Made by a program: the position numbers and the translations under genes. A model generated the notes under the pieces. It searched no databases, was not told where the DNA came from, and worked only from the letters and a program-made list of their open reading frames with translations. Positions 1-64,000 of a stretch of DNA of 64,000 bases are shown here, in pieces (the stretch's first letter is position 1; each line of letters starts with the position of its first letter). Origin of the DNA: Roseibium sp. MMSF_3544 (GTDB lineage Bacteria; Pseudomonadota; Alphaproteobacteria; Rhizobiales; Stappiaceae). The DNA is taken from the NCBI RefSeq assembly GCF_030732845.1, contig NZ_JASHKA010000014.1, positions 62,001 through 126,000 of the forward strand. Reading direction: 5' to 3'.

Positions 1-20
1 CCAGAGGGGCAAGGCAGAAA

Positions 21-449
21 GTGAATCCGATACGAGTGGCATCGATCATTGCCGCCCCGGTGGTGGTTGTGGTTGCCGGAACGATGTTTTGGCAAGCGCG
101 GCAGTCCGCTGACGATGTTTTCGTCACACCAGCTGCTCTTGTTCAGGTGAAGGTACCTGAGCTCCCTATGCTGGCGCAGCAGGGCCTAAAGGTATTTGAG
201 GCAAACTGCGCCGCGTGCCACGGTGATCTTGCGGATGGCCGCAGTGACCTCGGACCACCGCTCGTTCACAAAATCTATGAGCCGGGTCATCACGGCGATG
301 CCGCCTTTTATTTGGCGGTGGCACAAGGGGTTCGCGCACATCATTGGCCGTTCGGCAACATGCCGCCGGTGGAAGGGGTCAGCGAGGAAGATGTCGCAAA
401 GATCTTCTTCTTTGTCCGCACGCTTCAGCGGGCGAACGGAATCTATTGA
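21..449 (+). CDS. Small class I c-type cytochrome
   Basis: Electron-carrier protein with one covalent haem, expected in the periplasm or anchored in the inner membrane. A hydrophobic stretch at residues 8-24 acts as signal or anchor. The haem motif CAACH lies at residues 63-67, and a likely axial methionine is Met114 in a GNMPPVEG loop, which is normal spacing for a small class I cytochrome. The start is a GTG about 10 bases after a purine-rich GAGGGG. A second c-type cytochrome follows 17 bases downstream, so the two are probably co-transcribed. The true partner is unknown because the upstream gene is outside the window. Confidence 0.85.
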   Translation: MNPIRVASIIAAPVVVVVAGTMFWQARQSADDVFVTPAALVQVKVPELPMLAQQGLKVFEANCAACHGDLADGRSDLGPPLVHKIYEPGHHGDAAFYLAVAQGVRAHHWPFGNMPPVEGVSEEDVAKIFFFVRTLQRANGIY

Positions 450-466
450 GGGGATCGGTCAAGACC

Positions 467-925
467 ATGAAGACAGGCTTCACATTAACGGTTCTTCTGG
501 CAAGCGGGCTGGGATTGGGAGCCGTCTGGGCGCACAGTGGTGCCACAGGCATCGTCAAGGAACGCATGGACGCAATGACGGAGATTGGCGACAGCGTCAA
601 ATCCGTCGGCCAAATGCTGAAAGGCGAGGCCCCCTACAACCGGGAAAAGATCGCGGATGCCGGACAAGCAATTGCAGGGCACGCCGGACAAGCGCTCACC
701 GATCTGTTTCCCGAAGGAAGTCTGCATACGCCGTCAGAGGCGAGTCCGGAAATCTGGGCGGACTGGGCCGAGTTTTCCAAGATTGCCGGAACCTTGAAGG
801 AATCGGCGGTCGCACTGAGCGATCTTGCCGAAGCAGGCGCGGGTGAAAAAGACATTGCTGCAGCTTTCGGTAATGTGGCCGGGACCTGCAAGGCCTGTCA
901 TGAGGCATTTCGCATCAAAAAATAG
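467..925 (+). CDS. Cytochrome c' / c556 family protein
   Basis: 152-residue secreted cytochrome. It has a signal peptide at residues 1-22 and then a helical body. The haem site CKACH sits at residues 141-145, close to the C terminus, which is the hallmark of the four-helix cytochrome c'/c556 family; these act as electron carriers or bind small gases. The ATG at 467 is chosen because the signal peptide begins there; the same frame stays open upstream but runs over the preceding cytochrome gene. It sits 17 bases after that gene. The physiological partner cannot be told from sequence. Confidence 0.85.
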   Translation: MKTGFTLTVLLASGLGLGAVWAHSGATGIVKERMDAMTEIGDSVKSVGQMLKGEAPYNREKIADAGQAIAGHAGQALTDLFPEGSLHTPSEASPEIWADWAEFSKIAGTLKESAVALSDLAEAGAGEKDIAAAFGNVAGTCKACHEAFRIKK

Positions 926-1067
926 TCTCATTTGACTAATTACGCAGCGTCGTCAACGGTTCGATGCAGCATTCGGCTTGCCACAACCGGCAGCATGTTT
1001 TACCTGACGGTCAAAGCAGCCGTCGGTGAATACTTTGCACGGACAAGGCAAAAGGAGACAACGCGAC

Positions 1068-1688
1068 ATGACCATCCGGTACCACAAGGGTGACCTTCCC
1101 GATCTTCGGGCCTACGAAGCGGTGGATGCGGTTGCGGTCGATTCTGAGACGCTTGGCCTCAATCCGCACCGCGACCGGCTGTGTGTCGTGCAACTGTCTC
1201 CAGGTGATGGCACGGCCGATGTCGTTCAAATTGCGCGTGGTCAGACCGAGGCACCCAACCTTGCAAGACTGTTCACCGACGCGTCCAAGCCAAAGATTTT
1301 CCATTTCGCCAGGTTTGATGTTGCCGTGCTGCGGCACTATCTAGGCATCAAGGTAACGCCCGTCTGGTGCACCAAGATCGCGTCGAAGCTGGTGCGCACA
1401 TATACGGATCGGCACGGTCTCAAGGATATCACGCGCGAACTCCTGGGTGTTGAACTGTCCAAACAGCAGCAAAGCTCGGACTGGGCAGCAGACAAATTGT
1501 CGGACGCTCAGCTGGCTTACGCCGCATCGGATGTTCTGCACTTGCATGCGTTGAAGGAAAAGCTGGAATTCATGCTGCATAGGGAAGAGCGCAGTCATAT
1601 GGCTGAAGCTTGTTTTGAGTTCTTGCCGACCCGCGCTGAGCTCGATCTCAAGGGCTGGGAAGAAAACGACATATTCGCGCATTCCTGA
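1068..1688 (+). CDS. rnd: RNase D-like 3'-5' exonuclease
   Basis: 206-residue DEDD-type 3'-5' exoribonuclease domain, a family that trims RNA 3' ends. Exo I is DSE (Asp25, Glu27), Exo II is the Asp84 region (HFARFD) and Exo III is Tyr151/Asp155 (YAASD), so all four acidic residues are present. The HRDC domains of full-length E. coli RNase D are absent; short single-domain versions are common in alphaproteobacteria. The ATG at 1068 is preceded by AAAGGAGA at 1051, a strong ribosome binding site, so I prefer it to the in-frame start at 1026. It lies upstream of the lpt genes on the same strand. Confidence 0.88.
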   Translation: MTIRYHKGDLPDLRAYEAVDAVAVDSETLGLNPHRDRLCVVQLSPGDGTADVVQIARGQTEAPNLARLFTDASKPKIFHFARFDVAVLRHYLGIKVTPVWCTKIASKLVRTYTDRHGLKDITRELLGVELSKQQQSSDWAADKLSDAQLAYAASDVLHLHALKEKLEFMLHREERSHMAEACFEFLPTRAELDLKGWEENDIFAHS

Positions 1689-1739
1689 TGTGACTGTGTA
1701 TCAGCGGTATCGGGAACCTCACTGTAGTTGGAGACAGGT

Positions 1740-2390
1740 TTGAGTGTGATCAGCGAACATCCGGGAAACATCATCCCCAGCCAGAAGTTCAGCCGTGCTC
1801 AGCGGGCTGCGCACAGGCACAGCGTCATGGTGCGCGTGCTGCGCTGGTTGTTTCCCGGATTTGGTCTTCTGATCCTCGCCGGCATGGTCGGACTGGTGGT
1901 TCTGTTCAACGTGCTGAGCAGCTTTGGCGCCGCCAACGTGATGCTCACCAGCGAGGGGCTGGTCATGGACCATCCGGAACTCTCCGGACATGACGGCGAT
2001 CGCTCCTACAAGGTAACGGCACGCCGGGCCATACAAAGGCTGAGCGACCCGCGGATTATCGATCTGGAAACAATCCGGGCTGATATTGTTCTCAGCAAGG
2101 ATGAAAATGCGCAGATCGTTGCACTCAAAGGCACCTATAATAATGCCGCCGAGACTTTGCGGTTGTTCGAAGGCATCCAGATTGAATGGAGCGAAGGCTA
2201 TCAGGTTGACCTTGTTGAAGTGGATGTCGATCTGAAAGACGGCGGCATGACCACATCGGAGCCTGTCACCATACGCTCTGACCAGGGTCACGTGGTGGCT
2301 GGCAAGCTCTCTTACGATAAGGCCAAGGGGCTCGTCCGGTTTTCGGACGGCGTGAAGATGACCCTAAATCCGGCGGCGGAAGGACAGTAA
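1740..2390 (+). CDS. lptC: LPS export protein LptC
   Basis: Bitopic inner-membrane component of the LPS transport bridge, passing LPS from the LptBFG transporter to LptA. A single membrane segment lies at about residues 36-58, followed by a beta-rich periplasmic domain of the LptC/YrbK type. It precedes lptA by 3 bases and lies in the lptC-lptA-lptB-rpoN order typical of proteobacteria. I place the start at TTG 1740 because GGAG at 1730-1733 is well spaced for it; TTG 1728 and GTG 1746 are alternatives. The N-terminal cytoplasmic stretch of about 35 residues is longer than in E. coli LptC. Confidence 0.85.
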   Translation: MSVISEHPGNIIPSQKFSRAQRAAHRHSVMVRVLRWLFPGFGLLILAGMVGLVVLFNVLSSFGAANVMLTSEGLVMDHPELSGHDGDRSYKVTARRAIQRLSDPRIIDLETIRADIVLSKDENAQIVALKGTYNNAAETLRLFEGIQIEWSEGYQVDLVEVDVDLKDGGMTTSEPVTIRSDQGHVVAGKLSYDKAKGLVRFSDGVKMTLNPAAEGQ

Positions 2391-2393
2391 CAG

Positions 2394-2963
2394 ATGGTTT
2401 TTTTCAAACGTTTCGTGATTGCCTCTTTCGCGACCGTTTTTGCAGCGGCGGCCCAGGCCCAGACTTTTTCAGATTCCTTTGCCGGTTTCGGATCAAACGA
2501 CGGTGAGCCGATTGAGATTGAAGCAAGTGAGCTCAGGGTCGAGGACAACAACAACGTTGCGACATTTGTTGGAGATGTGGTCGTCGTCCAGGGTGAAACC
2601 AGCCTGCAAACCGAGCGGCTGAAGGTCTTTTATGCAGGATCCGGATCGGCTTCCACCAGCGCAAGTGAAGGCGAAGGTGCCGTACAGCAGCGCATTTCCC
2701 GTCTGGAAGCCGAGGGCGGCGTGTTCGTAACGTCCAAGGACCAAACCGCAAAAGGCGATCAGGCAAGCTTCGACATGAACAAGGAAGTCATGATCATGAC
2801 CGGGCGTGAAGTTGTGCTTAGCCAGGGACCGAATGTCGTTGTCGGCAACAAGCTGACGGTCAATTTGAAGACCGGCCAGGCCGATCTGACGGCGGCGAAT
2901 ACGGGTGGTAGCAGCGGACGGGTCAAGGTTCGCATCCTGCCGAACAGCGTACAGGAAGAGTGA
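2394..2963 (+). CDS. lptA: Periplasmic LPS transport protein LptA
   Basis: Periplasmic beta-jellyroll protein that forms the bridge carrying LPS to the outer membrane. The N terminus is a signal peptide with likely cleavage after AQA near residue 22. The body contains OstA-type repeats (ELRVEDNNNVATFVGDVVV and later similar strands) and ends at residue 189, a normal length for the family. The start ATG follows the lptC stop by 3 bases. A short Ser/Ala/Glu-rich loop at about residues 84-98 is an insertion relative to E. coli. Loss would be expected to be lethal or to impair the outer membrane. Confidence 0.88.
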   Translation: MVFFKRFVIASFATVFAAAAQAQTFSDSFAGFGSNDGEPIEIEASELRVEDNNNVATFVGDVVVVQGETSLQTERLKVFYAGSGSASTSASEGEGAVQQRISRLEAEGGVFVTSKDQTAKGDQASFDMNKEVMIMTGREVVLSQGPNVVVGNKLTVNLKTGQADLTAANTGGSSGRVKVRILPNSVQEE

Positions 2964-3044
2964 TTTCGCAAGGCGGTGACTCGACAGCGTGCGGTGCAAA
3001 CCTTATGTGAGGCTTCGGCATATTTTTGGATGGAATTTTGATAA

Positions 3045-3842
3045 GTGAAGAGAACGTCTTCAGATTACAATGGATTGCACGGAAACATGCCGGGACCTGC
3101 TTTGTCTGAAGAGGATCTGTCACACGCACTGGTCGTCGAAGGAATAGGCAAGACTTACGGCCGTCGACAGGTTGTCAAACATGTCAGTCTGACCGTCAAA
3201 CCCGGCGAGTCTGTCGGCCTCCTTGGGCCGAACGGTGCCGGCAAGACCACAACATTTTACATGATCACCGGGCTGATCCGGCCTGACCAGGGCCAGATCC
3301 TGCTCGAGGGGTTCAATATAACCCGGATGCCGATGTATCGCCGCGCGCGACTGGGCATCGGCTATCTGCCGCAGGAAGCGTCCATCTTCCGCGGGCTGAC
3401 GGTTGAAGAAAACATTCGTGCCGTTCTGGAAGTGATAGAACCAAACCGGCAGAAGCGCCGCGAGGATCTCGATTCGCTCCTGGCGGAATTCGGTCTCACG
3501 CACCTGCGCAAATCTCCAAGTATCGCGCTCTCGGGCGGTGAACGCCGCCGCGTCGAGATTGCACGTGCACTTGCAAGCCGGCCCTCCTTCATGCTTCTGG
3601 ACGAACCCTTTGCGGGTATTGATCCGATTGCCGTCGGTGACATTCAGCAACTTGTCCGCCACCTGACGCAGCGCGGTATTGGCGTTTTGATCACGGATCA
3701 CAATGTTCGTGAAACGCTGGGTCTCATTGACCGGGCCTATATTATCGCCAGCGGGGAAGTGCTGACCGACGGGCTGCCCAACGAGATTGTCACGAATCCT
3801 GATGTGCGCAGGCTTTATCTCGGCGAACAATTTACGCTTTGA
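3045..3842 (+). CDS. lptB: LPS export ABC transporter ATPase LptB
   Basis: Cytoplasmic ATPase that powers LPS extraction with LptF and LptG, which are not in this window. Walker A is GPNGAGKT (residues 61-68), the signature is LSGGERRR and Walker B with the catalytic glutamate is [12 protein letters not shown]; the H-loop histidine is in ITDHN. The N terminus has about 27 extra residues before the ABC domain. The GTG at 3045 is given as the start, but ATG 3087 is nearly as good and would remove 14 of them. It lies 81 bases after lptA and upstream of rpoN, the conserved order. Confidence 0.93.
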
Positions 3843-3931
3843 TGACCGATGGCCAGCTAGGGTATAGTGCGAGTCTGCAAGACATAAGCAAAAAGCAGAC
3901 CAACAGAAGCTGACAAGCGCCCGGGAACTAG

Positions 3932-5485
3932 ATGGCCATTTCAACCAAGCTGGAGATGCGGCAAAGCCAGTCGCTGGTTATGACGCCGCAGCTGATGCAG
4001 GCGATCAAGCTGCTCCAGATGTCCAATCTGGATCTGGTTTCCTATGTCGAAACCGAACTGGAGCGCAATCCGCTGCTTGAGAAAGGCGACGGCGAGGTTG
4101 TTGAAGCAAATGGCAGCGAGGCCGCACCGGTTGCTGCGGAACAGGCTGCCGAAGGTGCCCAAACGTCACAGGCGTCAAGCGACGAGCCGAATGCCGGAGA
4201 CTGGATGCAGAACGACCTGGAGACCGGGTCGGAAGCCATAGCCTCGCGCATGGATACGGATCTTGGAAACGTGTTCCCGGATGAACCCGGTGTTCCCGCG
4301 TCTCCGGAACCGGCGCTGCTGAAGTCGGGGGACAGCTACAAGAACGTATCGAGCGGTGGTGCTTCGGAGGACTACAATCTCGAAGCCTTTGTTGCCGAAG
4401 AAGCATCTCTCGGGACGTCGCTCGAAGAACAGATGCACCTGGCGCTGAGCGACGAGGCGGACCGGCTGATCGGCGGTCACCTGATAAACTCCCTCGATGA
4501 AAACGGTTACCTCTATCTCGACCTGCAGGAAACCGCCGAACAGCTGGGTGTGGACCTGGAGCGGGTCGAAAAGGTGCTTAAGGTGCTGCAGTCCTTCGAA
4601 CCGGCGGGTGTGTTTGCCCGTAATCTGGCGGAGTGCCTGAAGCTGCAGTTGATCGACAAAAACCGCTTCGATCCGGCGATGGAAGCCCTTATCGACAACA
4701 TAGAGCTGCTGGCCAAACGCGAATTTCCGGCGCTCAAGAAGATCTGTGGTGTTGATGAAGAAGACCTGGTGGAAATGATCGCCGAAATTCGGGCGCTCGA
4801 TCCGAAACCCGGCAGTGTATTTGGATCGTCGCTCGTACAGCCCGTGGTGCCCGATGTTTTTGTGCGTCCGGCCAATGACGGCACATGGGCGGTAGAACTG
4901 AATTCAGACACTTTGCCCAAGGTTCTGGTCAACCAGACCTACTACGCGAAGGTGATCAAGACGGCGCGCAATGAGACCGAGAAGGAATACCTTACAGAGT
5001 CTCTTCAGACGGCGAACTGGCTCGCAAAAAGCCTGGACCAGCGGGCCAAGACCATTCTCAAGGTTTCAACGGAGATCGTGCGCCAGCAGGACGGTTTTCT
5101 GACCTATGGCATCGAACATCTCCGTCCGCTCAATCTGAAAACAGTCGCCGAAGCGATCGGGATGCATGAATCGACCGTTAGCCGGGTGACGTCCAACAAG
5201 TTCATGGCGACACCGCGCGGGATCTTCGAGCTGAAATATTTCTTCTCTTCCGCCATATCCGCGACGGCAGACGGAGACGCGCACTCGGCGGAGTCGGTGC
5301 GCCACCGCATCCGGCAAATGATCGATGGTGAAGATCCCAAGGCAATCTTGTCGGATGACACGATTGTCAAAATTCTCAAGGGAGACGGGGTCGATATCGC
5401 GCGCAGAACAGTGGCGAAGTATCGCGAAGCGATGAAAATCGGCTCCTCTGTGCAGCGAAGGCGTGAGAAAAACGCAAAACTTTAG
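3932..5485 (+). CDS. rpoN: RNA polymerase sigma-54 factor
   Basis: Sigma-54, directing RNA polymerase to -24/-12 promoters that need AAA+ activators, typically for nitrogen, C4-dicarboxylate or motility genes. Region I is the Gln/Leu-rich N terminus (QSLVMTPQLMQAIKLLQMS), region II is acidic, and the C terminus carries the RpoN box ARRTVAKYRE, so the protein is complete at 517 residues. It follows lptB by 89 bases and precedes hpf and ptsN, the classic rpoN neighbourhood. The stop codon TAG at 5483-5485 is partly formed by the left end of an inverted repeat (see 5484-5747). Confidence 0.96.
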   Translation: MAISTKLEMRQSQSLVMTPQLMQAIKLLQMSNLDLVSYVETELERNPLLEKGDGEVVEANGSEAAPVAAEQAAEGAQTSQASSDEPNAGDWMQNDLETGSEAIASRMDTDLGNVFPDEPGVPASPEPALLKSGDSYKNVSSGGASEDYNLEAFVAEEASLGTSLEEQMHLALSDEADRLIGGHLINSLDENGYLYLDLQETAEQLGVDLERVEKVLKVLQSFEPAGVFARNLAECLKLQLIDKNRFDPAMEALIDNIELLAKREFPALKKICGVDEEDLVEMIAEIRALDPKPGSVFGSSLVQPVVPDVFVRPANDGTWAVELNSDTLPKVLVNQTYYAKVIKTARNETEKEYLTESLQTANWLAKSLDQRAKTILKVSTEIVRQQDGFLTYGIEHLRPLNLKTVAEAIGMHESTVSRVTSNKFMATPRGIFELKYFFSSAISATADGDAHSAESVRHRIRQMIDGEDPKAILSDDTIVKILKGDGVDIARRTVAKYREAMKIGSSVQRRREKNAKL

Positions 5486-5747
5486 GGTCAGGACCCATTA
5501 ATTTGGTTGAACTGGCGCAGCAAACGGCGATGAGCTGCCAGGAAAAGCGCGACAAGCGGGCTTCAGGCCCGGTTGAGCGGTTTGACGCGGCAGATTGAAG
5601 CCGTTTTTGCGTCCTGCAGGATAGGGTGAATTTGCCCGGCAACATCGTTGCAAATCTTTGGAAACCGGACGGTTTCCTGCAGTTTTGCGCCTCGTATCCG
5701 AACAAATTCATCCCTACCAATTCAGCCAATTAATGGGTCTTGACCCT
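5484..5747. repeat. Element bounded by 22-bp inverted repeats
   Basis: The left arm at 5484-5506 and the right arm at 5726-5747 are inverted copies of AGGGTCANGACCCATTAATT, differing at one position plus a one-base insertion. Each arm is itself palindromic (GGGTC, two bases, GACCC). About 220 bases lie between them, with no convincing ORF. No target-site duplication is visible. A third, diverged single arm occurs at 32624-32643. In both places the arm overlaps the TAG stop of a gene. It could be a MITE-like or REP-type element, or a 3'-end or terminator structure. Confidence 0.6.
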
Positions 5748-5874
5748 GGTGTGCAGGCAACAAAACTGCGCGTCTGGTGACACTATGAGTTGAAGTGTTT
5801 CGAGCTTTGAGTGGAAACAATTCCTTGCTTATCCACCATTCTTCCCAAGCGGTTGCTGACCTATTTATTTAGAA

Positions 5875-5903
5875 TTGACAGTTTGCGTTAGCGCAATTAT
5901 AGC
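5875..5903 (+). promoter_or_regulatory. Sigma-70-type promoter of hpf
   Basis: TTGACA at 5875-5880, a 17-base spacer and TATAGC at 5898-5903. The -35 is a consensus match and the -10 is close. The spacer contains the palindrome TTGCG-N4-CGCAA (5883-5896), which could be an operator. The hpf start lies about 130 bases downstream. Confidence 0.6.
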
Positions 5904-5966
5904 ACCGCCCTCATGACGTAATCAGGGGATGGCGCCGAGGCGCTGACTGGTCCATTCTGTGGGCCT

Positions 5967-6003
5967 GAGACGTTTCGCGTCTCAACACCGGCAAGTGCCG
6001 GTG
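5967..6003 (+). other. Tandem stem-loops in hpf 5' leader
   Basis: Two perfect small hairpins lie side by side: GAGACG/CGTCTC (5967-5972 with 5978-5983) and CACCGGC/GCCGGTG (5986-5992 with 5997-6003). They sit 33 bases before the hpf ATG and have no T-run, so they look more like mRNA leader structures than a terminator. Confidence 0.45.
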
Positions 6004-6036
6004 ATTTATCGGTCATTAGAAAAAGAAGAGGTCCCC

Positions 6037-6624
6037 ATGGCTTTGCGGATTTCGGGTAAAAATGTTGATGTGGGCGATGCACTGCGCGAGCACATTACCG
6101 ACCGAATCGATGATGCCCTGTCGAAGTATTTCACGGGCGGATTCACAGGCCACGTTACGCTGAGCAGGGAGGGCACCGGCTTCAAGTCCGAATGCAGCCT
6201 GCACTTGGACACTGGAATCGTGCTACAGGTGTCTGCGCAGGATCAGGATCCGCGCAACAGTTTCGATTCCGCTGCGGACAAGATCGAAAAGCGGCTGCGC
6301 CGCTACAAGCGCAAGCTAAAGGATCACCATAGCCACAACGGCAACGGCCGTGAGGCATTTGAAGCGGCTTCTTACGTTTTGGCGTCACCGGACGAAGACG
6401 AGGAAGTCCCGGCGGATTTCAATCCGCTCGTCATTGCCGAAACGTCTGCCAAGGTGAAAACCATGACAGTCGGCATGGCGGTGATGGAGCTGGACCTGAC
6501 CGAAGCCCCGGTCGTCATGTTCAAAAATGCGGCAAATGGTGGTGTAAACGTTGTTTATCGCAGGCCGGATGGCAATATAGGGTGGATAGACCCGGCGTTG
6601 GTGGCCGGAGAGGCCGCCGAATAA
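6037..6624 (+). CDS. hpf: Long-form ribosome hibernation promoting factor
   Basis: Binds the 30S subunit and drives formation of inactive 100S ribosome dimers in stationary phase or stress. Residues 1 to about 105 form the S30AE/RaiA domain. A linker follows, and residues about 135-190 are the C-terminal dimerisation domain (MTVGMAVMELDLTEAPVVMF), so this is the long form. ATG 6037 is chosen because AAAAGAAGAGG lies just upstream and the family consensus (ALRISGKNVDV) starts there; the frame is open to 5959. It sits between rpoN and ptsN, as in many proteobacteria. Confidence 0.93.
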   Translation: MALRISGKNVDVGDALREHITDRIDDALSKYFTGGFTGHVTLSREGTGFKSECSLHLDTGIVLQVSAQDQDPRNSFDSAADKIEKRLRRYKRKLKDHHSHNGNGREAFEAASYVLASPDEDEEVPADFNPLVIAETSAKVKTMTVGMAVMELDLTEAPVVMFKNAANGGVNVVYRRPDGNIGWIDPALVAGEAAE

Positions 6625-6637
6625 AAATGATGCGGAA

Positions 6638-6667
6638 GAAGCCGGTTTCCATGCCGAGGCCGGCTTC
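6638..6667 (+). other. Stem-loop between hpf and ptsN
   Basis: Perfect 8-bp stem GAAGCCGG (6638-6645) with CCGGCTTC (6660-6667) and a 14-base loop. There is no T-run after it, so it may stabilise the upstream mRNA or separate hpf and ptsN expression rather than terminate. Confidence 0.4.
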
Positions 6668-6687
6668 CGAAACTTGTAGGCAAACTA

Positions 6688-7155
6688 ATGGATCTTAGCG
6701 ATCTTCTGGGTAAGGCTGCGGTTGTTGCCGGGCTGAAAGCCAAAAGCAAGAAACAGGCAATACAGGAACTGTCCGCCCGAGCGGCAGAACTTACCGGTCT
6801 CTCGGAACGCGAAATCTTCGACACCTTGCTTCAGCGTGAGCGCCTTGGTTCGACTGGCGTCGGGCACGGGATTGCGATTCCGCACGGCAAGCTGACGCGT
6901 CTTGACCGTCTTGTGGGCCTGTTTGCGAAGCTGGACAAACCGGTTGATTTCGACGCGCTGGACGACGAACCGGTCGACCTCGTGTTTTTGCTGTTGGCGC
7001 CGGAAGGAGCCGGTGCAGACCATCTCAAGGCACTTGCACGCATTGCTCGCCAGTTGCGTGACGGTACGATCACGCAAGGCATTCGGTCGTCAATGGATGC
7101 AGAAGAGATCTACGGTTACCTGACGCAACCGCTGGCATCTTCCAACGCTGCCTAA
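6688..7155 (+). CDS. ptsN: Nitrogen PTS IIA protein
   Basis: EIIA-Ntr phosphocarrier of the regulatory nitrogen phosphotransferase system (PtsP-NPr-PtsN). It senses metabolic state and modulates potassium transport and kinases rather than sugar uptake. The phosphorylated histidine is His66 in GVGHGIAIPHGK, and the 155-residue length is typical. It lies 63 bases after hpf, downstream of rpoN, the standard location. Transcription ends at the strong hairpin at 7213-7242. Confidence 0.93.
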   Translation: MDLSDLLGKAAVVAGLKAKSKKQAIQELSARAAELTGLSEREIFDTLLQRERLGSTGVGHGIAIPHGKLTRLDRLVGLFAKLDKPVDFDALDDEPVDLVFLLLAPEGAGADHLKALARIARQLRDGTITQGIRSSMDAEEIYGYLTQPLASSNAA

Positions 7156-7212
7156 TCGGTTTAGGTCAAAGCCCTTATGGCAGACTTTGATGGCATGCCC
7201 TGATTGCCAAAC

Positions 7213-7242
7213 AAAAAAAGACCGGCTTTTGCCGGTCTTTTT
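7213..7242. terminator. Bidirectional rho-independent terminator
   Basis: AAGACCGGC, a four-base TTTT loop and GCCGGTCTT, with an A-run before and a T-run after. It therefore works in both directions and separates ptsN (plus) from opgH (minus). Confidence 0.85.
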
Positions 7243-7271
7243 CGTTGGTGCTGCTTGCAGAGACAGCAGGA

Positions 7272-9095
7272 TCAGATCTCGGCCGGTTCGGGATCGCCCT
7301 GAACAAGGCCTGCCTGAGCGACTGCAGCAGTCGCGCCCTTTGACAATGCGGGCAGGTGAAGATCGGCAAGCTCGGCCGGAGGTGCGGTTTCTTCCGGGAT
7401 CCGCCAAAGTGTGGACCTGATCCCGAGAGTTCCGAGAAACTTCGTCGATGTCGACACAGCGATCAAGGCAGCGAGCAATGGCCCGACGGCAACCGGTATC
7501 ACCGGCCAGACGAGTTCGATGGGCTGGGCTGACATCCAGGTGAGGCCTGCGAGGCCGAAGAGCGTCTGCGGCCAAAGTTTGCTCACGGCAAGCGGCACCG
7601 GCAACCGTGAGACGCCACGTGCCTGCGCGCCCCAGCCGATGGTTTTTCCGAATGCCAGACCGCCCATGAACATGGTGTGGGCAACGGCCAGGATCGGCGC
7701 CAGCATGGCCGAATAGAGGATTTCCGCAGCAACGCTGACAACAACCCTGATGGGACCTCCAAAGGCTCTCCTGAGATCCTTGCGCACGAGAACATCCGCA
7801 ACGGTGGCGAGTTTGGGCGCAAACACCATGGTCAGCACCGTCGCAAACAGGATAAGTCCTGTATCCGGGCGGTAAGGTGCATAGTCCGTCGTCATTCCAA
7901 GGACCGCTGCACCGACCATGAAACCGATCCAGGCTGGTGAGCCCAGGAACATCAGGATCGCTAGAAAGAGCTGTGCACGGCTGACCGGCTTAAGGCCCTT
8001 CATGCCGAGAAGCCGGCGATACTGCAGGTTGCCCTGGCACCAGCGCAGGTCACGGCGAATGAATTCAAGCAAATGCGGAGGATTGTTTTCGTAGCTGCCG
8101 CTTTCCAGGGGCAGGACGCGAACGTGGTAACCGGCTCGGCGCATCAGGACAGCTTCGACCTGATCGTGCGACAGGATCGTGCCCGCCAGCGGGCCTTTGC
8201 CCGGCAGAACCGGAAGGCGGCAGTGTTCCTTGAAGGGCTTCAGTCGCAGGATCGCGTTGTGTCCCCAGTAAGGACCGCAATCGCCCTGCCACCAGGCGCT
8301 GCCGATCGTATAAGAACGCATGCCGAGACGCATGCCGAACTGGAAGACACGCGCGAAGGCGCTGTCCGTCGGCAGGCCGACAACGAGGCTTTGAAGGATA
8401 CCGATTTTAGGATTGACTTCCATCCGGCGCACAAGTTCGACAATGGCGTCTGCGGACATGTAGCTGTCGGCGTCCAGAACCAGCGCGAAGTCGTGATCAT
8501 CACCCCAACGCTCACAGAAGTCCTCGATATTGCCTGCCTTGAAGCCGGTGTTTTTCGCCCGGCGGCGATAAACGATCTCCATCTGACCGCTAAAGCGCTC
8601 GGACATTCTCGCAGCCATCTCCTGCTCGTGCAGGGCGACATCGTCGCGGGAAGTGTCGCTCAGAACATAGAGTTTGAAATGCGATGCCTGTTCTGCGCGG
8701 ATCAGGTTTGTGACCATGGCGCTGAGGTGGGTCTCAAGGCTCTCCACGTCTTCGTCGCGAACGCAGGACAAAAGCGCTGTTGAACTTTTCAAGGGCTTGT
8801 CCGCGTCACCGACCTTGATCGGACACACCGCAGCGACCGGATCGCGGGAAAGGCGCATCACAAGCAATCCGATGACTGCGTTCCAGAACCCGATGATTGT
8901 CCACGGCAGGGTCACCATGAAACAGAACAAGATGAAGATATCGAGCGGCTTGAGGCCACCCGGAGAAAGCGTCACAGCCATCAAGACAGTGAGCCCGACG
9001 AAGCTCGTTCCAAGCAGAAATGCAAAGAGCAGTCGCCTGATCGTCATTTTGGTCGCTGTTTTGTCTGAAATGGAGGGGTCAGAGACTCGAAACAT
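7272..9095 (-). CDS. opgH: Glucan biosynthesis glucosyltransferase H
   Basis: Inner-membrane GT2-type glucosyltransferase that builds the backbone of osmoregulated periplasmic glucans. It has hydrophobic segments at the N terminus, a cytoplasmic catalytic domain with the donor-binding motif LVLDADSYM and the RWCQGN version of the QxxRW motif, then several C-terminal membrane spans. I choose ATG 9095 because GGAAG lies 8 bases upstream and the homologous N terminus starts near there; a TTG at 9143 is possible. The partner OpgG is not adjacent. Confidence 0.88.
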   Translation of the reverse strand: MFRVSDPSISDKTATKMTIRRLLFAFLLGTSFVGLTVLMAVTLSPGGLKPLDIFILFCFMVTLPWTIIGFWNAVIGLLVMRLSRDPVAAVCPIKVGDADKPLKSSTALLSCVRDEDVESLETHLSAMVTNLIRAEQASHFKLYVLSDTSRDDVALHEQEMAARMSERFSGQMEIVYRRRAKNTGFKAGNIEDFCERWGDDHDFALVLDADSYMSADAIVELVRRMEVNPKIGILQSLVVGLPTDSAFARVFQFGMRLGMRSYTIGSAWWQGDCGPYWGHNAILRLKPFKEHCRLPVLPGKGPLAGTILSHDQVEAVLMRRAGYHVRVLPLESGSYENNPPHLLEFIRRDLRWCQGNLQYRRLLGMKGLKPVSRAQLFLAILMFLGSPAWIGFMVGAAVLGMTTDYAPYRPDTGLILFATVLTMVFAPKLATVADVLVRKDLRRAFGGPIRVVVSVAAEILYSAMLAPILAVAHTMFMGGLAFGKTIGWGAQARGVSRLPVPLAVSKLWPQTLFGLAGLTWMSAQPIELVWPVIPVAVGPLLAALIAVSTSTKFLGTLGIRSTLWRIPEETAPPAELADLHLPALSKGATAAVAQAGLVQGDPEPAEI

Positions 9096-9193
9096 ATTTT
9101 TGACTTCCAATCCGGGCAATCGTGGCGATAGTGCGCATGTCAAAATGTCCTAATATTGACAGCGTTTAGGCGAATAAGCGGAATTTTACGGGA

Positions 9194-10207
9194 ATGATTG
9201 AGAACGAGGTGGTGACGGGCGGCACAGGCGATGCGCTGGCCTTGTGGTACGCGGAACGCGGGCGCTGCAGACTTGAAACGGTTCCGGTTAAGGGGCCGCA
9301 GTCTGGAGAGGCGCTTGTTCGCACGCTCTATAGCTGCGTTAGCCGGGGTACGGAAGGTCTTGTTTTTCGAGGCGAGGTGCCCGAGAGCGAATGGCTGCGC
9401 ATGCGCGCGCCCTTCCAGGAAGGCGACTTCCCGTTTCCGGTGAAATACGGATATTCCAGTGTCGGAACGGTGCAGGAAGGTGATTCCGGCCTTGTCGGTC
9501 GCACTGTATTTTCGCTCTACCCACATCAAAGCGTCTATACGCTCCCATCCAGTTCCTGCGTGCCTGTTCCCGATGGCGTTTCGCCCGAACGTGCTGTTCT
9601 TGCTGCCAATATGGAAACAGCGCTTAACGCTATATGGGACGGAAAACCATCACCTGGGGATCACATCTGCGTGGTCGGAGGCGGGGTTGTCGGTCTCCTG
9701 ACCGCATACGTCGCCGGCAGATTGCCCGGATCAATTGTAACCGTCATAGATACAAACCCTGAGCGCGCAGAAACTGCGCAAGCACTTGGAGTTGCGTTTT
9801 CGCTGCCCGAGGATGCACCGCAAGATCAGGACCTTGTGTTCCACACCAGTGCGAGCCCGGCCGGGCTTGAAACCGCGCTGAAATGCGCCGGCGACGAGAC
9901 ATCAATTGTCGAAATGAGCTGGCATGGCGCGCAAAATGTCGCAGTTCCCCTTGGGGCCGACTTTCACTGCCGTCGGTTGAAGCTGATCTCAAGTCAGGTT
10001 GGAACGATCCCCCTGGAGCGCCAGCCCCGGTGGACATACAGGCGCCGCCTGGAGACGGCACTCTCGCTGTTGACGGATCCGGCGCTTGACCGGTTGATCA
10101 GTCACAGGATCCCCTTCCGAAGCCTGCCGGACAGGCTTCCCGAATTGTTGAACAAGGCGTCAGATGTTCTGGCCGCCCTTGTTGTTTATGAGGAGCAGTC
10201 CGGCTAG
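9194..10207 (+). CDS. MDR-family dehydrogenase lacking zinc ligands
   Basis: Medium-chain dehydrogenase/reductase with a GroES-like N-terminal half and a Rossmann half (VVGGGVVGLLTA, residues 160-171). The SRGTE segment near residue 50 resembles the subgroup that includes bacteriochlorophyllide dehydrogenase BchC. Where zinc enzymes have a GHE motif, this one has YGYSS (residues 85-89), so catalytic zinc is unlikely. It is the first gene of a compact operon with a pterin-synthase-like protein, a glycosyltransferase and a methyltransferase. The ATG at 9194 has a poorly spaced ribosome binding site, so the exact start is uncertain. Substrate unknown. Confidence 0.75.
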   Translation: MIENEVVTGGTGDALALWYAERGRCRLETVPVKGPQSGEALVRTLYSCVSRGTEGLVFRGEVPESEWLRMRAPFQEGDFPFPVKYGYSSVGTVQEGDSGLVGRTVFSLYPHQSVYTLPSSSCVPVPDGVSPERAVLAANMETALNAIWDGKPSPGDHICVVGGGVVGLLTAYVAGRLPGSIVTVIDTNPERAETAQALGVAFSLPEDAPQDQDLVFHTSASPAGLETALKCAGDETSIVEMSWHGAQNVAVPLGADFHCRRLKLISSQVGTIPLERQPRWTYRRRLETALSLLTDPALDRLISHRIPFRSLPDRLPELLNKASDVLAALVVYEEQSG

Positions 10208-10252
10208 ACAGCCGGTACGACCGTTCGCCCAGAAATTTCAGGAACCTTGAAA

Positions 10253-10651
10253 ATGTTTGCAGTTGAAGTTCGTGACCATGTGATGATCGCCCATTCGTTC
10301 AAGGGTGAACTCTTCGGCCCCGCCCAGGCGCTGCACGGCGCGACTTTCGTCATTGATGCGGCATTCCTGGCCCAAAGCCTTGATGAAAACGGCGTCGTGA
10401 TCGATATCGGCCGCGCGCACGAGGCGCTGAAAGAGGTTCTTCAGCCGCTCAACTACAAGAATCTGGATGACGTTCCGGAGTTTGCCGGCGTCAACACCAC
10501 CACCGAGTTCCTGACCAAACACATTCACGATCATCTGGCCAAAGCCGCACGCGACAATCGTCTCGGCCGACCGGGCGGCGAGCTTGATGCGATCCGGATA
10601 ACAATCTCAGAGTCGCATGTTGCCCGTGCCTGGTATGAAGCGAAAATCTGA
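10253..10651 (+). CDS. Degenerate PTPS/QueD-like protein
   Basis: 132-residue T-fold protein of the 6-pyruvoyl/6-carboxytetrahydropterin synthase family. His14 and His28 match two of the three zinc ligands, but the third (second His of HGH) is Ala30 (HGATF). The catalytic Cys position is Ala24, and the Asp-His pair of QueD is Asn67-Tyr68 (LNYKNLDD). Glu120, matching the C-terminal substrate-binding glutamate, is kept. It is therefore unlikely to do normal PTPS or CPH4 chemistry, although automatic annotation would probably call it QueD. The ATG at 10253 follows AGGAA. It lies 45 bases after the dehydrogenase and 6 bases before the glycosyltransferase. Confidence 0.8.
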   Translation: MFAVEVRDHVMIAHSFKGELFGPAQALHGATFVIDAAFLAQSLDENGVVIDIGRAHEALKEVLQPLNYKNLDDVPEFAGVNTTTEFLTKHIHDHLAKAARDNRLGRPGGELDAIRITISESHVARAWYEAKI

Positions 10652-10657
10652 CCGGCG

Positions 10658-11710
10658 ATGAAGAAGCTGAACTTCGCCTATCCCGGCGATATCGACACCC
10701 CGACAGGCGGATATGGCTACGATCGAAAGATCATTACCGGCTTGCGCGATCTTGGCTGGCAGGTCGATCTGGTATCCCTCGGCGAGGGATTTCCGCTTCC
10801 TGACCAGGCAACGCTTGACGAGGCACAGAAGCGCCTGACGCGCCTGCCCCACGGGGAGGCACTGGTTATCGACGGACTGGCGTTTGGTGTCATGGCGGAA
10901 GCCGCCGCAGTGTTAGCAGATCAACTCGACCTGGTGGCATTGGTGCATCATCCGCTGTGTCGCGAGACCAGTCTTTCTCCCGAAACAGCAGCCGCGCTGC
11001 AGGAAAGCGAGCGAAAAGCGCTGTCCTTCACCAATCACATTATTGTGACAAGTCACGCGACAGCAACCCAGGTCATGGACCTGTTTGACGTTCCTGAACA
11101 AGACATCTCGGTTGTGCTCCCGGGCACGGAGAAGCCGGCCATGGTGGACCGCGCCGAGCGGGAAAGCTTGCGTCTCTTGTCAGTTGGCACGGTCGTTCCC
11201 CGGAAGGGATACGACCTCCTGTTCAGCGCTCTGGAAACCCTGAAGGAATACGATTGGCATCTCGACGTGGTTGGGGGGACAGACGCAGACACCGGTTGCT
11301 ATCGGTTGCTTCAGGCTCAACTTGCCGATCTCGTTCTAACGGAGCGCGTTACCTTTCACGGGGCGGTCGCTCCGGAAGAGCTTTCCGGGTTTTACGGAAA
11401 TGCGGATGTATTCGTGTTGGCAAGCCGTTACGAAGGATATGGAATGGCCTATACCGAGGCACTCGCGCATGGTCTGCCAGTCATCGGAAGTGGCGGTGGC
11501 GCCGTTGCGGATACACTGCCTGAAGGTGCAGCCATCTACTGCGGCACGGAAGATGTTGGCAAGCTGCGCGCTGCGCTTGAGCTGTTGATCCAGGATAACG
11601 CCAAGCGCGAAGAAATGGCGATGGCAGGGGCTCGCGCCGCGTCGGCCTTGCCGGACTGGATGGATGCAGCGACAGAGTTCGCATCAGCGCTTGAACGGAC
11701 CAAAAAATGA
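10658..11710 (+). CDS. GT4-family glycosyltransferase
   Basis: GT-B fold retaining glycosyltransferase. The N-terminal domain starts with a GGYGYDRK acceptor-side loop. The C-terminal domain carries GTVVPRKGYDLL and the nucleotide-sugar motif EGYGMAYTEALAHGLPVIG (the EX7E glutamates). It is soluble and 350 residues long. It starts 6 bases after the pterin-synthase-like gene and its stop overlaps the next start by 4 bases, so all four genes from 9194 to 12504 are probably one transcript. This suggests it glycosylates a small molecule made by that operon rather than the exopolysaccharide, though the polysaccharide locus begins just downstream. Confidence 0.85.
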   Translation: MKKLNFAYPGDIDTPTGGYGYDRKIITGLRDLGWQVDLVSLGEGFPLPDQATLDEAQKRLTRLPHGEALVIDGLAFGVMAEAAAVLADQLDLVALVHHPLCRETSLSPETAAALQESERKALSFTNHIIVTSHATATQVMDLFDVPEQDISVVLPGTEKPAMVDRAERESLRLLSVGTVVPRKGYDLLFSALETLKEYDWHLDVVGGTDADTGCYRLLQAQLADLVLTERVTFHGAVAPEELSGFYGNADVFVLASRYEGYGMAYTEALAHGLPVIGSGGGAVADTLPEGAAIYCGTEDVGKLRAALELLIQDNAKREEMAMAGARAASALPDWMDAATEFASALERTKK

Positions 11711-12504
11711 GCGGGTTTTCGGCTGAGTGGTTGGCGTTACGAGAACCGGTTGATCTTGCCGCCAGAAACCGGGACGTCGAAGCAGCGTTCGTGGAGCAGT
11801 TGCCCGATCGCGCACCAAAGCTCCTTGATCTTGCCAGCGGTGCCGGTTCGACGGTCGCTGCTTTGAGGGACCGGATACCGGTTTCGGCAAGCTGGCAACT
11901 GACGGACTACGATCAGGCACTTCTGGATGTTGCAGCCAGGCGCTGGCAAGACAAGGTGGGCGGAGAGTTATCGTATCGCCGCATTGATCTTGCTGCATCG
12001 CTCGAGGATTTGCCGTTTCGAGACGTCGACGCAATCACGACATCCGCTTTTCTGGATCTCGTATCCGAGGCATTTCTCTCCCGCCTTGTCGATTGCATAA
12101 CACAAGTCGGGAAACCCTTCCTTGCCAGCCTGACCTATGACGGCCGAGTAGCCTTCCATCCGATCGCAGGCCTGGACCAGGCCATGCACGATGTCTTGAA
12201 TCGGGATCAGAAGACGGACAAGGGTTTTGGACGTGCCCTTGGTCCGGATGCAGCACAACGGGCCGTTGAATTGTTCATGGCTAAAGGGTACCGGGTGGAG
12301 CAGGGAAAATCGGACTGGCAGGCCGGGCCCGTCGAGCAAGCATTCCTGGATGAGTTTCTGGATGGCTGGGTTGGTGTCGGCTTGAAAAACGGGCTCGCTC
12401 AAGAAGACCTCGAAGAATGGCGACAGAAACGTGCGGATGATATCCTGTCCGGTGACTTCAAGGTCACAATCGGGCATATCGACTTCGCAGCCTTTCCCCG
12501 ATGA
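11707..12504 (+). CDS. Class I SAM-dependent methyltransferase
   Basis: Rossmann-fold methyltransferase, 265 residues. The SAM-binding motif I is LLDLASGAGST near residue 40, followed by an acidic residue in QLTDYD at the end of beta-2. Its start overlaps the glycosyltransferase stop (ATGA), a sign of translational coupling, and it is the last gene of the four-gene operon. No recognisable substrate-specific domain is seen. It ends 50 bases before the convergent flippase gene, with no obvious terminator between. Confidence 0.82.
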   Translation: MSGFSAEWLALREPVDLAARNRDVEAAFVEQLPDRAPKLLDLASGAGSTVAALRDRIPVSASWQLTDYDQALLDVAARRWQDKVGGELSYRRIDLAASLEDLPFRDVDAITTSAFLDLVSEAFLSRLVDCITQVGKPFLASLTYDGRVAFHPIAGLDQAMHDVLNRDQKTDKGFGRALGPDAAQRAVELFMAKGYRVEQGKSDWQAGPVEQAFLDEFLDGWVGVGLKNGLAQEDLEEWRQKRADDILSGDFKVTIGHIDFAAFPR

Positions 12505-12553
12505 CCAGTAACAGTCTCGAAGGCCATTCTCGCGGTGAAGCGCTCAATTCACG

Positions 12554-14041
12554 CTACTGAAGGAATGCCAGTGCGCGCAATGCCACCGGCTGAACACGGC
12601 AGGGAAACTTGTCGCTGATCAGTCTTCCGAGCGCGTTCAGGTCGTTGCGTGGAAACGGTTTGATCAGTCGGAGAAATGCCAGGTAGACAAATGCCGCGCC
12701 GGGAATGGCGAGCAGCAAGCCGGGCAGTCCGTCAATGAAGAAAACAATGATGGACGCGGTCGCTGCACAGGCAACTCCGGACACCAGAAGTTTGGCCATG
12801 GCAACCAGGTTGACGCTCAGGCCAAGGGCTTTGTGGCAATAAGTGAGCATGAAAGCGAAGGCGAAAACGCCGATGAGACCGCGCACGATTGCCGCGCCCA
12901 CGCCGCCATAGACCGGCACAAGCACGAGATTGAGGATGACCAGGATCCCGGCAAACACAATGTTGATCAGAAGCAGCGGCCGGTCATGCTCGAAAGCGAG
13001 CATTGCGGAAAGCATGACGGCGGAAAGCGCCTGTGGCAGAGCGAACAGAACCAGCAAGGTTCCAATCGGGATCGCAGCTGCAAAATCCTGACCGAATGCA
13101 AGTGGAATCAGGGCCGGCATAACCGCTGCGCCGCCGAGGCTCACGGGAACGAGCAAGAGCGAAAGCCATCTCAAGGCCCTGTCATAGGAAAGCTGCAGGT
13201 CCTCTCTTGCGTGATCGTCATGCAGTTTTCCAAATCCCGGTGTGAGGCCGGCTGCAAGATAGAGCGACAATTGCAATATCAGGCTGGAGAACGTGACGCC
13301 GACGGCAAAATAGCCGACTTCGGTCACCGTGAAAAAGAAGCCGATGAACAGGAATTCAACGCGCGTCTTGACGAGCGTGTCGAGCACGATCGTCAACCAG
13401 TTGCTCTGTCCGTAGCGAACCATTTGGGGCGTGATTTCAATGCCTTCGGTCCGTGAGGGGTGCTTGTAGGCACTCAATCCGAAAGCCTGTGGCAGATACC
13501 GGCAAAGGTAGCCTGCCATGGCGCCGGCCGGACCGAAAAAGACCGCTCCGGCGATTGTCACGGGGATTTGCAAGGCGCAGCCCCACGCCGTCTTCTGGGC
13601 CGTCTTGTGAAAATGTCCAAGGCCATGATCGGCTGCAATTACATAATGCCCCTGGGCATATGCAAAGCAGATCAGCCCGGCAATTCCCCAGACAAGCGCA
13701 TTGTTGAGGCCTTCAAAAAAATAGTCGCCAACGCCATAAGCGAGGAAGAGTGTGCTGGCGAGCAAAACGGGCCAGAGAAACCGCCTGTAAAGCAAGTTGA
13801 CGAGGCCGTTTTGCGCCTCGGCCGTGTTCTCCTGGCGTGAAATGTAACGCAGGACGATCGCGGGTACGCCTGTGCTGGAGATGATTGCAGCGGTAATCGC
13901 CACCCAAACAGCCAGTGCTGTGAGTCCGGTTCCTTCCGCGCCCAGGAGACGTGCAATGACCACGGAGCTCACGAAGCCGGCAACCAGCGACATGATGCCG
14001 GACGCAGACACGAACAGGCTGGCGTTTAGAATAGACTGCAT
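12554..14041 (-). CDS. Polysaccharide flippase, Wzx/MATE-like
   Basis: Integral membrane protein of about 495 residues with roughly 12-14 hydrophobic segments, of the oligosaccharide flippase (MOP) superfamily. It moves lipid-linked oligosaccharide units across the inner membrane for Wzy-type polymerisation. ATG 14041 is chosen because AGGGA precedes it and the first membrane segment (LNASLFVSASGIMSLVAG) begins there; the open frame upstream to 14287 is not protein-like. A glycosyltransferase on the same strand lies just upstream, and the rest of the polysaccharide locus reads the other way from 15.5 kb. Confidence 0.83.
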   Translation of the reverse strand: MQSILNASLFVSASGIMSLVAGFVSSVVIARLLGAEGTGLTALAVWVAITAAIISSTGVPAIVLRYISRQENTAEAQNGLVNLLYRRFLWPVLLASTLFLAYGVGDYFFEGLNNALVWGIAGLICFAYAQGHYVIAADHGLGHFHKTAQKTAWGCALQIPVTIAGAVFFGPAGAMAGYLCRYLPQAFGLSAYKHPSRTEGIEITPQMVRYGQSNWLTIVLDTLVKTRVEFLFIGFFFTVTEVGYFAVGVTFSSLILQLSLYLAAGLTPGFGKLHDDHAREDLQLSYDRALRWLSLLLVPVSLGGAAVMPALIPLAFGQDFAAAIPIGTLLVLFALPQALSAVMLSAMLAFEHDRPLLLINIVFAGILVILNLVLVPVYGGVGAAIVRGLIGVFAFAFMLTYCHKALGLSVNLVAMAKLLVSGVACAATASIIVFFIDGLPGLLLAIPGAAFVYLAFLRLIKPFPRNDLNALGRLISDKFPCRVQPVALRALAFLQ

Positions 14042-14168
14042 TGCGTTCCCTGGGTGAAGGCTCAGTCCGCACGCGGCCTCCACTCGCCTTTTGGTCAATG
14101 TTACCGCCAAGACCTTAAAAAAAGGATGCCAAGTGCCTTGCAGAAAGGCGGAGCACAATGTCCCGAGG

Positions 14169-15368
14169 CTAGGCGGCAACCTGTCTGCGTCTGATCGCAA
14201 GAGACAGAGCGTCGGTGTAAGCCGACGCGATCTTGTCAGCCTTGTAGAGCTGCGCACTTTGCAGCGCGCCTGCCGACAAGCGCCCAAAACGATCCGGATC
14301 GCCTGCTATCCGCAGGAGGGCTTCCTGAAGCAACTCCGGATTTCCGGGCACTACCAGCAAGCCATTCCTGTCCGGCTGGACCGTCTCCGAAATACCGCCG
14401 AGATCAGATCCCACCACTGGCACGGCGTGGGCAAAGGCTTCCACCGCAACCCGGCCGAAAGCTTCCCGGCCTACGGAGGGAAACGCGAGGAGATCTATTT
14501 TGGGAAAGAACTCTTCAGGCTTCATCCAGCCCGTGAAGGTTGTTCTATCCGGCGGAAAGAGCGCGCGCGCCCGTTCGGCAAAAGCATCCCGCCCGGTTCC
14601 GGCAATCACGAACTCAATATTTGCATCTTCGGGAATGAGCGCAGCCGCCTTGCCAAGGACATCGAAGCCCTTGAAAGGCGTGTGAACGCTGATGAATCCG
14701 ATGCGAAACGGCCGGTCCGTTGGAAATGACAGGGGTTCATGTGCAACGAGTGCCGGTATCGCGCCTGGAATGCGCACCGCTTCCGCGTTGCGGAAATATC
14801 CTTCCGTACGATGCCGTTCAAGGATGTAGTTGGATTCCCCGATGACAACATCGACCTGTTGCGAAAAGCGCCGCTTGCCGAGCGCGCTGACCTTGCACGT
14901 CAGGCATTGGTGCTCGCAAGGTTTGCCGTTTTTCTGCATCACGCCTTTCCAGCATAACAAAAAGGCGCTTCGTATCGTATGGGCGACCGGCACACCCAGC
15001 GAGCGCGCAGCTGCCCAAGTTGCCACATTGATGTTCTCGATGCTGTCGGTCAGAACGATGTCCGGATTGTAGTCGGCAATCTCCTTGCGCATTTCGCGAT
15101 AGGCGCGCGGATTGCCGTTTTCCAGCGCGTGCCAGGCAAGCTTTTGCCACTTGGGGCGTGGCTCGTAATAGTTCCAGTAAAGGTTCAGCGAGGATTTTCG
15201 CTGAACCGGAATGCCTTCATAGTCCTCGCGCTTTTCCTCGTCAGAGACATGGACCACGCGCAATTCGTGCCCCTCGCTCTTTAAGAGCTTGGCAAGCAGT
15301 AGAGCGGAGACGGGACCACCGCCGTCGATAAACGGCGGGAAAGCGGCGCACGGCATCAGAATTCGCAT
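14169..15368 (-). CDS. GT4-family glycosyltransferase (EPS locus)
   Basis: About 400-residue GT-B glycosyltransferase. The N-terminal domain has the GGGPVSALLLAKLLKSEGHE acceptor-side region. The C-terminal domain has FISVHTPFKGFDVLGKAA and the GREAFGRVAVEAFAHAVPVVG donor-sugar motif. It carries four closely spaced cysteines around residues 150-165 (CWKG...CEHQCLTCK), possibly a metal site, which occurs in some GT4 enzymes of this type. ATG 15368 is chosen as the conserved start; a TTG at 15395 is possible. It is upstream of and probably co-transcribed with the flippase. Confidence 0.83.
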   Translation of the reverse strand: MRILMPCAAFPPFIDGGGPVSALLLAKLLKSEGHELRVVHVSDEEKREDYEGIPVQRKSSLNLYWNYYEPRPKWQKLAWHALENGNPRAYREMRKEIADYNPDIVLTDSIENINVATWAAARSLGVPVAHTIRSAFLLCWKGVMQKNGKPCEHQCLTCKVSALGKRRFSQQVDVVIGESNYILERHRTEGYFRNAEAVRIPGAIPALVAHEPLSFPTDRPFRIGFISVHTPFKGFDVLGKAAALIPEDANIEFVIAGTGRDAFAERARALFPPDRTTFTGWMKPEEFFPKIDLLAFPSVGREAFGRVAVEAFAHAVPVVGSDLGGISETVQPDRNGLLVVPGNPELLQEALLRIAGDPDRFGRLSAGALQSAQLYKADKIASAYTDALSLAIRRRQVAA

Positions 15369-15555
15369 CGGCTCGTCTGCTTTCGGTTTTGGCAACTGGC
15401 CCTTTGGCTACGCACGAACAATTGTCCTCATAGTGTTACAGAAACGTAAGCCCGCGCTTTCCTGCGGTCTTTGCGCTCGTTTGGGTTTCCCAAAAATTAA
15501 CTGCGAAGACGGTAGAAAAAGGCAGTGAGACACTTGAGAAACACGCGGATTCGCG

Positions 15556-16686
15556 GTGGAAAGCAGGATCTGCGCGGCCATGCAGAGCGAATGCAATCAC
15601 AAAGATGAGGACCTTCCCGTAACGAGGCTTCACGTTTCGGCGAAGGATCGTTTGCGCCGCCAGGTGAAAACCCTGGGACTTCAAACGCTGTCCAGAACCG
15701 GGCTCGCCGGGCTTGTCGGGCGCCGGTATCGCGGTCGCGGCGTCATCTTGATGTTTCACGAGTTCACGACCGAACCGGAAACAAAGCTCGGCCAGGGCTG
15801 CCGGATTCAGGACTTCGAAGCCATTATCAAACAACTCAAGGCCTCGGGCCGCGAGTTTGTCGGCATGTCCGAGGCAATGAGAAGGCTGACCGACCCCGGC
15901 GGCAAACCGTTTGCCGTGCTTACCTTCGATGACGGCTACAGGTCGAATATGGAACTGGCGCTTCCAGTCATGGAACGCTACCAGGCGCCGGCGGTCATTT
16001 ATGTTCCGACCGAGGTGGTCACCAGAACCATAAATGCCTGGTGGCTCGGACTGCGGGACGCGGTCTTGAAAAACGACCAGGTTGAGTTCGAGCCGCTTGG
16101 AACCCGTTTCGCATGTGAAAACTATTCAGAGAAACTGGCGACCTTTCGTCATCTGCTTGCCTGGGTCTGGCAGGATTTCAGAAGGGCTGATCAGCTTGAG
16201 CCGGTCTTCAGACAAAGCGGCACGTCCATTCCGGATCTGGTCGATACATTCTTCATGAATGAAGCGGAGATGTGCAGCGCCGACAGGCATCCCTTGATCG
16301 AAATCGGCGCACACACGACAACCCACAGGGCACTTGCCCTACTGCCTGACGACGAGGTGCGCCGTGACGTCGGTGACAACAAGATCTTCCTGGAACAGAA
16401 GCTGGAACGCGAAGTGCCGCATTTCGCGTTTCCCTATGGCCGACCTTCCCTGACCGGCCGCCGAGAAGCCGAGATCGTCCGGTCACTCGGATTTCAGACC
16501 GCGGTCACGACGGATCCGGGATGCCTGTTTCCGGACCATCTTCAGGATGTATTCCTCCTGCCGCGCCAGGATGCTGAATATCCCGAAGACGGCTTGTCTC
16601 ATGTCATTTGCGGAATGAACGGCTTCTACCGTGCGCTGTCGACGCGGGGTGGTCCGCCTGTGACTGACCTGGCCGCAGAGTTGTGA
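15556..16686 (+). CDS. Polysaccharide deacetylase family protein
   Basis: NodB-homology carbohydrate esterase (CE4) that removes acetyl groups from N-acetylhexosamines. The conserved motif is TFDDGYRS with the metal Asp, followed later by the histidine motif region (IGAHTTTHRAL) and the AFPYGRP segment. No clear signal peptide is present, so it may act in the cytoplasm on lipid-linked sugars. It begins the plus-strand run of the exopolysaccharide locus, and the next gene starts directly after its stop. Start at GTG 15556; ATG 15580 is an alternative. Confidence 0.83.
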   Translation: MESRICAAMQSECNHKDEDLPVTRLHVSAKDRLRRQVKTLGLQTLSRTGLAGLVGRRYRGRGVILMFHEFTTEPETKLGQGCRIQDFEAIIKQLKASGREFVGMSEAMRRLTDPGGKPFAVLTFDDGYRSNMELALPVMERYQAPAVIYVPTEVVTRTINAWWLGLRDAVLKNDQVEFEPLGTRFACENYSEKLATFRHLLAWVWQDFRRADQLEPVFRQSGTSIPDLVDTFFMNEAEMCSADRHPLIEIGAHTTTHRALALLPDDEVRRDVGDNKIFLEQKLEREVPHFAFPYGRPSLTGRREAEIVRSLGFQTAVTTDPGCLFPDHLQDVFLLPRQDAEYPEDGLSHVICGMNGFYRALSTRGGPPVTDLAAEL

Positions 16687-17841
16687 ATGAACCTGACGAA
16701 AGAACATCCTTTGGCGGAATGCATTGAAGATCTCTCGGTCGTTCACGTGGTGCGCCAGTATGCGCCCATGATCGGCGGGCTCGAGGATTTCGTGCGCCAG
16801 CTCGTTTCACGCCAAAGGGGCAGATTCCGGAACCTGCGTGTCGTGACGCTCGACCGCCTGTTCACCGAACCTGACCGGAAACTGCCGATGCACGAGGAAA
16901 TCGAAGGCGTCGATGTCCACCGCATTCCCTATCATGGCAGCAAGCGGTATCCACTTGCCCCCGGCGTGTTCTCCCAGGTCGCCGATGCCGACCTGGTTCA
17001 TGTTCACGCCGTGGATTACTTTTTTGACGCTTTGGCGCTGTCAAATGTGTTTCGCAGGAAAAAACTCGTCGCGACCACCCACGGCGGTTTCTTTCACACA
17101 GACGCTTTCATGGCATTGAAGAAAGTCTGGCTGAACGGCCCCACCCGTTTGTCCGCGTCCTTCTACGACGCAATCGCATGTTGCTCTGCGAACGACTTTG
17201 AAATGTTCAATAAGATTGCACCGAGCAAGGTGACGCTGATCGAAAACGGTGTCGATTGCGACAAGTTTCGCAATGCCTCGTCGCAAGACCCCGTCAAGCG
17301 AATTGTCACGATTGGACGGTTTTCGAAAAACAAGCGGCTCGATATGCTTTTGAAGGCCCTTCATGATCTGGTTGCACGGGACGCTGATTGGCATCTGGAC
17401 ATCATTGGCTCGCCTTCTGACCTGTCCGTTGAGGATCTGAGGGCTCTCGTTGCGCGGCTCGATCTGGAGCACCATGTCGATTTCCACATTCGCGTCAGCG
17501 AAGAGGAGATGAGGCAAGTCATGTCGGCTTGCAGTCTTTTCGCCAGCGCGTCTGAATATGAAGGTTTTGGCATCGCGATGGTGGAAGCCCTCTCCGCCGG
17601 GCTGATACCTGTGGTGGCGCCGAACACCGCCTTCAAGTCACTGGCAGTCAAGCATCCGGCCGTTCGCCTGACGTCCTTTGAAAACCCGCAAGAGGCAGCG
17701 CTTGCCATAACTCGGGCTGGCGAGGATCTCGCGCTCGATCCGGACATGCGAATGGCCGCGATGACGTCAGCGGAGCAAAACAGCTGGGATGCGGCCGTCC
17801 GTCACTATGACGACTTCTATCGGAAGGCGGTGACAGCATGA
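16687..17841 (+). CDS. GT4-family glycosyltransferase (EPS locus)
   Basis: 384-residue GT-B glycosyltransferase. The N-terminal half contains PMIGGLEDFVRQLV, and the C-terminal half has TIGRFSKNKRLDMLLKAL and the donor-site motif SEYEGFGIAMVEALSAGLIPVV. Its ATG begins directly after the deacetylase stop codon, and its own stop overlaps the next start, so the genes from 15.5 to 21.3 kb form a translationally coupled operon. It should add one sugar to the repeat unit; the sugar cannot be predicted. Confidence 0.86.
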   Translation: MNLTKEHPLAECIEDLSVVHVVRQYAPMIGGLEDFVRQLVSRQRGRFRNLRVVTLDRLFTEPDRKLPMHEEIEGVDVHRIPYHGSKRYPLAPGVFSQVADADLVHVHAVDYFFDALALSNVFRRKKLVATTHGGFFHTDAFMALKKVWLNGPTRLSASFYDAIACCSANDFEMFNKIAPSKVTLIENGVDCDKFRNASSQDPVKRIVTIGRFSKNKRLDMLLKALHDLVARDADWHLDIIGSPSDLSVEDLRALVARLDLEHHVDFHIRVSEEEMRQVMSACSLFASASEYEGFGIAMVEALSAGLIPVVAPNTAFKSLAVKHPAVRLTSFENPQEAALAITRAGEDLALDPDMRMAAMTSAEQNSWDAAVRHYDDFYRKAVTA

Positions 17842-19172
17842 CCCCTTTGGCACCGAATTTGGCTGTTCCCGGCAAGTCAGGCAACGTCAACCGATATGGT
17901 GCGAGTGTCCGGCGATCCGGAAGCGATGGCATCGCATCTCGTGAAAAGAGGAACATGGCGATTGTCTTCGTTGCCTTGGCGGCAACGTTCTACAATGCCG
18001 TCCTTGCCATCCTGAACGCACATGTTGTGGATCTGCAGTTCAGCGCAGTCGCGCTCGCGGAGATTTCAATTCTGATCGTCGCGCTCCTCTTGATCCTGAG
18101 CAAGGGTCTTTACGAGCAGGACATGATCCTGTTGACCTATCTGGTCGTCACGCTCTTTCTCGCCGTCTATGTATCCGCCATCAATGGCTATGTGGTTCTC
18201 GACTATTTTCGCAACATCCTGATCATCTTCTGTTTCGTCTCACTCGGCACGTGGGCCAACCGCAGAACGATAAAATATCTGTTTCTCACCGCGACAATGC
18301 TGGTGTTCCTGACCTTGTTGTTCGAAATCTTCTTCACCGATCTTTACGGGGATCTTTTCTACCCGGCCCTGTATTTTTTCAACACGCGCGGTATCGAACT
18401 GTTCGAAGTGGTCGATTCAAAGCTGTTTCGCAACGCTCTCGGCTTTGAGGGGCGATTCAGTTTCGGGCTCATCAATCACCGAAGCTCTTCGCTGTTTCTG
18501 GAACAGGTATCGCTCGCGAATTTCTGCGGCGTGATGATGATTTTCCTGTTGTCGCTCTGGGGGCGGTTCACACCACGTCAAAGGTTCTTTTGTCTTTTGA
18601 CCATCGTTCTGATTCTCCTGACAAACGATACCAGGACGATGCTGATCTTCGGTGGTATCTGCGTGGTCGGTTTTTTCATCTTCCCGCATCTTCCAAAGAT
18701 CGTCTGCGCACTCTACCTGCCGGTCCTGCTGGTTCTCGGTATGCTGATCTATCTGGCGGACCCGGGTGCTCAGGGGGACAATATCCAGGGGCGGGTCGTG
18801 CTCACGATGAGCCTGTTCAAGGAGATGGGACTGTTGGCGCAGCTCGGCTTTGAAGCCGGTCTCGCACCCGCGCTTGGCGACAGTGGTTACATCTATGTGA
18901 TCGTCATCGGAACAGTCTTCAGCCTGGTTCTGCTTTGGCTTTTCGTCAGCCTGTTTCCCGCTTATGAAACCGTTGAGCAAAGACGATTTGCCCACGGGAT
19001 CAGCATCTTCATTTTCATGAACATGATGATCGGCGGCACGGCGATTTTCTCCATCAAGATTGCCAGCCTTCTCTGGCTCCTGGCCGGACACCTCAAGTTC
19101 GCCGATATGCGTGTGCCAACGCCTATTTTCGCCGGCGAGACCCGGCGCAGCGCGAACGGGGGGGCCGCGTGA
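17838..19172 (+). CDS. O-antigen ligase/polymerase-like membrane protein
   Basis: 444-residue protein with about ten membrane segments and one longer periplasmic loop around residues 165-215, the layout of Wzy polymerases and WaaL/RfaL ligases. Sequence conservation in this family is weak, so the call rests on topology and context: it overlaps the preceding glycosyltransferase by 4 bases, overlaps the following acyltransferase by 4, and a flippase is nearby. The N-terminal 40 residues are polar and cytoplasmic; an ATG near residue 39 could be the true start. Likely role: polymerising the exopolysaccharide repeat unit. Confidence 0.7.
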   Translation: MTPLAPNLAVPGKSGNVNRYGASVRRSGSDGIASREKRNMAIVFVALAATFYNAVLAILNAHVVDLQFSAVALAEISILIVALLLILSKGLYEQDMILLTYLVVTLFLAVYVSAINGYVVLDYFRNILIIFCFVSLGTWANRRTIKYLFLTATMLVFLTLLFEIFFTDLYGDLFYPALYFFNTRGIELFEVVDSKLFRNALGFEGRFSFGLINHRSSSLFLEQVSLANFCGVMMIFLLSLWGRFTPRQRFFCLLTIVLILLTNDTRTMLIFGGICVVGFFIFPHLPKIVCALYLPVLLVLGMLIYLADPGAQGDNIQGRVVLTMSLFKEMGLLAQLGFEAGLAPALGDSGYIYVIVIGTVFSLVLLWLFVSLFPAYETVEQRRFAHGISIFIFMNMMIGGTAIFSIKIASLLWLLAGHLKFADMRVPTPIFAGETRRSANGGAA

Positions 19173-20245
19173 TGCTTGTGCAGCTCCAGTATGTCCGCGG
19201 TATCGCCGCGCTGCTGGTCGTTTATTTTCATAGTGTTCTGCAGTGGCGGCATGTGGATCCTGGCTCGGAATTTGCGCCGCCGTTGTTTGGCGAAATCGGC
19301 GTCGATCTGTTTTTTGTCCTGAGCGGCTTCGTCATGTGGCTGACGACAGCGGATCGGGATATGAGTCCGGTAGAGTTTTACAAACGGCGGGTAGAGCGCA
19401 TCGTGCCGCTCTACTGGGTGCTGACCGTTCTGGCGGCTGGCATCGCCTTTGCGTTTCCCGAATATCTGAAGTCGACCGTCTTCGATCTGCCGCACGTTTT
19501 GGCATCGCTGTTTTTTGTTCCCTGGCTCAATCCGGCCAATACCGGTGGCAATCTGATCACGCCGGTCATCATTCCCGGCTGGACGCTGAACTATGAAATG
19601 TATTTTTACCTGATTTTCGGTGGCTTTCTGCTTGTCTCCAAATCGGTGAGACTTTGGGGCCTGCTGCTTCTGTTCCTGGCCGTCTATTTGGGTATCGAAA
19701 TGTTCGGGCTGCAAAGCGTCGCAGCAAGATTTTACGGAAACGCCATCGTATTCGAGTTTCTGGCAGGCGTTCTGATTGGCGGGCTGTTTCTTCGCCAACG
19801 CACATTGCCGCAGATAGGGGCGCTCCTGCTGCTGCCTGTCGCTACGCTCGCGATCGTGGGCCTCGACATATGGAAACCCGAATGGCCGCGTTTGCTGAGC
19901 GCCGGACTGCCGGCGGCCCTGATCATACTTTGTCTTGTCTCGATCGACTTCGGCAAGATCAGGGAATCGAGATTTCTTCATCTCCTGGGCGATGCGTCGT
20001 ACAGCCTGTATCTCACCCATGTCTTTACACTGGTCGCAGTGCGGATCGCCTTTATGGCGCCACCTCTGGCAGCGTTGGCAAATGGTCCGGTCTTCCTACT
20101 CTCCTGCATGGCAGCGTCTGTGCTGGTCGCCCTGATCTCTTATTGGGCGTTTGAAAAGCCGGTCGCCGATTACTTCAAGAAGCGCAGGATGCAAAAAAGG
20201 GCCTCGCGGAAATTCAGCCCCGGGCCGGAAGAGGTAAGGTCTTGA
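19169..20245 (+). CDS. Acyltransferase 3 family protein (ExoZ/OafA-like)
   Basis: Integral membrane O-acyltransferase, typically adding acetyl groups to sugars of surface polysaccharides. It begins LQYVRGIAALLVVYFHSVLQW, with the family arginine and catalytic histidine, and has about ten hydrophobic segments over 358 residues. GEIGVDLFFVLSGFVMW is the second family motif. It overlaps the polymerase-like gene by 4 bases, and its stop shares one base with the next ATG. A decoration role for the polymer made by this locus follows from position. Confidence 0.88.
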   Translation: MMLVQLQYVRGIAALLVVYFHSVLQWRHVDPGSEFAPPLFGEIGVDLFFVLSGFVMWLTTADRDMSPVEFYKRRVERIVPLYWVLTVLAAGIAFAFPEYLKSTVFDLPHVLASLFFVPWLNPANTGGNLITPVIIPGWTLNYEMYFYLIFGGFLLVSKSVRLWGLLLLFLAVYLGIEMFGLQSVAARFYGNAIVFEFLAGVLIGGLFLRQRTLPQIGALLLLPVATLAIVGLDIWKPEWPRLLSAGLPAALIILCLVSIDFGKIRESRFLHLLGDASYSLYLTHVFTLVAVRIAFMAPPLAALANGPVFLLSCMAASVLVALISYWAFEKPVADYFKKRRMQKRASRKFSPGPEEVRS

Positions 20246-21318
20246 TGTTTGAACAACCAAAATCGACCTGCGCTCCAAGGGCTCTGCTGGCGGCAGTTCT
20301 GGCGGCGATTTTCAGTTTATTGACTGTAGCGGCCTCCAACGCCCAATCGGCTGGGGTTTGTTATCGCGGTGTGAACCTTTCGGGAGCCGAGTACGGCGAA
20401 GCCGATGGAATTTACGGAACAAATTTCATCTATCCGTCGGAGAGCACAGTTCGGTATTTTGCCGACAAGGGCATGAAAATGATCCGCCTGCCGTTCTTGT
20501 GGGAGCGACTGCAGCCGGTGCGAAACGGCGGTCTGGAGAGAAACGAGCTTGAGCGGCTGAAGAGCGCGGTCGAACTCATCAAGACCCATGGCATGAAGGT
20601 CATCCTGGATCCGCACAATTTTGGCTACTACCGCGGCCAAAGGATGATGACGCCGGGTCTCGGGGCGCCGGAATTTGCCAATTTCTGGGTGAGATTGTCC
20701 CTCGAGTTTGCAAATGACGAAGATGTGCTGTTCGGCCTGATGAACGAGCCCTTCGACATAACGGCGGAGGACTGGCTGATTGCGGCAAACCAGGCGATTT
20801 CAGGCATCAGGGCCACCGGTGCAAAAAACATGATCCTTGTGCCGGGCACCCATTGGAGCGGAGCGTCCACATGGCTGAAAGATCTTCCCAATGGCAACAA
20901 TTCAAAGGTCATGTCGGCAGTTGTCGATCCGGCCGACAACTTCATTTACGAAATCCATCAGTATCTTGACGAGGACGGATCCGGCACGCATGAAACCTGC
21001 CCGAATGCCCGGCTCGCGCTTGAAGGTCTGGAAGGCGTGACCGGCTGGCTCAAGGAACAGAATGCGCGCGGCCTGCTGGGCGAGTTCGGCGGTTCGAAGG
21101 AACAGGCCTGCCTTGATGGCCTCCGCGCGATGGTCGAGTTTATGGACGAAAACCGGGAGCAGTGGTTTGGTTGGACCTATTGGGCGGCCGGAGAATGGTG
21201 GCCGGAAAGCGAAGGCAACAACATCCAGCCAACGGCCAAAGGAGATCGTCCTCAACTTCATGCGGTCATGAAGGATGATTTTGTCGGCGGCCAAGAGGCC
21301 TGCTCAACAATAAATTAA
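20245..21318 (+). CDS. Secreted GH5-family glycanase
   Basis: Glycoside hydrolase family 5 (endo-beta-1,4-glucanase type), exported by a signal peptide ending near AASNAQS (about residue 33). The acid/base glutamate is in the LMNEPFD motif and the nucleophile is in LGEFGG; the HQYLD and WTYWAAGEWW segments are also typical. ATG 20245 overlaps the acyltransferase stop, with GAGGTAAGG as ribosome binding site. It is last in the coupled run from the deacetylase. It may cut or size the nascent polymer, or be needed for its release, as glycanases in cellulose and xanthan-type loci do. Confidence 0.87.
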   Translation: MFEQPKSTCAPRALLAAVLAAIFSLLTVAASNAQSAGVCYRGVNLSGAEYGEADGIYGTNFIYPSESTVRYFADKGMKMIRLPFLWERLQPVRNGGLERNELERLKSAVELIKTHGMKVILDPHNFGYYRGQRMMTPGLGAPEFANFWVRLSLEFANDEDVLFGLMNEPFDITAEDWLIAANQAISGIRATGAKNMILVPGTHWSGASTWLKDLPNGNNSKVMSAVVDPADNFIYEIHQYLDEDGSGTHETCPNARLALEGLEGVTGWLKEQNARGLLGEFGGSKEQACLDGLRAMVEFMDENREQWFGWTYWAAGEWWPESEGNNIQPTAKGDRPQLHAVMKDDFVGGQEACSTIN

Positions 21319-21322
21319 CCCT

Positions 21323-21373
21323 AATTCAGCAGGTTAGGGTTACGGACCCTGGGGTCTGACCAGGTTCTGAATT
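21323..21373. repeat. Nested inverted repeat after GH5 gene
   Basis: The outer arms AATTCAG (21323-21329) and CTGAATT (21367-21373) enclose an inner GACCC-TG-GGGTC palindrome (21345-21356). No T-run follows. It resembles, but does not match, the GGGTC/GACCC element near rpoN. It could act as a transcript end or belong to a related repeat family. Confidence 0.4.
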
Positions 21374-21460
21374 CCAAAACGCGCAGCGACCGAAACCGGA
21401 ACCTCAACAGACCCTGGCACCAGAAACAACCAAATGGCCATTTGAGGCAAATTCGAGCGC

Positions 21461-23164
21461 ATGAGCCGCATTGCAGACGATTGGGACCATCCCGGATGGG
21501 AACATCGCCGCCGCAGAAATCCGCAGTCCTTTGAGACCGTCTATGACCGGTGGGAGGACGAGGACCACTCGGCGCGCCGGCTCGTGAACGCTTATGTCTC
21601 CGAAAATCCGGGAAGACGGAAATATGACGGGCCCGCCTACGGGCCAAGGCACGTGGCTGACCACGAACTTGCAGACGTGGACCGCGGCGACGGGGGCAAG
21701 CCGGAATATGCCGGCTTGGTGCCCGCGCAGCGTCCCTTCGAAAAGTCTTACACGTTGCTTCCCGATACCCACGTATCGGGTGGTGCGTGGGAAAACCTGC
21801 CGTCACACAATGCGTCCGCAGAGCCGTTTTTTGACTTTCGGATTCTGCTCAGCGCAATCGTCAGGAGCTGGAAACTCATCCTGTTTCTGATGATCGCCGG
21901 CATGGTGCTCATCGGCTTTGCAACCACGATCGTGCCGTCAAAATACACCGCCAACACGAGCCTTTACTTCGATCCGGCGCGACTGACGATTGCGTGGGAG
22001 GGACAAAACGGCAGCAGCAGCAACACACAGTCGGCGGGAGCGCTGATCAACAGCCAAATTGAGGTGCTGGTTTCAAGCGTGGTGTTGCGGGAAGTTGTCG
22101 GCAAACTGTCCCTTGAAAACGACCCGGAGTTTGCCGGCGGCGCCGACGGTGACGAGGCCGTCGTGCAAGCGGCTGGTGCATTGCGCGAAGCCATCGGAAT
22201 CGGAAGGGTGGGCGACTCCTATGTTGTTTCCCTGAACGCCACAACCGGTGATCCGGTCAAGTCGGCGGATATTGCGAATGCGGTCGTTGAAGCTTTCATG
22301 AACTATGAGGACACGGCCGCCACAGACAGCTATCTGAACTTCACGTCAAATCTGGACCAGAGACTGGAAGTCCTGCGCAACAAGGCTTTTGCGGCTGAAA
22401 AAGCGGTCGAGGACTATCGCGCCAAAAACGACCTGGTGACCGCAGGCGGCGTTCTGATTTCCGATGAACGCCTCGCTGCACTCAACACGGCCCTGGTGCA
22501 GGCCGAACAAAAGACCATCGAAGCGCGTGCAAAGGCCGATGCCGCCAGCCGTCTGTCGCTGGAGTCGGCTGTTGCAGGCGCCAATGATGCGGAAGTCTCG
22601 TCTTCATCGTTGCTGCAGCTCAGGCGGCAGTTTTCGACTGCGTCCGCGGAACTCGACCGGCTACGGATATCTTTGGGAGCGCGCCACCCGTCACTGGCGG
22701 CAGCCGAAGCGTCGCTGGCAGGCATTCGGCGCGAAATCGACCAGGAGCTGAAACGGATTGCCTCCACGGCCCAGACCGAGCTGTCGCAGGCTGAAAAGGC
22801 GCAGGACGAGATCGCCAGCGAACTCGCCGCGCAGAAGGCGTTGAAGCTGAGCAATTCGCCTTATCAGGCGGAATTGGACAACCTTGAACTTCAGGCGGCG
22901 ACTACCCGCAGCATTTACGAGACGGTTCTCAGACGCACGCGTCAGACCAACGAGGAACTGGAAAACGCCTTCACCAATGTGCGTGTGCTGGGCAAGGCTG
23001 AGCCGCCACTGACGGCCGACGGGCCAGGGCGGAAGATGTTGCTTCTTGGCGGTATTGTCGGCGGCGCCATGCTCGGGTTTGGACTTGGCCTGGTGATCGC
23101 GATTGTAATCCGCCTTTTCCAGAACCCAGTGGTCCGCTCTTACGTGGCTTCTGCAGCGCGCTAG
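21461..23164 (+). CDS. GumC/Wzz-type chain-length protein, no kinase
   Basis: Polysaccharide co-polymerase that controls chain length and export. Membrane segments lie at about 138-158 and 525-550, and between them is a long periplasmic region with coiled-coil stretches (about residues 290-450). The C terminus stops shortly after the second membrane segment, so the BY-kinase domain of Wzc/ExoP is missing; a separate kinase may exist elsewhere. Unusually, about 130 charged residues precede the first membrane segment, where this family normally has about 20-40. It is 142 bases after the GH5 gene on the same strand. Confidence 0.83.
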   Translation: MSRIADDWDHPGWEHRRRRNPQSFETVYDRWEDEDHSARRLVNAYVSENPGRRKYDGPAYGPRHVADHELADVDRGDGGKPEYAGLVPAQRPFEKSYTLLPDTHVSGGAWENLPSHNASAEPFFDFRILLSAIVRSWKLILFLMIAGMVLIGFATTIVPSKYTANTSLYFDPARLTIAWEGQNGSSSNTQSAGALINSQIEVLVSSVVLREVVGKLSLENDPEFAGGADGDEAVVQAAGALREAIGIGRVGDSYVVSLNATTGDPVKSADIANAVVEAFMNYEDTAATDSYLNFTSNLDQRLEVLRNKAFAAEKAVEDYRAKNDLVTAGGVLISDERLAALNTALVQAEQKTIEARAKADAASRLSLESAVAGANDAEVSSSSLLQLRRQFSTASAELDRLRISLGARHPSLAAAEASLAGIRREIDQELKRIASTAQTELSQAEKAQDEIASELAAQKALKLSNSPYQAELDNLELQAATTRSIYETVLRRTRQTNEELENAFTNVRVLGKAEPPLTADGPGRKMLLLGGIVGGAMLGFGLGLVIAIVIRLFQNPVVRSYVASAAR

Positions 23165-23396
23165 CGAAACCCGTCCCCATTCGAACTGAATTCATGTGAA
23201 TGCTGACCTCTCCTCAAATTGGAGCAGGGCGCACTGGCCTGGCGAATCTCACCTGTGACCAAGAAAATTCAGATCGCCCAAATTAAATTCACACTTTTTG
23301 AATAGGCATGCGTTAGTAATTACTCTGTTACAGAGGCGGCGCTAAGCTTCGGCATTCAGCCGTAGCGTAATCCATCTGGGGTTTTCGGACAGCTCT

Positions 23397-24458
23397 ATGC
23401 TTGCGTCAATTGAAGATGACTTCGATTTCAACAGCCCCGACTACACGCAATTGCTTGCAAATTCGAATGCTACCGCGTTTCAACACCCGGTATGGCTGGA
23501 GCAAATACGTAATTTCTTGTTGAAACCGCACAACGCCAGAATGTGGGCGCTGACGATCCGGGACACAGACGGATCTCCCGTTTTTGTCATGCCTCTGGTC
23601 GCGCGAAAGCGCCGCGGTCTTCGCCTGATTGAAATGCCTGATTTCGGAGTGACCGACTATAATGCACCGGTCATGTCTACCGAGCTGGCGCAGAACCAGG
23701 AGCAGCTGAATTCTCTTGGCGCCGATCTGAAGCGCTTGTTGCCGCCGCATGATGTTTTCAGAATCCGCAAAGTCCGGGCAGAGCATCATGAGGCGCTTGC
23801 TGCGCTATTTCCCGGAAAGTGGCGCAAGCACGACTTTTCCGCCCATGCGACTGACCCGTTCGAAGATCATGCCCTCTGGAGAAAGACGGCTCTTCGTCCG
23901 AGTTTCGTCAAAACGCTGGATCGCAAGGAACGCGGTTTCTTCAATTCCCTTGAGGGACGTGTTCGCAAGCTGACCAGTGTTGATGAAATCGAAAGTGCCA
24001 TCGATTTTATCGCGCGAATTAGGGCCGGCCGCTTCGATGGCGACCTCATGCAGGAAGAGGAATTCAGGCGCTTTTACGCTGCCTTGGCGGGCGAATACCA
24101 ATCGTTTGCCGAAGTCTACGTTCTGGAAGCACAGGCCGAAATGATCGGCGTCGTTCTGGGGCTGGTGCGAGACAAGCGGTTTTACTACCTACTGATCGGT
24201 TGCGACTACGATACCTTCGGAAAATATTCTCCCGGATACATCCTGTATGACGAGATCTACCGGTTGTTTATCGAAGAAGGGGGGCAGGTCTTCGATTTCA
24301 CCGTGGGAGATGAGAGGTTCAAATCCCAGTTTGGAGCCAAGGCCTCTGAATTGTTCGAGTTTGAACAAGGTGTATCGCTTCCAGGCAAAATGGCGATGGC
24401 AGCTCAAAAGACACACCGGAAATGGAAGCGCGTCCGCGAGGACGATACCGCATCCTGA
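23397..24458 (+). CDS. CelD/FemAB-like GNAT acyltransferase
   Basis: 353-residue soluble protein of the BcsL/CelD group of GNAT-fold acetyltransferases, often found in cellulose or exopolysaccharide loci. The N-terminal part has the FQHPVWLEQ region. The C-terminal GNAT half has MIGVVLGLVRDKRFYYLLIGCD, a GYILYDEI helix and an ending typical of the family (FDFTVGDERFKSQFGA). It stands 230 bases after the GumC-like gene. Expected role is N- or O-acylation of a sugar precursor. The substrate is unknown. Confidence 0.75.
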   Translation: MLASIEDDFDFNSPDYTQLLANSNATAFQHPVWLEQIRNFLLKPHNARMWALTIRDTDGSPVFVMPLVARKRRGLRLIEMPDFGVTDYNAPVMSTELAQNQEQLNSLGADLKRLLPPHDVFRIRKVRAEHHEALAALFPGKWRKHDFSAHATDPFEDHALWRKTALRPSFVKTLDRKERGFFNSLEGRVRKLTSVDEIESAIDFIARIRAGRFDGDLMQEEEFRRFYAALAGEYQSFAEVYVLEAQAEMIGVVLGLVRDKRFYYLLIGCDYDTFGKYSPGYILYDEIYRLFIEEGGQVFDFTVGDERFKSQFGAKASELFEFEQGVSLPGKMAMAAQKTHRKWKRVREDDTAS

Positions 24459-24642
24459 GCAGCATTTCTGAGGCACATACGTCTTTCCCTATCTGGGCAC
24501 CTCCAGCTCACTTGCATCGATTGACCGCAAGACCTCGTTAACGCTGTTCAAACACAGTCGCTGACACGCTCTGATTTTAACTGTCCTAAAATCGGTCCTT
24601 CTCTATCCTGCTTCGTAAAAATGACAGTAGAAACGAGTGTGA

Positions 24643-25416
24643 ATGCTTGTCCAGGACGTGAATGCAACCGTTGCTCTCAGCGACACGGCCGCGAAAATCG
24701 GTCCGTTCGTTATCGCGCGACTTGAACGCGATGGCGCGATTCAGCTCGTGCGCAAGGCGGTGCAATTGCGTCAGCCGCTTGATATCGGCATCTGCAACGC
24801 CCACACGATTTTGACTGCTCTGGATAATCCGGACTATGCCGCCACGCTCAAGCAGATGACGCTGCTGAACGACGGTATCGGCATCGACATGGCAAGCCGC
24901 ATTCTGACAGGCAGAAGTTTTCCGGCCAACCTGAACGGAACCGACCTCATTCCGGAGATCCTCGAAAACATCGGCTTACCTTTGCGGATCTTCCTGCTGG
25001 GTGCGGAAGAAGATCATGTCGTCGAGGCGCGAAGGCACATCGAAACAAGCTATCCGATGCATCAGGTCGTTGGCCATCGGAACGGTTATTTCGATGCGAG
25101 TGAGTGCGACGACGTTTGTGCCGAGGTCAGCCGGCACCGCCCCGACCTTTTGCTGGTCGCGATGGGGAATCCGCGCCAGGAGCATTTCATCGTTGAGAAC
25201 CGCGGGAAACTGGATGTCGCGGTTGCCGTCGGCGTCGGGGCTCTCTTCGATTTCATGTCCGGCTCAGTCGCACGCGCCCCCCGGTTCGTCCAGGCGATTG
25301 GTCTGGAGTGGCTGTTCCGTTTCCTGCAAGAGCCGCGGCGGCTATTCCGCCGCTACGTCATCGGTATTCCGAGGTTCTTTTGGGCCGTTTTGAAACTTAG
25401 ACGCGATCAGCTGTAG
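24643..25416 (+). CDS. WecG/TagA/CpsF-family glycosyltransferase
   Basis: GT26-type transferase adding a sugar (ManNAcA or similar) to a lipid-linked acceptor, usually the second sugar of the repeat unit. The family motifs are present: ICNAHTILTAL near the N terminus, LNGTDLIPEIL, LLGAEE and the MGNPRQEHFI segment, with DFMSGSVARAPRFVQAIGLEWLFRF near the end. Length 257 is normal. It closes the polysaccharide region, 16 bases from the convergent cobK. No priming transferase (WcaJ/ExoY type) is in the window. Confidence 0.88.
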   Translation: MLVQDVNATVALSDTAAKIGPFVIARLERDGAIQLVRKAVQLRQPLDIGICNAHTILTALDNPDYAATLKQMTLLNDGIGIDMASRILTGRSFPANLNGTDLIPEILENIGLPLRIFLLGAEEDHVVEARRHIETSYPMHQVVGHRNGYFDASECDDVCAEVSRHRPDLLLVAMGNPRQEHFIVENRGKLDVAVAVGVGALFDFMSGSVARAPRFVQAIGLEWLFRFLQEPRRLFRRYVIGIPRFFWAVLKLRRDQL

Positions 25417-25432
25417 CACGATCGCTGATCCG

Positions 25433-26182
25433 CTACGACTGGCTGAGAAGGGTCTTCACCAGGGCGAGCACAGTGGTCTTGTCTGGTGCCGTTATCGTTT
25501 CGGGCAGATTGGGCCGGTCTATCATGATTACCGGCAGCTCAAGTCGGCGAGCTGCCTCAATCTTCGCATAGGATCTTGTTCCGCCGCTGTTCTTGGAAAC
25601 GACATGCGAAATGGCGTGCGCGCGGAGCAGGTCGATTTCAGCATCTGCGGTCGCCGGGGGACGCGCCAGCACCAGGTCCCAATGCTCAGGAAGCGCAGCC
25701 ACGGGGGCTTCGATCATGCGGGCAAGGCCATAGATGTCGGCCCGTTCGGTAAATCTGAAAACCTCCTTTCGCCCGACAGCCAGGAAGGCTCTTGCGCCCG
25801 CAGGCAGTGCTGCCGCGGCGTCCGCCATCGATCCAACATGTTGCCAATTGTCGCCGGGAGCAGCCGCCCAGGCCGGACGTTCCAGGCGAATGAGTGGGAT
25901 TCCGTTGATATCGCAGGCCTTGACGGCATTCGTGCTCATCTGGGCCGCGAAGGGATGCGTGGCATCGATGACAAGCCCCACATTCTCGGTGCGAAGATAG
26001 TCGGCAAATCCGTTCGCACCTCCAAAACCACCAATACGCGTCGGCAGCCCGAGACCTGGCAGGTCCAGGACCACACCGGCAAATGAAACAGTCAGGCGCA
26101 TCTCAGGATAAGTGCGTGCCAGCTCTCCCGCGATCTGGCGCGCTTCGAGCGTTCCGGCGAGCAGCAGAATGTGGTCAGCCAT
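25433..26182 (-). CDS. cobK: Precorrin-6A reductase
   Basis: Reduces precorrin-6A (or its cobalt form) to the 6B form with NAD(P)H in corrin ring synthesis. It shows the CobK/CbiJ family features LLLAGTLEARQIAGELA at the N terminus, the DATHPFAAQMSTNA motif and a C-terminal SKNSGGTRSYAKIEAARRL segment. The ATG at 26182 overlaps the end of cbiD by 8 bases (GACGATGGCTGA); a GTG at 26194 is possible. It is the second gene of the minus-strand pair cbiD-cobK. Confidence 0.92.
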   Translation of the reverse strand: MADHILLLAGTLEARQIAGELARTYPEMRLTVSFAGVVLDLPGLGLPTRIGGFGGANGFADYLRTENVGLVIDATHPFAAQMSTNAVKACDINGIPLIRLERPAWAAAPGDNWQHVGSMADAAAALPAGARAFLAVGRKEVFRFTERADIYGLARMIEAPVAALPEHWDLVLARPPATADAEIDLLRAHAISHVVSKNSGGTRSYAKIEAARRLELPVIMIDRPNLPETITAPDKTTVLALVKTLLSQS

Positions 26183-27272
26183 CGTCAAAGCCACATTCGC
26201 CGAGCACGGTGCCCTGACGGTCTGTCACAAGCACTTCCAGTCTGACCGGCGCGTCCCGCAGGATGCGCTTGACCGCGTCTTTCGTCCGAACGGCAAGAAC
26301 CGAGCTCAGATCGAGTTTTTCGTCAAGGGAGCGGTCAAGAACCTCTTTCGCTGTGTTGGCATCTGCCGCCTCTGCAATCAGGGCTTCAGGCGATCCCGCA
26401 TCCCTTAGAAGATCCTGCAAAAATACGAAATCCACAGAGCTTCGGGCGGAGTGCAGGTCGAGCGCACCTTGGGCGAGCTTGGAAAATTTCGCAAAACCGC
26501 CAGCAAGGGTGAGTTTGTCGACCGGGTGATAACGCAGGTATTTAAGAAGCCCGCCGGCGAAGTCGCCCATATCCAGGTAAGCGGCCTCGTCGAGCGAATA
26601 CCGGGCCCGTACGGCATCTTCCGAGGACGACCCGGTCGCACCGACGACATGCGTCAGGCCGACAGCGCGCGCAACATCGATGCCACGATGAATGGAAGCG
26701 ATCCAGGCCGCACAGGAAAACGGTCGCACGATCCCCGTCGTTCCGAGAACCGAAAGTCCGCCAACAATCCCAAGACGCGGGTTCATGGTCTTGAGTGCCA
26801 GGTTGGCACCGCCTTCGATCGACACTTCGATCTCCACATCGCCGGTGCCGCCGTTTTGTTCGGCCACTTCTGCAATGGCCGATGCCATCATTTGCCTTGG
26901 CACCGGGTTGATTGCCGGTTCGCCGGGCGGGATCGGCAATCCGGGCCGGGTTACCGTCCCCACACCTTCGCCGGCCTTGAAGCGGACACCCTCGCCGGGT
27001 GCAAGCAACCGGACGGTTGAGGTGATCAGAGCACCATGAGTCACGTCCGGATCGTCACCGGCATCCTTTGTAATCGTGACGGTGGCAAAACCGTCTGACA
27101 TTTCGTGGCGGGTAAGAATAAAGTCGGCGGTTCCGCCCTTCGGCAGCGAAATCTCCACAGGGTCCGGAAAAGTGCCGCTCAAGAGGGCGCAATAAGCAGC
27201 CTTGGCCGCCGCGGTTGCGCACGCTCCTGTTGTCCAGCCTCGTCTCAGTTCTGTCGGTTCGCTTGAAGACAT
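26175..27272 (-). CDS. cbiD: Cobalt-precorrin-5B C1-methyltransferase
   Basis: CbiD methylates C1 of cobalt-precorrin-5B in the oxygen-independent B12 pathway. It carries the family hallmark RRGWTTGACATAAAKAA at the N terminus and ends at about 365 residues, the normal length. ATG 27272 has AGAAGG just upstream; an in-frame ATG at 27308 exists but adds non-conserved residues. It is divergent from cobA and overlaps cobK. Its presence in place of CobF hints at the anaerobic-type route. Confidence 0.93.
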   Translation of the reverse strand: MSSSEPTELRRGWTTGACATAAAKAAYCALLSGTFPDPVEISLPKGGTADFILTRHEMSDGFATVTITKDAGDDPDVTHGALITSTVRLLAPGEGVRFKAGEGVGTVTRPGLPIPPGEPAINPVPRQMMASAIAEVAEQNGGTGDVEIEVSIEGGANLALKTMNPRLGIVGGLSVLGTTGIVRPFSCAAWIASIHRGIDVARAVGLTHVVGATGSSSEDAVRARYSLDEAAYLDMGDFAGGLLKYLRYHPVDKLTLAGGFAKFSKLAQGALDLHSARSSVDFVFLQDLLRDAGSPEALIAEAADANTAKEVLDRSLDEKLDLSSVLAVRTKDAVKRILRDAPVRLEVLVTDRQGTVLGECGFDDG

Positions 27273-27314
27273 CGACCTTCTATAGCGGATGTTGTGCACC
27301 GGCTCCATTTATGG

Positions 27315-27360
27315 GGCCGGGCGTTGCCCCGGCCAAGGCCCGAAATGTCGCATTTCTTTT
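27315..27360 (+). other. Two hairpins in the cobA leader
   Basis: A GC-rich stem GGCCGGG/CCCGGCC lies within 27315-27334. A second stem GAAATG/CATTTC (27342-27347 with 27351-27356) is followed by TTTTGTTTT. The second looks like a weak rho-independent terminator 55 bases before the cobA ATG, so attenuation is possible. I see no cobalamin-riboswitch core here. Confidence 0.35.
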
Positions 27361-27415
27361 GTTTTCCATCGCGGTAACGCTTGGCGTTCTTGTCATTGCC
27401 CGATAAACAGGATTC

Positions 27416-28282
27416 ATGAATGGCGCTGAACAGAACAACAGGATGCCCGAAGGTCTGCCGGAATTTGAAGCCGGCTGGGTCTGGCTTGCCGGAGCAGGGC
27501 CCGGTGATCCGGGCCTTTTGACATTGCATGCCGTCAACGGTCTGCGCCAGGCTGATGTTGTTGTTTACGATGCCCTTGTCGACAAGAGCATTCTGGACTG
27601 GGTTCAACCCGGGGCAATCATGGATTACGCCGGAAAGCGTGGGGGCAGGCCGAGCCCGAAACAGCGCGACATCACGCTGAAGCTGATTGAATATGCCCGT
27701 GCCGGAAAGCGTGTCCTGCGCCTCAAGGGCGGCGATCCGTTCGTTTTCGGCCGCGGCGGCGAGGAAGCCCTGGGTCTTGTGGAAGCCGGTATTCCCTTTC
27801 GCATCATTCCCGGTGTTACCGCGGGTATCGGCGGTCTGGCTTATGCCGGAATTCCGGCAACCCACCGGGACTGCAACCAGGCGGTCACGTTTCTGACCGG
27901 GCACGACCAGACCGGGCTGACGCCGGACGCCATCAATTGGGACGGTATCGCCAAGGGATCGCCGGTCATTGTCATGTACATGGCGATGAAACATCTAGAG
28001 ACGATAGCCGGCAAACTCATAACCGGTGGACGGTCTGTGGACGAGCCTGTTGGTATCGTGTGTAACGCTTCCTTAGCCGGGCAACAGTTTCTGGAAACGA
28101 CCCTTGGACGCTGTTCCGCAGACGCCAAGGCCGCCGGGATAAGCCCGCCTGCCATCGTCTGCGTGGGCGAAGTTGTGCGGCTCCGCAGCGGGCTTGACTG
28201 GCTTGGGGCCATGTCGGGCAAGGTTTTGACGTCGGACCCCTTGGGCGTTCGCGCGGAAAGCCGCACGGCAGATGCCGGCTAG
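27416..28282 (+). CDS. cobA: Uroporphyrinogen-III C-methyltransferase (SUMT)
   Basis: Adds two SAM-derived methyl groups to uroporphyrinogen III to give precorrin-2, the entry step to corrins and sirohaem. The tetrapyrrole methylase motifs GAGPGDPGLLTLHA and LKGGDPFVFGRGGEE are intact, as is IPATHRDCNQAVTF. 288 residues with no CysG oxidase/chelatase domain, so it is the SUMT-only form. Its stop lies 11 bases inside cobB, so the two are coupled. It is divergently placed to cbiD-cobK. Confidence 0.94.
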   Translation: MNGAEQNNRMPEGLPEFEAGWVWLAGAGPGDPGLLTLHAVNGLRQADVVVYDALVDKSILDWVQPGAIMDYAGKRGGRPSPKQRDITLKLIEYARAGKRVLRLKGGDPFVFGRGGEEALGLVEAGIPFRIIPGVTAGIGGLAYAGIPATHRDCNQAVTFLTGHDQTGLTPDAINWDGIAKGSPVIVMYMAMKHLETIAGKLITGGRSVDEPVGIVCNASLAGQQFLETTLGRCSADAKAAGISPPAIVCVGEVVRLRSGLDWLGAMSGKVLTSDPLGVRAESRTADAG

Positions 28283-29594
28283 TCAGCAAGCCACTGCTGC
28301 AAAAGGTCTTCTGATTGCAGCCCCTTCGTCCGGAGCAGGCAAGACGACCCTCACGCTGGCTCTGCTGCGGGCTTTCAGGAACGCCGGCCGGTCGGTGGTG
28401 TCTGCGAAATCCGGCCCGGACTATATCGATCCGAAGTTTCATGAAGCTGCCAGTGGTGCGCCCTGCATAAATCTCGATGCCTGGGCAATGAGCGCTGACA
28501 CGGTTCGGAGCCTGGCTGTCTCTCAGTCATTTGATCAGGAGCTTTTGATCGTTGAAGGCGCTATGGGTCTGTTTGATGGCGCGGCAAATGGACAGGGGTC
28601 AGTCGCCGATCTGGCCAAAACCCTGAACCTACCCGTTGTTCTGGTGGTCGATTGCGCAAAACAGGCTCAGTCCGTTGCCGCGCTGGTGCACGGTTTCATG
28701 AGTTATCGAAGCGACGTCAATGTAGCTGGCATTATCTTGAACAGGGTGGGCAGTGCCCGGCATGAGAAAATGCTACGCGCGGCGCTGGAGCCAGTCAGCG
28801 TAACGGTGCTCGGCTCGCTGCCGCGCTCTGATGACCTTGTCTTGCCGGATAGACATCTCGGGCTCGTACAGGCGGCAGAGCATGAGGATCTGGAAGTCTT
28901 TCTTCAAGCGGCAGCTGATCGGTGCGCACAAGCCATAGACCTCGAAGCGCTCAAGGAACGAGCCACCGGGGTGTCTTCTGCCGAAAGACCCTCGTCAAAT
29001 CTGCCGCCTCCCCTCGGGCAGCACATCGCTGTTGCCCGGGACATCGCCTTCGCGTTCTCTTATCCGCATTTATTGAATCATTGGAGGGAACAGGGGGCCG
29101 AGTTGTCTTTCTTTTCACCGCTTGCAGACGAAGCGCCACACCGGGACTGCGACGCGATCTATCTGCCTGGAGGCTACCCCGAACTACATGCGGAGAAACT
29201 CTCGCACGCGCAAAACTTCAACGATGGGATTCAACAAGCCGCCGCGTCTGGAACCCTGATCTATGGCGAGTGCGGCGGCTATATGACCCTCGGAAGGGGC
29301 CTCATCGATGCGCAGGGCAACCGGCATGAAATGCTCGGCCTCCTGCCGCTCGAAACGACCTTCCAAACCCGCAAGCGTCATCTCGGCTACCGGAAAATTC
29401 GGCCACTCGGTGGATTGCCTTGGATCGGATCGCTTTCAGCGCATGAATTCCACTATGCCTCGATTGTTACGGAGGGCGGAGCAGATCGGCTGTTTGCGGC
29501 AGAAGATGCGGAAGATACCCGCTTGGCCGAGATGGGTTTGCGCGAAGGAACGGTCATGGGGTCCTTTGCGCATGTGATATCCTGCAGGGCGTAA
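28272..29594 (+). CDS. cobB: Cobyrinate a,c-diamide synthase
   Basis: ATP- and glutamine-dependent amidation of the a and c acetates of the corrin (CobB/CbiA). The N-terminal P-loop is APSSGAGKTT with the KSGPDYIDPKFH motif, and the C-terminal class I glutamine amidotransferase domain has its nucleophile in GECGGYM. 440 residues, normal length. It overlaps cobA by 11 bases. Whether it amidates hydrogenobyrinate (aerobic) or cobyrinate (anaerobic) is not clear from sequence alone. Confidence 0.93.
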   Translation: MPASQQATAAKGLLIAAPSSGAGKTTLTLALLRAFRNAGRSVVSAKSGPDYIDPKFHEAASGAPCINLDAWAMSADTVRSLAVSQSFDQELLIVEGAMGLFDGAANGQGSVADLAKTLNLPVVLVVDCAKQAQSVAALVHGFMSYRSDVNVAGIILNRVGSARHEKMLRAALEPVSVTVLGSLPRSDDLVLPDRHLGLVQAAEHEDLEVFLQAAADRCAQAIDLEALKERATGVSSAERPSSNLPPPLGQHIAVARDIAFAFSYPHLLNHWREQGAELSFFSPLADEAPHRDCDAIYLPGGYPELHAEKLSHAQNFNDGIQQAAASGTLIYGECGGYMTLGRGLIDAQGNRHEMLGLLPLETTFQTRKRHLGYRKIRPLGGLPWIGSLSAHEFHYASIVTEGGADRLFAAEDAEDTRLAEMGLREGTVMGSFAHVISCRA

Positions 29595-29614
29595 GGCCGC
29601 GGACAAGGGATGTT

Positions 29615-30214
29615 ATGAGATTTGTTATTTTCGGTGTCTTAATGCTTCTGCCAGCTTTCGCGGCCTGGGCCAAAATTGTCGCGCCTCAGATTGGTGTGGT
29701 GCCCAAGACGGAAGTCACAAGCAGCAACAGCTGGACCCTTCGCATTTCACATTCGAAACAGCATGACAACGTGATTGTTTTAAGCGCATCGGGAAGCATT
29801 GCGGAAAGCGGGAAACTAAGTGCTTCGCTGGTCTACTTTTGCCTGGAAAAGGACTTCTTTAGCGTGTCCTTTTTTGTTCTGCCTGACCAAGATCGGTTCA
29901 AGCTTCTGGTTGACCAGGACGCCAGGTACCTGTTGCGGGATGACATCGAAAGACAGATGCCGGTCACGCCGGTTGGAGGCTTTGCCGATGCGTATGAAAG
30001 TTATCTGGATCACCTGGAACCGTCTGTCCAACACGCCAATCTGGTGATGATCAAATATCCGGGTTTTGCACACTCTTTGCTCTACAACGCCAGAAAAGGC
30101 GGTAACCTCCGGGTCTCGATGAAAGACCGGAACGAGACGGAGTTCCATTTGCAGTTTGATGTTGATGGCCTGATGGAGTTATACGATTCCATTCGGAAAA
30201 AGTGCGGTGGATGA
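29615..30214 (+). CDS. Unknown exported protein
   Basis: 199-residue protein I do not recognise. Residues 1-19 form a clear signal peptide (MRFVIFGVLMLLPAFAAWA). The mature part is rich in predicted beta strands, has a single-domain feel and ends in KKCGG, a layout seen in small periplasmic beta-sandwich proteins; that comparison is loose. It starts 20 bases after cobB on the same strand, so it could be co-transcribed, but nothing in it suggests a cobalamin role. Base composition is less GC-rich than its neighbours. Confidence 0.6.
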   Translation: MRFVIFGVLMLLPAFAAWAKIVAPQIGVVPKTEVTSSNSWTLRISHSKQHDNVIVLSASGSIAESGKLSASLVYFCLEKDFFSVSFFVLPDQDRFKLLVDQDARYLLRDDIERQMPVTPVGGFADAYESYLDHLEPSVQHANLVMIKYPGFAHSLLYNARKGGNLRVSMKDRNETEFHLQFDVDGLMELYDSIRKKCGG

Positions 30215-30385
30215 CCATCAAATAGTCGAAAACACCGACGCACCCGTAAGGTGATTTCCTGCACCTGAGACCGGGCCTGCACAAAATCCCTGCAGTTGAA
30301 GCTAATTTTTTCTCGGTTTCCCGGAAGCTTCTGCACAACACCCTGCGCTTGTTTGCGGACCTCAAACCAGCAAGACGGGGTCCAG

Positions 30386-31951
30386 ATGAACATTCTGATC
30401 GTAAACCCTCCTCACACGGCCATTGGCAGCCGGATTCCAGACGACCACCTGCCTCCGCTCGGCTTGTTGTCAATTGCCGGACCTCTGATAGACGACGGAC
30501 ATTGCGTTGACTTGCTCGATGCTGAATTCGGCCCGATGTCCCTTGAGGATATTGACGCGCTTGTCGAGGCCTCTGCTTGTGACTTGCTTTTGATCGGGCA
30601 TTCCGGATCAACATCAGCCCATCCGACCGCCTGTGAGATAGCTCGCCGGGCGAAGGCCACCCACCCGGATCTCACAATCATCTATGGCGGCGTCTTTCCG
30701 ACTTATCACTGGCGCGATGTTCTGCGCGAAGAACCGCAAATCGATGTCATCGTTCGCGGGGAAGGCGAGGAAACCTGCCGGCAGCTCGTCAAGGCGATTT
30801 GCACGCTAACCCCGCTGGAAAAAGTGAATGGTCTTGCCTTTCGCCGGGACGGCAAGATCCTGTCGACGGCTCCCCAACCGGTTATCCGCGATCTCGACGC
30901 CTATCGAGTTGCCTGGGAGCTGATCGATTTCAGGAACTATTCCTACTGGGGCCGGAAACGCGCCGTGGTGGTGCAGTTTTCAAGAGGGTGCCCGCATCCC
31001 TGCACCTATTGCGGACAGCGGGGGTTCTGGACACAGTGGCGCCATCGAAACCCGGAAAAATTCGCTGCGGAAATCGCGTGGCTGCATCGGGTACACGGCG
31101 TTGAGGTATTCAACTTTGCCGACGAGAATCCGACCTCTTCGAAGAAAATGTGGAAACGGTTTCTGGAGGCCATCATTGCAGAAGGAATTGATGTGACGCT
31201 TGTCGGGTCGACGCGCGCAGACGATATCGTGCGCGACCGTGCGCATCTTCACCTTTACAAGAAGGCCGGTATCGAACGGTTCCTGATGGGGATGGAGCAC
31301 ACCGATGAGGACATCTTGAAAAAGGTGCGCAAGGGTGGCTCCACAAACACGGATCGGGAGGCGATCCGGCTCATGCGGCAACATGGAATGCTGTCGATGG
31401 CAACATGGGTTGTCGGGTTTGAGGAGGAACGGGATCGTGACTATTGGCGGGTGTTGCGCTTGCTGCTCTCCTACGATCCCGACCAGATCCAGTCGCTTTA
31501 TGTAACGCCGCACCGCTGGACACCGCTATTTCCGCAGATACGCCACAGGAAGGTCATTCAACTCGATCAGAGAAAGTGGGACTACAAGCACCAGGTGCTG
31601 GCAACCCGGCACGTGCCGCCCTGGCGCGTCTTCTTGTGGGTGAAGGTTATCGAGTTTGTTGTGCAATCCAGGCCGAAGGCCCTCTGGCGGCTTATTGCGT
31701 TGCGCGATCCGAAACTCCGACACGCCCAACGCTGGTACTACCAGATGGGCAAGCGCGTCTGGTTTCACGAGGTCTTCGGTTTCCTGTTCCGCGACCGGCG
31801 CGTTTCCGATGGCCCGACCGTCGCCGGGTTCTGGGGAGACAACCTCGAGGACGAAAACGCGATGACGCGCACCGTCGCCGGAAAGCCTATCAAGACCGTG
31901 GCAATGGAAAGCCAAAAACGGCGTCAGATGACCTCCAGCACCACAAGCTGA
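30386..31951 (+). CDS. BchE-like B12-binding radical SAM protein
   Basis: 521-residue class B radical SAM enzyme. The N-terminal 150 residues are a cobalamin-binding domain (ILIVNPPH, LLDAEFG, RGEGEE). The [4Fe-4S] motif is Cys202, Cys206 and Cys209 (CPHPCTYC). The C-terminal part (WYYQMGKRVWFHEVFGFLFR) resembles BchE, the anaerobic Mg-protoporphyrin monomethyl-ester cyclase, and so does DENPT after the cluster. No other bacteriochlorophyll genes are in the window, so the exact reaction is open. ATG 30386 follows GACGGGG. Its 3' end overlaps the convergent methyltransferase by 28 bases. Confidence 0.7.
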   Translation: MNILIVNPPHTAIGSRIPDDHLPPLGLLSIAGPLIDDGHCVDLLDAEFGPMSLEDIDALVEASACDLLLIGHSGSTSAHPTACEIARRAKATHPDLTIIYGGVFPTYHWRDVLREEPQIDVIVRGEGEETCRQLVKAICTLTPLEKVNGLAFRRDGKILSTAPQPVIRDLDAYRVAWELIDFRNYSYWGRKRAVVVQFSRGCPHPCTYCGQRGFWTQWRHRNPEKFAAEIAWLHRVHGVEVFNFADENPTSSKKMWKRFLEAIIAEGIDVTLVGSTRADDIVRDRAHLHLYKKAGIERFLMGMEHTDEDILKKVRKGGSTNTDREAIRLMRQHGMLSMATWVVGFEEERDRDYWRVLRLLLSYDPDQIQSLYVTPHRWTPLFPQIRHRKVIQLDQRKWDYKHQVLATRHVPPWRVFLWVKVIEFVVQSRPKALWRLIALRDPKLRHAQRWYYQMGKRVWFHEVFGFLFRDRRVSDGPTVAGFWGDNLEDENAMTRTVAGKPIKTVAMESQKRRQMTSSTTS

Positions 31952-32556
31952 CAGAAGACTTCCTGCTTGGGATAAAAGGCGATCAGGCTGACATCCAGTG
32001 TTTTCGTTTTCCCCTCGGTTTCCAATGTCTCGATTTTCTCGTTGAAACCATCGGCCTCGAATGAAGCCTCAAGAACCGCGAAAACAATAGGCGCGCCGGG
32101 TTTGGCGATGCGGATGAGCTCATTGAGGCCGCCTGGACCCACGTGACCGTGGCTGAAGATGCCGACGCAGACAACACCGTCATATTTGTCGTCCTCGATT
32201 TCATCCAGGACGGTGAATAGATCGGCGACGTTCAGGGTCCGGTAGGCGCCTTTCTTGCGGGCATGCTTGAGCATCTCCGGTGTCAGGTCGATACCGTCGA
32301 TCTCCACGTCGAACTTGCGCTTCATGATTTCCAGGCCCACCAGCCCGGTTCCACAACCGACGTCCAGAACGAGGGCGGTATCCGAGATCCGCTCGCAGAG
32401 CGCTTCAGCCGCAGCTTCGTGTCCGGCATAGCCAATGGCCATCAGGAGGTCTGTGTCGTAGGTCTTGGCCCAGTCCGTATAGAATTCCCGGATCGCATCG
32501 GCATCGGCGCCAAGTGAGTGGGCTTCCTTCAGTATGAAATAGTCGGTCTCGATCAT
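31924..32556 (-). CDS. Class I SAM-dependent methyltransferase
   Basis: 210-residue small-molecule methyltransferase with motif I VLDVGCGTGLVG and an acidic residue in IDGIDLTPEML. The N-terminal YTDWAKTYD segment is like that of several small-molecule methylases. ATG 32556 has GAGG 5 bases upstream and is preferred over the open frame to 32619. It converges on the BchE-like gene, and their coding ends overlap by 28 bases, which could make antisense transcription relevant. It shows no BchM signature. Function unknown. Confidence 0.8.
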   Translation of the reverse strand: MIETDYFILKEAHSLGADADAIREFYTDWAKTYDTDLLMAIGYAGHEAAAEALCERISDTALVLDVGCGTGLVGLEIMKRKFDVEIDGIDLTPEMLKHARKKGAYRTLNVADLFTVLDEIEDDKYDGVVCVGIFSHGHVGPGGLNELIRIAKPGAPIVFAVLEASFEADGFNEKIETLETEGKTKTLDVSLIAFYPKQEVFCQLVVLEVI

Positions 32557-32623
32557 AAGAGCCTCGATAGCGCTAACTGCCGCGGGAACATGGCAACGTC
32601 GCAAGATGCCGGTAAACACTCAC

Positions 32624-32643
32624 TTAATGGGTCCATACCCTAG
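32624..32643. repeat. Single copy of the stop-codon repeat
   Basis: On the minus strand this reads as TAG, then GGTATGGACCCATTAA, matching the rpoN-end repeat (TAGGGTCAGGACCCATTAA) except at two adjacent bases. The stop codon of the MFS gene (32640-32642) is part of it, just as the rpoN stop is part of the other copy. Confidence 0.6.
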
Positions 32644-33998
32644 TCTGATTGTGCGACCGCCTTGCGAAACAGGAAGAAGCAGACCACCGCAAAGAAGAAG
32701 AGCAACGCTGAGGTCGACGCAAAAACAAGTGCATAGTCCTTGTGGAACGCGAACAATGTGCTGGAGACAGCAAGGCCGACCGTTCCTCCGATCATCTGTG
32801 AGGTCATGGATATGCCGCCGCCCTGGCCGTGTTTGTGTTCCGGCAGGGCGGCCATGATGGCTGTCTGGGTTGGAACGAAAAGGAAGGATGTCACAAGTCC
32901 GGCAATCACCAGGCCGATGGCAAACAGCCAGACATTGTCCATTGGCGCGGTGATTGCCATGAGGGCCATGGCGACACCCAGCCCGACCATGCCGCCCGTT
33001 GCCAGCAAGCCGGGCTCGTGACGGTCAGTCAGCTTGCCGCAATAAGGAGCGACGAAGGGCTGTGTCACAGCGGCAAGCATGATCAGCATGCCGGCACCCA
33101 GGGGTGACAGATCAAGAACCTCCTGGGCATACATGGCGGCAAAAATGAAGATCGGCATCTTGGAATATTGCGCCACGAAGATCGTCAGGTTGGAGGCGGT
33201 GAAGGCCGGGTTGACGAACAGATCGACCTCGATCAGGGGCGTTGCCACGCGCAACTCGTACCAGACGAAGACCGAAAGCAGGATCAGTCCGGCTGCAAAC
33301 AGACCGTAGATCACAGGTGATCCCCATCCCCAGACATCAGACTGCATAAGCGCAAAAATGGTGCAGAACATCCCCGAGGCGATCAGCGCGAGACCGGTCC
33401 AGTCGATAGGGGGCGCCGCGGGACGTTTCAAATCTCGCCATGTCAGGAAAGTGACAACGCCAATCAGCACAACGATCGGCGGATTGACCCAGAAGATCCA
33501 GCGCCAGGACAAAAAGTCGGTGAGAAGCCCGCCGACCAGCGGGCCGATCGCGAGAAAGATCGTGCCGATTGCACCACCTATTCCGAGAGCAAAGCCGCGC
33601 TGCTCACGCGGGAACGTCATTGCTATCATGGCAACGAACAATGGAAAAATGATCGCCGCACCGACCCCCTGAACAGACCGCGCCGCAACAAGGATTTCGC
33701 CGCTCGGTGCGAAACCCCCGATGACGGAGCAAACGCCAAAGATTACGAGCCCCGTCAGGAACATCGGCAGCATGCCGAATTGATCGCCAAGCTTGCCTCC
33801 AACCGCGACGAAACAGGCGAAGACAAGCAGATAGGAATTCACCACCCAGTGCGACTGGTTCACGCTCAGTTTGAGTTCGTCTTCAATTGTCGGAAGGGCG
33901 ACCCCGACGACGGTTTCATCCAGAAGCACCAACCCGAGAACGCAACTCACCGCGACCAGCAGCCACCACTTGCGATTGTCTTCTGTGATCAGGCTCAT
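32640..33998 (-). CDS. MFS drug exporter, DHA2 family
   Basis: 452-residue major facilitator protein with about 14 membrane segments, proton-driven export of drugs or metabolites. The DHA2 motif LDETVVGVALPTI is in the first segment, and motif A-like GDQFGM plus motif C-type glycines are visible. ATG 33998 has GGAGGGG upstream, so the frame continuing to 34232 is not used. A 14-bp palindrome sits 43 bases before the start. The stop codon is embedded in the 19-bp repeat also found at the rpoN stop. Substrate not predictable. Confidence 0.88.
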   Translation of the reverse strand: MSLITEDNRKWWLLVAVSCVLGLVLLDETVVGVALPTIEDELKLSVNQSHWVVNSYLLVFACFVAVGGKLGDQFGMLPMFLTGLVIFGVCSVIGGFAPSGEILVAARSVQGVGAAIIFPLFVAMIAMTFPREQRGFALGIGGAIGTIFLAIGPLVGGLLTDFLSWRWIFWVNPPIVVLIGVVTFLTWRDLKRPAAPPIDWTGLALIASGMFCTIFALMQSDVWGWGSPVIYGLFAAGLILLSVFVWYELRVATPLIEVDLFVNPAFTASNLTIFVAQYSKMPIFIFAAMYAQEVLDLSPLGAGMLIMLAAVTQPFVAPYCGKLTDRHEPGLLATGGMVGLGVAMALMAITAPMDNVWLFAIGLVIAGLVTSFLFVPTQTAIMAALPEHKHGQGGGISMTSQMIGGTVGLAVSSTLFAFHKDYALVFASTSALLFFFAVVCFFLFRKAVAQSD

Positions 33999-34040
33999 GC
34001 TGCCCCCTCCAGCAGGTGTCCGGCAAACGATCGCCGTCCG

Positions 34041-34054
34041 TACCCTAAAGGGTA
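34041..34054. promoter_or_regulatory. Palindrome upstream of MFS gene
   Basis: Perfect 14-bp palindrome TACCCTAAAGGGTA, 43 bases before the MFS start on the minus strand. It is a candidate operator; no regulator gene is adjacent. Confidence 0.4.
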
Positions 34055-34133
34055 GGCTCAGACATGCGACAAACACAAGAAGGGGCAGCAAGTTCACCAA
34101 GCGGAGTGTGGGTCCGCTTCCGGCCCTATCCTT

Positions 34134-34226
34134 CGAGACAGCTTTCCACACACTGTCTCGGGCCGAGGTCGTTAAGCTCGAACAACTGTTTCCGAGAGGC
34201 TTGTCACCTCTCCCATTGGGAGAAGG
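34134..34226. other. Two stem-loops downstream of cobM
   Basis: CGAGACAG/CTGTCTCG (34134-34141 with 34153-34160) and TCTCCC/GGGAGA (34209-34214 with 34218-34223). The second is the closer one to the cobM stop on the minus strand. Neither has a clear T-run. They probably mark the 3' end of the cob operon. Confidence 0.4.
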
Positions 34227-34246
34227 GAACATGCGTTGCCGGCGCT

Positions 34247-35029
34247 TCAGCCGTTCGAACCCGCGCTCTTCTTCTTCGGACGCAATACATGCACGTGGTC
34301 GGCGTCATAGAGCGCGCTGTCGCGGAAGTCCTCGCCAGGCTTCAAGGCGTGGCCGACAAAGATCAGGGCGGTCCGGGTAATCTTCGACTTTCGCACTTTG
34401 CCGGCAATGGTCGATAGCGTTCCGTGGATGAACGTTTCGTCGGGCCAGCCGACGCGATAGGCGACGATCACGGGACAGTCCGGGCCATAGTGCGGCACGA
34501 GCTGCCGTTCGATTTCACGCAGGTTCCGGATCGACAAATGGATGGCAAGCGTTGCTCCGCTTTTTCCGAGTGTATCGAGATCCTCGTGATTGGGCATGGC
34601 GGACGATTGCATCGCCGTACGGGTCACGATTACCGTTTGGGCAACTTCAGGAATGGTCAGTTCCGTCTTCAGCGCCGCTGCAGCCGCCGCAAAAGCGGGG
34701 ACGCCGGGAGTGACGTCATAGTCGATCCCGAGCGCATCCAGCCGGCGCATCTGTTCTGCCGTTGCACCGTAAATGGACGGGTCGCCGGAATGGACACGGG
34801 CAACATTCAATCCCTTGTCATGCGCTGCCCTGATCTCGTCGATGATCTCCTCGAGCGTCATCGGGGCCGTGTCGATCACACGGGCGCCGTCCGGAGCGGC
34901 TGCCACGATCTGTTCGGGAACCAGCGAACCGGCATAAAGACAGACAGGACATGACTGGATCAGCCGCAATCCACGGACGGTAATGAGGTCAGGGTCCCCC
35001 GGACCCGCGCCGATGAAATGAACGGTCAT
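34247..35029 (-). CDS. cobM: Precorrin-4 C11-methyltransferase
   Basis: Methylates C11 in corrin ring synthesis (CobM/CbiF). The tetrapyrrole methylase start GAGPGDPDLITVRGLRL and the VHSGDPSIYGATAEQMRRL motif are characteristic. 260 residues, normal. Its ATG overlaps the stop of the cbiG-cobJ fusion by 4 bases, and it is the last gene of the minus-strand cob operon. Confidence 0.94.
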   Translation of the reverse strand: MTVHFIGAGPGDPDLITVRGLRLIQSCPVCLYAGSLVPEQIVAAAPDGARVIDTAPMTLEEIIDEIRAAHDKGLNVARVHSGDPSIYGATAEQMRRLDALGIDYDVTPGVPAFAAAAAALKTELTIPEVAQTVIVTRTAMQSSAMPNHEDLDTLGKSGATLAIHLSIRNLREIERQLVPHYGPDCPVIVAYRVGWPDETFIHGTLSTIAGKVRKSKITRTALIFVGHALKPGEDFRDSALYDADHVHVLRPKKKSAGSNG

Positions 35030-36921
35030 TGGACTTCGGTTGCCTCTTCAGTTGCCACATCCGTCTCCAGATCCGCCTCTGGCGGAGTGTCTATGTTTTC
35101 TGGTTTCGGCGCATCGATCCGCTTGGCATAGCCGCGCGGGGTGTAGACGAAAATACTGCCATCGCCTTTCATGATCGCCCGTGTGTTCGAAGAGCCGACC
35201 AGGACGGTGGTGAGCATGTCGACTTCATCAACCGTCAAGGCGTCGAGCGTCGTGACCTTCAGCGTTTCTTCCGGTCGCCCCAGATTGACGCCGAGGACCA
35301 CCGGCGTTGTCGCGGGCCGGTGCTGCAAAAGGATCTCCCTCGCAGCGGCCAGTTGCGTGCGGCGGCGCTTGGAGACGGGATTGTAAAACGCAATCACGAA
35401 GTCGCCTTCGGCAGCTGCCTTGAGCCGTGCTTCGATCGCCTCCCAGGGTGTCAGCAGATCGGACAGGGAGATCGCGCAAAAGTCATGCCCGAGCGGAGCC
35501 CCGATCCGTGCCGAACAGGCCTGCAACGCCGAAATGCCTGGCGCATTGGTGATACTGACCCGCTTGGCCGCATCGCTGACGCCGCCGAACTCCTCATTGC
35601 GGTGGAGCAGCTCATAGACCAGTGATCCCATGGCGTAGATACCCGCGTCACCGGAGGAAATCAGAGCGACATTCTTGCCCTTGCCGGCTTCTTCCAGTGC
35701 GAAGCGGACCCGGTCCTCTTCCGCCCCGAGCGGAAAATTGTGGTGCTTCTTGCCGGTAATGTGAGCTTCGACAATGTCGAGATAAAGCGAATAACCGACA
35801 ACGTCTGTTGCTTCGGCCAGAAGCCGTGTTGCCTCGGGCGTGCGCCATTCGTCTTTGCCGGGTCCAATCCCGATCACCGAAAGGTGCCCGCGGCCGCGGC
35901 CGACGGCTTCAGGGTCGATGGCTTGCGGCGCTCTTGCGACCGCGCAGGTGGCGTTCTCGGTTTTCTGTTTTTCAACGACCAGCGACCCGAAGGCTCCGGA
36001 AGCTGCCAGCGAGGCTCCTTCTGAAACACCGTGGCAGCCGACTTCCTTGAAGACCACGTTAGACGGGTTCTTGAGCCTGGGCGTTTCGCGCTGAAGTTCG
36101 ACAGCCGAATAAAGGCGTAGCGGAACACCCAGGTGATCGGCAAGCGCGTTGATCGCCGCTTCATCCGCCTTCAGCTCGATCGTCGCCACACAGGCGACCG
36201 CTCCCTTGGCGATCCGGGCCTCGGCGAGCTGGGTTTCGACCAGCGCAATAAGTTCCTTCGGTTCACAATGACGGGCACAGCCGACCCCAACGGCATATTT
36301 CTGCGGGTGGTAAACCAGTTTGGTCGGGCCGCCTTCAACGGGCTTTTCAGTGGAGACCAGCGAAATCGCGGCATCTTCGCCTAGCTTGAGATCCGCTTCG
36401 CTCAGCCAGTCTGCCGGACCTTCGATGCGGACCTCTGCACCCGACAGAAGTTCGGCCATGACCGGTTTGGCGTCTTCCGGATTGGCAAGCCGCCATCCCT
36501 TTGGCGGGACATCGAGGGCAATACCGAGCTTGGTGTCACCGGCTGTGGTGATCGCGGCGTGACCGCCGAGCGACTTGGCGAGGATCCTGGCAAGCTCGTT
36601 GGCCCCGCGGTGCCCGCCAAGAAGGGGCACAATGCTCGACCCGTCTTCCGAAACGGCGATCACCGGCGGTTCGGTGCGCTTGTCCGACAGGATCGGCGCA
36701 AGGGCTCGGATCAGAATGCCGCTGGCGCAAAAGCCGATGATCGGATGGCCCGCCTTGAACAGCAGCTGCAAGTGTTCGATCGTTTCGTTGAACTGGGTAT
36801 CCGCCGTCGGAACCCGTCCGGCAAGCCCGTGGATCCGCGCGGTCGAAAATCGTCTCGCGACTTCTTCAGCAGCGTCAAGACCGGCCTGGTTCAGGACGAA
36901 AAGGATGGGGGAAGCGTCCAC
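35026..36921 (-). CDS. cobJ: CbiG-CobJ fusion protein
   Basis: 631-residue bifunctional enzyme. Residues 1 to about 330 are CbiG: the N-terminal part has the lactone-opening motif region GFCASGILIRALAP and VSEDGSSIVPLLGGHRGANE, and residues about 205-325 match CobE/CbiG-C (VGVGCARHCE). Residues 346-631 are the C17-methyltransferase CobJ/CbiH (VIGIGPGKDEW, SSGDAGIYAMGSLVYE, FYNPVSKRR). Together they would perform ring contraction and removal of the two-carbon fragment in the oxygen-independent route. Its start overlaps cobI by 31 bases, and its stop overlaps the cobM start by 4. Confidence 0.93.
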   Translation of the reverse strand: MDASPILFVLNQAGLDAAEEVARRFSTARIHGLAGRVPTADTQFNETIEHLQLLFKAGHPIIGFCASGILIRALAPILSDKRTEPPVIAVSEDGSSIVPLLGGHRGANELARILAKSLGGHAAITTAGDTKLGIALDVPPKGWRLANPEDAKPVMAELLSGAEVRIEGPADWLSEADLKLGEDAAISLVSTEKPVEGGPTKLVYHPQKYAVGVGCARHCEPKELIALVETQLAEARIAKGAVACVATIELKADEAAINALADHLGVPLRLYSAVELQRETPRLKNPSNVVFKEVGCHGVSEGASLAASGAFGSLVVEKQKTENATCAVARAPQAIDPEAVGRGRGHLSVIGIGPGKDEWRTPEATRLLAEATDVVGYSLYLDIVEAHITGKKHHNFPLGAEEDRVRFALEEAGKGKNVALISSGDAGIYAMGSLVYELLHRNEEFGGVSDAAKRVSITNAPGISALQACSARIGAPLGHDFCAISLSDLLTPWEAIEARLKAAAEGDFVIAFYNPVSKRRRTQLAAAREILLQHRPATTPVVLGVNLGRPEETLKVTTLDALTVDEVDMLTTVLVGSSNTRAIMKGDGSIFVYTPRGYAKRIDAPKPENIDTPPEADLETDVATEEATEVQ

Positions 36922-37616
36922 GCTTCATCTCCCTTGTAAATGAGAATCATGGAGAAATAGGGGGCCTTTTCGCTGTTAAGGTCAACGAGGCGGTGAACCT
37001 TCTGCTCAGCCAGACTGGCACGCTCCACATACCCCGCCTTTTCCAGAAGACCCATCCGGTCCAGAAGCGCCCTGAGGCGGGACAGATGCCGGCCGACTTT
37101 CATGATGGCAACAGCCTGTGCTTTTTCGATTTTCTGTTCGATCTCGGCATCCGGCAGCGGACCTGGAATGACGGTCAAGACGTCATTTCTGGACGTGAGC
37201 GGGCGCTGCAACTGGGCCGCACAAGCAGTCAGGGAAGTCACGCCCGGCACGATTTCCACGGAAAACCGGTCGGACAGACGCTCGAAAAGATACATGAAGG
37301 AGCCGTAAAAGAAGGGGTCGCCCTCACAGAGGGTGATGACATCCTGCCCGGCGGCGAGAACTTCTGAAATCTCACCCGCTGCCTTGTCGTAGATCTCCTG
37401 CGCGGGAAACCGGTCAACCCGCATCGGGACGATGATCGGGATTTCGCGCGCACCTGCAGGGATCGTCGCGGCGGCAATCGAACGGGCGAAGCTTTCGCCT
37501 GTATCCGGCGCCGGGTAGGCGACGACCTTTGCCGACGATATCAGGCGGTGCGCCTTCAGCGTCATCAGCTCCGGATCGCCGGGGCCAAGGCCGATACCGT
37601 AAAGTGTTCCGCTCAT
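36891..37616 (-). CDS. cobI: Precorrin-2 C20-methyltransferase
   Basis: Methylates C20 of precorrin-2 (or cobalt-factor II), the first methylation after SUMT in corrin formation. It has the family start GTLYGIGLGPGDPELMTLKA and the LCEGDPFFYGSFMYL motif. ATG 37616 shares ATGA with the cobL stop, so this start is favoured over 37634. Its 3' end overlaps the CbiG-CobJ start by 31 bases, showing how tightly the operon is packed. Confidence 0.94.
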   Translation of the reverse strand: MSGTLYGIGLGPGDPELMTLKAHRLISSAKVVAYPAPDTGESFARSIAAATIPAGAREIPIIVPMRVDRFPAQEIYDKAAGEISEVLAAGQDVITLCEGDPFFYGSFMYLFERLSDRFSVEIVPGVTSLTACAAQLQRPLTSRNDVLTVIPGPLPDAEIEQKIEKAQAVAIMKVGRHLSRLRALLDRMGLLEKAGYVERASLAEQKVHRLVDLNSEKAPYFSMILIYKGDEAWTLPPSFSS

Positions 37617-38812
37617 GATCGGGTGAGGCTCCATTGCGTCACCGGCATGAGCGGGCGCCAGCCGGTAAGACCACCGACTGCACTCGCGCGGTGCACGGAG
37701 ATTTTCTTCAAGTTGCCTCCAAGTTTTCCATAAGCCGCCAAAAGGACTGCTTCGCTTTCAAGCGTGACCGCATTGGCAACGAGTCTTCCCCCCGGCCGCA
37801 GCGCGTTCAGAACGGCCTCGATGACGCCCGGAGCCGTCAGGCCTCCGCCAATAAAGACCGCGTCCGGTGGAGGCAAGCCTTCAAGGCCGGCAGGTGCACT
37901 GGAATCGATCACCTCCAGATGCGGTACACCGAGGGCAACTGCATTTTCCAGGGCCATCTGCCGTCGCTCCGCGTGCGGTTCCAGACCGATTGCGCGTGTC
38001 CTGTTTGCCGAGCGCAGCCATTCGATGGCAACAGAACCGCATCCGGCGCCGATATCCCAGAGCATTGCTCCCGGATGCGGCTTCAGTTCGGCCAGTGTTG
38101 CCGCGCGAACTTCCTGTTTGGTCATCTTGCCGTCGTGGCGAAAGGCATCATCGGCAAGGCCGGGCACGCGTGCGTGGAAACGGGTACCGCGATCGGCGGT
38201 CACCTCAAGTGCAAGGGTGTGGAGAGCCGCGGCGTCCGCCGACCAGTCTTCGGCGGTTCCACTGACATGCCGTTCCTGGTCGCCGCCAAGATGTTCCAGA
38301 ACGGTCATCCGGGTGCGCCCGTATCCTTCATTGACGAGAAGATCTGCAATCTCAACCGGTGCCGCAGCTCCGCTGGTCAGAACAAGCATCCGGGCACCCG
38401 GGTAGAGCGCGCTGCGCAACAGATCGACCGGCCGTCCGTGCACCGAAAGGCATTCGCAGTCCTGCACCGGCCAGCCCATGCGCGAGGCCGCAAGCTGGAA
38501 GGCGGACAAGGCGGGCAAAGCGGCAAGCTCACCGGCGTCAAAGCGTTTTGTAAGCGTAGCCCCCATGCCGAACCACATCGGATCACCCGTGCAAAGGATG
38601 GAAACTCTTCGACCCTTCAGCTCGGCCAGTTCCGTGTAGACCGAACTAAAGGGAGATGGCCAGCATCTCGTTTCGGCGGAAAGCGTGCCGGCGAGCGTCA
38701 GATGGCGCTCACCGCCATAGACGATCTCGGCGCGTTCCAGCGCTTCGCGCCCTCCGGGCGCGAGAGCCCCGTCTTCACCAATACCGACGAGCGTAAGCCA
38801 TGGCGACGTCAT
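37613..38812 (-). CDS. cobL: Precorrin-6Y C5,15-methyltransferase (decarboxylating)
   Basis: 399-residue fusion of CbiE (residues 1 to about 200, C5 methylation) and CbiT (about 210-399, C15 methylation with decarboxylation). CbiE has LVGIGEDGALAPGGREAL and LCTGDPMWFGMG. CbiT has the Rossmann motif LWDIGAGCGSVAIEWLR and VFIGGGLTAPGVIEAVL. Both halves are intact. It overlaps the stop of the small upstream ORF by 4 bases and the cobI start by 4. Confidence 0.94.
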   Translation of the reverse strand: MTSPWLTLVGIGEDGALAPGGREALERAEIVYGGERHLTLAGTLSAETRCWPSPFSSVYTELAELKGRRVSILCTGDPMWFGMGATLTKRFDAGELAALPALSAFQLAASRMGWPVQDCECLSVHGRPVDLLRSALYPGARMLVLTSGAAAPVEIADLLVNEGYGRTRMTVLEHLGGDQERHVSGTAEDWSADAAALHTLALEVTADRGTRFHARVPGLADDAFRHDGKMTKQEVRAATLAELKPHPGAMLWDIGAGCGSVAIEWLRSANRTRAIGLEPHAERRQMALENAVALGVPHLEVIDSSAPAGLEGLPPPDAVFIGGGLTAPGVIEAVLNALRPGGRLVANAVTLESEAVLLAAYGKLGGNLKKISVHRASAVGGLTGWRPLMPVTQWSLTRS

Positions 38813-39054
38813 GTGTCCTCCAGGCGGTAAGGCTTGATCGAGGGCCTGGGAGACAGCGTCTGTGGCTTTCCGTCAGCGGAAATCGAAACCTGACGCGCGC
38901 CGCGAGACTTCTGGTTTTCGGGATCACGCGCTGCCTTGTCCTGCGCCGCACCCGGCGCAGCCCGTCCACCCGGTTGTGACAGGAAGCCGCGCGAGCGCAT
39001 CGGTTTGCCCGCGCCGAGGGATATCAGACCTTTTTTCTTTCCGGTCACGGTCAT
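38809..39054 (-). CDS. 81-residue unknown in the cob operon
   Basis: Small basic protein (MTVTGKKKGLISLGAGKPMR...) that I cannot match to a family. It starts 1 base after the cobH stop and its own stop overlaps the cobL start by 4 bases, exactly the packing of the real genes around it, so translation is likely. It is rich in Lys, Arg, Gly, Ser and Pro, has no membrane segment or Cys/His cluster, and is probably mostly unstructured. It could be a small partner of the corrin enzymes or a decayed gene. Confidence 0.55.
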   Translation of the reverse strand: MTVTGKKKGLISLGAGKPMRSRGFLSQPGGRAAPGAAQDKAARDPENQKSRGARQVSISADGKPQTLSPRPSIKPYRLEDT

Positions 39055-39055
39055 G

Positions 39056-39712
39056 TCAGCTTTCCTCCGGCAAACCGGCGGCAAGGGCATTGACAGCCGC
39101 TGCGGCCATGGCTGACCCCCCGCGTCGCCCCTTGACCGCCAGATAGGGAATTCCGAACGGGTTGTCGATCAGAGCTTCCTTTGACTCTGCCGCGCCAACG
39201 AAGCCAACCGGAAAACCAAGCACAACGGCCGGTTTAGGCCCGCCCTTGGCGACTGTCTCGAGAAGATGAAACAACGTCGTTGGTGCGTTGCCGACGGCGA
39301 CAATAGCGCCTTCCAGCCGGTCCTGCCAAAGGTCGACGGCAGCTGCGGAACGGGTCGTGCCCAGTTGTTGGGCGAGGCCTGGAACCCGTTCATCGTTGAG
39401 TGTGCAGACGACACGCGTTTGTTCAGGCAGCCTGGACCGGATGATACCGTGCGACACCATCTCAACATCGCAAAAAACAGGCGCGCCGCGCCTGAAGGCA
39501 CTGCCGGCAGCGGCAACCACGTCGTCGGACCAGGCCAGGTCCCAGGGCAGGTCAGTCATCCCGCAGGCATGGATCAAGCGCACGGCAACCGGTCGCAAAC
39601 CTTCCGGCACACCTGAAAGGTCAGCTTCCTTGCGCACGATCGAGAAGGATTGCCGATAGATTGCCGCCGGGTCTTTTTCATACTTGTAGGCTGGCAGTGG
39701 TGGTTCCGACAA
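39056..39712 (-). CDS. cobH: Precorrin-8X methylmutase
   Basis: Moves the methyl group from C11 to C12 to form hydrogenobyrinate or cobyrinate (CobH/CbiC). The catalytic histidine is in RLIHACGMTD, and the family segments GAPVFCDVEMV, AIVAVGNAPTTLFHLLE and FPVGFVGAAESK are present. 218 residues, normal length. It is the second gene of the operon, after the His-rich membrane protein, and is followed after 1 base by the 81-residue ORF. Confidence 0.95.
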   Translation of the reverse strand: MSEPPLPAYKYEKDPAAIYRQSFSIVRKEADLSGVPEGLRPVAVRLIHACGMTDLPWDLAWSDDVVAAAGSAFRRGAPVFCDVEMVSHGIIRSRLPEQTRVVCTLNDERVPGLAQQLGTTRSAAAVDLWQDRLEGAIVAVGNAPTTLFHLLETVAKGGPKPAVVLGFPVGFVGAAESKEALIDNPFGIPYLAVKGRRGGSAMAAAAVNALAAGLPEES

Positions 39713-39738
39713 AGGCCGTTCCTATTCCTGCTCGTTGT

Positions 39739-39981
39739 TTATTGCGCCGCTTCACCGGTGGTTTCTTCAGCTTCCCCGTCCGCGTCAATGACCTCGTCGT
39801 CCTGCTTTTTCTTGCGGTCCTTGAGGGCAACGAGACCGGCAACAAGAGCAGCGCCTGCAACGGCAGCAACGCCGATCCAATGAGAGTGACCGGCCAGTTC
39901 GCCGAGATGACCACCATGGGCGAATGCCGTTGAAGGCAGGATTGCGCCGGCAAATCCGGCGAGGAAAACTCGGTAGGTCAT
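39739..39981 (-). CDS. His-rich small membrane protein (DUF6732-like)
   Basis: 80-residue protein with a signal-like N terminus, a histidine-rich external segment (HGGHLGELAGHSHW), one membrane helix (about residues 36-52) and a charged cytoplasmic tail. The layout suggests metal binding at the membrane, and lying first in the cob operon points to cobalt. The DUF6732 name is from memory of the family and not verified. The gap to cobH is 26 bases. Confidence 0.6.
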   Translation of the reverse strand: MTYRVFLAGFAGAILPSTAFAHGGHLGELAGHSHWIGVAAVAGAALVAGLVALKDRKKKQDDEVIDADGEAEETTGEAAQ

Positions 39982-40353
39982 GTTTCGCTCCCAATGGCAG
40001 GTGCCCGAAAGGCGTGATGGTCGGCGGCGAAAGGGGAGACGAAAGCAAACACATTCGCGGCCAGTGGACCACCAGCCTCATCACGTGCCTTGGACAGCTC
40101 CGGCCTTGGTCCCCTGATTGGGTCAACCGCATCCGGAATCGCTTTCAGTCCCATGAACAGGACGCCGTCAGATCGCGGCAATCTAGGGGAGCGGATTTCT
40201 TGGATCAAGCCGGAAAACGACATGCATTGGCCCATTTACCAACATATCGGATATGCATATCCGATGATGTATTTGCACGTGTGCGATCAGGCAGATAAAT
40301 CAAAAATTGTGTTTCGGCGAAAAGTACACTAGAGACCTTGGAGCACAGAGGGG
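39982..40353. other. Divergent control region, cob operon / DUF2946
   Basis: 372-base intergenic region. It should hold the promoters of the minus-strand cob operon and of the plus-strand DUF2946-PepSY pair. I looked for a cobalamin riboswitch on the minus strand: GC-rich pieces at about 40050-40160 are faintly like one (CCGGAGCTGTCC, CCACTGG), but the GGGAA...GGTG core and a proper B12 box are not there. The clearest signal is the 20-bp palindrome at 40246-40265. Confidence 0.5.
40246..40265. promoter_or_regulatory. 20-bp perfect palindrome, candidate operator
   Basis: ATCGGATATGCATATCCGAT, symmetric over its full 20 bases, in an AT-richer patch between two divergent transcripts and about 90-100 bases before the DUF2946 start. 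The form (ATAT-GC-ATAT core) is like sites of small winged-helix metal regulators; that is a guess. Confidence 0.6.
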
Positions 40354-40758
40354 TTGGGCGTGCGGCGTTTTCGGACAGCAAAGACGGAAGTCAAACAGGC
40401 AGTGGTGTCACTGCTTCTGTTGCCGTTCCTGTTCGCCGCGCTTCTGCCGCAGGGCTATATGCCTTCGGTTGCGGAAGACGGGACCTTTACGGTCACGCTC
40501 TGTACGACGGATGGTCTGCGCACCGTTACTCTTGATGCCGATGGCAACGAAGTTCCGGCTGGCACCGGCGAAGACGACGCACATTTCGGTCATTGTATTT
40601 TTGCCAGTGTGGCGACATTTGCTCTGCTGCATCAGGCAGCGGATCTGCCGGATGCGGGTTCAGACAGCGCGCCGCTGTTCGCCCGGCAGATACCCGGCCT
40701 TCGCCTGAAGGCCTATTCCAATTTGCCGGGCGCCCGCGCGCCGCCGGTTTTGCTCTGA
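40354..40758 (+). CDS. DUF2946-type membrane protein
   Basis: About 134 residues with an N-terminal hydrophobic segment (residues 15-32), followed by an exported stretch containing TLCTTDG and a HFGHCIF motif, the Cys/His pattern of DUF2946 proteins. These commonly sit beside TonB receptors or PepSY proteins and are thought to be linked to metal handling; function unproven. The start is TTG 40354 or GTG 40360, the latter better spaced from GAGGGG. It precedes the PepSY gene by 84 bases. Confidence 0.7.
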   Translation: MGVRRFRTAKTEVKQAVVSLLLLPFLFAALLPQGYMPSVAEDGTFTVTLCTTDGLRTVTLDADGNEVPAGTGEDDAHFGHCIFASVATFALLHQAADLPDAGSDSAPLFARQIPGLRLKAYSNLPGARAPPVLL

Positions 40759-40842
40759 TTTTCCCTCATCCAATCTGAATTCAGTTTGATCCGGAAAACG
40801 TGCCGGCCACAGAAGGCGGTGCCACTCCGGTGTGGAGATCCC

Positions 40843-42243
40843 ATGAGCATACTCTCTTCGGGCGCTGAGACTGCGTCCACCCCAAGCCGTTTCTACCTTG
40901 CCGCTTGGCGCTGGCACTTTTACGCCGGGATTTATGTCGTCCCGTTCCTGATCATGCTGGCCGTGACCGGGCTCGGGATGATGTATATTGCCGCCATTGA
41001 CGGGCGTGACGGCGAGAAAATCACCGTCGCAGTCAATGGTAATCCGATCAGCCTGTCACAACAGTCAGATGCCGCACTTTCCAGGTTTGGCGGCGAAGCA
41101 GCGTTGGTTGAGTGGATCGGCGCAAAGACCGCCAACGGCGCAAATGTCTTTCGAGTCAATGATGCGGGCACCAATCACATGATCGCCGTCGATCCCTATA
41201 CGGGAACCGTCATTGAAAGCTGGGTCCGGCGCGACGGCTGGTACGATCTTTTCAATGACATACACGGCACCTTGCTGATCGGGACGGTCGGGGATCGTCT
41301 CATCGAAGTGGCGGCCGGTCTGAGCATCGTGCTGATCGTCACCGGCCTGTACCTCTGGTGGCCGCGCACCGGCAGCGGATCGTCTTTTGTGCCGGACATC
41401 AAAGCGCGGGGTCGCGATCTCTGGAAAAACCTGCACAAGGTAGTCGGTGCATATGTGTCTTTGATATTGCTTGTGTTTCTGGTCAGCGGCTTGGCCTGGG
41501 CCGGTATCTGGGGCGAAAAGTTCGTCCAGGCCTGGAGCACGTTCCCGGCGGAAAAATGGTCCGATGTCCCGCTTTCTGACGAAACGCACGCCTCCATGAA
41601 TCATGGTGCGATGAAGGATGTGCCGTGGGGGCTTGAACAGACACCGATGCCGGCTTCCGGCTCGGATGCGGGTCGGGACGCGATCACGGAGGGGACTGCG
41701 ATCAACCTTGACAGCGTTGCTGCCTTTGGGCGGACGCTTGGCTACGAGGGCCGCTTTCGCGTCAGTTATCCGAACGGGGAAACTGGCGTCTGGACACTCA
41801 ACCAGGATTCAATGAGCAACGATTCTGAAAACCCGATGGTGGATCGCACGGTGCATCTCGACCAGTACACCGGCAAGATCCTGGCTGACGTCGGTTTTGA
41901 CGACTACTCCCTGGCTGCGAAGGGTATGGCGGTCGGCATCGCCTTTCATGAGGGAGATATGGGCCTCTGGAATATCGTCTTGAACACGGTTTTCTGCCTG
42001 TCCGTGATTTTCCTCTGCATGAGTGGGCTTGTGATGTGGTGGCTGCGCCGTCCGAGGGGTGCTGCCTTGCGCATCTTCGCACCGAAAACACCGGAGGATC
42101 TGCCACATTGGCGCGGGGCCATGATCCTGATGCTGTTCCTGTCGCTGGCTTTCCCGCTGGTCGGGATCACGCTCTTGACCGTGCTTGCGCTGGACTATCT
42201 GATCGTCAAGCGCGTACCAATGCTGCGCCGGGCGCTGGGCTGA
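40843..42243 (+). CDS. PepSY-domain membrane protein
   Basis: 466-residue PepSY-associated TM protein, the type often linked to siderophore or haem uptake and believed to be a membrane reductase. A helix lies at about residues 22-46 (HFYAGIYVVPFLIMLAVTG), others at about 150, 205, 370 and 430. Periplasmic PepSY-like regions carry IDGRDGEKITVAVNGNPISL and DPYTGTVIESW. Conserved histidines (WHFYAG, DIHGTLLIG, NLHKVVGAY, IAFHEGD) may bind haem. ATG 40843 follows GGAG. It ends at the terminator 42252-42286. Confidence 0.83.
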   Translation: MSILSSGAETASTPSRFYLAAWRWHFYAGIYVVPFLIMLAVTGLGMMYIAAIDGRDGEKITVAVNGNPISLSQQSDAALSRFGGEAALVEWIGAKTANGANVFRVNDAGTNHMIAVDPYTGTVIESWVRRDGWYDLFNDIHGTLLIGTVGDRLIEVAAGLSIVLIVTGLYLWWPRTGSGSSFVPDIKARGRDLWKNLHKVVGAYVSLILLVFLVSGLAWAGIWGEKFVQAWSTFPAEKWSDVPLSDETHASMNHGAMKDVPWGLEQTPMPASGSDAGRDAITEGTAINLDSVAAFGRTLGYEGRFRVSYPNGETGVWTLNQDSMSNDSENPMVDRTVHLDQYTGKILADVGFDDYSLAAKGMAVGIAFHEGDMGLWNIVLNTVFCLSVIFLCMSGLVMWWLRRPRGAALRIFAPKTPEDLPHWRGAMILMLFLSLAFPLVGITLLTVLALDYLIVKRVPMLRRALG

Positions 42244-42251
42244 TGAAAAAC

Positions 42252-42286
42252 GCCTCCGGACGCCGCATGGAACGGTGTCCGGAGGC
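42252..42286. terminator. Rho-independent terminator between convergent genes
   Basis: Perfect 10-bp stem GCCTCCGGAC (42252-42261) with GTCCGGAGGC (42277-42286). On the minus strand it is followed by GTTTTTC, so it best terminates the phosphatase gene; on the plus strand the T-run is weak (ATCTGTTT). Confidence 0.75.
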
Positions 42287-42295
42287 ATCTGTTTC

Positions 42296-43858
42296 TCAGG
42301 TATGGCGGATTACCAGCAAGGTGATGTCGTCATGTACGGTCTGGCTGCCGATGTGGTTTTTCACGTCGGCGATGATGCCCTTGAGGACCTGGGATGCCTG
42401 TGGCGCGGCGTTGCGGCGGGCACTCTCGACAAGCCGGTCCATGCCATAAAGTGCACCGTCCGGGCTTTCTGCTTCCGTCACGCCGTCGGTATAGAGAATG
42501 ATCAGGTCGCCGGGTCCGAAGGGAACGTCCTTTGTTTCGATGAAGGGCGCGATGTCTTCGTCCAGGCCGATTGGAAAGCCGAGATCAACGGTGTCGATGA
42601 TTTCGCATTTTCCATCTTCGCGCAGCACGATCAGCTCCTCATGCTGGCCGGAGAGCGTCACCTTGTCATGGTCGAAATCGAGGAAGGACAGGGTCAGGTG
42701 CTTGTCCGTCTTGGTGCGCTTGATGTTCCGGCAAATGGCGCTGTTCAAGGACACCAGAAACTGCCGAGGGTCCGTCGGGCCGCGTTCCTGCAGTGCCACG
42801 GCGATCGACTGCACCATCAACATCAGCACGCCGCTCTCAAGACCGTGCCCCGTCACGTCGCCGATCCCGATCTTGATTCGGCCATCCAGTTGCAGGACGT
42901 CATAATAGTCACCGCCGACTTCGTCCGCAGGTTCCATGAAGGCAGCGATTTCAAGCTCGTGAATGCCGCCCAGTTCGTCCTTGGTCGGCAGAACCATCAT
43001 CTGGATCTGGCGGGCGACCTCGATCTCCGCACCGAGCCTCAGGTTTTCCGACGTCAGCTGTTCATTGAGATGCGCGATTTCCGTATTGGCCTGCTCCAGG
43101 TTTACATTCATCTTGTGGAACCGGGTTGCCTGGTGCCATTGAAGACCCGTGACGGCTGCGCCGATGGCGCCGGCGCCGGCAAAGTACATCAGTAGAAACT
43201 TGAAAGACCAAAGGTTGGTCGCGATGGGCTGGCTGATCGTGATCGCCTGGATGCCCCGGATGTCACCGACATTCCAGTCCGTCTTGGGGCTTTCGGGATG
43301 CGAGTTGTGACAGGAGACGCACGCTTCGCCCAGGAACACAGGCGAGGCGATCTGAATGCTTCGGTCGAAGATCGAGCCCTCGTAGCCGATTGCAAGGTCG
43401 GCGGGATCACGGGTTTTCCGGAAGTCTTCAAGCGCCTGTTTTTCGAAATCGTTCAGATCATGCGATTCCCGTTCTTCGAACGGCAGGTCGGACACGAACC
43501 TGTATTGCAGGTTCCGGCCTTCACCACCGACAACCTGGCCGAGCTCGATGGAGAGCGTCGCCGGAATGGGAATGCCGCCTGGCGTTTCGTCATAATCGTG
43601 GGTCGGAATAATGTCTCCGTCGCTCGACAGAACCCGTCCCACGACATTCTGGGAGTAGTAGTTTCTGATCTCACTGATGGCGTCGTCCAGATCGAGGGCC
43701 TGGGACTTCAAAGACGTATCCGAAATCGCTCTGAGATCCAGCCAGACGGCGACTGGCAGCAGCGCAAGGCCGAGCAATATCAGCAGAAGAAAGACAAAGG
43801 GGCGTTCGATCAGCTTGAGCCAGAATCTGTCGACACGGCGGTGTTCAATCTGCTGCAT
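42296..43858 (-). CDS. Haem-binding DUF3365-PP2C (SpoIIE) phosphatase
   Basis: 520-residue membrane sensor phosphatase. TM1 lies at about 20-40. A periplasmic DUF3365 (Tll0287-like) domain of about 45-215 carries a c-type haem motif CVSCH (180-184), and TM2 is at about 216-240. A coiled coil of about 245-285 leads to a SpoIIE-type PP2C domain (about 290-518) with metal aspartates in EVGGDYYD, GDVTGHG and ILYTDGVTE. It probably senses redox state or gas through haem and dephosphorylates an anti-anti-sigma factor. No STAS protein or anti-sigma kinase is nearby. It ends at the terminator at 42252-42286. Confidence 0.85.
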   Translation of the reverse strand: MQQIEHRRVDRFWLKLIERPFVFLLLILLGLALLPVAVWLDLRAISDTSLKSQALDLDDAISEIRNYYSQNVVGRVLSSDGDIIPTHDYDETPGGIPIPATLSIELGQVVGGEGRNLQYRFVSDLPFEERESHDLNDFEKQALEDFRKTRDPADLAIGYEGSIFDRSIQIASPVFLGEACVSCHNSHPESPKTDWNVGDIRGIQAITISQPIATNLWSFKFLLMYFAGAGAIGAAVTGLQWHQATRFHKMNVNLEQANTEIAHLNEQLTSENLRLGAEIEVARQIQMMVLPTKDELGGIHELEIAAFMEPADEVGGDYYDVLQLDGRIKIGIGDVTGHGLESGVLMLMVQSIAVALQERGPTDPRQFLVSLNSAICRNIKRTKTDKHLTLSFLDFDHDKVTLSGQHEELIVLREDGKCEIIDTVDLGFPIGLDEDIAPFIETKDVPFGPGDLIILYTDGVTEAESPDGALYGMDRLVESARRNAAPQASQVLKGIIADVKNHIGSQTVHDDITLLVIRHT

Positions 43859-43913
43859 TCTTGTTCCTGATTCGACTTACTGTCGGGCAAACCTATAGGT
43901 TGTGGGGCGCAAT

Positions 43914-43953
43914 ATCGGAATACCTTTACGTTGTCTGCATTATGGTATCCGAT
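43914..43953. repeat. Inverted repeat in AT-rich intergenic DNA
   Basis: ATCGGAATACC (43914-43924) and GGTATCCGAT (43944-43953), complementary apart from one extra base. The 253-base gap between the phosphatase and the orphan gene holds no other clear element. It could be an operator or a hairpin. Confidence 0.35.
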
Positions 43954-44111
43954 TGCAGCACTTGCTACATCCCTGCGGGAAAATTTCAACGCTGTTATGA
44001 ATGATCGGTTATTGGGAGAAGGTGGCGACACGAAGGTAATGATACGCAACCTATCTGGCGCAGTATCTTGAGACAAAAGTCGACCAAAATTGAACGAGTT
44101 GGAATAACACC

Positions 44112-44480
44112 ATGTCTGCGCATGAGTTTAAAAGCGAAAACAAGACAATTTCTGGCCGCGAGTTTCAGTTTTGGCACTTTAACGTAAGCCACGGATCTTT
44201 GCTTGTCAGAAGCCCTAAATCCAGTGCATTCAAATCAAACGTTGATCTGATTTTTGCCGGCGTCGAATTTGTTTCTCTCCCAAGGTACTTGAATGAAATT
44301 ACAATGGATTGGGCCTCGTTTGAGGAACTTGAGCTGATTGGAAATCAGCTTGCGTCGCAGCTTGAACCATCTTCAAAGGCGTATGTGATACAAGACCAAT
44401 TCGCGAGGCATCTAATTGTGGCGGTTGGCTTTAAGCTAGAAACGAATGAGCGAGATTTTATAGATACAGGTTTCGGCTAA
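44112..44480 (+). CDS. AT-rich orphan, unknown protein
   Basis: 122-residue soluble protein with no recognised domain and no signal peptide. Its base composition and codon use are visibly more AT-rich than the surrounding genes, as is the 250 bases upstream, suggesting acquisition by transfer. TTGGAATAA before the ATG is a weak ribosome binding site. Its TAA stop overlaps the stop of the convergent Hsp70-like gene. The fold may be alpha/beta; I make no function call. Confidence 0.55.
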   Translation: MSAHEFKSENKTISGREFQFWHFNVSHGSLLVRSPKSSAFKSNVDLIFAGVEFVSLPRYLNEITMDWASFEELELIGNQLASQLEPSSKAYVIQDQFARHLIVAVGFKLETNERDFIDTGFG

Positions 44481-45769
44481 GCCGCGATCACCCAACCACC
44501 GGCATCTTCTCGTGCACCGATTAGGGCAAGACCGTTGGCGACAGACGTCAACTCGTTGCCACCGGAAATCTTCTCGGTTCCGAACCGGTTGGCAAACTGA
44601 CGGCGGACGGCAGGGACGAAAGACGTGCCGCCTGTCATGAACACCCGGTCGATATCGGTCTCGGCAATCGCTGCCTTTTGAAGGGTGGCATCGAGCGCCT
44701 TGTCCATCTTGGCAAGATCTCCGGCAATCCAGGCTTCGAAATCGGACCGTGGAACGGAGGCGCGGAAATCCGACCCGAGTGGTGCAAAGGAAAACTCCGC
44801 TTCGTCTTCGGAAGACAGAAGCGCCTTTGTCTCCGATACCGACTTGTAGAGTGGATAGCCTTGGTCTTCCTCGACGAGTTCGACAAACAGCTCGATCTTC
44901 TCCGGCTCCAGGCACCAGCGCAGCAGCTTTTTCATTTCCTTGAAATCGTCCGAGGTCTTGAAGATCGACAACATGTGCCAGCGGGCGAAGTTGGAAAAGA
45001 GATTGGGTGGGATCTCAAGGACCTTGCCCATGCTTTTGTAACTCGATCCTTTGCCGAGTTTGGGCAGGACGACATTGTCGATGATGCGGTAGTCGAACGT
45101 GTCACCGGCAACGCCGATGCCGCCACGCCCGAGCGGCGTCGCCTTCAAGTGTCCGGCCGCAGTCTCGAAGCGCATGATGGAATAGTCTGTCGTGCCGCCG
45201 CCAAGATCGGCGACCAGTATCGTGGTGTCCCGTTCGAGCGACTGGGCATAGGAAAAGGCCGCGCCGACCGGCTCCATCACGAACAGGATGTCCTCAAAGC
45301 CAACCTTGCGAAACGCCTTGCGATACCGCTCCATGGCCAGATTTTCGTCCGGATTATGGCCGGCAAACTCCACCGGACGTCCAACGACAAGGCGGGTTGT
45401 CGACGGATCGAAAGTGGTTCCGGCACGCTCGAACGCGCAGCGCAGAAACGTTGCCATCAGGTCTTCAAACTCGAACCGGACACCGTAGACGCCCGTTCCC
45501 TTGAAAACGCGGCTGGCGGCAAAGGTTTTCAGTGACTGGATGAAACGCACATCACCAAAGCTTTCCAGAAATTGCCGGATCGCCCAGGGACCGACTTCCG
45601 GGTGAAGCGCTCTGGCAGCGCCGCGATCAAGAAAGCTCAGGACCGTGGGAAGCGATGTAAAGGCATCATCCCTGTCCTTGAACCGGACCGGCTCAGTCGC
45701 AGCAGCACCGGTCGCCGCCACCGCGACCGTGTTTGAGGTTCCGAAATCAAGTCCGATCGTGTCAGTCAT
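44477..45769 (-). CDS. Hsp70-family protein, YegD-like
   Basis: 430-residue actin-fold ATPase of the Hsp70 superfamily without the substrate-binding domain. Phosphate loop 1 is GLDFGTSNTVAVA, phosphate 2 is VADLGGGTTDYS and the adenosine motif is FMTGGTSFVPAV. The size and the SNT motif match the YegD subgroup of unknown clients. ATG 45769 has AGGA 8 bases upstream and is preferred to 45784. It stands alone, 172 bases after the GlxA-type regulator gene, on the same strand. Confidence 0.85.
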   Translation of the reverse strand: MTDTIGLDFGTSNTVAVAATGAAATEPVRFKDRDDAFTSLPTVLSFLDRGAARALHPEVGPWAIRQFLESFGDVRFIQSLKTFAASRVFKGTGVYGVRFEFEDLMATFLRCAFERAGTTFDPSTTRLVVGRPVEFAGHNPDENLAMERYRKAFRKVGFEDILFVMEPVGAAFSYAQSLERDTTILVADLGGGTTDYSIMRFETAAGHLKATPLGRGGIGVAGDTFDYRIIDNVVLPKLGKGSSYKSMGKVLEIPPNLFSNFARWHMLSIFKTSDDFKEMKKLLRWCLEPEKIELFVELVEEDQGYPLYKSVSETKALLSSEDEAEFSFAPLGSDFRASVPRSDFEAWIAGDLAKMDKALDATLQKAAIAETDIDRVFMTGGTSFVPAVRRQFANRFGTEKISGGNELTSVANGLALIGAREDAGGWVIAA

Positions 45770-45941
45770 TTCAGCTGTCCTCATGATGCGACGTGCAATC
45801 GACCCGCGATCCGAAAGGGGCAGTTCGGGCAGGCGAATTTCAGTCTGGAATCAGGAATGGCCGCGCTGAATACGGGCTATTGATCGGAAATGCAAGCTGG
45901 AAGGGGATATTTTCGCGACGGATCACCGCGAGCCGCCAATA

Positions 45942-46973
45942 TCAGTGGTGCTCGAGTATCTGGTTGTCGTCCGAGACGTCCTTGGCAACAGGCGTGCGGA
46001 CCACCGGAGGCGTAACGCGGGTTTTCTTGCGCCGCTCTGTCGGGGAAAACCCGAACTTCTCCCGGTAGACGCTCGCAAAATGGGCCTGGTCGACGAACCC
46101 GGTTGAGAACGCGACCTGTGCGACGGCCATCCGGGTCTTGCGCAGCAGCTCGTCTGCCTTGTGGAGCCGGATGTCCATGTAGCAGCGCATCACGCTGATC
46201 CCGAGATCGGACTTGAAGTTGCGCTGCAGCTTGCGTGAACTGACACCGGCCAGCATCGCGATCTGATCGAGCGTCAACAGGTCGGTGACATGGCTTTCCA
46301 TGAGTTCTACAGCCGCTGCGACACAGCTGTTCAGGCTGCTGTTGCTGCCAAGATATCGAGAGCGCAGCGGCTCGTCCGCACCGCGCATTCCCGTATGAAC
46401 GAGCCAGTCGCTGACCGTCGTTGCAAGTTCTGCCCCGAGTTCCGACTTTACCAGCGCAAGCATCATGTCCAAGGAGGCGACGCCGCCGGCACAAGTGTAG
46501 CGGTTGCGGTCGATTACAAAGATGCGTCTTTCAAGGAAGTAGCCGTCGGAGAGTGCGTTCAGCTCTTCGAAATACTCCCAGTGCACCGTGAACCGCCGGT
46601 CCTCCATGAGACCAGCCTTGGCAAGCAGCGCGCCCCCGGCCGAAATTCCGCCAAGAGCAACCCCATGTGCCGCAAGCCTGCGAAGCTGGGCGTAAAGCGC
46701 GGTGTCGTCGGTGTCCGGCAATGTGCCGCCAGCAACAACGAACAGAATGTCGACCTGATTGCTCAGAATCCCGAGCGGCTCGGTTTCGAAATGGGCGCCG
46801 CACGAGGCGCGCACCTTTCCGGCATTCTGCGAGAAAAAGCTGAAACTGAAATGGTCTTTCCCGCTAAGCAGGTTCGCAGACCGAAGGGGTTCGACCGCCG
46901 AGGCGATCGACATCAGGCCATAGCCCTCGATCAGCAAAAATCCTATTTTCCGGCGCTTTGTCTCGCTCTTCAT
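45942..46973 (-). CDS. GlxA-type AraC-family regulator
   Basis: 343-residue regulator. Residues about 8-180 form a DJ-1/PfpI-like domain (IGFLLIEGYGLMSIASAVEPL) without an obvious catalytic Cys context, and the C-terminal 100 residues are two AraC helix-turn-helix motifs (LDQIAMLAGVSSRKLQRNF and VAQVAFSTGFVDQAHFASVYRE). This family often controls catabolism of quaternary amines, choline or related compounds. It lies 19 bases after soeC on the same strand, so it may be co-transcribed with the sulfonate operon or may control the methylamine operon further upstream. Confidence 0.88.
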   Translation of the reverse strand: MKSETKRRKIGFLLIEGYGLMSIASAVEPLRSANLLSGKDHFSFSFFSQNAGKVRASCGAHFETEPLGILSNQVDILFVVAGGTLPDTDDTALYAQLRRLAAHGVALGGISAGGALLAKAGLMEDRRFTVHWEYFEELNALSDGYFLERRIFVIDRNRYTCAGGVASLDMMLALVKSELGAELATTVSDWLVHTGMRGADEPLRSRYLGSNSSLNSCVAAAVELMESHVTDLLTLDQIAMLAGVSSRKLQRNFKSDLGISVMRCYMDIRLHKADELLRKTRMAVAQVAFSTGFVDQAHFASVYREKFGFSPTERRKKTRVTPPVVRTPVAKDVSDDNQILEHH

Positions 46974-46992
46974 TCCCGTACCTTAAGAGGAT

Positions 46993-47904
46993 TCAGCGAG
47001 AGTGGCTAGGTTGATAGGGAGCTTCGGTGGCGGTTCGGCCATAGTAAAGACTGACCACGTGCTCTGCTTCGGCAAAAAACAGCCAACGGGAGGCGAAGGC
47101 GCCGACGAGATAAAACAGCGTCGCGATTGCTGCGGTAAAAGGGTTCGTCGGCAACAGTGCCACGAGCACGAGCGGCACCACGATCATGGCCCCGAAAGCG
47201 ATAATGCGCAGCTTTTGTGCGTGCTTGCGCCCGACTACGTGAACCATTTCCTTCAACAGGTAGTTTGAGCCTGTGTGAGGTGGTTCGAACAGCCTTGCCT
47301 TGCCGCGATCGCCAAGACCTGTTGCCGTTTCGATTGTATGACCGCGCTCCGCAAAGCGGCGGTCCCCCAGAACCCACTGCAATACCTGAACGGCACCGGC
47401 AACAAGCAGGAGTACGAGAGCGGCAGCAGTCTGCTGGGCAAGAATAGCGCCGCCTGCAAGCGACAGCGTCAGAAGGTGAAGCGGGGTCAGCCAGTGATTC
47501 CAGCGCGGCACGGTTTTAAGTTGCGCATAGATCATCGCCGTCGCGATCACGGTCGCAAGTGACAGAAGACCACCGAGCCAGCCGAGCACTGCAATCGTGA
47601 CGCCGAAAAAGACTGCTGCAAAAGCATAGATCCCGAGCACAATCAGTGCCGCTGTGGAAAGGCAGGCTTCGCGGGAAAGCCAACTCGTCTGCCATTGGGT
47701 AAAGGCTTTCAGGGCGCGCTGGGGATTGCCGAGGTGGAAGGTGGATGCCACCAGACCGCCGACGGCAAGGCCGAAGCCGATCGCGAAATAGAAGAATGCT
47801 GCCCAGCCGGTGACCGCAGGTAATCCGAACCCGAGAAAGGTCAAAAGGCCGAACCCAAGCCCGGACAGGACCGTGAAAATGATGACTGAGGGGGCCGGAT
47901 GCAT
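46993..47904 (-). CDS. soeC: Sulfite dehydrogenase membrane anchor SoeC
   Basis: 303-residue DmsC-type membrane anchor with about eight hydrophobic segments, transferring electrons from the iron-sulfur subunit to quinone. ATG 47904 overlaps the soeB stop as ATGA and the first helix follows directly (VIIFTVLSGLGFGLLTFLGFGL). Conserved features of the family include FHLGNPQRALKAFTQWQTSWLSRE. Assignment to SoeC rather than DmsC comes from the neighbouring xsc and soeA. Confidence 0.85.
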   Translation of the reverse strand: MHPAPSVIIFTVLSGLGFGLLTFLGFGLPAVTGWAAFFYFAIGFGLAVGGLVASTFHLGNPQRALKAFTQWQTSWLSREACLSTAALIVLGIYAFAAVFFGVTIAVLGWLGGLLSLATVIATAMIYAQLKTVPRWNHWLTPLHLLTLSLAGGAILAQQTAAALVLLLVAGAVQVLQWVLGDRRFAERGHTIETATGLGDRGKARLFEPPHTGSNYLLKEMVHVVGRKHAQKLRIIAFGAMIVVPLVLVALLPTNPFTAAIATLFYLVGAFASRWLFFAEAEHVVSLYYGRTATEAPYQPSHSR

Positions 47905-48653
47905 CAGAGCGCCTCCAGTTTCTTGTCGAGCCAGGCAAGGAAACCCTTGGGCTCCTCGCAAACGGGCTCAAGCAGCGGTGAAAGGACATCCATGTCCTGC
48001 ATCTGGTCCTTCGGCCTGGGCGGCAGGTATTTGTTAACCGGCTTGGTGCCTTGTTCCGGCATCAGGTCGATACCGCCGCGCTCGGCAACAAGCTTTGAAA
48101 CGTTGCTGTTCGGGTCGGCGAAGTCGCCGAAGTGACGGGCACCTGCAGGACACGTGCGCACACAGGCCGGCACGCGGTCCTCTTCCGGCAGGTTGTCATT
48201 GTAGATCCTGTCGACGCAGAGCGTGCATTTCTTCATCACGCCGGCTGCCGCGTCCAGTTCGCGTGCGCCATAAGGGCAGGCCCAGGCACACAGGCCGCAG
48301 CCGATACAGGCGTCCTCGTTGACCAGAACAATGCCGTCCTCGGAGCGCTTGTAGCTCGCCCCCGTCGGACACACCGTGACACAGGGCGCGTCGTCGCAAT
48401 GAAGACAGGATTTGGGGAAGTGCACCGTCTGGCTGCAGCCTCCGCCCTTGGGTTCCACCTCATAGCTGTGGATCCGGTTGAGGAAGGTCCCCACGGGGTC
48501 GGCGCCATAGGCATCCTCATCACTGAGCGGAACGCCGTAATTCTCCGTGTTCCAGCCCTTGCAGGCGGTGACGCAGGCATGACAACCGACACACGTGTCA
48601 AGATCGATGACGAGGCCGAGTTTCTTGTCCGTCGTTTCGGGCAACTGGGTCAT
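47904..48653 (-). CDS. soeB: Sulfite dehydrogenase iron-sulfur subunit SoeB
   Basis: 249-residue ferredoxin-type electron-transfer subunit with four [4Fe-4S] cysteine sets: CVGCHACVTAC, CLHCDDAPCVTVCP, CIGCGLCAWACP and CTLCVDR with CVRTCP. No Tat signal is present, matching a complex that faces the cytoplasm. ATG 48653 overlaps the soeA stop as ATGA; the longer open frame to 48812 lies inside soeA and is rejected. It passes electrons from SoeA to SoeC. Confidence 0.9.
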   Translation of the reverse strand: MTQLPETTDKKLGLVIDLDTCVGCHACVTACKGWNTENYGVPLSDEDAYGADPVGTFLNRIHSYEVEPKGGGCSQTVHFPKSCLHCDDAPCVTVCPTGASYKRSEDGIVLVNEDACIGCGLCAWACPYGARELDAAAGVMKKCTLCVDRIYNDNLPEEDRVPACVRTCPAGARHFGDFADPNSNVSKLVAERGGIDLMPEQGTKPVNKYLPPRPKDQMQDMDVLSPLLEPVCEEPKGFLAWLDKKLEAL

Positions 48654-51472
48654 GACGTCACCTTCTGGCGCACAATGGCCGGCCCTTTGCCGACGGGTGA
48701 TTTCAAAGCATCGAACTCCGGCTGGCTCTCGTCTGGCGGAGGTGCCTTCTCGATGCGGACCCTGAGATCGAACCACGCGGCCTGGCCGGTCACCGGGTCG
48801 GAGTTGGACCACCTGAGGCCGTCGCCCTTGGGCGGCAACAATTCGTGGATCAGGTGGTTGAGCAGGAACCCGCGGGTTGCCTCGGGTGCATGTTCATCCA
48901 GTGCCCAGGCGCCCTTGCGTTTGCCGATGGCGTTCCACGTCCAGACAGTGTTCTCGTTGAGCCCGGCCATGTGGGCAACCGGCACGGTGATTTCGCCATG
49001 AACCGAGGTGACCTTCGCCCAGTCGCCGTCCTTGAATCCGTTCTCCTGCCAGATCTTCGTCGGGACATAGAGCGGGTTTTGCCCGTGAATCTGCCGCAGC
49101 CACGCATTCTGGCTGCCCCATGAATGGTACATGGCCATCGGACGTTGCGTGAGGGCGTGGACGGGGTAGGCATCCGTGTCAACCGCAGCATCCTCAAGCG
49201 GTGCGTACCAGATCGGGAAGGGATCGAGGCGATCGATGATCTGCTGGCGCAGATGATCCGGTGGCTGCCGGTCGCCGTGCCCTTCCGCGGCGAGCTGCAG
49301 CCGGCGCAGAGGCTCCACATAAAGCTGGAAGAGATAAGGCTGCGGCTTGTCGTAAAAGCCCAGTCCGACCGCCCAATCCTGATAGCCCGCGTTCCAGGGC
49401 TTGTAGAAAGCAGCCTCAGGCGGCACGTGTTCGACAAAGAAACTGCCGTTCTCGATATAGCGCTGCAGCTGGTTCGGGTTGACTTCGCCGCGACCCGTAT
49501 CCGTTCCATTGCCCCGGAAACCGGCAAGAGGTCCGATGCCCGGACGCCGCTGGTGGTTGACCATGTAGTCGGCGTAATCCTTGTAAAGCGGATCGCCGTT
49601 CTCGTCGGTAAAGCCGGGAAGTTTCAGACGGGCGCCCAGATCCACCAGAACCGACTGAAAGCCCCGGACATCGCGGTCCGGTTCAACCACAGGCCAGCGG
49701 ATCGCATCTGCCGCCGCGTCCGCTTCACAAATGGGACGGTCCAGCAGGGAAATGCAGTCGTAGCGTTCCAGATAGGTCGTGTCGGGCAGGATCAGGTCCG
49801 CATAGGCGACCATCTCGGAAGAATAGGCATCGGAATAGATGATGCGCGGGATGACATAGTCACCGTTTTCATCCTTGTCCGTCAGCATCTCCATGACGCC
49901 GCGGGTGTTCATCGACGAGTTCCAGGACATGTTGGCCATGTAAAGAAACAGCGCATCGATCTTGTAGGGATCACCCGCATGGGCGTTCGAAATGACCATG
50001 TGCATCAGCCCGTGGGCCGACAGCGGGTTCTCCCAGGTGAACGCCTTGTCGATACGTGCCGGCGAACCGTCTTCCTTCAGAGCCAGATCCGCCGGTCCAC
50101 GCACAAAGCCAAGATGCGGCCCGTCCAGCGGACAGTCCGGTTTGGAATGGCAATGCGGGGTCGGATGCGCTTCAACCGGTTTCGGGTAGGGCGGCTTGAA
50201 GCGGAACCCGCCAGGCACTTCAACCGTGCCGAGGAGAATCTGCAAGATGTGCAGCGACCGGCAGGTCTGAAAACCGTTCGAATGCGCCGAGATCCCGCGC
50301 ATGGCATGGAAACTGACCGGGCGGCCAAGCATCTTTTCGTGTCGGTTTCCACGGAAATCCGTCCACGGCTGGTCAAGTTCGAACGCTTCTTCGAAAGCAA
50401 CCCTGGCAAGCTCCGCAGCGATCGCCTTGATGCGTCCGGCACTGACACCGCAGCGCTCGGCAACTGCTTCAGGGCTGTAGTCGTCCGAAAGGTAGCGGTC
50501 GGCCAGATGCTGGAAGACGGTCTTATGAGACACACCATCAATGTCGATCTGCGCGGCAAGGTCGGGTTTGACACCCTCTTTGTCGAATGGCTGGAGTGTG
50601 CCGGTTGCGCGGTCGACCACGAGTGGCTTGTCGTCGCCGTCGCGCAACAAAAGCCCTTCCTCCGCCGTGCCCGTTGCGGCGTTGAGCAGACAAGGCGCAT
50701 TGGTGAACTGGGCAAGGTAGTCCAGGTCGATCTTGCCGGCCTTCAGAAGAACGTGGATCAGCGCGCAAATGAAAAGGCCGTCCGTACCAGGCGTAATCCC
50801 AACCCATTCGTCGGCGATGGCGTTGTAGCCGGACCGGATCGGATTGACGCCGATCACCTTGCCGCGGCGCGCCTTCAGTTTGCCAAGACCCATCTTGATG
50901 GGATTGGAGTCATGATCCTCGGCAACGCCGAAGATCATGAAGAGCTTGGTGCGTTCCCAGTCCGGTTGGCCGAATTCCCAGAAGGCACCACCCATGGTGT
51001 AAATGCCGGCGGTCGCCATGTTGACCGAACAAAACCCGCCATGAGCCGCATAGTTCGGCGTACCGAAATTCTGTGCCCAGAAACTGGTGAAGCTCTGCGA
51101 TTGATCGCGGCCGGTAAAGAAAGCGAGCTTTTCAGGGGCGCTTTTGCGGATCGGTTCCAGCCAACTCGTGGCAAGTTCCAGAGCCTCGTCCCAGCTGATC
51201 TCCTCGAACTCGCCGGATCCGCGAGGCCCGGTTCGCTTTAGCGGTGCCCGCAGTCGCGACGGCGCGTTCATCTGCATGATGCCGGAAGACCCTTTGGCGC
51301 ACAGGACACCCTTGTTGACCGGGTGGTCCCTGTTGCCTTCGATGTAGGCGACCTTGCCGTCCTTGAGATGGACATTGATGCCACAGCGGCAGGCGCACAT
51401 GTAGCAGGTCGTCTTGCGAACCTCGTCCGATACTTTCGGTGACGTCTCGAGCACTGGCTCGTTCATTGCCAT
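48650..51472 (-). CDS. soeA: Sulfite dehydrogenase molybdopterin subunit SoeA
   Basis: 940-residue DMSO-reductase-family molybdoenzyme. The N-terminal [4Fe-4S] ligands are Cys23, Cys26, Cys30 and Cys58, and typical bis-MGD domains follow. There is no Tat signal peptide, as expected for the cytoplasm-facing SoeABC complex that oxidises sulfite to sulfate and reduces quinone. GGAGGG lies 6 bases before ATG 51472, which overlaps the ackA stop region. The neighbouring xsc releases sulfite, which supports the sulfite assignment over thiosulfate, DMSO or formate enzymes of the same family. Confidence 0.88.
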   Translation of the reverse strand: MAMNEPVLETSPKVSDEVRKTTCYMCACRCGINVHLKDGKVAYIEGNRDHPVNKGVLCAKGSSGIMQMNAPSRLRAPLKRTGPRGSGEFEEISWDEALELATSWLEPIRKSAPEKLAFFTGRDQSQSFTSFWAQNFGTPNYAAHGGFCSVNMATAGIYTMGGAFWEFGQPDWERTKLFMIFGVAEDHDSNPIKMGLGKLKARRGKVIGVNPIRSGYNAIADEWVGITPGTDGLFICALIHVLLKAGKIDLDYLAQFTNAPCLLNAATGTAEEGLLLRDGDDKPLVVDRATGTLQPFDKEGVKPDLAAQIDIDGVSHKTVFQHLADRYLSDDYSPEAVAERCGVSAGRIKAIAAELARVAFEEAFELDQPWTDFRGNRHEKMLGRPVSFHAMRGISAHSNGFQTCRSLHILQILLGTVEVPGGFRFKPPYPKPVEAHPTPHCHSKPDCPLDGPHLGFVRGPADLALKEDGSPARIDKAFTWENPLSAHGLMHMVISNAHAGDPYKIDALFLYMANMSWNSSMNTRGVMEMLTDKDENGDYVIPRIIYSDAYSSEMVAYADLILPDTTYLERYDCISLLDRPICEADAAADAIRWPVVEPDRDVRGFQSVLVDLGARLKLPGFTDENGDPLYKDYADYMVNHQRRPGIGPLAGFRGNGTDTGRGEVNPNQLQRYIENGSFFVEHVPPEAAFYKPWNAGYQDWAVGLGFYDKPQPYLFQLYVEPLRRLQLAAEGHGDRQPPDHLRQQIIDRLDPFPIWYAPLEDAAVDTDAYPVHALTQRPMAMYHSWGSQNAWLRQIHGQNPLYVPTKIWQENGFKDGDWAKVTSVHGEITVPVAHMAGLNENTVWTWNAIGKRKGAWALDEHAPEATRGFLLNHLIHELLPPKGDGLRWSNSDPVTGQAAWFDLRVRIEKAPPPDESQPEFDALKSPVGKGPAIVRQKVTS

Positions 51473-52611
51473 CGATGGCCCTCCATAATCGCTTGCGCGC
51501 TACTTGCAATCATCCACTCTTCCTCGGCGGGCACGATCCATGCCGTAACCTGCGAGGACGAAGCGTGCAGCTTGCTGGCTCCCGACGCATTTGCGTCGAG
51601 GTCGAGATGGACACCGAGCCAGGCCAGACCGTCAAGGATCTTTTTCCGGACAACAGCGTCATTTTCACCGATCCCGCCGGTAAAGGCGACGGCGTCGAGA
51701 CCGCCCATGGCGGCAATCATCGATCCTGCGTGGCGCACTGCCCAATAGCAGAAATGGTCGATCGCAAATCGCGATCTGTCGGTTCCAAGTGCGTGCAGCT
51801 TCCGCATGTCGGATTGTCCACCCAGCCCCAGGAGACCGCTTTCCTTGTTAAGGAGATCCGAAGTGCGGTCAAGGCCATGATCGGCCACCATTTTCAACAC
51901 CACGTTGGCATCAATGGATCCCGAGCGGGTTCCCATGGTCAGACCCTCAAGCGGCGAATAACCCATCGTTGTCGCAACGGACTTGCCGCCCCGGATAGCA
52001 CACAGGCTTGCGCCGTTGCCAAGGTGCAGTGCAAGCAAACGCTCCGGCAAGGCATCACCGGAGAGTTCAGGCTGTTTCCGCACCAGGCTTTCATAGGAGA
52101 TACCGTGAAAGCCGTAACGTTGCAGGCCGCGTTCCAGTTCACTGTCGGGGATCGCATAGCGCCGCGCGAGGTCGGAATTTGTCGCGTGGAATGCCGTATC
52201 GAAACTGACGCATTGCGGCAGATCGGGCGCAAGTTCCAAGACCGCGTTGATCGCGGCGAGATTGTGCGGATTGTGCAGGGGCGCAAGCGGCGCGCAGCGC
52301 TCGATCTCCGTCAGGACATCAGGTGTGACCAGGCACGGAGCGCGAAGACTGAGGCCGCCATGCACAACGCGGTGCGCGGCGGCCATGAGACTTGAGAGGG
52401 AGACACCTGTCTCCCCCAGGGCACGGAAAATTGCGTCAAGTGCCGCGACATGATTTGGAAGCGACATGTCCCGTCTGCGGTCATTCAGGTTCAGACTTGA
52501 AGCGCCGCCGATCTCGACGGCGCTTCCAAATGTCTTTTTCGACAAGTCCGCACCAAACAGTGCGAACTTTATCGAAGAGGATCCTGAATTCAGAACAAGT
52601 ATGTCACCCAT
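51463..52611 (-). CDS. ackA: Acetate kinase
   Basis: 382-residue ASKHA-fold kinase: acetyl phosphate + ADP to acetate + ATP. Motifs: VLNSGSSSIKFALF at the N terminus, AHRVVHGG, DTAFHATN, LHLGNGASLCAI and TGGIGEND. ATG 52611 is where homology begins; the frame to 52683 overlaps xsc and is not used. It stands 19 bases after xsc and overlaps soeA, so it is co-expressed. This is notable because most xsc operons carry pta (to acetyl-CoA) rather than ackA. Confidence 0.93.
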   Translation of the reverse strand: MGDILVLNSGSSSIKFALFGADLSKKTFGSAVEIGGASSLNLNDRRRDMSLPNHVAALDAIFRALGETGVSLSSLMAAAHRVVHGGLSLRAPCLVTPDVLTEIERCAPLAPLHNPHNLAAINAVLELAPDLPQCVSFDTAFHATNSDLARRYAIPDSELERGLQRYGFHGISYESLVRKQPELSGDALPERLLALHLGNGASLCAIRGGKSVATTMGYSPLEGLTMGTRSGSIDANVVLKMVADHGLDRTSDLLNKESGLLGLGGQSDMRKLHALGTDRSRFAIDHFCYWAVRHAGSMIAAMGGLDAVAFTGGIGENDAVVRKKILDGLAWLGVHLDLDANASGASKLHASSSQVTAWIVPAEEEWMIASSAQAIMEGHRWQ

Positions 52612-52630
52612 CGTGTCTTGAACCGGCCGC

Positions 52631-54409
52631 TCAACCGACCGCTTGCGGGCGCATGTCCGATTCCGAGATGCCGGCAACCGCAACAGGTTTCTTCATCGCG
52701 TCGCGACGGAACGGTTCGCCAAGCTCCTGGTTGATCAACGCCTCGATCAGGGTTGTCTTGCCATGCTTCATTTGGTCTTCGACGGCCTGATCGAGCATCT
52801 GGGTCAGCTCGTCCATTGTCCGCGCCTGAACACCCTGCAACCCGCAGGCCTTGGCAATTGCCGCGTAGCTCACCTGTTCATCGAGTTCGGTTCCGACGAA
52901 ATTGTCGTCGTACCACAGGGTCGAATTGCGCTTCTCTGCGCCCCACTGGTAGTTCCGGAAAACCACCATCGTTATGGCCGGCCATTCGCTGCGGCCGATT
53001 GCGGTGAGTTCGGTCACTGCAATCCCGAAGGCACCATCACCTGCGAAACCAACCACAGGCGTGTCCGGGCATCCGATCTTGGCGCCGACAATTGCGGGTA
53101 GTCCGTAACCACACGGTCCGAACAGGCCCGGTGCCAGATACTTGCGGCCTTCCTCGAAGCTCGGATAGGCGTTGCCGATGGCGCAGTTGTTGCCGATATC
53201 GGAGCTGATGATTGCTTCTTTCGGAAGCGCCGCCTGGATGGCGCGCCATGCCTTGCGCGGGCTGAGCCATTCCGGCTTTGCGGCGCGGGCGCGTTCGTTC
53301 CAGGTCGTTCCCGGATCGTCGTCCTCGTGGTCCATGGAGGAAAGCTGCTGTGCCCAGCGGGACTTGGTTTGCGCAATGGTGTGCACACGTTCGTCCCGGC
53401 CGTCGTTGCCGGCGCTTGGGGACAGTTTTTCCAAAAGCGCCTCGGCGACTTTCTTTGCATCGCCGACAATGCCGACCGAGACGGGTTTCGTGAGACCGAT
53501 CCTGTCCGGGTTGATGTCGACCTGAATGATCTTGGCGTCCTTCGGCCAGTAATCGATGCCGTAGCCCGGCAGTGTCGAGAACGGGTTGAGGCGCGTGCCC
53601 AGTGCAAGTACGACATCAGCCTGTGCAATCAGTTCCATGCCGGCTTTCGAACCGTTGTATCCGAGCGGTCCGGCAAACAACCTATGAGAGCCCGGGAAAG
53701 CGTCGTTGTGCTGATAACCGCAGCAGACCGGAGCATCCAGTTTTTCGGCAAGGTCCATGGAGGCCGGAATTGCGCCGCCGATGACAACACCGGCACCGTT
53801 GAGGATCACCGGGAATTTGGCAGTGCTTAGAAGGTCAGCCGCGTCCTGGATTGCTGTCTCTCCACCGGCCGGACGTTCGAAATCAACGATCGCGGGCAGG
53901 TTGATGTCGATGACCTGGGTCCAGAAATCGCGCGGCATGTTGATCTGGGCCGGCGCACTGGCGCGCTTGGCCTGCAGGATCACACGGTTCAGCACTTCGG
54001 CGACGCGCGTCGGATCGCGAACTTCTTCCTGGTAGGCAACCATGTCCTTGAACAGCGCCATCTGTTCGACTTCCTGGAAACCGCCCTGACCAAGGGTCTT
54101 GTTGGCAGCTTGCGGCGTCACCAGAAGAAGCGGCGTGTGGTTCCAGTAGGCGGTCTTTACGGCGGTCACGAAGTTCGTGATGCCGGGCCCGTTTTGCGCG
54201 ATCATCATGCTGACTTTGCCGGTCGAACGGGTGTACCCGTCCGCCATCATGCCGCCTGAACCTTCATGAGCGCAGTCCCAGAAGGTAATGCCTGCTTTTG
54301 GGAACAGATCAGAAATCGGCATGAAGGCGGAGCCGATAATGCCGAACGCGTGTTCAATTCCGTGCGCTTGAAGCACTTTGACAAAAGCTTCCTCGGTCGT
54401 CATTTTCAT
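52631..54409 (-). CDS. xsc: Sulfoacetaldehyde acetyltransferase
   Basis: 592-residue thiamine-diphosphate enzyme: sulfoacetaldehyde + phosphate to acetyl phosphate + sulfite, the key desulfonation step of taurine, isethionate and related C2 sulfonates. It has the Pyr domain with EHAFGIIGSAFMPISDLFP, a central domain, and the PP domain TDP motif GDGAFG with N at about 30 residues. ATG 54409 has GGGAG 9 bases upstream; the frame to 54538 is not protein-like. It heads the operon xsc-ackA-soeABC. Upstream steps (Tpa, TauXY, IseJ) are not in the window. Confidence 0.95.
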   Translation of the reverse strand: MKMTTEEAFVKVLQAHGIEHAFGIIGSAFMPISDLFPKAGITFWDCAHEGSGGMMADGYTRSTGKVSMMIAQNGPGITNFVTAVKTAYWNHTPLLLVTPQAANKTLGQGGFQEVEQMALFKDMVAYQEEVRDPTRVAEVLNRVILQAKRASAPAQINMPRDFWTQVIDINLPAIVDFERPAGGETAIQDAADLLSTAKFPVILNGAGVVIGGAIPASMDLAEKLDAPVCCGYQHNDAFPGSHRLFAGPLGYNGSKAGMELIAQADVVLALGTRLNPFSTLPGYGIDYWPKDAKIIQVDINPDRIGLTKPVSVGIVGDAKKVAEALLEKLSPSAGNDGRDERVHTIAQTKSRWAQQLSSMDHEDDDPGTTWNERARAAKPEWLSPRKAWRAIQAALPKEAIISSDIGNNCAIGNAYPSFEEGRKYLAPGLFGPCGYGLPAIVGAKIGCPDTPVVGFAGDGAFGIAVTELTAIGRSEWPAITMVVFRNYQWGAEKRNSTLWYDDNFVGTELDEQVSYAAIAKACGLQGVQARTMDELTQMLDQAVEDQMKHGKTTLIEALINQELGEPFRRDAMKKPVAVAGISESDMRPQAVG

Positions 54410-54526
54410 GTCGAATACTCCCGTAAATTCAAGGAAATCTCTACTCGCAGATCCTGCGTTGGGGAGAGATTTAACTCGACTTGCCACCGCCTTCTTAGGG
54501 CCAGTTTGCAAAGCTGCATAAAGCCA

Positions 54527-54603
54527 GATTGAGCTCAATCCAGCTTTTTGCTATCATCTGCCCATTGTTAGCGCAGTTTAAAAATTGAGACAACTGGTCT
54601 CAA
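54527..54603 (-). promoter_or_regulatory. Two TTGAG-type palindromes before xsc
   Basis: GATTGAGCTCAATC (54527-54540) is a perfect 14-bp palindrome. TTGAGAC-N5-GTCTCAA (54585-54603) is a perfect interrupted one with 7-bp arms. Both share the TTGAG half-site. They lie 118-194 bases before the xsc start in the 262-base gap that follows the DMGDH-like gene, and are good candidates for the operon's operator. Confidence 0.5.
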
Positions 54604-54671
54604 AAATATTCATTTATGCCTTTTTGGCCCCGGATTCGAGATTCAGTCCCAGAAAAAGCGGTTCCGCAAAA

Positions 54672-57113
54672 TCATACCTTAACGCGTTCCGATTTCGGGT
54701 CGTAGAGAGGCTTCAGCGAGGCCTCCGCTTTCACGCGCACACCGGCGACTTCGATTTCATAAGACGAGGACAAGACTTGGTCCGGCTTTTCGCCCGGGCA
54801 GGGGACGTAGCCGAGGCCAACGGCGCCGCCAAGTGTGTGGCCATAGTTGCCGCTGCTCAGGAAGCCGACGACGTCTCCGTCGCGAAGGATCGGTTCGGCA
54901 TGGTAGAGCAGAGGCTCCGGTTCAGTGAGGCGGAACTGAACCAGTCTCTTGTCGAGCCCGGCTTCGCGTTTGCGCAGAACGGCATCGCGGCCAATGAAAT
55001 CAGGTTTGTCCCGTTTGACGGCAAAGCCGAGGCCTGCCTCAAGCACGTGGTCCTCGCAGGTGATGTCATGTCCGAAGTGCCGGAAGCCCTTTTCGATGCG
55101 GCAGGAATCCATCATGTGCATGCCGCACAGTTTGGCGCCGATCTCTTCGCCGGCGTCATGGAGCGTTTCGAAGACATGGGCCGCCATGTCCGACGACACG
55201 TAAATTTCCCAGCCAAGTTCACCGACATAGGTCACTCGGTGCGCCCGTGCGAGCGCCATGCCGATCTCAATCTCCTGTGCGGTACCGAAGGGATTGACGG
55301 CGTTGGTGAAATCGTTCGGCGAGACTTTCTGCAAAAGCGCGCGTGAGTTTGGGCCCATGACGGCCAGAACCGCTTCGCCCGAAGTCACATCGGTGATCAC
55401 GACCCGGTAGTCGCCGGTATGGCGCCTGAGCCAGGTCTCGTCCGCAAGGCGTGTTGCGGCCGGTGTGACAACAAGATAGGCGGTTTCCGACAGGCGGGTC
55501 ACGGTGACATCGGCTTCGATGCCGCCGCGGTTGTTCAGTAGCTGCGTGTAGACGATCTTTCCTACCGGAACGGAATAGTCGCCACCGGCGACGTAGTTCA
55601 GGAAAGCTTCGGCATCCGGGCCTTCCACGCGGATCTTGCCGAAGGACGACATGTCGTAGATGCCGACATTCTCGCGCACCGCCATATGCTCGCGCGCGGC
55701 GTTTTCGAACCAGTTCTGCCGCTTCCAGGTGTACTGGTATTCGCGTTCCTGGCCTTCATCGGCAAACCAGTTGGCGCGCTCCCACCCGGCAAGCTCGCCG
55801 AAAACCGCTCCGTTGGCCTTCAGGTGTTCGTGAAACGGCGTCCGGCGCACGCCTCTTGCGGTCGCCTTCTGGCGATAGGGAAAGTGGTCGGCATAAAGAA
55901 GGCCGAGCGTTTCCTTGGAACGTTCGAACAGATAGTGCCGGTTGCCCTGGAAGGGTTGCATTCGTGAGATGTCGACATCGCCGAGGTCGAAAGGCTTTTC
56001 GCCTGTGTCCATCCATTCGGACAGCGCCATGCCGGCCCCGCCCGCCGACTGGATGCCGATCGAGTTGAAGCCGGCCGCCACCCAGACATTGTCCATCTCT
56101 GGCGCCAGCCCGAGGTGATACGCGTCGTCCGGCGTAAAGCTTTCCGGTCCGTTGAAGAACGTGTGGATGCCGACCTCCGCCAGAAGCGGCAGCCGGTTGA
56201 CGGCAGCTTCCAGGATCGGTTCGAAGTGGTCGAAGTCCTCCGGCAGCTGATCGAATTCGAAATCGTCCGGAATGCCGTTCATGCCCCAGGGTTTGGCGTT
56301 CGGCTCGAAGGCGCCGAGCAGCATCTTGCCGGCATCCTCCTTGTAGTAGGCGCATTCGTCCGGGACGCGCAGAACCGGCATGTGCGTGAGGCCGGGAACG
56401 CTGTCGGTGACGATGTAGAAATGCTCGCAGGCATGAAGCGGCACGTTGATCCCCGCCATACGGCCAACCTCGTGTCCCCACATGCCGCCGCAGTTCACGA
56501 TGTGATCGCATTCGATGACACCCGAGCCTTCCGCGGACTGCCACTCGACCCCGGTAACGCGCCGCCCGGATTTCTGCAGCCCGGTGACCTTCGTGCGTTC
56601 CAGCACCTTGGCACCGCCCATACGGGCGCCTTTCGCCAGTGCAAGTGCGACGTTTGCAGGGTCGCCCTGACCGTCAAGCGGCAGGTAGACACCGGCAACC
56701 ACACCTTCCGTGTTGAGGTGTTCGTAGCGCGCCTTGACCTCATCGGGTGTGATTTCCTCCACTTCGACACCGAAGGCCCGCGCCATGGAGGCCTGACGGA
56801 AGATCTCCTCCTTGCGTTCTTCCGTCAGTGCGACGGTGATCGAACCGCAACGGCGAAACCCGGTTGCCACTTCCGTTTCCGCTTCCAGTTTGCCGTAGAG
56901 CTCCTGACTGTATTTGGCGAGACGCGTCATGTTCTCTGTCGCGCGCAACTGTGCGATCAGGCCGGCGGCATGCCAGGTGGTGCCCGAGGTCAGTTGCTTG
57001 CGTTCCAGGAGGACAACATCGGTCCAACCCTTTTTTGTCAGGTGATAGGCGACGGAACATCCGACAACGCCTCCGCCGATGATGACGACGCGGGCTTTTG
57101 ATGGAGGTGTCAC
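54672..57113 (-). CDS. DMGDH/GcvT-type FAD oxidoreductase
   Basis: 813-residue two-part enzyme. Residues 1 to about 390 form an FAD-dependent DAO domain (VVIIGGGVVGCSVAYHL) with the TTWHAAGL motif, whose His is the flavin-attachment residue in dimethylglycine dehydrogenase. Residues about 430-813 are a GcvT-like folate-binding half (GELGWEIYVSSD). It oxidatively removes a methyl group from dimethylglycine or sarcosine, giving 5,10-methylene-tetrahydrofolate. Third enzyme gene of the operon; GTG start at 57113. Exact substrate is uncertain because a second paralogue lies at 58761. Confidence 0.87.
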   Translation of the reverse strand: MTPPSKARVVIIGGGVVGCSVAYHLTKKGWTDVVLLERKQLTSGTTWHAAGLIAQLRATENMTRLAKYSQELYGKLEAETEVATGFRRCGSITVALTEERKEEIFRQASMARAFGVEVEEITPDEVKARYEHLNTEGVVAGVYLPLDGQGDPANVALALAKGARMGGAKVLERTKVTGLQKSGRRVTGVEWQSAEGSGVIECDHIVNCGGMWGHEVGRMAGINVPLHACEHFYIVTDSVPGLTHMPVLRVPDECAYYKEDAGKMLLGAFEPNAKPWGMNGIPDDFEFDQLPEDFDHFEPILEAAVNRLPLLAEVGIHTFFNGPESFTPDDAYHLGLAPEMDNVWVAAGFNSIGIQSAGGAGMALSEWMDTGEKPFDLGDVDISRMQPFQGNRHYLFERSKETLGLLYADHFPYRQKATARGVRRTPFHEHLKANGAVFGELAGWERANWFADEGQEREYQYTWKRQNWFENAAREHMAVRENVGIYDMSSFGKIRVEGPDAEAFLNYVAGGDYSVPVGKIVYTQLLNNRGGIEADVTVTRLSETAYLVVTPAATRLADETWLRRHTGDYRVVITDVTSGEAVLAVMGPNSRALLQKVSPNDFTNAVNPFGTAQEIEIGMALARAHRVTYVGELGWEIYVSSDMAAHVFETLHDAGEEIGAKLCGMHMMDSCRIEKGFRHFGHDITCEDHVLEAGLGFAVKRDKPDFIGRDAVLRKREAGLDKRLVQFRLTEPEPLLYHAEPILRDGDVVGFLSSGNYGHTLGGAVGLGYVPCPGEKPDQVLSSSYEIEVAGVRVKAEASLKPLYDPKSERVKV

Positions 57114-57155
57114 TTTAAGCTCTTTCTGTTCTTGATCAGGTGGATAGGGTTGAAA

Positions 57156-58706
57156 TCACGGTCGGGTCAGCTCAGCCAGCGGTTGGGCTGCGCGAAGCGC
57201 GGCTTCGGTTGCCTCGTCGAATGTGTGGCCGTCCGCCGACAGGATCTGGTTTATTTTTTCCTGGGCACTGTCGAGCAGCAGCGGCCGGCCACGCTCTTCC
57301 CATTCTTTCGGGCTCGTGCGATCGGCAAGGTCGGGATAGATGTATTCGCTCTGCATCAGCTGTAGCGTCTGGTCGTGCCCAAGGTAGTGACCGGGGCCGT
57401 CGAGGACGACGGACCGGATGACGTCGATATCGACGAATTCGTCCTTGACCTCGATCCCGCGCACACAGCGCAGAACCTGGCCGAGCATGTCATTGCCGAG
57501 CACCAGCGATTCCTTGCAGAAGCCCAGCAGCGAAGCGTGCATGCCGACGGCCTCGTAGACCATGTTGAGGCCGGACAGTCCTGCCATGACATTACTGATG
57601 CCCTGTTCCCATCCGGCCTGCATGTCGGGAAGCTTGCTGTCGGCGATGCCCGCAGCGGCGCCACCCGGAAGACCGTAGAAGTGATGCATCTGCGCGCAGG
57701 CGGAACTGAGCAGAGCCTGTTCCCCGCTGCCGCCGGACATGGCCCCGGTACGCAGGTCGCTGACAAAGGGCCATGTCCCGAACATCGCCGTATGACCGGG
57801 TTTGATCGCATTGACGTAGACCACCCCTGCAAGACATTCAGCGACCGCCTGAACCACTGCGGTTGCGATCGGCGCAGGGGCGGTTGCCCCGGCTTGGCCG
57901 GCAGACAGAAGCAGCACCGGCATTCCGGCATGAATGCAGGCTTCCATCACTTCGCAGCTCTCTTCCGCAAAGGTGAGCGGCGGGACCACGAAACAGTTGC
58001 TGTTCGAGACGAACGGGCGTTCGCGCCAGGCGTCTTCGCCTCCCGCCATCAGGTGCAAAAGCTCCATCGCCGGAGCCACGTTGGCAGCCTCCGTGAAGGA
58101 CGTGCCGATATGTTTCGTTGTTCCGGCGCAGGCGGCATAGACGGTATTGACGTCGAGATCGCGCGGCGACTCGAATTCACGGCAGACGACAGGGCGCTGG
58201 AAAAAGTGAACATTGTCCAGCTGCTGCACCAGGCGCGCGATGTCGTACATGTCCTGGACATTCGGGTTGCGGTAGTCCCCCGATTTGGGATCCACGATGT
58301 GCACCGCGGCGCCTGCAGTGCCGAAATGCACATTCTTTCCGGACAGATGCAGATCGAATTTCGGATCTCTTGCCTTGAGGGTCATGTCGCGGGCAGCCTT
58401 GGCCAGCATGTCCTCGACCAGTGCGCGCGGAAAGCGGATGCGTCCGTCGTCGCCCTCGATCGCCCCGGCACCTGTCAGAATGGCTCTTCCCGATGGGGGC
58501 GCGGATGCAAATCCGATGACTTCAAGCGCCTGTAGGGCGGCTTCATGAATGCGCTGGACGTCCGCTTCCTTCAGGACCTGGTAGAAGCCTCCGGGCATGC
58601 CCGGCCGAACCGGCCGGACCGCCTCATCCAGCGGCCTTGAACGGGCCGCTGTGCGGGCCGAACGGCCCCCAGCGCGACGGCGTTGTTTCACTTCAGCTCC
58701 GCTCAT
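57156..58706 (-). CDS. MttB-family corrinoid methyltransferase (non-Pyl)
   Basis: 516-residue member of the trimethylamine methyltransferase superfamily. The frame is open throughout with no in-frame TAG, so it lacks pyrrolysine and belongs to the MtgB-like, glycine-betaine-using branch: betaine + Co(I)-corrinoid to dimethylglycine + methyl-corrinoid. The barrel core is recognisable (FGTAGAAVHIVDPKSGDYR, GGSGEQALLSSACAQMHHFYG, GPGHYLGHDQTL). The N terminus is basic (about 35 residues, Arg-rich). GGGAGGAG precedes ATG 58706. No corrinoid carrier protein or MtgA-type partner is in the window. Confidence 0.85.
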   Translation of the reverse strand: MSGAEVKQRRRAGGRSARTAARSRPLDEAVRPVRPGMPGGFYQVLKEADVQRIHEAALQALEVIGFASAPPSGRAILTGAGAIEGDDGRIRFPRALVEDMLAKAARDMTLKARDPKFDLHLSGKNVHFGTAGAAVHIVDPKSGDYRNPNVQDMYDIARLVQQLDNVHFFQRPVVCREFESPRDLDVNTVYAACAGTTKHIGTSFTEAANVAPAMELLHLMAGGEDAWRERPFVSNSNCFVVPPLTFAEESCEVMEACIHAGMPVLLLSAGQAGATAPAPIATAVVQAVAECLAGVVYVNAIKPGHTAMFGTWPFVSDLRTGAMSGGSGEQALLSSACAQMHHFYGLPGGAAAGIADSKLPDMQAGWEQGISNVMAGLSGLNMVYEAVGMHASLLGFCKESLVLGNDMLGQVLRCVRGIEVKDEFVDIDVIRSVVLDGPGHYLGHDQTLQLMQSEYIYPDLADRTSPKEWEERGRPLLLDSAQEKINQILSADGHTFDEATEAALRAAQPLAELTRP

Positions 58707-58760
58707 GCAATCTCCTCCCAAATCATGCCGGCAGGTTTCGCTTGGTATGCATCGATCCCG

Positions 58761-61202
58761 TCAGGCTCGAAGCCGCTCGTTTTCAGGGTCCCACAGCGGC
58801 TGATCCGCCTGCACGACCGCCTTGTGCTTCTGACCGTAGACTTCAAGTTCGAGCTCGGTTCCGGGCTCATCCAGTCCCTTGCGCACCACGCCGAGCGCGA
58901 TGCAGGCGTTCACCCGGTAGCCCCAGTCGCAGGAAGTGATTTCCCCGACGATTTCGCCGTCCTTTAACAGGCTGGACATATACGGCGCATCATGGTCGCC
59001 TGCGTCCACGACGAGGGTAACGAAGCCCTTTGCAGACCCTTGTTGCTTCTCGATCATGAGCGGTTGCTTGCCCGGGAAGTCCTGTGGCTTGTCCAGTTTG
59101 ACGAAGCGGCCGAGCCCGCTCTCGAACAAGGAATAGTCGGTCGAAAGATCGCCCTTCCAGGTCCGGTAGCCTTTCTCGATCCGTAGTGCGTTGAGGGCGA
59201 ACATGCCGAACGGTTTCGCGCCCGCTTCCAGGATCGCCGCATAGATCGCGGGAATGTCGTCTACGGCCGCATGCACTTCCCAGCCCAGTTCACCGGTGAA
59301 GGAGACGCGCACCAGCATGGCGGGCTTTCCTGCGACGGTCGTCTGCTGATGGGTCAGCCAGCCAAGCGACAGATCCGCGTCGGTCAGCCCCTGGAACAAC
59401 TCGCGGGATTTCGGTCCGGCGACGATCAGTGTCGTCATCTCGGTTGTGCGGTCCGTAAGCGTCAGCCCCTCGGGCAGGTCCGACTTCAGCAGATCGCGAT
59501 CATGCCATTGTGCGACGGCGGCCGTGATCAGTGTGAAGTCGTCTTCACCGTGCCGGATAAGGGACATTTCGGTGAGGACGCGCCCGCGGTGGTCCGGGAA
59601 ATATCCGAGGTTCATGCGGCCTGCCTTGGGCAACCCGCCGGCAATCTTCCCGCGCAGCCACTCGGCGGCACCTTCGCCGGTCAGGCTGAAGCGGGAGAAG
59701 CCGCACAAGTCGAGCACGCCAACGCCATCGCGGACGGCTTCGCATTCTTCCTTGATGCGCGGTTGCCACGGACCGGAGCGCGACCAGGTCTGTGTGGCCG
59801 CTTCGGATGTGTCGTCACCTTCCTTGGCGAACCAGTTGGCGCGTTCCCAGCCGTTGAACGCCCCCATCTGTCCGCCGAGCTCGACGATTTTGGCATGATT
59901 TGGCGACAGTTTGCGGTCACGGCCAGCAGGCCAGCTGTGATGCGGGAAGTGCATTGCATATTCATGGCCGTAGACTTCCATGGCCTTGTCGATGCAGTAC
60001 TGCTTGTCCGTGTAGTCGGTGTAGCGGCGCGGATCGACGGCCCACATGTCCCATTCGGTGCAGCCATGCATGATCCACTCGGCCGCGACCTTGCCTGCGC
60101 CGCCGCCCTGGGCGATGCCGAAGGTGAAGGTGTGTGCCTCGAAGGCGTTGGGGACGCCCGGCATCGGGCCGATCATGGGCAGGCCATCCGGCGCATAGGG
60201 AATGGGGCCGTTGATGTTGCGGCTGACACCTTGCGTCCCGAGCAGCGGCACACGTGCCATTGCGTCCTCGATGTACCATTCCAGCCGGTCCAGATCGTCG
60301 GGATAGAGCTGGAAGCTGAAGTCGTCCGGCATCGGGTCGTCGGCTCTGGTCCAGGCGGACTGGCAGTTGCGCTCGTAGGGGCCGAGATTGAAGCCGGTTG
60401 TTTCCTGGCGCAGGTAGTAGGACGTGTCCACGTCCCTGAGCAGCGGCAGCTTGCGTCCGTTCTTCTCGCTCCATTCGGCGACCTCGGGCACCGGTTCGGT
60501 CAGGAAATACTGGTGACTCATGACGGCAAGCGGCACCTTCCTGCCGCCGAACGGCAGGAACCACTCGCCGACGCGTTCCGCATAATAGCCTGCGGCATTG
60601 ACCACGTATTCGCAGCGGATATCGCCTTTTTCCGTGTGCACGATCCATTCGCCGTTCTCGCGGCTGACGCCGGTGGCCGGGGTGAACCGCAGGATCTTGC
60701 CGCCATGCGACCGCGCCCCCTTGGCGAGCGCCTGGGTGACCTGCGCCGGGTCGATATCCCCGTCGAGCGGGTCCCAAAGACCACCCTCAAGATCGTGGAT
60801 TTCCAGGAACGGATAGCGTTCCTGCATCTGCTGCGGCGTGCACATTTCCATGTCCACGCCCATGTGGCGGCCCATACCGGCCACGTACTCGAATTCCCGC
60901 ATGCGCTCTTGCGTGTGTGCAAGTCGGAGCGAGCCGCTGACGTGATAGTTGAGCGGATAGTCGACTTCGTCGGCCAGACCCCGGTAAAGCTCCAGCGAAT
61001 AGCGCTGTATGTTCATCACGCCATAGCTGGCGGAAAAGGTCGGGCAGTTGCCGGCCGCGTGCCAGGTTGACCCGGCGGTGAGCTCGTTCTTTTCCAGGAG
61101 CACGCAGTCAGACCAGCCATTTTTCGCCAGATGATAAAGTGTGGAGACACCAACCACACCACCGCCGATGATGACGACACGCGCTGTTGAGGGAACGGAC
61201 AT
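58761..61202 (-). CDS. Second DMGDH/GcvT-type FAD oxidoreductase
   Basis: 813-residue paralogue of the gene at 54672-57113, with the same architecture: FAD domain (VVIIGGGVVGVSTLYHL, STWHAAGN) and a GcvT-like C-terminal half (GELGWEVHAA). The two differ throughout, so they likely take different substrates, for example dimethylglycine and sarcosine. It is the first enzyme gene after the XRE regulator (26 bases), followed 54 bases on by the MttB-family gene. AAGGAAAG is upstream of ATG 61202. Confidence 0.87.
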   Translation of the reverse strand: MSVPSTARVVIIGGGVVGVSTLYHLAKNGWSDCVLLEKNELTAGSTWHAAGNCPTFSASYGVMNIQRYSLELYRGLADEVDYPLNYHVSGSLRLAHTQERMREFEYVAGMGRHMGVDMEMCTPQQMQERYPFLEIHDLEGGLWDPLDGDIDPAQVTQALAKGARSHGGKILRFTPATGVSRENGEWIVHTEKGDIRCEYVVNAAGYYAERVGEWFLPFGGRKVPLAVMSHQYFLTEPVPEVAEWSEKNGRKLPLLRDVDTSYYLRQETTGFNLGPYERNCQSAWTRADDPMPDDFSFQLYPDDLDRLEWYIEDAMARVPLLGTQGVSRNINGPIPYAPDGLPMIGPMPGVPNAFEAHTFTFGIAQGGGAGKVAAEWIMHGCTEWDMWAVDPRRYTDYTDKQYCIDKAMEVYGHEYAMHFPHHSWPAGRDRKLSPNHAKIVELGGQMGAFNGWERANWFAKEGDDTSEAATQTWSRSGPWQPRIKEECEAVRDGVGVLDLCGFSRFSLTGEGAAEWLRGKIAGGLPKAGRMNLGYFPDHRGRVLTEMSLIRHGEDDFTLITAAVAQWHDRDLLKSDLPEGLTLTDRTTEMTTLIVAGPKSRELFQGLTDADLSLGWLTHQQTTVAGKPAMLVRVSFTGELGWEVHAAVDDIPAIYAAILEAGAKPFGMFALNALRIEKGYRTWKGDLSTDYSLFESGLGRFVKLDKPQDFPGKQPLMIEKQQGSAKGFVTLVVDAGDHDAPYMSSLLKDGEIVGEITSCDWGYRVNACIALGVVRKGLDEPGTELELEVYGQKHKAVVQADQPLWDPENERLRA

Positions 61203-61228
61203 TCTTCGGCTTTCCTTCTTGAAAGGGG

Positions 61229-61786
61229 TCAGTAGACCGGCGGGGAAATCACCCAGACGGCAACTGCAGGTTCGGAATAGGGGTTGGCCCAGCGATAGGA
61301 CGCATCGCGGATGCGAAAGCTGTCCCCGGCCGCGACCGTGAAGGCATCATCATCCAGCCAGATATCCAGCTTGCCGGAAATCACGTAGGCGACCTCCTGG
61401 GTCGGGCGCGTAATCGGCTTGCTCCGGTGAGATCCCGGCTGGAAAGTCGAGTGGATCATCTCGAAACTGTCGGTGAGATCGGGCGACACGAGCGTTTCGA
61501 CCAGACCGGCATCGCGCTCTCCGATTACACGGCGAGCCGCCGCACGCACGATGCGGCCTTTTTCAACTTCGGGAGCTTCGGCACTGCCGAAGAAGATCGA
61601 AAGCGGCACACCGAAAATATCCGCAATCTGCCGGAGGTCGGACAGGCGCGGCGTGGAAATATCCCGCTCGATCTGGGACAGCCAGCCGACGGACCTGCCG
61701 AGTTTCTGGGCCAGATCCTCGAGGGTCATTTTCCGTGTTGCACGAAGGGCCCTGAGGTCTTCTCCCAGGCTGCTGCTTTCCACCAT
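61229..61786 (-). CDS. XRE-cupin transcriptional regulator
   Basis: 185-residue regulator with an N-terminal XRE helix-turn-helix (about residues 8-62, LEDLAQKLGRSVGWLSQIERD) and a C-terminal cupin domain (about 105-182, TRPTQEVAYVISGKLDIWL), a family that controls polyamine, amino-acid or choline catabolism. It heads the operon with the two DMGDH-like genes and the MttB-family gene. A perfect 11-bp-arm palindrome lies 12 bases before its ATG, so it is probably autoregulated. Confidence 0.9.
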   Translation of the reverse strand: MVESSSLGEDLRALRATRKMTLEDLAQKLGRSVGWLSQIERDISTPRLSDLRQIADIFGVPLSIFFGSAEAPEVEKGRIVRAAARRVIGERDAGLVETLVSPDLTDSFEMIHSTFQPGSHRSKPITRPTQEVAYVISGKLDIWLDDDAFTVAAGDSFRIRDASYRWANPYSEPAVAVWVISPPVY

Positions 61787-61797
61787 GATATTCCGCT

Positions 61798-61824
61798 CGT
61801 GAAATTATTGCGGATAATTTCACG
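61798..61824. promoter_or_regulatory. Operator of the XRE-cupin operon
   Basis: Perfect inverted repeat: the left arm CGTGAAATTAT at 61798-61808, five bases TGCGG, and its exact complement at 61814-61824. A weaker copy (AAATTTTCA...TGAAATTTT) lies at 61847-61872. Both have the half-site GTGAAATT. The sites sit between the XRE start and the MocR gene end, and are likely bound by the XRE protein. Confidence 0.65.
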
Positions 61825-61928
61825 CCTCAAAATGAAAAAATCAACAAAATTTTCACGGGAGAATGAAATTTTTCAAACGTGTTTTGAGAACGGTTTTCTG
61901 GAGACAGGTTTTGCGGCCCAAAATGAGG

Positions 61929-63398
61929 CTAAGCGCTTGCTTCTTCCAGTCTTTTCGCAATGTGTGAAATGCCGTCGGGGATGCGTGCGGACGCAATGGA
62001 AGAATAGGCAAGCCGATAGTATCCGGGCTGCTCTTCGCCTTCCGCGAAGAAGGCGCGGCCGGGTTCGATCAAAACGTCGTCTTGTCGAAGCTTCATTGCC
62101 AGAGCAGAGCTGTCGGTTCCTTCAGGGGTTCGCATCCAGAAAGACGAGCCGCCGAAGGTTCCCTGGCCGTTTTGTGTCAGGCCGTTTTCATGCAGGCTCT
62201 GCTCCATGATCGATCTGCGCTTGCGGTAAAGGCGACCCATCCGGGCGATCTGCGCATCGTAGTGGCCGAGCGAAAGGAAATAGGCTGCCGTGCGCTGAAT
62301 AAGTCCAGGTGGATGACGCAGGACAAGTGACCGGAGCGCGCGCGCTTCACGGATAAAAGGTTCGGACGCGACCAGATAGCCGAGGCGCAAGCCGGGAAAG
62401 AGCGATTTCGAAAAGGAACCGACATAAATGACCGACCCTGTCGGGTCGAGTGACTTCAGCGCCGGAGAAGGCGATTTCAGGAAGGAAATCTCGAACTCGT
62501 AGTCGTCCTCCACAACGATGAAGCCGTCGCGCGCTGCCAGGTCCAAAAGGCGCTCGCGCCGGGAGACCGGCATCGTTGCGTTGGTGGGGCAGTGATGGCT
62601 CGGTGTCGTGAAAACCACATCCAGTGTGTCCGGAAGGTCTTCGGGCGGAAGGCCGGCGGCGTCGACATCGACCGCGACCGTGTTGCAGCGGGTCTGGCTC
62701 AGGATCTGGCGGAGCCCCGGATAGCAGGGATTCTCGATGGCTGCCGTACGTCTTTGTGTCAGAAGGATCTGGGCCGTGATCCACAAGGCGTGCTGCGCAC
62801 CCATCGTGATCAGGATTTCTTCGGGCCGGGCAGTGATTGCGCGCCGCGGCAGGATCTGACGCAGAATGAATTCGACCAGCATGGGGTCGTCGCGCTCGTA
62901 ATAGTCCGTTGCGAGCGTGTCGAAATCCTTCCGGCCCACCGCCTTAAGGGCGCAGTTGCGCCAGTTGTGGTGATCGAACAGCCGGGAATCCGATTGTCCG
63001 TAGATGAAGGGATACTTGTAATCGCGCCAGTTGTCCGGGCGCACCAGCGGAACATGTTCTGAAAACCGCTGGCCGATCGTGCGTGACCAGTCGACCTGGG
63101 TCTTGGTCGACTGGTCGGGCAGGTTGAATTTTGGGCGGCTTGGGGCGGTTTGCGCGACGAAATAGCCGGAGCGGCCTTTGGAGACCAGATACTCGTTTGA
63201 GACAAGTTCGGTATAGGCGATCGTGACGGTAATTCTGGCAACACCCAGATGCTCGGCCAGTTTTCGGCTCGACGGCATTTTCTCGCCCGGCAAGCAGCGC
63301 CCAGAAAGGATGGCCTCAACGACGAGCCGCTGGATCTGCTGCTGAAGCGAGGTTTCGGTGTCGGGGCGAAGAAAGAATGTTTCTGCCGGAATTGCCAC
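61929..63398 (-). CDS. MocR-family PLP-dependent regulator
   Basis: 489-residue GntR helix-turn-helix (residues about 15-85, MPSSRKLAEHLGVARITVTIAYTEL) joined to a fold-type-I aminotransferase domain with the PLP lysine in GSFSKSLFPGLRLGYL. Such proteins regulate by binding PLP adducts of amino compounds; relatives include TauR (taurine), PdxR and GabR. It is upstream of the XRE operon on the same strand, 142 bases away. TauR would fit the nearby xsc, but that is only a guess; it could equally control the amine operon. Confidence 0.87.
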   Translation of the reverse strand: MAIPAETFFLRPDTETSLQQQIQRLVVEAILSGRCLPGEKMPSSRKLAEHLGVARITVTIAYTELVSNEYLVSKGRSGYFVAQTAPSRPKFNLPDQSTKTQVDWSRTIGQRFSEHVPLVRPDNWRDYKYPFIYGQSDSRLFDHHNWRNCALKAVGRKDFDTLATDYYERDDPMLVEFILRQILPRRAITARPEEILITMGAQHALWITAQILLTQRRTAAIENPCYPGLRQILSQTRCNTVAVDVDAAGLPPEDLPDTLDVVFTTPSHHCPTNATMPVSRRERLLDLAARDGFIVVEDDYEFEISFLKSPSPALKSLDPTGSVIYVGSFSKSLFPGLRLGYLVASEPFIREARALRSLVLRHPPGLIQRTAAYFLSLGHYDAQIARMGRLYRKRRSIMEQSLHENGLTQNGQGTFGGSSFWMRTPEGTDSSALAMKLRQDDVLIEPGRAFFAEGEEQPGYYRLAYSSIASARIPDGISHIAKRLEEASA

Positions 63399-63551
63399 GT
63401 CTGGCCCTATTTCTGGACTTGTCTGGACCTATAAAATAGCTGTCTTGCGGTTTTTGGCAATTCCTGTTGAGGACAGGCAGAAAGACAAGCTGGTCGCATC
63501 GGTTGTCATCCCGGACGGCAACTCGGGCACTGACCTCTGTCCCGCCCCCGG

Positions 63552-63580
63552 GTGTCATCCCCGACTTGATCGGGGATCCA
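63552..63580. repeat. REP-type palindrome, copy 1
   Basis: GTCATCCCCGACTTGATCGG core with the palindrome CCCCGA...TCGGGG. Its left flank from 63528 (CACTGACCTCTGTCCCGCCC) is also repeated at 63944, making a direct repeat of over 50 bases with copy 3. Confidence 0.8.
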
Positions 63581-63663
63581 ATACACCTCGCAACAAGCGA
63601 CTTGTTTGGTTTTCGGGAAAACGGGAACTCCGAATTCAAACAACGCGGCTCTGGAAACGAGTA

Positions 63664-63690
63664 GATCCCCGATCAAGTCGGGGATGACAC
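63664..63690. repeat. REP-type palindrome, copy 2 (inverted)
   Basis: Same core as copy 1 in the opposite orientation (GATCCCCGATCAAGTCGGGG), about 85 bases away, so copies 1 and 2 face each other and could form a long stem-loop. Confidence 0.8.
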
Positions 63691-63793
63691 CGGAGGTGTT
63701 TGGCGTGCGCTCTCGGCAAACCTTCGGGGCCGGCGCGACGCGGGACTTAGGGTGGCGGTGCTCGGAGGTGAATGGCATGCAGCTAACTCCGAC

Positions 63794-63831
63794 TGTCACC
63801 CCGGACGCAGCGCAGCGGAGATCCGGGGCCT
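63794..63831. repeat. Second REP type
   Basis: CACCCCGGACGCAGCGCAGC begins a stem whose other arm is GATCCGGGGCC. This different palindromic unit also recurs in many alphaproteobacterial genomes. Confidence 0.65.
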
Positions 63832-63943
63832 ACTCGTTTGCAGAGGCATTGTGATGAGTGTGGCACTGCCACAGCCCACAGAGATCCTTAGCCAAGTTGA
63901 GAGGCGAGTGGGCCCCGGCTCAAGACTGGCGCGGAAATTGGAA

Positions 63944-64000
63944 CACTGACCTCTGTCCCGCCCCGGTGTCATCCCCGACTTGATCGGGGATCCAATCCAC
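63944..64000. repeat. REP-type palindrome, copy 3
   Basis: Repeats copy 1 with its left flank (CACTGACCTCTGTCCCGCCC) and core, and runs off the end of the window. Confidence 0.8.

Follow-up and report, generated by a model that had tools for sequence, protein, structure and literature searches.

In a 64,000-nucleotide stretch of the Roseibium sp. MMSF_3544 genome (hereafter, the window), a gene for a protein resembling 6-pyruvoyl-tetrahydropterin synthase (PTPS) and QueD lies among genes for a dehydrogenase, a glycosyltransferase, and a methyltransferase. The first-pass annotation of this locus held that the protein had lost its catalytic residues and that the operon serves a dedicated, undescribed small-molecule pathway. 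Is the protein a decayed enzyme, a binding protein, or an enzyme with a different active site, and what might its operon make?

Gene layout and products of the operon

Analysis of open reading frames upheld the tightly packed four-gene set annotated at 9194-12504, i.e., MDR dehydrogenase, PTPS-like protein, GT4 glycosyltransferase, and methyltransferase (MT), in that order (Table 1). Since the intergenic gaps are small (45, 6, and -4 bp), a single transcript is plausible from the sequence. A promoter scan of the operon region gave 0 sites vs. 1.1 expected, i.e., nothing above chance, and a terminator scan (6 vs. 3.6 expected) was uninformative. Translation of the PTPS-like protein from the ATG at 10253 yields 132 aa, and from an alternative TTG at 10247, 134 aa. 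Pfam scores were 76.5 bits for PTPS, 91.5 for Glycos_transf_1 in the GT4, and 28.5 for Methyltransf_25 in the MT, while the MDR protein was matched weakly by profiles, its top NCBIfam match being BchC at 50 bits vs. a cut-off of 291. The divergent GT2 gene was not mentioned in the first-pass annotation of this locus.

Table 1. Genes and codons of interest in the operon region, numbered from the first nucleotide of the window.
Feature	Position	Strand	Basis
GT2 glycosyltransferase, divergent, 623 aa from TTG start	7272..9143	-	ORF, Pfam
MDR dehydrogenase, 337 aa, BchC-like, usual zinc-ligand motifs absent	9194..10207	+	ORF, profile search, alignment
PTPS-IV protein, 132 aa, T-fold, PF01242	10253..10651	+	ORF, Pfam, alignment, structure model
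H14 codon, retained zinc-site His	10292..10294	+	Conservation in relatives
Codons 21-25, FGPAQ (PTPS-IV signature); A24 at the place of the catalytic Cys of PTPS/QueD	10313..10327	+	Alignment
Codons 28-30, H28-G29-A30; A30 at the place of the third zinc His of PTPS/QueD	10334..10342	+	Alignment
Codons 67-68, Asn-Tyr replacing the Asp-His pair	10451..10456	+	Alignment
E120 codon, invariant	10610..10612	+	Conservation in relatives
GT4 glycosyltransferase, 350 aa	10658..11710	+	ORF, Pfam
SAM-dependent methyltransferase, 265 aa, 4 bp overlap with GT4	11707..12504	+	ORF, Pfam

The dehydrogenase had been singled out for carrying YGYSS where zinc enzymes have GHE. The zinc motif is indeed absent; besides S50-RGTE, the protein has KYGY (residues 84-87, 9443-9454) at what we take, judging by motif, to be the position of the GHE-type catalytic zinc motif of zinc-dependent MDR alcohol dehydrogenases. 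However, alignment indicates that the fixed part is KYGY and not YGYSS, since G86 and Y87 occur in 126/126 MDR relatives while S88 and S89 vary. Zinc-free MDR enzymes are common, and this feature is therefore a lesser oddity, although KYGY itself is specific to these proteins and fixed. A fold search with the MDR protein returned only general alcohol and polyol dehydrogenases.

A substituted but conserved active site

Alignment with human PTPS, rat PTPS, and E. coli QueD bore out the residues read in the first pass: FGKC of these enzymes is FGPA24 here, HGH is H28-G-A30, and LDHKNLD is LN67Y68KNLD, while H14 and E120, the latter presumably the pterin-anchoring Glu of the T-fold, are retained. 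Since the full translation contains no Cys anywhere, the catalytic Cys is not simply displaced, and a mere shift of the Cys and His residues in the alignment was ruled out. H14, A24, H28, A30, Y68, and E120 were invariant in 87/87 related proteins, as were F21, G22, and Q25 (P23 in 85/87), 80 of these proteins coming from a scan that had HGATFVID among its patterns and being biased toward that motif. In set B, 44 PTPS-IV proteins from independently drawn genomes and without this bias, the pattern recurred: H14, A24, H28, A30, and E120 were present in 44/44, as were the polar residues S15, T31, D51, D72, and E85. Position 67 was less fixed (Asn in 24/44), and position 68 was Tyr in 35/44 and Phe in 8. 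No further His was fixed (H9 in 35/44, H122 in 26/44). An AlphaFold model (pLDDT 88) had the T-fold, matching 3D7J (E 5.9e-15) and QueD (E 2.2e-6) in Foldseek, with dihydroneopterin aldolases among the weaker matches.

The replacing residues being invariant, the alignments indicate a fixed, different active site and not decay; "lost catalytic residues" is accurate relative to PTPS/QueD only. That the gene is a decaying relic, as the missing catalytic residues might imply, has next to no probability. This is contradicted by the 44/44 invariance of the substitutions, by the absence of internal stops in 45 PTPS-IV matches from a genome sample, and by retention of the gene in three carriers with genomes of 1.4-1.6 Mb. 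Its product is also better conserved than those of the other three genes, median identities of PTPS, MDR, GT4, and MT being 90, 73, 60, and 57% in the window's own lineage (L002-L030) and 54, 50, 40, and 35% in set B.

Database records call relatives of the protein 6-carboxytetrahydropterin synthase, and it is the sole PF01242 match of the window's genome, so that a QueD role in queuosine synthesis would follow from automatic annotation. We regard this as exceedingly unlikely. The CxxxHGH motif is absent, the QueD model scores 37.9 bits vs. a cut-off of 89, and the genome's only QueC match (28.6 bits; Pfam cut-off 22) spans just one third of the model and falls inside an NAD synthase (252 bits). 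A queuosine role was rejected on the low QueD score and the nature of this QueC match, and the automatic name on PTPS-IV records is contradicted by the active site.

Recurrent neighbors and a predicted GTP-derived pathway

Of 385 genomes sampled from the class, 45 carried PTPS-IV genes, and most of these genes sat within the MDR-PTPS-GT4-MT core. Among loci with enough flanking sequence, MDR-PTPS-GT4 was contiguous in 41/43 of set B and 74/77 of a second collection, set A, and the MT lay just downstream in 37/42 and 64/75, respectively; the genes stay together in many bacterial genomes. Two Streptomyces plasmid loci (L091 and L171) carry PTPS-IV without adjoining MDR, GT4, or MT. Within 6 kb, a RibD_C gene occurred at 28/35 set B and 26/56 set A loci, and a GTP cyclohydrolase II (GCHII) gene at 16/35 and 19/56. 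One cluster (L056) is an example in which GCHII, RibD_C, MDR, and PTPS-IV genes all occur. The GCHII of another (L046) scores 187 bits as a full member of PF00925 and aligns with E. coli RibA through the zinc Cys motif, and the best PDB matches of its RibD_C protein are archaeal reductases of the diamino intermediate (6p8c and 2azn). By NCBIfam, bacterial ribD models score higher for RibD_C, all under cut-off, and an archaeal function is not singled out. Wider clusters also carry a CDP-alcohol phosphotransferase; the protein tested had no PDB relative at E 0.001, and its named-family matches were all under cut-off.

The window's own lineage differs, with RibD_C at 2/29 loci and GCHII at 0/29 in the DNA examined, and neither was seen within the window. 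A profile search of the window's genome found no dedicated GCHII, its single PF00925 protein being fused to DHBP_synthase and having no CLTGD...CDC zinc motif in the cyclohydrolase half. Dedicated RibD_C was likewise absent: of the two matches, one is a complete RibD and the other a 192-aa protein encoded elsewhere. These absences count against the pathway proposed below.

Related PTPS-MDR-MT clusters occur in haloarchaea (L173 and L175-L182). Their MDR belongs to the same subfamily, with SxGTE and YGY motifs and 31-37% identity for the three proteins compared, and the gene order is similar, whereas in 7/7 of their PTPS proteins aligned all three zinc His are retained and Glu occupies the place of the Cys. 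By motif, these PTPS partners are not PTPS-IV, and their zinc-type site suggests catalysis. In 3 of the 9 haloarchaeal loci read, all three in Haloarcula (L175 of Haloarcula pelagica among them), the MDR-PTPS pair has a GTP cyclohydrolase IIa gene next to it, and the one such protein tested is GCH_III by Pfam (276 bits). GTP cyclohydrolase III is unrelated to GCHII, and the two GTP-opening enzymes share the same partners.

Since the residue pattern and neighbors recur, and since relatives add a GTP cyclohydrolase, RibD_C, and a CDP-alcohol phosphotransferase, a dedicated GTP-derived pathway is the best reading of the locus. We give about an even chance to a dedicated small-molecule route that starts from ring-opened GTP and has its middle and late steps encoded in the operon; the predicted product is probably a GTP-derived, sugar-decorated compound. 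To this extent the original proposal stands; "undescribed" fails for the protein itself, a PTPS-IV with a relative of solved structure, SCO6650 (PDB 3D7J). From family assignments, gene order, fixed residues, and neighbor recurrence we infer the following reactions and their order. GCHII (or cyclohydrolase III in some haloarchaea), as found beside relatives, would open GTP to a (formyl)diamino-ribosylamino-pyrimidinone phosphate, and the RibD_C reductase would turn the ribosyl into a ribityl chain. The zinc-free MDR dehydrogenase would then oxidize or reduce the side chain. PTPS-IV may bind the 2-amino-4-oxo-pyrimidine or pterin via E120 and catalyze a side-chain reaction that involves no zinc, Cys, or Asp-His pair, closer to the metal-free dihydroneopterin aldolase than to PTPS. 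Finally, the GT4 would glycosylate and the MT methylate the product. The ties of two unrelated GTP-opening cyclohydrolases to these genes name a likely precursor and, if this reading is right, guanosine labeling could directly test what the widespread orphan cluster makes.

We also considered whether a formylated intermediate is handled by the creatininase of some clusters. Among the GCHII proteins aligned, only that of Streptomyces L092 has Met at a Tyr position that we assume to bear on the formylated intermediate; proteobacterial clusters with creatininase retain the Tyr. Support for the idea extends to Streptomyces at most. ArfB was only a weak match for the creatininase proteins tested (29.5 and 37 bits; cut-off 180).

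Within the same pathway, PTPS-IV might instead be a non-catalytic T-fold binder or carrier of a pterin-like intermediate for the MDR, GT4, and MT, or a pterin sensor, which we consider possible but the less likely role. Replacement of the Cys, the third zinc His, and the Asp-His pair together, with no other His fixed in set B, is consistent with such a role, as is SCO6650, which reportedly has no zinc and no PTPS activity but retains pterin-binding residues. However, invariance of H14, S15, H28, T31, D51, D72, and E85 besides E120 argues against mere binding, as does the zinc-type site of the haloarchaeal counterparts.

An exopolysaccharide or glycolipid locus, with the PTPS-like protein incidental to sugar chemistry, is improbable. 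A flippase, several GT4s, and a polysaccharide deacetylase do lie downstream in the window, and GT2, ABC, and FkbM genes recur near the locus in some relatives. Nevertheless, a flippase homologue is found at the far end of only some of 80 loci, and sugar polymers give GCHII and RibD_C no role. The GT2 neighbor, at 73/77 set A loci, is not kept in set B (8/42) whereas RibD_C is (28/35), which marks the divergent GT2 as a lineage-level associate rather than core.

Returning to the GTP-derived pathway, a broader proposal is speculative, and we think it rather unlikely to hold. One unrecognized pathway would be common to Alpha-, Beta-, and Gammaproteobacteria, Streptomyces, and haloarchaea. From ring-opened GTP it would produce a pterin or diaminopyrimidine bearing sugar and methyl groups, which in many clusters the CDP-alcohol phosphotransferase would attach to a phospho-alcohol or lipid. 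The bacterial T-fold enzyme would function zinc-free, the archaeal one with a zinc-type site, and the product would represent a novel type of GTP-derived cofactor or of membrane-bound redox or light-absorbing molecule. In such a pathway the keto side chain produced by GTP cyclohydrolase I in a single step could even be rebuilt in two, by reduction with RibD_C and then oxidation with the MDR enzyme.

Relation to known systems

Cofactor F420 is likewise derived via GCHII or GCH III and a RibD route. An F420 role was stated from unpublished work in a passage that names PTPS-IV (PMC5041015). For the operon studied here this role is very unlikely: the GT4 and MT neighbors are unsuited to F420, and CofH had 0 matches in the window's genome. 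A control search of 14 genomes found CofH over the cut-off in 3 and under it in 8 more. On the absence of CofH the role was rejected for the window's genome.

The MDR protein's best NCBIfam match, the bacteriochlorophyllide dehydrogenase BchC, differs in gene context, and the MDR falls far under the TIGR01202 cut-off. The PTPS-like protein resembles QueD and PTPS in its T-fold, in two His of the zinc site, and in the anchoring Glu, whereas it is 19-23% identical to the PTPS/QueD structures among the matches listed. The Cys of CxxxHGH or CxxxxxHGH that distinguishes PTPS-I/-II is absent, along with the third zinc His and the Asp-His pair (Ala30 and Asn67-Tyr68 here).

By its motifs, the protein belongs to the recognized PTPS-IV subfamily of COG0720, and the family is not new. 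The relevant passage of PMC5445326 describes PTPS-IV as cluster-node 62 with the signature FGPAQ, found here at residues 21-25, and reports GTP_cyclohydro2 and RibD_C neighbors. Such neighbors lie near relatives of the protein but are missing in the window's own lineage. The PTPS-IV passages of PMC5445326 and PMC5041015 do not mention MDR, GT4, or MT partners. SCO6650 of Streptomyces coelicolor, whose gene context was represented by the Streptomyces fungicidicus plasmid locus L092 instead, is 53% identical by Foldseek (E 4e-42 by sequence) and has the motifs FGPAQ, HGA, LNYRNLD, and HESH in common with the protein of this operon.

The operon and its neighbourhood

The four tightly packed genes described in the first-pass annotation were borne out, the ORFs following one another with gaps of 45, 6 and -4 bp. 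The genes after the operon resemble an exopolysaccharide locus.

Coordinates of the features (L-numbers are locus handles)
Feature	Location	Orientation	Remark
MDR dehydrogenase, PTPS-like protein, GT4 glycosyltransferase, SAM methyltransferase (MT)	window, 9194-12504	+	four-ORF operon
GT2 gene	50 bp upstream of operon	divergent	
Flippase gene	49 bp downstream of operon	convergent	
Flippase, two more GT4 proteins, polysaccharide-deacetylase-family protein	window, 12554-17841		
DHBP synthase fusion of the window's genome	L085 (contig C22), 6077-7396		single PF00925 match
PTPS-IV, Streptomyces plasmid	L091, 12001-12426		no adjoining MDR, GT4 or MT
PTPS-IV, Streptomyces plasmid	L171, 9001-9399		no adjoining MDR, GT4 or MT
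GCHII, Streptomyces fungicidicus plasmid	L092, 14479-15138		adjoins creatininase-family gene

Each locus with enough flank was compared with partner-gene profiles built from plasmid proteins and set A (the best 80 of 187 relatives). In set A, whose counts here and below are partly circular since the profiles derive from it, MDR was immediately upstream of PTPS in 76/79 loci and GT4 immediately downstream in 78/78; MDR-PTPS-GT4 was contiguous in 74/77, with MT just downstream in 64/75. Six betaproteobacterial loci (L031, L034, L045, L067, L071, L076) carry MT ~5 kb upstream on the opposite strand. The earlier annotation had allowed that a genome survey might find the genes dispersed; in set B, 44 other genomes of the class, they stay together, MDR being immediately upstream in 42/44, GT4 immediately downstream in 42/43, all three contiguous in 41/43 and MT just downstream in 37/42. 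Further neighbours were RibD_C within 6 kb of the core (28/35 loci in set B; 26/56 in set A), GCHII (16/35; 19/56), a CDP-alcohol phosphotransferase within 7 kb (13/35; 0/55), a creatininase-family gene (7/35; 12/55) and a divergent GT2 (8/42; 73/77). As a rough control, three unrelated stretches of the window's own genome gave no PTPS match and matched only the expected riboflavin genes (GCH2, 46 bits; RibD_C, 114 bits).

With the window's genome counted, PTPS-IV occurred in 45/385 sampled genomes of the class, kinship limiting the independence of these holders (34 genera), and in 27/398 of the phylum; its distribution is patchy inside orders, families and at least one genus. MDR-PTPS-GT4-MT, together with RibD_C, GCHII and creatininase, is even found in genomes as small as 1.4-1.6 Mb (three cases, L161-L163, two of one genus).

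Residues of the PTPS-like and MDR proteins

When the family profile was aligned to PTPS and QueD chains, the residue pattern proposed from the sequence held: Ala24 occupies the catalytic Cys position of human and rat PTPS, Ala30 that of the third zinc His and Asn67-Tyr68 that of the Asp-His pair, and H14, H28 and E120 are retained. Nor is the Cys present but shifted, as the 132-residue protein contains none. The QueD chain 4ntk, presumably a Cys mutant, also has Ala at this position. Across 87 aligned PTPS-IV proteins (window, 80 set A and six plasmid loci), H14, A24, H28, A30, Y68 and E120 were invariant and N67 was found in 81. Because set A was drawn by peptide patterns that include HGATFVID, residues were recounted in the 44 set B proteins, which are profile matches: H14, S15, A24, H28, G29, A30, T31, D51, D72, E85 and E120 were present in 44/44, N67 in 24/44 and Y68 in 35/44. 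Of the pattern that the first-pass annotation asked to trace in homologues, Ala24/Ala30 recurs throughout and Asn67-Tyr68 in part. No further His residue was fixed in set B (H9, 35/44; H122, 26/44), so nothing obvious takes the place of the third zinc ligand. Of 126 aligned MDR proteins, almost all retain the motifs S50-x-GTE and KYGY.

Plasmid and haloarchaeal loci

Relatives were also found in 21 plasmid records. The core was contiguous in 4/6 loci (L091-L096), including those of Streptomyces fungicidicus (L092) and a gammaproteobacterium (L095); GT4 is separated from the rest in L096, and L091 has PTPS-IV without partners. Four further loci comprised Agrobacterium L174 (full gene set, by annotation), Streptomyces L171 (no partner genes), L172 (record without annotation) and the archaeal L173. 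L091 and L171 represent a second, different context, in which nearby genes encode a cupin, an MBL-fold hydrolase, a sigma-70 factor and a BTAD regulator. The L092 GCHII has Met (RAM) where other cluster GCHII proteins have Tyr (RAY/RTY).

The weakest plasmid match, from Natronorubrum (30% identity), itself matched 12 other plasmid records, 9 of them haloarchaeal. Nine of the ten haloarchaeal loci were examined (L173, L175-L182). By annotation, MDR precedes PTPS in 9/9, with an opposite-strand ORF between them in Natronorubrum and an unannotated PTPS, found by match, in H. marismortui. GT4 directly follows PTPS in 5/9, an annotated methyltransferase comes after it in 7/9 (the remaining two have an unnamed ORF there), a CDP-alcohol phosphotransferase is nearby in 6/9, and GTP cyclohydrolase IIa occurs in 3/9, every one Haloarcula. 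Pfam confirmed GCH_III in the one protein tested (276 bits); it found no family in the methyltransferase of that locus, which our MT profile matched at 65 bits. Three archaeal MDRs are 31-37% identical to the window MDR and carry its SxGTE and YGY motifs. The seven aligned archaeal PTPS proteins, unlike PTPS-IV, have all three zinc His and Glu at the Cys position, which places them outside PTPS-IV by motif; these clusters are cousins of the bacterial cluster, with a zinc-type PTPS site.

Candidate pathway and known systems

Both GCHII and GCH III open GTP, although the two enzymes are unrelated. The strongest evidence for ring-opened GTP as precursor is therefore the presence of one or the other next to the same MDR and T-fold genes. 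The top solved-structure matches of the RibD_C protein tested were archaeal reductases of the diamino intermediate; within NCBIfam, however, bacterial ribD models gave it the higher scores, all below cut-off. No deaminase domain was found in this protein. The 2-amino group may thus be retained, in keeping with the invariant E120, a Glu that anchors the pterin in this fold. The steps to follow would be a redox conversion, one by the T-fold protein, glycosylation and methylation, the order and product being our inference. We give an even chance to such a pathway in which the T-fold protein is an active enzyme; the version in which that protein is not a catalyst seems rather unlikely to us. The closest solved structure is that of SCO6650 from Streptomyces coelicolor (3D7J; E 4e-42 by sequence), at 53% identity in a Foldseek comparison that used an AlphaFold model (pLDDT 88). 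It has the same motifs as the window protein in alignment, and reportedly lacks zinc, the catalytic triad and PTPS activity.

Findings on the precursor source in the window's lineage speak against the GTP-derived pathway. In the window's genome (6.9 Mb), the cyclohydrolase half of the DHBP synthase fusion (108-110 bits) reads LESVLDDVF...RPLDH in place of the CLTGD...CDC that the enzymes of the clusters share with E. coli RibA; the two RibD_C matches, a full RibD with deaminase domain and a 192-aa protein, lie away from the operon. Among loci of its lineage (L002-L030), RibD_C is nearby only in Pannonibacter (L023, L025) and GCHII was found near none. In this lineage, then, either another source must supply the precursor or the pathway is altered. 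All 13 searched genomes of the genus (its own and 12 relatives: L192, L195-L197, L199-L203, L205-L207) have one PF00925 match each, in a RibBX-like DHBP synthase fusion. A CLTGD...CDC expression, which also misses L189, a strong GCHII match of another family, matched none of the 12 relatives, one of which is a fragment. Despite having RibD, the genus may be without any GTP cyclohydrolase II that can be recognised as such.

Excerpts of one paper give FGPAQ as the PTPS-IV signature and report a 561-sequence cluster with PF00925 and RibD_C neighbours (PMC5445326). Since FGPAQ forms residues 21-25 of the window protein, by its sequence this is a further member of the known subfamily. An excerpt of another states, on unpublished work, that archaeal F420 synthesis involves PTPS-IV (PMC5041015). 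No paper describing the MDR-PTPS-GT4-MT operon was found among open-licence PubMed Central papers, which does not prove absence elsewhere. The protein family is already known; the fixed operon and its cross-domain tie to GTP-opening enzymes are a useful and testable extension.
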